Shown: piece by piece, positions 1-13,654 of the stretch
How the letters are laid out: the number at the start of each line of letters is the position of its first letter
Numbering within the stretch: position 1 is the stretch's first letter
Position numbers and translations under genes: made by a program
NCBI GenBank assembly: GCA_017628935.1
Contig: JAGBYC010000161.1
Span: forward strand, 1 to 13,654
DNA length: 13,654 nucleotides
Direction of reading: 5' to 3'
Source of the DNA: Clostridia bacterium
Lineage (GTDB): Bacteria; Bacillota; Clostridia; Christensenellales; Borkfalkiaceae
Notes under the pieces: model-generated
The model's database searches: none
Told to the model about the DNA's origin: nothing
What the model saw: only the letters and a program-made list of their open reading frames with translations

Positions 1-132
1 GACACTATTGGTGACACTCGTAAAGACGTAGTTGGCGTAGCGCTTGATATCTTTATTAAAATGATGTCTACCGTAGCAACAACTTTATTCGTAGTAATAG
101 CAGCGTTAAGTGCGCTTATCGGCATACTTTAA
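1..132 (+). CDS. hppA: Membrane-bound (ion-translocating) pyrophosphatase, C-terminal fragment
   Basis: Only the last 43 residues and the TAA stop (130-132) are inside the window; the 5' end lies outside. The fragment begins DTIGDTRKDVVGVALDIFIK and continues into a hydrophobic tail. It resembles the conserved C-terminal end of membrane-bound pyrophosphatases, where a GDxxGDxxKDxxGxxLxIxIKxMS segment precedes the last transmembrane helix. These integral membrane enzymes hydrolyse pyrophosphate and pump Na+ and/or H+. Which ion is pumped cannot be judged from this fragment. The gene is followed directly by repeated terminator modules, so it probably ends its transcription unit. The call rests on recalled family similarity over a short segment. 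Confidence 0.75.
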   Translation, partial: DTIGDTRKDVVGVALDIFIKMMSTVATTLFVVIAALSALIGIL

Positions 133-141
133 AAGCTTATT

Positions 142-238
142 AACGGCGCAATACTTTGTTTCATCAAAAAGGGTAGTCCACAATGACCAACAAGGTCTAT
201 TGTGACCTACCTTTTTTTCGCGACTTGTCTTGCTTGTT
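142..238 (+). repeat. Dispersed 97-bp repeat, copy 1 (downstream of hppA)
   Basis: Read by eye, this aligns without gaps to 10127-10223 with four mismatches. It contains the GACC-AACAA-GGTC hairpin terminator and the first core motif (CTTGTCTTGCTTGTT). Two of the four differences lie in the two arms of the terminator stem, and each changes Watson-Crick pairs to wobble pairs or back, so the pairing is kept. Confidence 0.85.
166..218 (+). terminator. Intrinsic terminator of hppA, GACC-AACAA-GGTC hairpin
   Basis: The outer stem is GGTAG (172-176) with CTACC (207-211), flanked by A and T runs. A 2x2 internal loop follows, then CACAAT (179-184) pairs with ATTGTG (199-204). The apical stem GACC (185-188) pairs with GGTC (194-197) around the loop AACAA, with T198 bulged. 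A run of seven T follows (212-218). It starts 34 bp after the hppA stop. Confidence 0.85.
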
Positions 239-376
239 ACTAAACTTTTAGATTGTTTAATACACAACCAACAAGGTCTATTGAAACCAAAAAATTTTAT
301 GAGCCTTGCCTAACTTGTTTCTAACACTTTAGTAAAAAAAACATAAAAACGCCTGTGAGAAATCACGGGCTTTTTT
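219..376 (+). repeat. ~157-bp terminator-repeat unit 1
   Basis: Unit order: core A (222-251), an apical hairpin element with CCAACAAGG at 268-276, an A/T palindrome (AAAATTTT, 291-298), core B (303-332), and an intrinsic terminator ending at 376. Core A and core B are diverged copies of each other (GCCTYGYCTWRCTTGTT then NCTAA). Positions 222-341 align without gaps to 5493-5612. Confidence 0.8.
345..376 (+). terminator. Intrinsic terminator with GAAA tetraloop
   Basis: GCCTGTGA (351-358) pairs with TCACGGGC (363-370), including one wobble pair, around a GAAA tetraloop, followed by six T (371-376). An A-run precedes it. The block 342-378 is identical to 5455-5491. Confidence 0.85.
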
Positions 377-533
377 CGTGCCTTGTCTTGCTTGTTCCTA
401 AACTTTTAATTGGTTAACAAACAATTAGCAAGGTTAATTGTGTCCAAAATATTTTGTGAGCCTCGCCTAACTTGTTTCTAACACTTTAGTAAAAAACAAC
501 AAAACAAAAGCACGGTTAATTCCGTGCTTTTTT
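377..533 (+). repeat. ~157-bp terminator-repeat unit 2
   Basis: Same layout as unit 1: core A (380-409), an apical element with the inverted repeat CAATTA-GCAAGGT-TAATTG (422-440), a perfect 12-bp palindrome CAAAATATTTTG (445-456), core B (460-490) and a terminator. Positions 429-498 are identical over 70 bp to 5387-5456. The terminator stem differs from that of unit 1 although the flanks are conserved. Confidence 0.8.
506..533 (+). terminator. Intrinsic terminator upstream of the frr promoter
   Basis: AAAAGCACGG (506-515) pairs with CCGTGCTTTT (522-531) around a TTAATT loop, ending in a run of six T (528-533). It is the third + strand terminator in a row and ends 50 bp before the frr -35 box. 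Confidence 0.85.
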
Positions 534-582
534 GTATTTATACTAAAATTTAGCTTAAAAGGGTGTAAAAAGTAAAAATGTC

Positions 583-611
583 TTTACAAAATAGCAATTT
601 TTTAGTACAAT
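583..611 (+). promoter_or_regulatory. Sigma-A-type promoter of the frr-uppS-cdsA-dxr-rseP operon
   Basis: -35 TTTACA (583-588), 17-bp spacer, -10 TACAAT (606-611). The predicted transcription start is near 618, giving a leader of about 55 nt before the frr ATG at 673. The promoter sits just downstream of the last repeat-associated terminator. Confidence 0.75.
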
Positions 612-624
612 AAATATATGTAAA

Positions 625-653
625 ACGCGCGCTATGCACGTACGCATACGCGT
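625..653 (+). promoter_or_regulatory. GC-rich hairpin in the frr leader
   Basis: TATGC (633-637) pairs with GCATA (644-648) around ACGTAC. ACGCG (625-629) pairs with CGCGT (649-653), leaving CGC (630-632) bulged. This 29-nt structure fills most of the predicted leader and ends 7 nt before the ribosome binding site (AAGGAG, 660-665). A role in transcript stability or translation control of frr is inferred, not shown. Confidence 0.45.
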
Positions 654-672
654 ATCTATAAGGAGTAATTTT

Positions 673-1245
673 ATGATAGAACTCGAAGAATTAGAAATGA
701 TGATGCTTGACGCTGAAGAAAGAATGGAAAAATCGCTTGACGTACTTAAAGGCGACGTATTGCAAATTCGTACGGGCAGAGCAAACCCACATATTTTAGA
801 TAAAATTCAAGTTGAAGCGTATGGTGGAATGAGCCCTATTAACCAACTTGGCAACGTATCTGCGCTTGACGCTCAATGCCTTGTTATCAACCCTTGGGAC
901 AAGTCGCTTTTAAAAAATATTGAAAAGGCTATACTTGTATCAAATATCGGCCTTACGCCTACTAACGACGGTGATAGAATTCGCCTTGTTTTCCCTATGA
1001 TGACAGACGAACGTCGTCGTGAACTTGTTCGCCAAGTTAAAAAAATGGGTGAAGACGGTAAAGTTGCTATTCGTAACATCCGTCGCGACGTTTTAGATTC
1101 TTTCAAAAAACTTAACAAAAATAAAGAAATTACTGACGATATGTATTCTGGTTACGAAGCAGATATTGAAAAACTTACTTCAAAAACTATCGACGCTATC
1201 GACAAAGTTATTGCTGATAAAGAAAAGGACCTTTTAACTGTATAA
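673..1245 (+). CDS. frr: Ribosome recycling factor
   Basis: Cytoplasmic factor that, with EF-G, splits post-termination ribosomes so they can be reused. The 190-residue product has the family hallmarks: LQIRTGRANPHILD near the N terminus, a YGG...SPINQL segment, NPWD, a TPTNDGDRIRLVFPMMTDERR block, and a VAIRNIRRDVLDSFKK helix. The usual length is about 185 residues. The start at 673 is chosen because AAGGAG (660-665) lies 7 nt upstream and the protein then begins in the usual way before DAEERM; an in-frame ATG at 634 adds 13 residues with no ribosome binding site and lies inside the leader hairpin. The stop overlaps the uppS start by one base (TAATG), so translation is probably coupled. It is the first gene of a five-gene operon. 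Confidence 0.97.
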   Translation: MIELEELEMMMLDAEERMEKSLDVLKGDVLQIRTGRANPHILDKIQVEAYGGMSPINQLGNVSALDAQCLVINPWDKSLLKNIEKAILVSNIGLTPTNDGDRIRLVFPMMTDERRRELVRQVKKMGEDGKVAIRNIRRDVLDSFKKLNKNKEITDDMYSGYEADIEKLTSKTIDAIDKVIADKEKDLLTV

Positions 1246-1934
1246 TGGAAAGTAAAGTTATTCCAAGTCACGTAGGGTTTATAATGGACGGCAACGGACG
1301 TTGGGCAAAAGGCAAAGGTATGCCACGCAACTACGGGCACACTAAAGGCGCAAACAACGTTGACCTTGTCGTATCAAAATGTTTTGAAAAGGGTATAAAA
1401 GTTGTTTCTTTATACGCTTTTTCAACTGAAAACTGGACGCGACCTAAACAAGAAGTTGATAAAATTTTAGCACTTCTTCATAAGTTTTTAATTAAATACA
1501 CCAAAAAACTTATTACTAACCAAGTACGGCTTGTTATTTCGGGCGACCTTAACGTGTTGCCAGAAGAACTTGCCGTTCTTTGTCGTGAAAAAATGGAAAT
1601 TACCAAGAATTTTGAGGGTAAAATTTTAAATATCGCCTTAAATTACGGTGGTCGCCAAGAAATTCTTATGGCAGTTAACAACCTTTTAAAGCAAGGCAAA
1701 ACTGAAATTACTGAAGAAGATTTTATGCGTGAACTTTACACGGCAAATCTTCCTGATATCGACCTTATCGTTAGAACGAGTGGCGAACAACGTTTATCAA
1801 ACTTCTTCCCTTATCAAAGCGTGTACGCCGAACTTTATTTTACTAACGCGTACTGGCCTGATTTTAATGAAGAAGAACTTCAAAAAGCGCTTGACTGGTA
1901 TGCCGAACGCAACCGTAGGTTTGGGGGTGTATAA
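1245..1934 (+). CDS. uppS: Isoprenyl transferase (undecaprenyl diphosphate synthase)
   Basis: Cytoplasmic cis-prenyltransferase that extends farnesyl diphosphate with isopentenyl diphosphate to undecaprenyl diphosphate, the lipid carrier for peptidoglycan and other wall polymers. The 229 residues show HVGFIMDGNGRWA near the N terminus, with the diphosphate- and Mg-binding Asp at residue 15. Other landmarks are LYAFSTENW, NYGGR, and the signature around RTSGEQRLSNF (Arg177, Arg183, Ser185) followed by AELYF. Length is close to the usual ~250. It has one-base TAATG overlaps with frr upstream and cdsA downstream. The same operon carries dxr, which supplies precursors for this enzyme. Confidence 0.96.
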   Translation: MESKVIPSHVGFIMDGNGRWAKGKGMPRNYGHTKGANNVDLVVSKCFEKGIKVVSLYAFSTENWTRPKQEVDKILALLHKFLIKYTKKLITNQVRLVISGDLNVLPEELAVLCREKMEITKNFEGKILNIALNYGGRQEILMAVNNLLKQGKTEITEEDFMRELYTANLPDIDLIVRTSGEQRLSNFFPYQSVYAELYFTNAYWPDFNEEELQKALDWYAERNRRFGGV

Positions 1935-2776
1935 TGCTTAAAAGAACAATTACGGGCTTTTTTATCGCCCTTGTAACCGTAGCGTTTTTCTTACTTAGAA
2001 TTTTAGTAGACTATCGCATTTTTGATATTTTAACTTACGGCATGGCTATCGTTGGCGCGTATGAAATTACTAAAGCGTTTAGCAATAAACTTACCCCGCT
2101 TAGAAAATATTTAGCGATAGGATTTCCTATTATAGTAATGCCATTTGTAACTTTTTTGCCAAATTACGCATTACAAATAGCCCTTTTATATTCGGCTATT
2201 ATCGTGCTTGTTATTATCTTTGATAATAAAGCAGAAGAAGGCGACGCGCTTAGTGGTATGGGGTTAACGTTATTTTCTGCCTACTACCCAACCGTGCCGC
2301 TTATAGCGTTACAACTTGCTAACGCTTTACCTAACGGCGTAGCGTTAATGGCAATACTTGCAGTATTTTTAGTTGCGCAGTTAACAGACGTATTCGCATA
2401 CCTTGTAGGCTCGCTTTTAAAGGGCAAAAAACTTATTCCGTCAATTAGTCCAAATAAAACGGTAAGTGGCGCAATAGGTGGGTTATTAGGCGGTATTTTA
2501 GGTAGTGTGCTTGCCTACTTTATATCAGTTTGGTGTGGCGAAGTTCCTTTCAAAAACGCCGAAACTTTTTCAATAATAATCTTTTTAATTTTCTCTGGCG
2601 CGTTACTTAGTATAGTTAACCAAGTGGGCGACCTTGTTGAAAGTTATATAAAGCGTAAAGTTGGCTTAAAAGATATGGGCAATATCTTCCCTGGTCACGG
2701 TGGTATGCTTGATAGAGTTGATGGATTATCTTTCGTTAGCTTAGTAACTTTTGTAATTTATTCATTTTTAGTATAA
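1934..2776 (+). CDS. cdsA: Phosphatidate cytidylyltransferase (CDP-diglyceride synthase)
   Basis: Integral membrane enzyme that converts phosphatidic acid and CTP to CDP-diacylglycerol, the branch point of phospholipid synthesis. The 280-residue protein has many hydrophobic helices. Near its C terminus (residues 237-263) it carries the complete CdsA signature: SYIKRKVGLKD followed by PGHGGMLDRVD. The conserved SISPNKTVSGAIGGLLGG segment precedes it. Length is normal for the family. Its start overlaps the uppS stop by one base (TAATG), and dxr follows after 19 bp. Confidence 0.96.
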   Translation: MLKRTITGFFIALVTVAFFLLRILVDYRIFDILTYGMAIVGAYEITKAFSNKLTPLRKYLAIGFPIIVMPFVTFLPNYALQIALLYSAIIVLVIIFDNKAEEGDALSGMGLTLFSAYYPTVPLIALQLANALPNGVALMAILAVFLVAQLTDVFAYLVGSLLKGKKLIPSISPNKTVSGAIGGLLGGILGSVLAYFISVWCGEVPFKNAETFSIIIFLIFSGALLSIVNQVGDLVESYIKRKVGLKDMGNIFPGHGGMLDRVDGLSFVSLVTFVIYSFLV

Positions 2777-2795
2777 AAAAAGGATATACTTTATT

Positions 2796-3941
2796 ATGAT
2801 AAAAATAGCGCTATTAGGTAGTACGGGTTCGATAGGAACGCAAGTTTTAAACGTTGTCGACCGTTACCCTGATAAATTTAAAATAGTAAGTTTAGCGGCA
2901 GGAACTAACGCCGAACTTTTAGAAAAGCAAATTAACAAATATAAGCCACGCATAGCAACTATTGCCGATGCTAAATCGCTTTTCAAAATTCGCGAAGTGC
3001 CTAGCGAAACTTCACTTTATTACGGCGAAAACGCAAGTTTACACGCCGTTACTGAAGATGCCGACGTGGTGTTTTCAGCAATGGTGGGGTTTAGTGGTTT
3101 AAGTGCCGTTCATTACGCCGTTAGTCAAGGTAAAACGGTAGCGCTTGCTAATAAAGAAACGCTTGTTGCCGGTGGCGAAATTATAACTAACCTTGCTAAA
3201 CAAACGGGCAGTAAAATTATTCCCGTTGATAGCGAACACTCTGCAATATGGCAAGCGTTAAACTTTAACGCTGAAAAAGAGTTTAGTAAACTTATTATAA
3301 CTGCGTCGGGTGGGGCGTTTAGAAACAAAACGCTTAGCGAGCTTGAAACGGTAACAAGTTACGACGCGTTAAATCACCCAACTTGGAAGATGGGTAAAAA
3401 AATCACTATCGACTGTGCCACGATGATGAACAAGGCTTTTGAGGTTATTGAGGCTATGTGGCTTTTCAATGCTCCAAAAAGCAAAATCGACGTGCTTATT
3501 CACCCAGAAAGCATAGTGCATAGTATGGTAGAGTTTAGCGACGGTGCCGTTATTGCTCAAATGGGCGTACCGTCAATGGAACTTCCTATTCAACTTGCTT
3601 TAACTTATCCAAACAGGTTTGAAATTCCTAACAATACCTTAAATTTAGCAGGAAAAAGCCTTAATTTCTTACCGCTTGATAGAGAAAAATATCCTTGTTT
3701 TGCTATCAGCGAAAAGGCAATTGAAATGGGTTATAACTTTCCTTGCGCGTTAAGTGGTGCTGACGAAAGCGCCGTTGAACTTTTCTTACAAGGCAAGATA
3801 AAATATACTGAAATTGCTACCTATATTGAATACGCTTTATCTAAAACGGATAAACTTTCGGTAACTTACGATAATTTAGTTTATACCGACGGTATGGCGC
3901 GTAAATTAGTTAACGACTTATATTTAAAACGGAGTAAATAA
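2796..3941 (+). CDS. dxr: 1-deoxy-D-xylulose 5-phosphate reductoisomerase
   Basis: Cytoplasmic enzyme of the MEP isoprenoid pathway that rearranges and reduces DXP to 2-C-methyl-D-erythritol 4-phosphate with NADPH and a divalent metal. The 381 residues show the nucleotide-binding LGSTGSIG (residues 7-14), ANKETLVAGGE, the metal-site VDSEH (Asp145, Glu147), ASGGAF, His194 in NHPTWKMGK, and Glu216 in CATMMNKAFE. PESIVHSMVEF and GVPSMELPIQLAL follow. Residue 207 is Cys where the E. coli enzyme has the substrate-binding Ser222 (DSATMMNKGLE). An AAAGGA-like site lies about 10 nt before the ATG. The stop overlaps the next gene by one base. Confidence 0.96.
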   Translation: MIKIALLGSTGSIGTQVLNVVDRYPDKFKIVSLAAGTNAELLEKQINKYKPRIATIADAKSLFKIREVPSETSLYYGENASLHAVTEDADVVFSAMVGFSGLSAVHYAVSQGKTVALANKETLVAGGEIITNLAKQTGSKIIPVDSEHSAIWQALNFNAEKEFSKLIITASGGAFRNKTLSELETVTSYDALNHPTWKMGKKITIDCATMMNKAFEVIEAMWLFNAPKSKIDVLIHPESIVHSMVEFSDGAVIAQMGVPSMELPIQLALTYPNRFEIPNNTLNLAGKSLNFLPLDREKYPCFAISEKAIEMGYNFPCALSGADESAVELFLQGKIKYTEIATYIEYALSKTDKLSVTYDNLVYTDGMARKLVNDLYLKRSK

Positions 3942-5326
3942 TGAATTTATTATCTTTTGCAAGCGTTATGAGTACGATAGGCTCGGTTGCGCTTGCAATA
4001 TTAGTTTTGCTTTTAATGATAACGGTGCACGAATTAGGGCACTATATAGCAGGCAAAATTTTTAAATTTAAAATAAACGAATTTGCAATAGGTATGGGTC
4101 CTGCCATTTTCAAGCGCAAAAACGAAAAAACTGGCGAAGTTTTTTCAATTCGTATATTTCCACTTGGTGGTTATTGCGCGTTTGAAGGGGAAGATGAAGA
4201 CTTAGATTCGCCTAACGCTTTTAACAAAAAAGAGCCGTGGAAACGAATTATAGTTTTAATTGCCGGCGCAACTATGAACTTTATTTTAGGTTTAATTTTG
4301 CTTACCGTATGCGTTGGAGCGTACGGTCAGTCGGCTGTTGAAACTTACGATATTAAGCCGTCAACAAACGCTATTATTAGTGAAAATTCCCTTAAAAACG
4401 ATGACGTTATTTTAAAAATAAACGGCAAAAACATTTATATGGCAACTGACTTTACCAGTGTGCTTAAAGGCTTTAAAGAAGGCGATATAGTTGCCGTTGA
4501 AGTTAAAGACGCAACTGGTAAAAAAGTAACCCGTAACGTATATTTACGCAATGACCCCGTTGGCGAAAATTTAATTGACGTAATTCCGTCGTATACTGCG
4601 CTTGGTATTTCAACAATACAAAAAGTACAACCAACTGAAGAAAACTCTAAACTTAAATTGGGCGACTATATTATGGCGTTTAACGACGGCGACAACGGTA
4701 GTTTAGGAACGCCTATTTACTACGCAAGCGAATTAGTAGATAAAGCGCGTACCCTTTCGGTAGGCGATAAGTTAGAGTTTTACGTTCTAAGAACTGAAAA
4801 CGGCGAGAAAAAAAACGTATTAATTTCAGTTGATATTAACGATTCGTTTACGTCGTATAACGATACGGCAGTGCTTAGTTATATAGGCATTTTATCAACC
4901 GATACTTACCTTAAATATTCACCTAAAACTGTATACTTTACTTTCTTTGAAAGTATAGGTAGAGGGTTTGGTTATTCTATTAACGTTGGTGGAACTATTT
5001 TCACAACTCTTGGCGAACTTTTAACTGGTAAACTTGGTATAGAAAACGTTGGTGGGCCTATCACCACAATTACTGCCACAAGCGAAAGCATACGCCTTGG
5101 TGGAACACAATATTTGCTTGATATAGCAGGCTTTATAGGTATTAACCTTGCCGTGTTTAACTTATTACCTATTCCAGCACTTGACGGTAGCCGTGTAGTA
5201 TTTTGCGCTATTGAATGGATACGCAAAAAACCAGTAAACAGAAAAATTGAAGGTATTATCCACGCCGTTGGTATATTAGTATTATTAGGGTTTTCTATTT
5301 TAGTTGACATTTTACAACTATTCTAA
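3941..5326 (+). CDS. rseP: M50 site-2 zinc metalloprotease, RseP/RasP type
   Basis: Membrane-embedded protease that cleaves substrates such as anti-sigma factors or signal peptide remnants within the membrane. The 461-residue protein has an N-terminal helix carrying the zinc-binding HELGH (His30, Glu31, His34), a loop with GMGP and FPLGGYCAFEGE, and a second helix near residue 110. The central soluble part (about 125-300) looks like one or two PDZ domains. The C-terminal NLLPIPALDGSR motif (407-418) supplies the third metal ligand, Asp415. Length is at the long end of the family. The start overlaps the dxr stop by one base, and a GGAG (3931-3934) inside dxr serves as its binding site. Its position after dxr matches many Bacillota; ispG, often next, is absent here. 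Confidence 0.93.
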   Translation: MNLLSFASVMSTIGSVALAILVLLLMITVHELGHYIAGKIFKFKINEFAIGMGPAIFKRKNEKTGEVFSIRIFPLGGYCAFEGEDEDLDSPNAFNKKEPWKRIIVLIAGATMNFILGLILLTVCVGAYGQSAVETYDIKPSTNAIISENSLKNDDVILKINGKNIYMATDFTSVLKGFKEGDIVAVEVKDATGKKVTRNVYLRNDPVGENLIDVIPSYTALGISTIQKVQPTEENSKLKLGDYIMAFNDGDNGSLGTPIYYASELVDKARTLSVGDKLEFYVLRTENGEKKNVLISVDINDSFTSYNDTAVLSYIGILSTDTYLKYSPKTVYFTFFESIGRGFGYSINVGGTIFTTLGELLTGKLGIENVGGPITTITATSESIRLGGTQYLLDIAGFIGINLAVFNLLPIPALDGSRVVFCAIEWIRKKPVNRKIEGIIHAVGILVLLGFSILVDILQLF

Positions 5327-5379
5327 AGCGTTATAAACTGCGTTATGCGTCGTTTACTACAAAATATTATTGACCCCAA

Positions 5380-5489
5380 TAACCAACAAGGTTAATTGTG
5401 TCCAAAATATTTTGTGAGCCTCGCCTAACTTGTTTCTAACACTTTAGTAAAAAACATAAAAACGCCTGTGAGAAATCACGGGCTTTTTT
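5380..5489 (+). repeat. Terminator-repeat unit 3 (5' truncated)
   Basis: It starts within the apical element (AACC-AACAA-GGTT, 5381-5393), then has an A/T palindrome, core B (5418-5448) and a terminator. Positions 5387-5456 are identical to 429-498 of unit 2, and 5455-5491 are identical to 342-378 of unit 1, so it is a mosaic of the two upstream units. Confidence 0.8.
5458..5489 (+). terminator. Intrinsic terminator downstream of rseP
   Basis: GCCTGTGA (5464-5471) pairs with TCACGGGC (5476-5483) around a GAAA tetraloop, followed by six T (5484-5489). It is identical to the terminator at 345-376. Confidence 0.85.
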
Positions 5490-5646
5490 CGCGCCTCGTC
5501 TTGCTTGTTACTAAACTTTTAGACTGTTTAATAAACAATTAGCAAGGTCTATTGTAACCAAAAAATTTTATGAGCCTCGCCTAACTTGTTTCTAACACTT
5601 TAATAAAAATTATAAAAACGCTTTGCGAAAACGCAAGGCGTTTTTT
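5490..5646 (+). repeat. ~157-bp terminator-repeat unit 4
   Basis: Core A at 5493-5522, an apical element with AACAATTAGCAAGGTCTATT (5535-5554), an A/T palindrome, core B at 5574-5604, and a terminator ending at 5646. It aligns without gaps to 222-341 over its first 120 bp. The distance between its T-tract end and the preceding one is 157 bp. Confidence 0.8.
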
Positions 5647-5647
5647 A
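5613..5647 (+). terminator. Intrinsic terminator before the ecfA1 promoter
   Basis: AACGCTTTGCG (5617-5627) pairs with CGCAAGGCGTT (5632-5642), one wobble pair, around AAAA, ending in a run of six T (5641-5646). Confidence 0.85.
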
Positions 5648-5695
5648 TTAAAAAACGAAATTTAAGTTAAAAAATAGCCGTTCAAATAAAAACAG

Positions 5696-5724
5696 TTGTA
5701 AAAAGTAGTTAACTGTGCTAAAAT
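5696..5724 (+). promoter_or_regulatory. Promoter of ecfA1-ecfA2-ecfT-truA, apparently leaderless
   Basis: -35 TTGTAA (5696-5701), 17-bp spacer, -10 TAAAAT (5719-5724). The expected transcription start, about 7 nt after the -10, falls near 5731, two bases before the ecfA1 ATG at 5733. No ribosome binding site stands at a usable distance. Confidence 0.65.
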
Positions 5725-5732
5725 AATAAGGT

Positions 5733-6566
5733 ATGAAAGCAGTTGAAATTAAAAACTTATCTTTCAAATACGAAGAAGAAACTTCTTTCGTTATAAACAA
5801 CCTTTCGTTAACCGTTGAAAAGGGTGAATTTTTATGCGTTTTAGGTGAAAACGGTAGTGGCAAATCTACGTTAGCACGCCTAATAAACGGTCTTTTACCG
5901 TGCACTGATGGTGAAATTAAAGTTTTAGGCGTATCTACTAAAAACAAGGCTAACTTATACGAAGTTCGAAAAAACGTTGGTATGGTGTTTCAAAACCCTG
6001 ACAACCAAATGGTAGCCACTATTGTTGAAGACGATATTGCATTTGGTCCTGAAAACCTTGGCGTTCCACCTGCCGAAATAGGCGAGCGTATCGACTTTGC
6101 CTTAAAGGCAACGGATATGGAAGCCTTCCGTTACCATCAAGGTCAGCGCTTATCGGGTGGGCAAAAACAACGCATAGCAATAGCAGGCGCGCTTGCAGTA
6201 AAACCACAAATTTTAATTTTAGACGAATCTACTGCAATGCTTGACCCTAAAGGTAGACGCGAAGTGCTTTCAGTTGTTAAAAAACTTAACGAAGAAGGCA
6301 TTACCGTTATTGCCATTACGCATTATATGGACGAAGCCGTTATGGCAGATAGAGTAATAATAATGCACCGTGGCGAAATTGTTAAGCAAGGCACTCCACA
6401 TGAAATTTTTAGTTTAGGAAGCGAACTTTCGGCGTACGGGTTAGAAGTGCCACGCGCCGTATATATTAAAAACGAACTTAAAAAAGCAGGCTTACCTATA
6501 AGCGATAACGTTTTAACTGAAAACGAACTTTCTTTAGAATTATGCAAATTATTTCAAAAGGTTTAA
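5733..6566 (+). CDS. ecfA1: ECF transporter ATPase, EcfA1 subunit
   Basis: Cytoplasmic ATPase of the energy-coupling factor module that drives vitamin or metal uptake through exchangeable substrate-binding (S) proteins. The 277 residues have Walker A GENGSGKST (38-46), Q-loop FQNPDNQ, signature LSGGQ (140-144), Walker B ILILDE (Asp164, Glu165) and H-loop His197. The FQNPDNQ motif and the position upstream of a second ATPase and EcfT identify it as EcfA1. The start is the ATG just downstream of the predicted transcription start. The 3' end overlaps ecfA2 by 25 bp. No S component is encoded here, so this is probably a shared, multi-substrate module; the substrate cannot be told. Confidence 0.94.
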   Translation: MKAVEIKNLSFKYEEETSFVINNLSLTVEKGEFLCVLGENGSGKSTLARLINGLLPCTDGEIKVLGVSTKNKANLYEVRKNVGMVFQNPDNQMVATIVEDDIAFGPENLGVPPAEIGERIDFALKATDMEAFRYHQGQRLSGGQKQRIAIAGALAVKPQILILDESTAMLDPKGRREVLSVVKKLNEEGITVIAITHYMDEAVMADRVIIMHRGEIVKQGTPHEIFSLGSELSAYGLEVPRAVYIKNELKKAGLPISDNVLTENELSLELCKLFQKV

Positions 6567-7411
6567 CTTATACCTACAATCCAAAAACTGAATTTAAAAA
6601 GACGGCTTTAAATGGTGTCGACCTTGAAATTAACGAGGGCGACTTTTTCGGCATAATTGGACAAACTGGCAGTGGTAAATCAACCTTTATTCAGCATTTA
6701 AACGGCTTAATTCCCGTTCAAAACGGCACGCTTACCGTTGGCGAATACAACTTGTCAAGTGGCGTTAAAAAGGATAAAAAGGCGCTTAAAACCCTTCGTA
6801 GTAAGGTGGGCATGGTGTTCCAGTATCCCGAATACCAACTTTTTGCCGAAACCGTTTATGACGACGTTGCTTTTGGTATAAAAAACTTTTTTCCTACGCT
6901 TAGCGAAGAAGAAGTTGAAGCGTCTGTTGAAAACGCGCTTACACTTGTTGGACTTAATTATAACGAAGTAAAAAACAAGTCGCCGTTTGAACTTTCGGGT
7001 GGGCAAAAACGCAGGGTTGCTATTGCAGGCGTGTTAGTAACCAAGCCAGAAGTTTTAATTTTAGACGAGCCGGTGGCGGGCTTAGACCCTAACGGCAAAA
7101 AGCAACTTTTAAAAATTTTACACGACATACACTTTAAAAGTGTAAAAACTATAATTATCGTTTCGCACGATATGGATGAAGTGTGTGAAAACTGCAATAA
7201 AATTGCCGTGTTTAGCGAAGGTAAAGTAGTTGAGTGCAACTCTCCTGAACTTTTATTTTCATCAGCAAAAAAACTTGAAGATTTGCGTTTAGACCTTCCT
7301 ATAACTGCAAAAATAACTGAAAAATTAAAAGAACAAGGCGTTGAAATCGAAACCGATTATAAAATTGACGATTTTATTTACGCCGTTAAAAAAAGGTATT
7401 TAAACATTTAA
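6542..7411 (+). CDS. ecfA2: ECF transporter ATPase, EcfA2 subunit
   Basis: Second, non-identical ATPase that pairs with EcfA1 and couples ATP hydrolysis to EcfT. The 289 residues show Walker A GQTGSGKST (40-48), Q-loop FQYPEYQLF, signature LSGGQ (151-155), Walker B with Asp175 and Glu176, and H-loop His209. FQYPEYQLF is typical of the EcfA2 paralogue. The start lies inside the end of ecfA1 (25-bp overlap) with no obvious ribosome binding site, so translation is probably coupled to ecfA1. Confidence 0.94.
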   Translation: MQIISKGLTYTYNPKTEFKKTALNGVDLEINEGDFFGIIGQTGSGKSTFIQHLNGLIPVQNGTLTVGEYNLSSGVKKDKKALKTLRSKVGMVFQYPEYQLFAETVYDDVAFGIKNFFPTLSEEEVEASVENALTLVGLNYNEVKNKSPFELSGGQKRRVAIAGVLVTKPEVLILDEPVAGLDPNGKKQLLKILHDIHFKSVKTIIIVSHDMDEVCENCNKIAVFSEGKVVECNSPELLFSSAKKLEDLRLDLPITAKITEKLKEQGVEIETDYKIDDFIYAVKKRYLNI

Positions 7412-7415
7412 TTAT

Positions 7416-8237
7416 ATGCTTAGCGACGTAACTTTTGGGCAATATTATCCAGCGTCAAGTTTCGTTCATAAAATGGACGCAAGGGTAAAATTATTGCTTT
7501 TAATTGCATATATCGTTTTAATTTTCGTGGTAAAAAACTTCTACGGATTCCTTTTGGCAACCTTATTTTTCTTACTTGCTACTTTCTTTTCAAAAGTGCC
7601 GTTACTTGAAGTTTTAAAAAGCGTAAAAGCCATAATTTTAATAGTTTTAATTACCGTAATTTTAAACTTATTTTTCTATCAGGTAGAAAACCCAACCGTT
7701 TTATTAGAGTGGGGCTTTATAGTAATTACTAAAGAAGCGCTTATTTTTTCAGCCTTTATGGCGCTTAGGCTTATTTTACTTGTTTTAGGTAGCAGTATTT
7801 TAAGTTTAACAACTACACCAGTTGCCCTTACTGACGGTATTGAAAGTTTACTTTCTCCACTTAAAGTTATAAAATTCCCTGTGCACGAACTTGCTTTAAT
7901 AATGAGTATAGCGCTTAGGTTTATACCTATTTTAATGAGCGAAACAGACAGAATTATTATGGCACAAAAAGCGCGTGGGGCAGACTTTGATAGTGGTAAT
8001 ATTTTCAAGCGTGCTACGGCAATGATACCAGTTTTAATACCACTTTTAATAAGTGCTTTCCGTCGTGCCGACGAACTTGGCGACGCTATGGACGCGCGTT
8101 GTTATAGTGGTTCTACAAACCGTACAAAATTTAAAAAACTTACTCTTACGTGGCGCGATTTAGTTGCCACCATAGTTACCGTAACTATAATTACGGGCGT
8201 AATTTTATTAAACACGTTTATGGGGGTAATTATATGA
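7416..8237 (+). CDS. ecfT: ECF transporter transmembrane subunit EcfT
   Basis: Membrane scaffold that links the two ATPases to the S component. The 273-residue protein begins with the typical LGQYYP-like sequence (FGQYYPASSFVHKMDARVK) and has several hydrophobic helices, mainly over residues 25-125 and at the C terminus. It carries the two coupling motifs that contact the ATPases: ARGADFD (186-192) and DARCYSG (226-232). The Cys in the second motif is, as I recall, common in Bacillota EcfT. It starts 4 bp after ecfA2 and ends in an ATGA overlap with truA. Confidence 0.94.
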   Translation: MLSDVTFGQYYPASSFVHKMDARVKLLLLIAYIVLIFVVKNFYGFLLATLFFLLATFFSKVPLLEVLKSVKAIILIVLITVILNLFFYQVENPTVLLEWGFIVITKEALIFSAFMALRLILLVLGSSILSLTTTPVALTDGIESLLSPLKVIKFPVHELALIMSIALRFIPILMSETDRIIMAQKARGADFDSGNIFKRATAMIPVLIPLLISAFRRADELGDAMDARCYSGSTNRTKFKKLTLTWRDLVATIVTVTIITGVILLNTFMGVII

Positions 8238-8971
8238 AAACTAACGTATTGTTAACCCTTTCTTACGACGGAACAAATTTTTACGGATATCAAGTTCAAC
8301 CAAACAAGCGTACCGTTCAAAGCGAACTTGAAAAGGCAATTTTTTCTTTAACGGGCGAAACTGTTAAAACGGTTGCAAGTGGTAGAACGGATAGTGGCGT
8401 GCACGCCGTTGACCAAAAGGTTAATTTTATAACTTCGTCTACTATTCCTGCTGAAAAATTTTGCGACGCGTTAAACGTATATCTTCCAAGCGACGTTAAA
8501 GTTTTAAAAAGCAAAAAGGTAAGTAAAACCTTTAACGCAAGATACTCAGCAAAGAAAAAAACCTACGTTTACAATTGTTATTTTTCTAAAATAGCGTTGC
8601 CGTTAGAAGATAGATACGCTGTAAAAATTCCAGAAAAAGTTGACGTAAATTTAATAAAACAAGGCATAACTATTTTGCAAGGTACTAACGATTATAAGTG
8701 CTTTTTAGCAAGTGGAAGTTCGGTTAAAAACACAGTTCGCACCATTTATAAAGCAAGCGTTACTAAAACAAAAAACGGCTTAAAATTCACTTTTACAGGC
8801 AACGGATTTTTGTATAATATGGTAAGAATTATGGTAGGAACGCTTATTGAAATAGGCTTAAAAACCAAAACTGTTAACGATTTAAAAACGGCACTTTTAA
8901 CTGGAAACAGAAAGTTAGTAGGCAAAACTATGCCACCTAACGGACTTACTTTACAAAAAGTAATATACTAA
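8234..8971 (+). CDS. truA: tRNA pseudouridine(38-40) synthase
   Basis: Cytoplasmic enzyme that isomerises uridine to pseudouridine at positions 38-40 of the tRNA anticodon arm. The 245 residues show LSYDGTNFYGYQVQPNKRTV at the N terminus, the catalytic Asp53 in SGRTDSGVHA, FNARYSAKKKTY in the middle, and FLYNMVRIMVGT near the C terminus. The start at 8234 is chosen because it gives the canonical N terminus and an ATGA overlap with the ecfT stop, with a G-run (8222-8226) as binding site; an upstream in-frame ATG at 8150 would add 28 unrelated residues encoded inside ecfT. The ecf-truA linkage is common in Bacillota. Confidence 0.95.
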   Translation: MKTNVLLTLSYDGTNFYGYQVQPNKRTVQSELEKAIFSLTGETVKTVASGRTDSGVHAVDQKVNFITSSTIPAEKFCDALNVYLPSDVKVLKSKKVSKTFNARYSAKKKTYVYNCYFSKIALPLEDRYAVKIPEKVDVNLIKQGITILQGTNDYKCFLASGSSVKNTVRTIYKASVTKTKNGLKFTFTGNGFLYNMVRIMVGTLIEIGLKTKTVNDLKTALLTGNRKLVGKTMPPNGLTLQKVIY

Positions 8972-8974
8972 ATT

Positions 8975-8991
8975 AAATACTAAAGTATTTT
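8975..8991 (+). terminator. Possible weak AT-rich terminator after truA
   Basis: AAATAC (8975-8980) pairs with GTATTT (8985-8990) around TAAA, with one more T after it. The stem is weak and the T-run short, so read-through into rplM is likely. Confidence 0.25.
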
Positions 8992-9011
8992 GTAAAAGTG
9001 CGTTAAATTGC

Positions 9012-9040
9012 TTGACAATTACGCGTAATTTTAATAAAAT
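9012..9040 (+). promoter_or_regulatory. Strong promoter of rplM-rpsI with a palindrome in the spacer
   Basis: -35 TTGACA (9012-9017), 17-bp spacer, -10 TAAAAT (9035-9040). The -35 is a perfect consensus. A 14-bp perfect palindrome AATTACGCGTAATT (9017-9030) fills most of the spacer and could be an operator. The predicted start is near 9047, giving a leader of about 80 nt. Confidence 0.8.
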
Positions 9041-9050
9041 AGTCAATGCG

Positions 9051-9111
9051 ATAATAAGTTTATCTTTTGAATTAGCCCCTTAAAAGTTAAACTGACGATA
9101 AAAATTATTAT
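9051..9111 (+). ncRNA. Structured rplM leader, possible L13-type autoregulatory element
   Basis: ATAATAA (9051-9057) pairs with TTATTAT (9105-9111), and TTTATC (9059-9064) pairs with GATAAA (9097-9102), with a small internal loop between. Inside, TTTT (9065-9068) can pair with AAAA (9082-9085). The outer helix ends 5 nt before the binding site AGGAG (9116-9120). Ribosomal protein L13 leaders are known in Bacillota; whether this one matches that family could not be tested here. Confidence 0.4.
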
Positions 9112-9127
9112 AATCAGGAGAATAAAC

Positions 9128-9562
9128 ATGAAAACTTTCATGGCAAAAAACGGTCAAATTGAAAGAAAGTGGTACGTTGTTGATGCGTCTGGTATGGCAC
9201 TTGGTCGTCTTGCATCACAAGTTGCTGCAATTTTACGTGGTAAAAACAAACCTACGTTCACACCTAACGTTGACACAGGTGACCACGTTATCGTTATCAA
9301 TACCGATAAAGTAGTATTAACTGGTAAGAAGCTTGATCAAAAGTACTATACTTACCACACCGGATATATTGGTGGTCTTAAACAAATCCCTTACAGCAAA
9401 ATGATGGCTGAAAAGTCAGACCTTGCTGTGTATGAAGCTATCAAAGGTATGCTTCCAAAGAACAGTCTTGGCAGACAAATGATTACTAAACTTCGCGTAT
9501 ACAAAGGCGCAGAACATAATCATACTGCTCAACAACCTGTTGAACTTAAACTTGACAAGTAA
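9128..9562 (+). CDS. rplM: Large ribosomal subunit protein L13 (uL13)
   Basis: Structural protein of the 50S subunit that binds 23S rRNA early in assembly. At 144 residues it matches the usual length. Family landmarks are [35 protein letters not shown], the HTGYIGGLK stretch, [12 protein letters not shown] and [16 protein letters not shown] lies 7 nt before the ATG. It is followed after 13 bp by rpsI, the usual partner. Codon use is visibly richer in CGT and AAG than in the neighbouring metabolic genes, as expected for a highly expressed gene. Confidence 0.98.
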
Positions 9563-9575
9563 TCGGAGGTAACAT

Positions 9576-9989
9576 ATGGCTAAAGTAGCATCTAAAAAGA
9601 AACTCCAATTCTGGGGTACTGGTAGAAGAAAAAAAGCAGTTGCTCGTGTAAGACTTATTCCGGGTGGTGCTGGTAACATCGTTATTAACAAACGTAGTAT
9701 CGACGATTACTGTGACCTTGAAACTGTTAAACTTATTATTAAACAACCGCTTGTATTAACTGATACACTCACTAAATATGACGTATTTGTAAACGTTGTA
9801 GGTGGTGGTTTCACTGGTCAAGCAGGTGCAATCCGTCACGGTATTTCTCGTGCTTTAATCATCGCTGAACCAGAACTTCGCGGTGAACTTAAAAAAGCAG
9901 GTTTCTTAACAAGAGACCCTCGTATGAAAGAACGTAAGAAATACGGTCTTAAGAAGGCTCGTAGAGCTCCACAATTCTCTAAACGTTAA
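9576..9989 (+). CDS. rpsI: Small ribosomal subunit protein S9 (uS9)
   Basis: Structural protein of the 30S head whose C-terminal tail reaches the P-site tRNA. The 137 residues (family about 130) contain [17 protein letters not shown] near the N terminus, [19 protein letters not shown] in the middle, and the invariant basic ending [10 protein letters not shown] strong binding site GGAGG (9565-9569) precedes the start. It is the last gene of the rplM-rpsI operon; a T-rich hairpin terminator begins 42 bp after the stop. Confidence 0.98.
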
Positions 9990-10031
9990 TCTTTTTAACG
10001 GCTTTCTTACATCGTTATACATTGTTATTTC

Positions 10032-10082
10032 AAAAAAGGCAGAACGTAATGACCAACAAGGTCTATTACGACCTGCCTTTTT
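10032..10082 (+). terminator. Intrinsic terminator of rplM-rpsI, GACC-AACAA-GGTC hairpin
   Basis: GGCAG (10038-10042) pairs with CTGCC (10073-10077), CGTAAT (10045-10050) with ATTACG (10065-10070), and GACC (10051-10054) with GGTC (10060-10063) around AACAA, with a bulged T and a trailing T-run. The stem differs from that at 166-218 but every change is compensated on the other arm. Confidence 0.88.
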
Positions 10083-10126
10083 CTTATGCCTCGTCTAACT
10101 TGCAATAAAGCCGTTAATGGAATATA

Positions 10127-10223
10127 AACGGCGCAATACTTCGTTTCATCAAAAAAGGTAGTCCACAATGACCAACAAGGTCTATTGTGACCTATCTTTT
10201 TTTCGCGCCTTGTCTTGCTTGTT
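10127..10223 (+). repeat. Dispersed 97-bp repeat, copy 2
   Basis: Gapless match to 142-238 with four mismatches by eye. It again spans the hairpin terminator and the CTTGTCTTGCTTGTT core, here downstream of rpsI instead of hppA. Confidence 0.85.
10151..10203 (+). terminator. Second GACC-AACAA-GGTC hairpin terminator after rpsI
   Basis: AAAGGTAG pairs with CTATCTTT (one wobble), CACAAT (10164-10169) with ATTGTG (10184-10189), and GACC with GGTC around AACAA, followed by seven T (10197-10203). Confidence 0.82.
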
Positions 10224-10230
10224 TCTACGT

Positions 10231-10317
10231 CCCTTAAATAGTTTAACGTATAACTTGCAATAAAGCCGTTTATATGCCCCTTAAATAGTTTAACGTATAA
10301 CTTGCAATAAAGCCGTT
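10231..10317 (+). repeat. 40-bp direct repeat, two copies, 47-bp period
   Basis: Positions 10231-10270 and 10278-10317 are identical, beginning CCCTTAAATAGTTTAACG and ending AATAAAGCCGTT. The second copy runs on into the 45-bp repeat 10298-10342, which matches 10096-10140 with one mismatch. Confidence 0.88.
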
Positions 10318-10397
10318 AATGGAATATAAACGTCGCAATACTTTTTTCGCGCCTTGTCTTGCTTGTTTCTACGTTCCTTATTACAACATAATATTAA

Positions 10398-10432
10398 AAA
10401 GGCACGAACAAAGCGTTCGTGCCTTTATCTAT
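10398..10432. terminator. Intrinsic terminator of the 10443-10772 minus-strand gene (possibly bidirectional)
   Basis: GGCACGAAC (10401-10409) pairs with GTTCGTGCC (10415-10423) around AAAGC, extended by A/T pairs on both sides. Read on the minus strand, the stem is followed by a T-run (complement of 10396-10400), placed 20 bp after the stop of the minus-strand gene. On the plus strand only TTT follows, so it is weaker there. Confidence 0.75.
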
Positions 10433-10442
10433 ATATAATATA

Positions 10443-10772
10443 TTAAAATATACCTTTATTATACTTAAACATAGCGTAGAATATAAAGCCAAGCCCTACA
10501 AGTAAGCCACCTATCATAAAAACTAAACCTATAATGTCAAGTGTAGCGTTGTTGTTGAAAAAAGCTATTAGTGAAAATATGCCTGAAACTATCATCATTA
10601 CACCAATAATAATACAACCTATACCAACAGTTTTGCCAAAAGGAAGAATATCTTCTTCTTTAACGCGTTTAGTGTGATATTTATGTAAAAAAGTAATATT
10701 GCCTTGCGTGTTTTTCACACCTAAAATAATTAAAACTATGCCAACAATAAAATTACCTATAGCGTAATCCAT
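10443..10772 (-). CDS. Small membrane protein of unknown function
   Basis: I do not recognise a named gene. The 109-residue product has three hydrophobic segments (about residues 4-20, 47-70 and 78-102). A basic, polar loop of about 25 residues separates the first two (FLHKYHTKRVKEED). The layout recalls short DUF3784-like membrane proteins of Bacillota, but that is only an impression. A complete promoter and a G-run (complement of 10777-10781) as binding site 4 nt before the ATG support it as a real gene. A good terminator follows. It is transcribed away from the lipoprotein gene at 10869. Confidence 0.75.
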   Translation of the reverse strand: MDYAIGNFIVGIVLIILGVKNTQGNITFLHKYHTKRVKEEDILPFGKTVGIGCIIIGVMMIVSGIFSLIAFFNNNATLDIIGLVFMIGGLLVGLGFIFYAMFKYNKGIF

Positions 10773-10797
10773 AAAGCCCCCAAATAACTATATTTTA

Positions 10798-10826
10798 ATT
10801 TTATCATAAATTATTATATTTGTAAA
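10798..10826 (-). promoter_or_regulatory. Promoter of the minus-strand membrane protein gene
   Basis: On the minus strand: -35 TTTACA (10826-10821), 17-bp spacer, -10 TAAAAT (10803-10798) with an upstream TG giving an extended -10 (TGATAAAAT). The expected start is near 10791, about 19 nt before the ATG. Confidence 0.72.
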
Positions 10827-10833
10827 CAAGTTG

Positions 10834-10862
10834 TTGTTAAACTTAATTATTTGTGGTATAAT
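10834..10862 (+). promoter_or_regulatory. Promoter of the SGNH lipoprotein gene, predicted leaderless
   Basis: -35 TTGTTA (10834-10839), 17-bp spacer, perfect -10 TATAAT (10857-10862) with an extended TG (TGGTATAAT). The expected transcription start, 7 nt downstream, is the A of the ATG at 10869. It is back to back with the minus-strand promoter; the two -35 boxes are 7 bp apart. Confidence 0.75.
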
Positions 10863-10868
10863 TTAACT

Positions 10869-12317
10869 ATGAAAACAAAATTATTAAAGGTGTTAACCTT
10901 ACTTACAATATTTATATTTTCTGCGCTTTTATGTGTGGCGTGCGCTCCTAAACAGTTTGAAGGAATATCGCTTAATAACGTTACGGTAACGTATTCGCAG
11001 TCTGGCCACAACGTAACTATCGTGGGTGCTGAAAAATACCCAAACGCCACTTTTAGTTTAAGTGAAGATAGGTTTGACGCAGGCGTTTACACTCAAACCC
11101 TTACCGTTACGCAAAGTGGGTATGAAGATTTTACTACGACGGCAACGTTAACTATAAACAAAGCAAATCCAGAAAATTTATTACCACAATGTGAAAACGG
11201 CAGTTTAATTAATACCACTTTAAAAGTGGTGTATACGGGCGCGCCTATAACGGTAACTGCTTTTACTAATTACGAACAACGCCCTTACGCCACCGTAGAA
11301 TACTACCAAGGCGAAACAAAGTTAAATTCTGCGCCTACAAATGCAGGTACTTATACAGATAAACTTTACGTTCCTGAAACAACTAACTATAACGCTTATA
11401 CTAAAGTTTACGGGCTTGAAATTGTAGAGCCTCAATACACGGCAACTTTTAAAATTTTAAACCCTTTAACTAACGAACTTGAAGACCTTACTGAAGACGC
11501 GCCAAGCGTTATTCCAGTAAGCCGTAATAATGAGTTTATTGTTCCTACCGAGTTTGACGTAACTAATAAATTTAACGGCTACACCTTTATAGGTTGGTAC
11601 GTTGATAACGAGCCTATTCACACTGTTTACGACTATAATAAAAACGTAACCGTAGTAGCAAAATATGAAGTAGATTTTAGTAATTTAACAATAAATTGTT
11701 TAGGCGATAGTTTGACTGCTGGGATTTTACCTAATTATCAAATAATGGAAAAGCCATATCCTGCCTTGTTACAAGAAGTTTTAGGAGTTAAAAAAGTAAA
11801 TAATTATGGTGTTGGTGGTAGATTTTTGTCTTTAGATTATCCAGACACAATGTGTAACGTTTATTCAACTATGGTTGATGCTGATATAATTTCCGTTATG
11901 GGTGGCACAAACGACGTTTTATCTTTTGGTACTGCTAAAGGCGTGTTAGGTACTTTAAATGATACTGACAAAAGTACAATTTATGGTGCTTTAGATTGTT
12001 TATGCCGTGGTTTAAAAGAAAAATATCCTAATTCATATATATTTTTTATGACACCCTTTGCGTTGGCTGATATACGCGATATAGATTGTTTAAACAACTC
12101 TGGTTTTTCATTAAATGACGTAAATACTGCAATTAAAATAGTGTGTACGAGATATAATATTGACGTTTTCGATGTATACAATGAGTGTGATTTTAAAGCG
12201 CAAGCAAATTATGAAACGTCTTTAGGTATTGGTGACGGCATACACCCTAATCAACAGTTTATAAATTTGTTTACTTCTAAATTGGCACAATTTATAAAAG
12301 ATAACTATAATAAATAA
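10869..12317 (+). CDS. Predicted lipoprotein with Ig-like/repeat region and SGNH hydrolase domain
   Basis: The 482-residue product is probably exported and lipid-anchored: basic start MKTKLLK, a hydrophobic stretch, and Cys25 in LLCVAC (the lipobox is not ideal). Residues ~30-235 are Thr/Tyr/Asn-rich beta-type sequence resembling Ig-like cell-surface modules, followed by an InlB-type repeat (NGYTFIGWYVDNEP to VVAKYE). Residues ~275-482 form an SGNH/GDSL hydrolase with Ser281 in GDSLTAG, GG at 316-317, Asn348 in GGTND, and Asp456/His459 in DGIHPN. Such enzymes deacylate esters, often on glycans or lipids; the substrate is unknown. The start at 10869 fits the signal peptide; an upstream ATG at 10851 lies within the promoter. 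Codon use changes at about 11690, where the hydrolase begins. Confidence 0.85.
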   Translation: MKTKLLKVLTLLTIFIFSALLCVACAPKQFEGISLNNVTVTYSQSGHNVTIVGAEKYPNATFSLSEDRFDAGVYTQTLTVTQSGYEDFTTTATLTINKANPENLLPQCENGSLINTTLKVVYTGAPITVTAFTNYEQRPYATVEYYQGETKLNSAPTNAGTYTDKLYVPETTNYNAYTKVYGLEIVEPQYTATFKILNPLTNELEDLTEDAPSVIPVSRNNEFIVPTEFDVTNKFNGYTFIGWYVDNEPIHTVYDYNKNVTVVAKYEVDFSNLTINCLGDSLTAGILPNYQIMEKPYPALLQEVLGVKKVNNYGVGGRFLSLDYPDTMCNVYSTMVDADIISVMGGTNDVLSFGTAKGVLGTLNDTDKSTIYGALDCLCRGLKEKYPNSYIFFMTPFALADIRDIDCLNNSGFSLNDVNTAIKIVCTRYNIDVFDVYNECDFKAQANYETSLGIGDGIHPNQQFINLFTSKLAQFIKDNYNK

Positions 12318-12320
12318 CGT

Positions 12321-12350
12321 AAAAACCATTGCAAAGCGCAATGGTTTTTT
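12321..12350 (+). terminator. Intrinsic terminator of the SGNH lipoprotein gene
   Basis: AAAAACCATTGC (12321-12332) pairs with GCAATGGTTTTT (12338-12349) around AAAGC, with a run of six T (12345-12350). It begins 4 bp after the stop. The loop AAAGC is the same as in the hairpin at 10398-10432. Confidence 0.88.
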
Positions 12351-12400
12351 ATTTACGACCTTATTTTACAAAATAGCCCGTAATTTGCTAAAAATCGCCG

Positions 12401-12429
12401 TTTCTATATATAAAACGGTATGTTAAAAT
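12401..12429 (+). promoter_or_regulatory. Possible promoter of the spo0A-like gene
   Basis: An extended -10 TGTTAAAAT (hexamer 12424-12429) with a poor -35 TTTCTA (12401-12406) at 17 bp. An alternative pairing is TTGCTA (12385-12390) with TATAAA (12409-12414) at 18 bp. I see no clear sigma-H-type promoter and no TGTCGAA-type 0A box. The binding site AAGGAG (12472-12477) precedes the ATG by 5 nt. Confidence 0.35.
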
Positions 12430-12482
12430 ATAACCGTGCTTATTACGAAAGATAGATATTTTTGACTTAATAAGGAGTTTTT

Positions 12483-13262
12483 ATGTATTCTAACCAAACA
12501 AAAGTGGTTATACTTCAAGATAACGCCGTGGCAATTGAAGAACTTGTTGCTACGATAGGTGAAATGGATAATTTTTCGGTGGCAGGCAGTTCCGTTGACG
12601 GCGAAGAAGGTTTAAAAATTATAACTAGCGTTAAGCCAAATGTAATTATTTTAGGCTTAATTTTACAAAGCATTGACGGGTTTGAGGTTTTAAATAGGCT
12701 TAAGCAAGAAAAGTTAAACGCTAAAATAATAGTTTTAAGTTCCTTTACGCGTGACGCTATCGTTAGGCGTGCGCTTGATATGGGCGCGTCGTATTATATG
12801 GTTAAGCCGTACAAAAGTGAAATTTTAAAAGCGCGCCTTACCGAACTTGTTAGTGAAGATGCCGTTAGCCAAACAAAAACTGAAATTAAAAACGACGTTC
12901 CGTATATAAAACGCACGTCGCTTGATGAAAAAATAAGCAAAATTTTTATATCGGTTGGTATTCCACCACATATTAAAGGCTATTATTATTTGCGTGAAGG
13001 CGTAAAAATGGCAGTTGAAAGCCCCGACGTTATTAACAACATTACCAAAAAACTATATCCTAAAATAGGCGAAAAGTTTGATACAAGCGCGTCTAAGGTA
13101 GAAAGGGCTATTCGCCACGCTATCGAAGTTGCTTGGAATAGGGGCAGAATTGACGTTATAAACACTATGTTAGGCATACGCGCGTACATAGGTAACGAAA
13201 AGCCAACCAACGGTGAATTTATCGCTTTAATTGCTGATAAAATGCTACTTGAAGGGGCGTAA
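12483..13262 (+). CDS. spo0A: Spo0A-family response regulator with degenerate receiver
   Basis: Homologue of the sporulation master transcription factor. The C-terminal effector domain (about 148-259) is well conserved: GIPPHIKGYYYLREG, SASKVERAIRHAIEVAWNRG (the DNA-recognition region) and KPTNGEFIALIADK. The N-terminal receiver (5-120) keeps the fold, with Asp13, Ser86 and Lys108 (VKPY). However, the phosphoacceptor Asp of the LDIIMPHLDG-type motif is Gly58 (ILGLILQSIDG), the following Met-Pro is Leu-Gln, and the first acidic-pocket Asp is Gln12. It should not be phosphorylated in the usual way. Length (259) is near normal. Its common clostridial neighbour spoIVB is not upstream. The protein may act without phosphorylation or have lost its sporulation role; the identification as Spo0A itself is strong. 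Confidence 0.93.
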   Translation: MYSNQTKVVILQDNAVAIEELVATIGEMDNFSVAGSSVDGEEGLKIITSVKPNVIILGLILQSIDGFEVLNRLKQEKLNAKIIVLSSFTRDAIVRRALDMGASYYMVKPYKSEILKARLTELVSEDAVSQTKTEIKNDVPYIKRTSLDEKISKIFISVGIPPHIKGYYYLREGVKMAVESPDVINNITKKLYPKIGEKFDTSASKVERAIRHAIEVAWNRGRIDVINTMLGIRAYIGNEKPTNGEFIALIADKMLLEGA

Positions 13263-13267
13263 TAGTT

Positions 13268-13313
13268 AAAAAATACACAAAAATTTAAAAAAATGCAAAA
13301 AAATGTTAAAAAA
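13268..13313. promoter_or_regulatory. Five phased A-tracts upstream of a promoter
   Basis: A-runs of 5-7 bases at 13268-13273, 13279-13283, 13287-13293, 13297-13303 and 13308-13313. Their centres are spaced about 10.5, 9, 10 and 10.5 bp, close to one helical turn. This should give intrinsically curved DNA or an UP-like element ending 3 bp before the -35 box at 13317. Confidence 0.6.
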
Positions 13314-13316
13314 GTG

Positions 13317-13345
13317 TTTACAAATTTATTAAGTGTGATTATAAT
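13317..13345 (+). promoter_or_regulatory. Strong sigma-A-type promoter of the zinc-ribbon gene
   Basis: -35 TTTACA (13317-13322), 17-bp spacer, perfect -10 TATAAT (13340-13345). The predicted start is near 13352, with a ~26-nt leader holding the binding site AAAGGAG (13364-13370). Confidence 0.8.
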
Positions 13346-13377
13346 AACATAGCAATTATAATTAAAGGAGTTTGTAA

Positions 13378-13654
13378 ATGCCTAATTACATTTTATGTCC
13401 AAGGTGTGAACTTAATTATATTTTAGATAACGAAGAGTATTGCGACGTTTGTAAAGCCGACTTAAAACTTGGCCCTAAACTTATGTTTACAGCGCAAGAC
13501 GACGACTTTGAAAAAATTTTATGTCCTATTTGCAAAACAAGATACATTGAAAGTGAAGAATACACTGCTTGTGAATATTGCCGTAACGACGCTTTACGTA
13601 AAAACGACCACGAGCCTGACGTGTTAGACGATGCTGACGACGAATCGTGGAGAC
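13378..13654 (+). CDS. Zinc-ribbon protein, N-terminal part (runs off the window)
   Basis: The reading frame stays open from the ATG to the window end (92 codons); the 3' end is missing. It has four CxxC knuckles that form two zinc ribbons: Cys7/Cys10 with Cys22/Cys25, and Cys49/Cys52 with Cys65/Cys68. An acidic stretch follows (DVLDDADDESW). The two halves resemble each other (LCPRCELNYI and LCPICKTRYI), suggesting internal duplication. I do not recognise a specific gene; a nucleic-acid-binding or protein-assembly role is only a guess from the fold. AAAGGAG lies 7 nt before the ATG, behind a strong promoter of its own. Confidence 0.8.
   Translation, partial: MPNYILCPRCELNYILDNEEYCDVCKADLKLGPKLMFTAQDDDFEKILCPICKTRYIESEEYTACEYCRNDALRKNDHEPDVLDDADDESWR

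Follow-up and report, generated by a model that had tools for sequence, protein, structure and literature searches.

The window, by which we mean the whole stretch of 13,654 nucleotides analysed here, is one contig (C193) of a 1.18-Mb assembly in 253 contigs, 89% complete and with 6.2% contamination. It carries a spo0A gene, whose coordinates, start, stop and frame had been given correctly in the initial annotation, and the start of a second gene downstream. The features of this region are as follows:

12472..12477, + strand: AAGGAG, likely ribosome-binding site, read from the sequence
12483..13262, + strand: spo0A, encoding a receiver and a Spo0A DNA-binding domain (259 aa; ATG at 12483, TAA at 13260-13262)
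12504..12839, + strand: receiver domain PF00072, from the profile match, AlphaFold2 and Foldseek
12516..12518, + strand: codon 12, CAA, encoding Gln where the metal-binding pair has its first acid; Asp13 is adjacent
12654..12656, + strand: codon 58, GGC, encoding Gly where Spo0A normally has the phosphorylated Asp
12738..12740, + strand: codon 86, retained Ser, Ser/Thr position of the switch pair
12795..12797, + strand: codon 105, retained Tyr, aromatic position of the switch pair
12804..12806, + strand: codon 108, retained pocket Lys of the receiver
12933..13241, + strand: Spo0A C-terminal DNA-binding domain PF08769, 128.6-130.9 bits
13378..13653, + strand: gene for a zinc-ribbon protein with an acidic tail, start only, as the contig end cuts the gene

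The deduced protein scored 248.1 bits against the full-length equivalog model TIGR02875 (cut-off 200) and 62.8 bits against PF00072 (Response_reg). Its DNA-binding half, besides matching PF08769, is 50-54% identical in Foldseek comparisons to 1fc3 and 1lq1, solved structures of the Spo0A C domain, and includes the segment SKVERAIRHAIEVA, which is more than 90% conserved among the Asp-less Spo0As of the family. The receiver was predicted by AlphaFold2 with a pLDDT of 91-98 (blocks of ten, residues 11-120) and superimposes on the Spo0A receivers 1qmp and 5wq0 at 1.0-1.2 Å for most of the chains listed. Named relatives in a protein search were mostly gut Clostridia, such as Pumilibacter and an uncultured Christensenella. 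In domain make-up, equivalog score and structural matches the protein resembles the Spo0A of Bacillus and Clostridium; unlike it, the window protein lacks the phospho-acceptor Asp, has Gln where the metal site should begin with an acid, and has Leu61-Gln62 in place of the Met-Pro that follows the site. These three departures had been noticed in the initial annotation and are all borne out, although it was silent on the retained Asp13, Ser86, Tyr105 and Lys108. Judged by its sequence, the protein is therefore a Spo0A orthologue without the phosphorylation site and not a phosphorylated response regulator.

A receiver fold, here by prediction, with its phosphorylated Asp replaced defines the aspartate-less receivers, a described class that includes RitR, ChxR and FrzS (PMC4395418). 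In the available part of that survey these regulators keep the fold and often the Lys and the Ser/Tyr switch, as does the window protein; unlike it, RitR, ChxR and FrzS are not Spo0A.

We examined the distribution of the change in 121 genomes, comprising nine of the genus (one per species), 64 more of the window's family and 48 from other families of the order. None of the nine Spo0As of the genus has Asp at residue 58 (Gly in seven, Ser in one, Trp in one), and all nine have Gln12, Ser86, Tyr105 and Lys108; the seven Gly residues are spelled by four codons (GGC, GGA, GGT and GGG). The Trp is encoded by TGG at locus L114 of genome G002, and this residue does not occur at the phospho-site in the available part of the PMC4395418 survey.

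From the 73 genomes of the family we read 71 receiver-bearing Spo0As, contributed by 69 genomes; three genomes gave no match and G026 showed only a 135-aa frame without a receiver. Residue 58 is Gly in 22, Asp in 17, Glu in 14, Ser in 12, Asn in four, Trp in one and Ala in one, so that Asp is absent from 54/71. By genus, 12 of 18 are wholly non-Asp, five wholly Asp and one mixed. Among the 54 Asp-less proteins Gly (22) exceeds Glu (14), whereas in the aspartate-less set of PMC4395418, as far as its text is available, Glu is the commonest replacement (26%) and Gly accounts for 11%. The initial annotation had argued against a single sequencing error and had suggested aligning orthologues; the absence of Asp from all nine genus members and from most of the family, together with Gln12 in 9/9, bears out that argument.

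For the other families we used one Spo0A per genome from 42 of the 48 genomes, enlarging a set of 25 loci that had been skewed to the best C-domain scores. This comparison leaves out G118 (199 aa, without the pocket), G088b and G102b as second copies, the further Spo0A_C matches of G099, G100 and G110, and the weak or short matches of G091 and G112. Asp is present in 35/42; the seven exceptions are six Glu, including G102, whose second copy has Asp, and G120, which aligns poorly and was counted as non-Asp. The full canonical pocket (two acids, Asp, Ser/Thr and Lys) occurs in 28/42 Spo0As outside the family versus 2/71 within it (0/71 under an earlier alignment), both from genus g17. Fisher tests of the family against other families, which ignore kinship, gave values of 6e-14 (pocket) and 6e-10 (Asp). 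Even among the Asp-bearing members of the family, 15/17 lack the full acid pocket, and the loss of Asp was perhaps preceded by a weakening of the metal-binding pair. In a quick spo0A tree (96 rows, pocket columns excluded) the family groups as a single clade (support 100), and so does the genus (support 99), with the window's gene inside it, although many inner forks are weak. Parsimony on this one tree counts eight changes between Asp and non-Asp, by which the loss or replacement of Asp would have happened repeatedly.

The complete switch set (Ser/Thr86, Tyr/Phe105 and Lys108) is found in 9/9 genus members, in 35/54 Asp-less and in 11/17 Asp-bearing Spo0As of the family, and Asp65-Gly66 is invariant among the aligned proteins, Asp-bearing Spo0As included. 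The receiver changes faster than the DNA-binding half in all three groups compared, with a median divergence ratio of 4.2 in Asp-less family members, 3.0 in Asp-bearing ones and 3.5 in other families (n=25), indicating that there is no runaway decay of the receiver. Within the genus, the DNA-binding half is on average 88% identical.

The loss is confined to Spo0A among the regulators read. The nine genus genomes contain 37 receiver matches, 28 of them non-Spo0A, and Asp was present in 24/24 of those read, two of the remaining four being under the cut-off; loss of the Asp is thus no habit of these genomes.

We also examined the histidine kinases, caught by HATPase_c or HisKA only and paired with regulator lists that excluded Spo0A genes. 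Each of the 23 kinases of the genus has a response regulator gene no more than 4 kb away, as have 56/61 in eight control genomes, leaving 0/23 and 5/61 unpaired, respectively; control genomes G032, G084 and G103 have no unpaired kinase. These counts exclude, among kinases without a nearby regulator, frames below 200 aa or of 600-730 aa with E >1e-22, a rule aimed at SpoIIAB, GyrB/ParE and HtpG; many control rows of these kinds had been removed by hand beforehand, as had genus rows with E >1e-9. Because pairing is nearly as common in the controls as in the genus, these counts do not establish that sporulation kinases are absent, nor that losing orphan kinases brought about the loss of Asp. The median number of HisKA domains was 3 in the genomes of the 54 Asp-less family proteins and 5.5 in the 28 canonical outgroup genomes (Mann-Whitney p 0.0009, with kinship ignored and one genome counted twice). 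Four of the 121 genomes, from four genera, have no match to the HisKA profile, the only kinase profile behind this count (G029, G057, G081 and G099); all four have Glu at the phospho-site, a coincidence noticed post hoc.

The initial annotation had also raised the possibility of a second, intact spo0A carrying the function. We found none in the window's genome at its 89% completeness, where the Spo0A_C profile matches only the window gene and a 126-aa ORF without a receiver on contig C182. Across the family, 54/73 genomes have exactly one Spo0A_C match, three have none and 16 have a second, these second matches having been read in part. Receiver-less Spo0A C-domain proteins of about 120-140 aa are present as extra copies in several family genomes (L002 233-613, − strand, on C182; L193-L197). 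Separately, an 85-aa frame closely resembling the end of spo0A (L200, about 983, − strand; G001:C13:139782-139997) adjoins the zinc-ribbon and veg genes and 8 kb from a full spo0A, which suggests a local rearrangement.

Sporulation genes are widely retained. SpoIIR was found in 9/9 genus and 70/73 family genomes (one of these under the cut-off), SpoIVA in 8/9 and 69/73 (three of these weak) and SpoVAC/SpoVAEB in 8/9 and 67/73. The suggestion of the initial annotation that this is a lineage that no longer sporulates is therefore unsupported at genus level, and the retention of SpoVA and SpoIVA argues against a complete loss of sporulation. Alpha/beta SASPs were found in 0/73 family genomes as compared with 16/48 in the rest of the order, which argues that the spores, if made, differ. 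In the window's own genome, SpoIVA was not found at 89% completeness; spoIIAA, spoIIAB, a SigF-type gene and SpoVAC follow one another on contig C248, where the spoIIAB frame is interrupted after NAIVHG by a TAA (L291, C248 about 1318-1605, − strand), either a nonsense change or an assembly error. From these gaps in SASP, SpoIVA and spoIIAB, full spore resistance may have been lost, or decay may be limited to the window's species. SigF was dropped as a marker because TIGR02885, above its cut-off in 0/121 genomes, does not separate SigF from SigG here.

The gene spoIIAA lies upstream of spoIIAB in all seven genus loci fetched. We searched for 0A boxes upstream of spoIIAA, allowing at most one mismatch, in 21 of 23 loci (G078 and G096 gave no spoIIAA; L305 had already been set aside); the start of spoIIAA is possibly placed too early in G005, G013 and G057. 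The 21 regions contain 18 0A-box-like sites, of which 10 lie in seven regions of genera g6 and g7, a grouping chosen after the sites were seen; this number was reached in 0/400 shuffles that kept base composition only. In g6 and g7 together, 9/10 of the Spo0As read are Asp-less, as are 6/7 of the genomes whose regions were searched. The sites make it likely that Spo0A controls spoIIA in these mostly Asp-less groups. No box was found upstream of spoIIAA in 7/7 genomes of the window's genus (L291-L297), which leaves a link between Spo0A and the sporulation genes no more than possible there. The Asp-bearing G073 is also without one.

The zinc-ribbon/acidic-tail gene lies 3′ of spo0A in most genus loci of sufficient length, and its presence there extends to several other genera and families; many other spo0A loci of the family, some of them short, showed no such neighbour. 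We rejected it as a substitute for phosphorylation because it also adjoins Asp-bearing spo0A genes in other families and in genus g2. A block 3′ of spo0A recurs that consists of the zinc-ribbon protein with its very acidic tail, veg and a SPOCS-domain protein (L116 12279-14000; L034 7187-10471), some copies of which include what we take to be an ispE-like gene. The neighbours of the window's spo0A are common to the genus loci; they are presumably rplM, rpsI, truA and ECF transporter genes.

Several other explanations could account for an Asp-less Spo0A. An artefact of assembly or binning, or a contaminating contig, might be suspected in so fragmented an assembly with 6.2% contamination, but it is close to refuted, and the least probable of all, as nine genus genomes agree, the spo0A tree places the window inside the genus clade with support 99, and the neighbouring genes are common to the genus. 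A separate Spo0A carrying the phosphorylation-dependent function is very improbable and, for the 89%-complete window assembly, likewise close to refuted: the second Spo0A_C match of that genome, on C182, is a C domain of 126 aa without a receiver, and 54/73 family genomes have exactly one match, with three having none. Phosphorylation might also have moved to another residue, for instance Asp13, Asp65 or a Ser, served by a histidine or Ser/Thr kinase. The invariance of Asp65 and the retention of Lys108 and Ser86 in the genus would agree with this, but Asp65-Gly66 is just as invariant in Asp-bearing Spo0As and so needs no new role, and Gln12 disrupts the acid pair in 9/9 genus members; we regard this alternative as improbable.

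A less remote, though still unlikely, explanation is relaxed selection, under which sporulation would be in the course of being lost and Spo0A would be decaying, idle or left with a minor role. It would account for the absence of SASPs from all 73 genomes, for the missing SpoIVA and the spoIIAB stop of the window's own genome, for the lack of 0A boxes in the seven genus regions, for a receiver that diverges about four times as much as the DNA-binding half, for the variety at residue 58 (Gly, Asp, Glu, Ser, Asn, Ala and Trp) and for the receiver-less frame of G026. However, Spo0A_C matches persist in 70/73 family genomes, as do those of SpoIVA (69/73, three weak), SpoIIR (70/73, one under the cut-off) and SpoVAC/EB (67/73), and the DNA-binding half remains 88% identical in the genus. 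Additionally, Gly has been preserved across four synonymous codons, and the receiver ratio of Asp-bearing relatives is not far lower.

We consider it reasonably probable instead that the window encodes a genuine Spo0A, apparently the only full-length one in the genus, that works independently of phosphorylation, with an output set mainly by its amount and maybe tuned, and that still serves a sporulation-type programme. Because the phospho-acceptor Asp is missing, the sequence excludes activation by phosphorylation at the usual site; with half of the Mg2+-binding acid pair lost as well, no histidine kinase would switch this Spo0A there. The receiver, which keeps its predicted fold and Ser86, Tyr105 and Lys108, would be uncoupled from histidine-aspartate phosphorylation. 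Gly58 is no phosphate mimic and fits control by the quantity of Spo0A made, whereas the retained switch residues fit a protein partner or a small molecule acting on the receiver, which may thus tune the output. Constitutive activity, control by amount and a new ligand, all put forward in the initial annotation, would look alike in the sequence. In B. subtilis, the receiver holds the C domain in check, and its phosphorylation and dimerisation lift this restraint. In the window protein this restraint would be relieved by other means, or be absent, and the C domain would bind DNA free of phosphate and continue to serve the programme of the retained sporulation genes. In its favour are the spread of the loss through the clade, its confinement to Spo0A among the regulators read, the conserved DNA-binding half and the retained sporulation genes, together with the 0A-box-like sites of g6 and g7 and, noticed post hoc, the Glu of the four genomes that gave no HisKA match. 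The absence of 0A boxes in the genus and of SASPs in the family, the undetected SpoIVA of the window's own genome and its spoIIAB stop all count against this explanation, as does a kinase pairing that sets the genus little apart from the controls. In other genera, Glu at the phospho-site could act as a phosphate mimic, although a change from Asp to Glu alone is reported, in the available part of PMC4395418, to be insufficient to activate Spo0A.

According to the available parts of the sources, phosphorylation of Spo0A is the key switch by which bacilli and clostridia begin to sporulate (PMC3533761), and work on the remodelling of the Spo0 pathway concerns which kinase feeds Spo0A (PMC6136694). 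Among the matches listed in the open-access literature, subscription papers lying mostly outside it, none reports an Asp-less Spo0A. A close parallel is Epulopiscium, which produces live intracellular offspring with sporulation genes and, likewise, has a Spo0A beside a partial sporulation gene set whose link to true spores is in doubt; in contrast to the window's family, where most Spo0As are Asp-less and no SASP was found, its Spo0A keeps the phospho-acceptor residues and its genome keeps SASP genes (PMC3416734, from the part available).

As far as the accessible text of PMC11536998 goes, surveys of metagenome-assembled genomes use spo0A as a first marker of sporulation potential; our results are a warning that the presence of spo0A says nothing on how, or whether, the protein is switched. 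The Asp-less Spo0As are also natural variants with which to probe roles of the receiver beyond accepting phosphate. More tentatively, with a chance that we put at a little under even, most of the family may have dismantled the phospho-switch of Spo0A and kept a sporulation-type programme, entering development without a phosphate signal, with the receiver serving as another kind of sensor or as a plain scaffold and the amount of Spo0A as the input. If true, the decision to sporulate would be possible by a route other than Spo0A phosphate.
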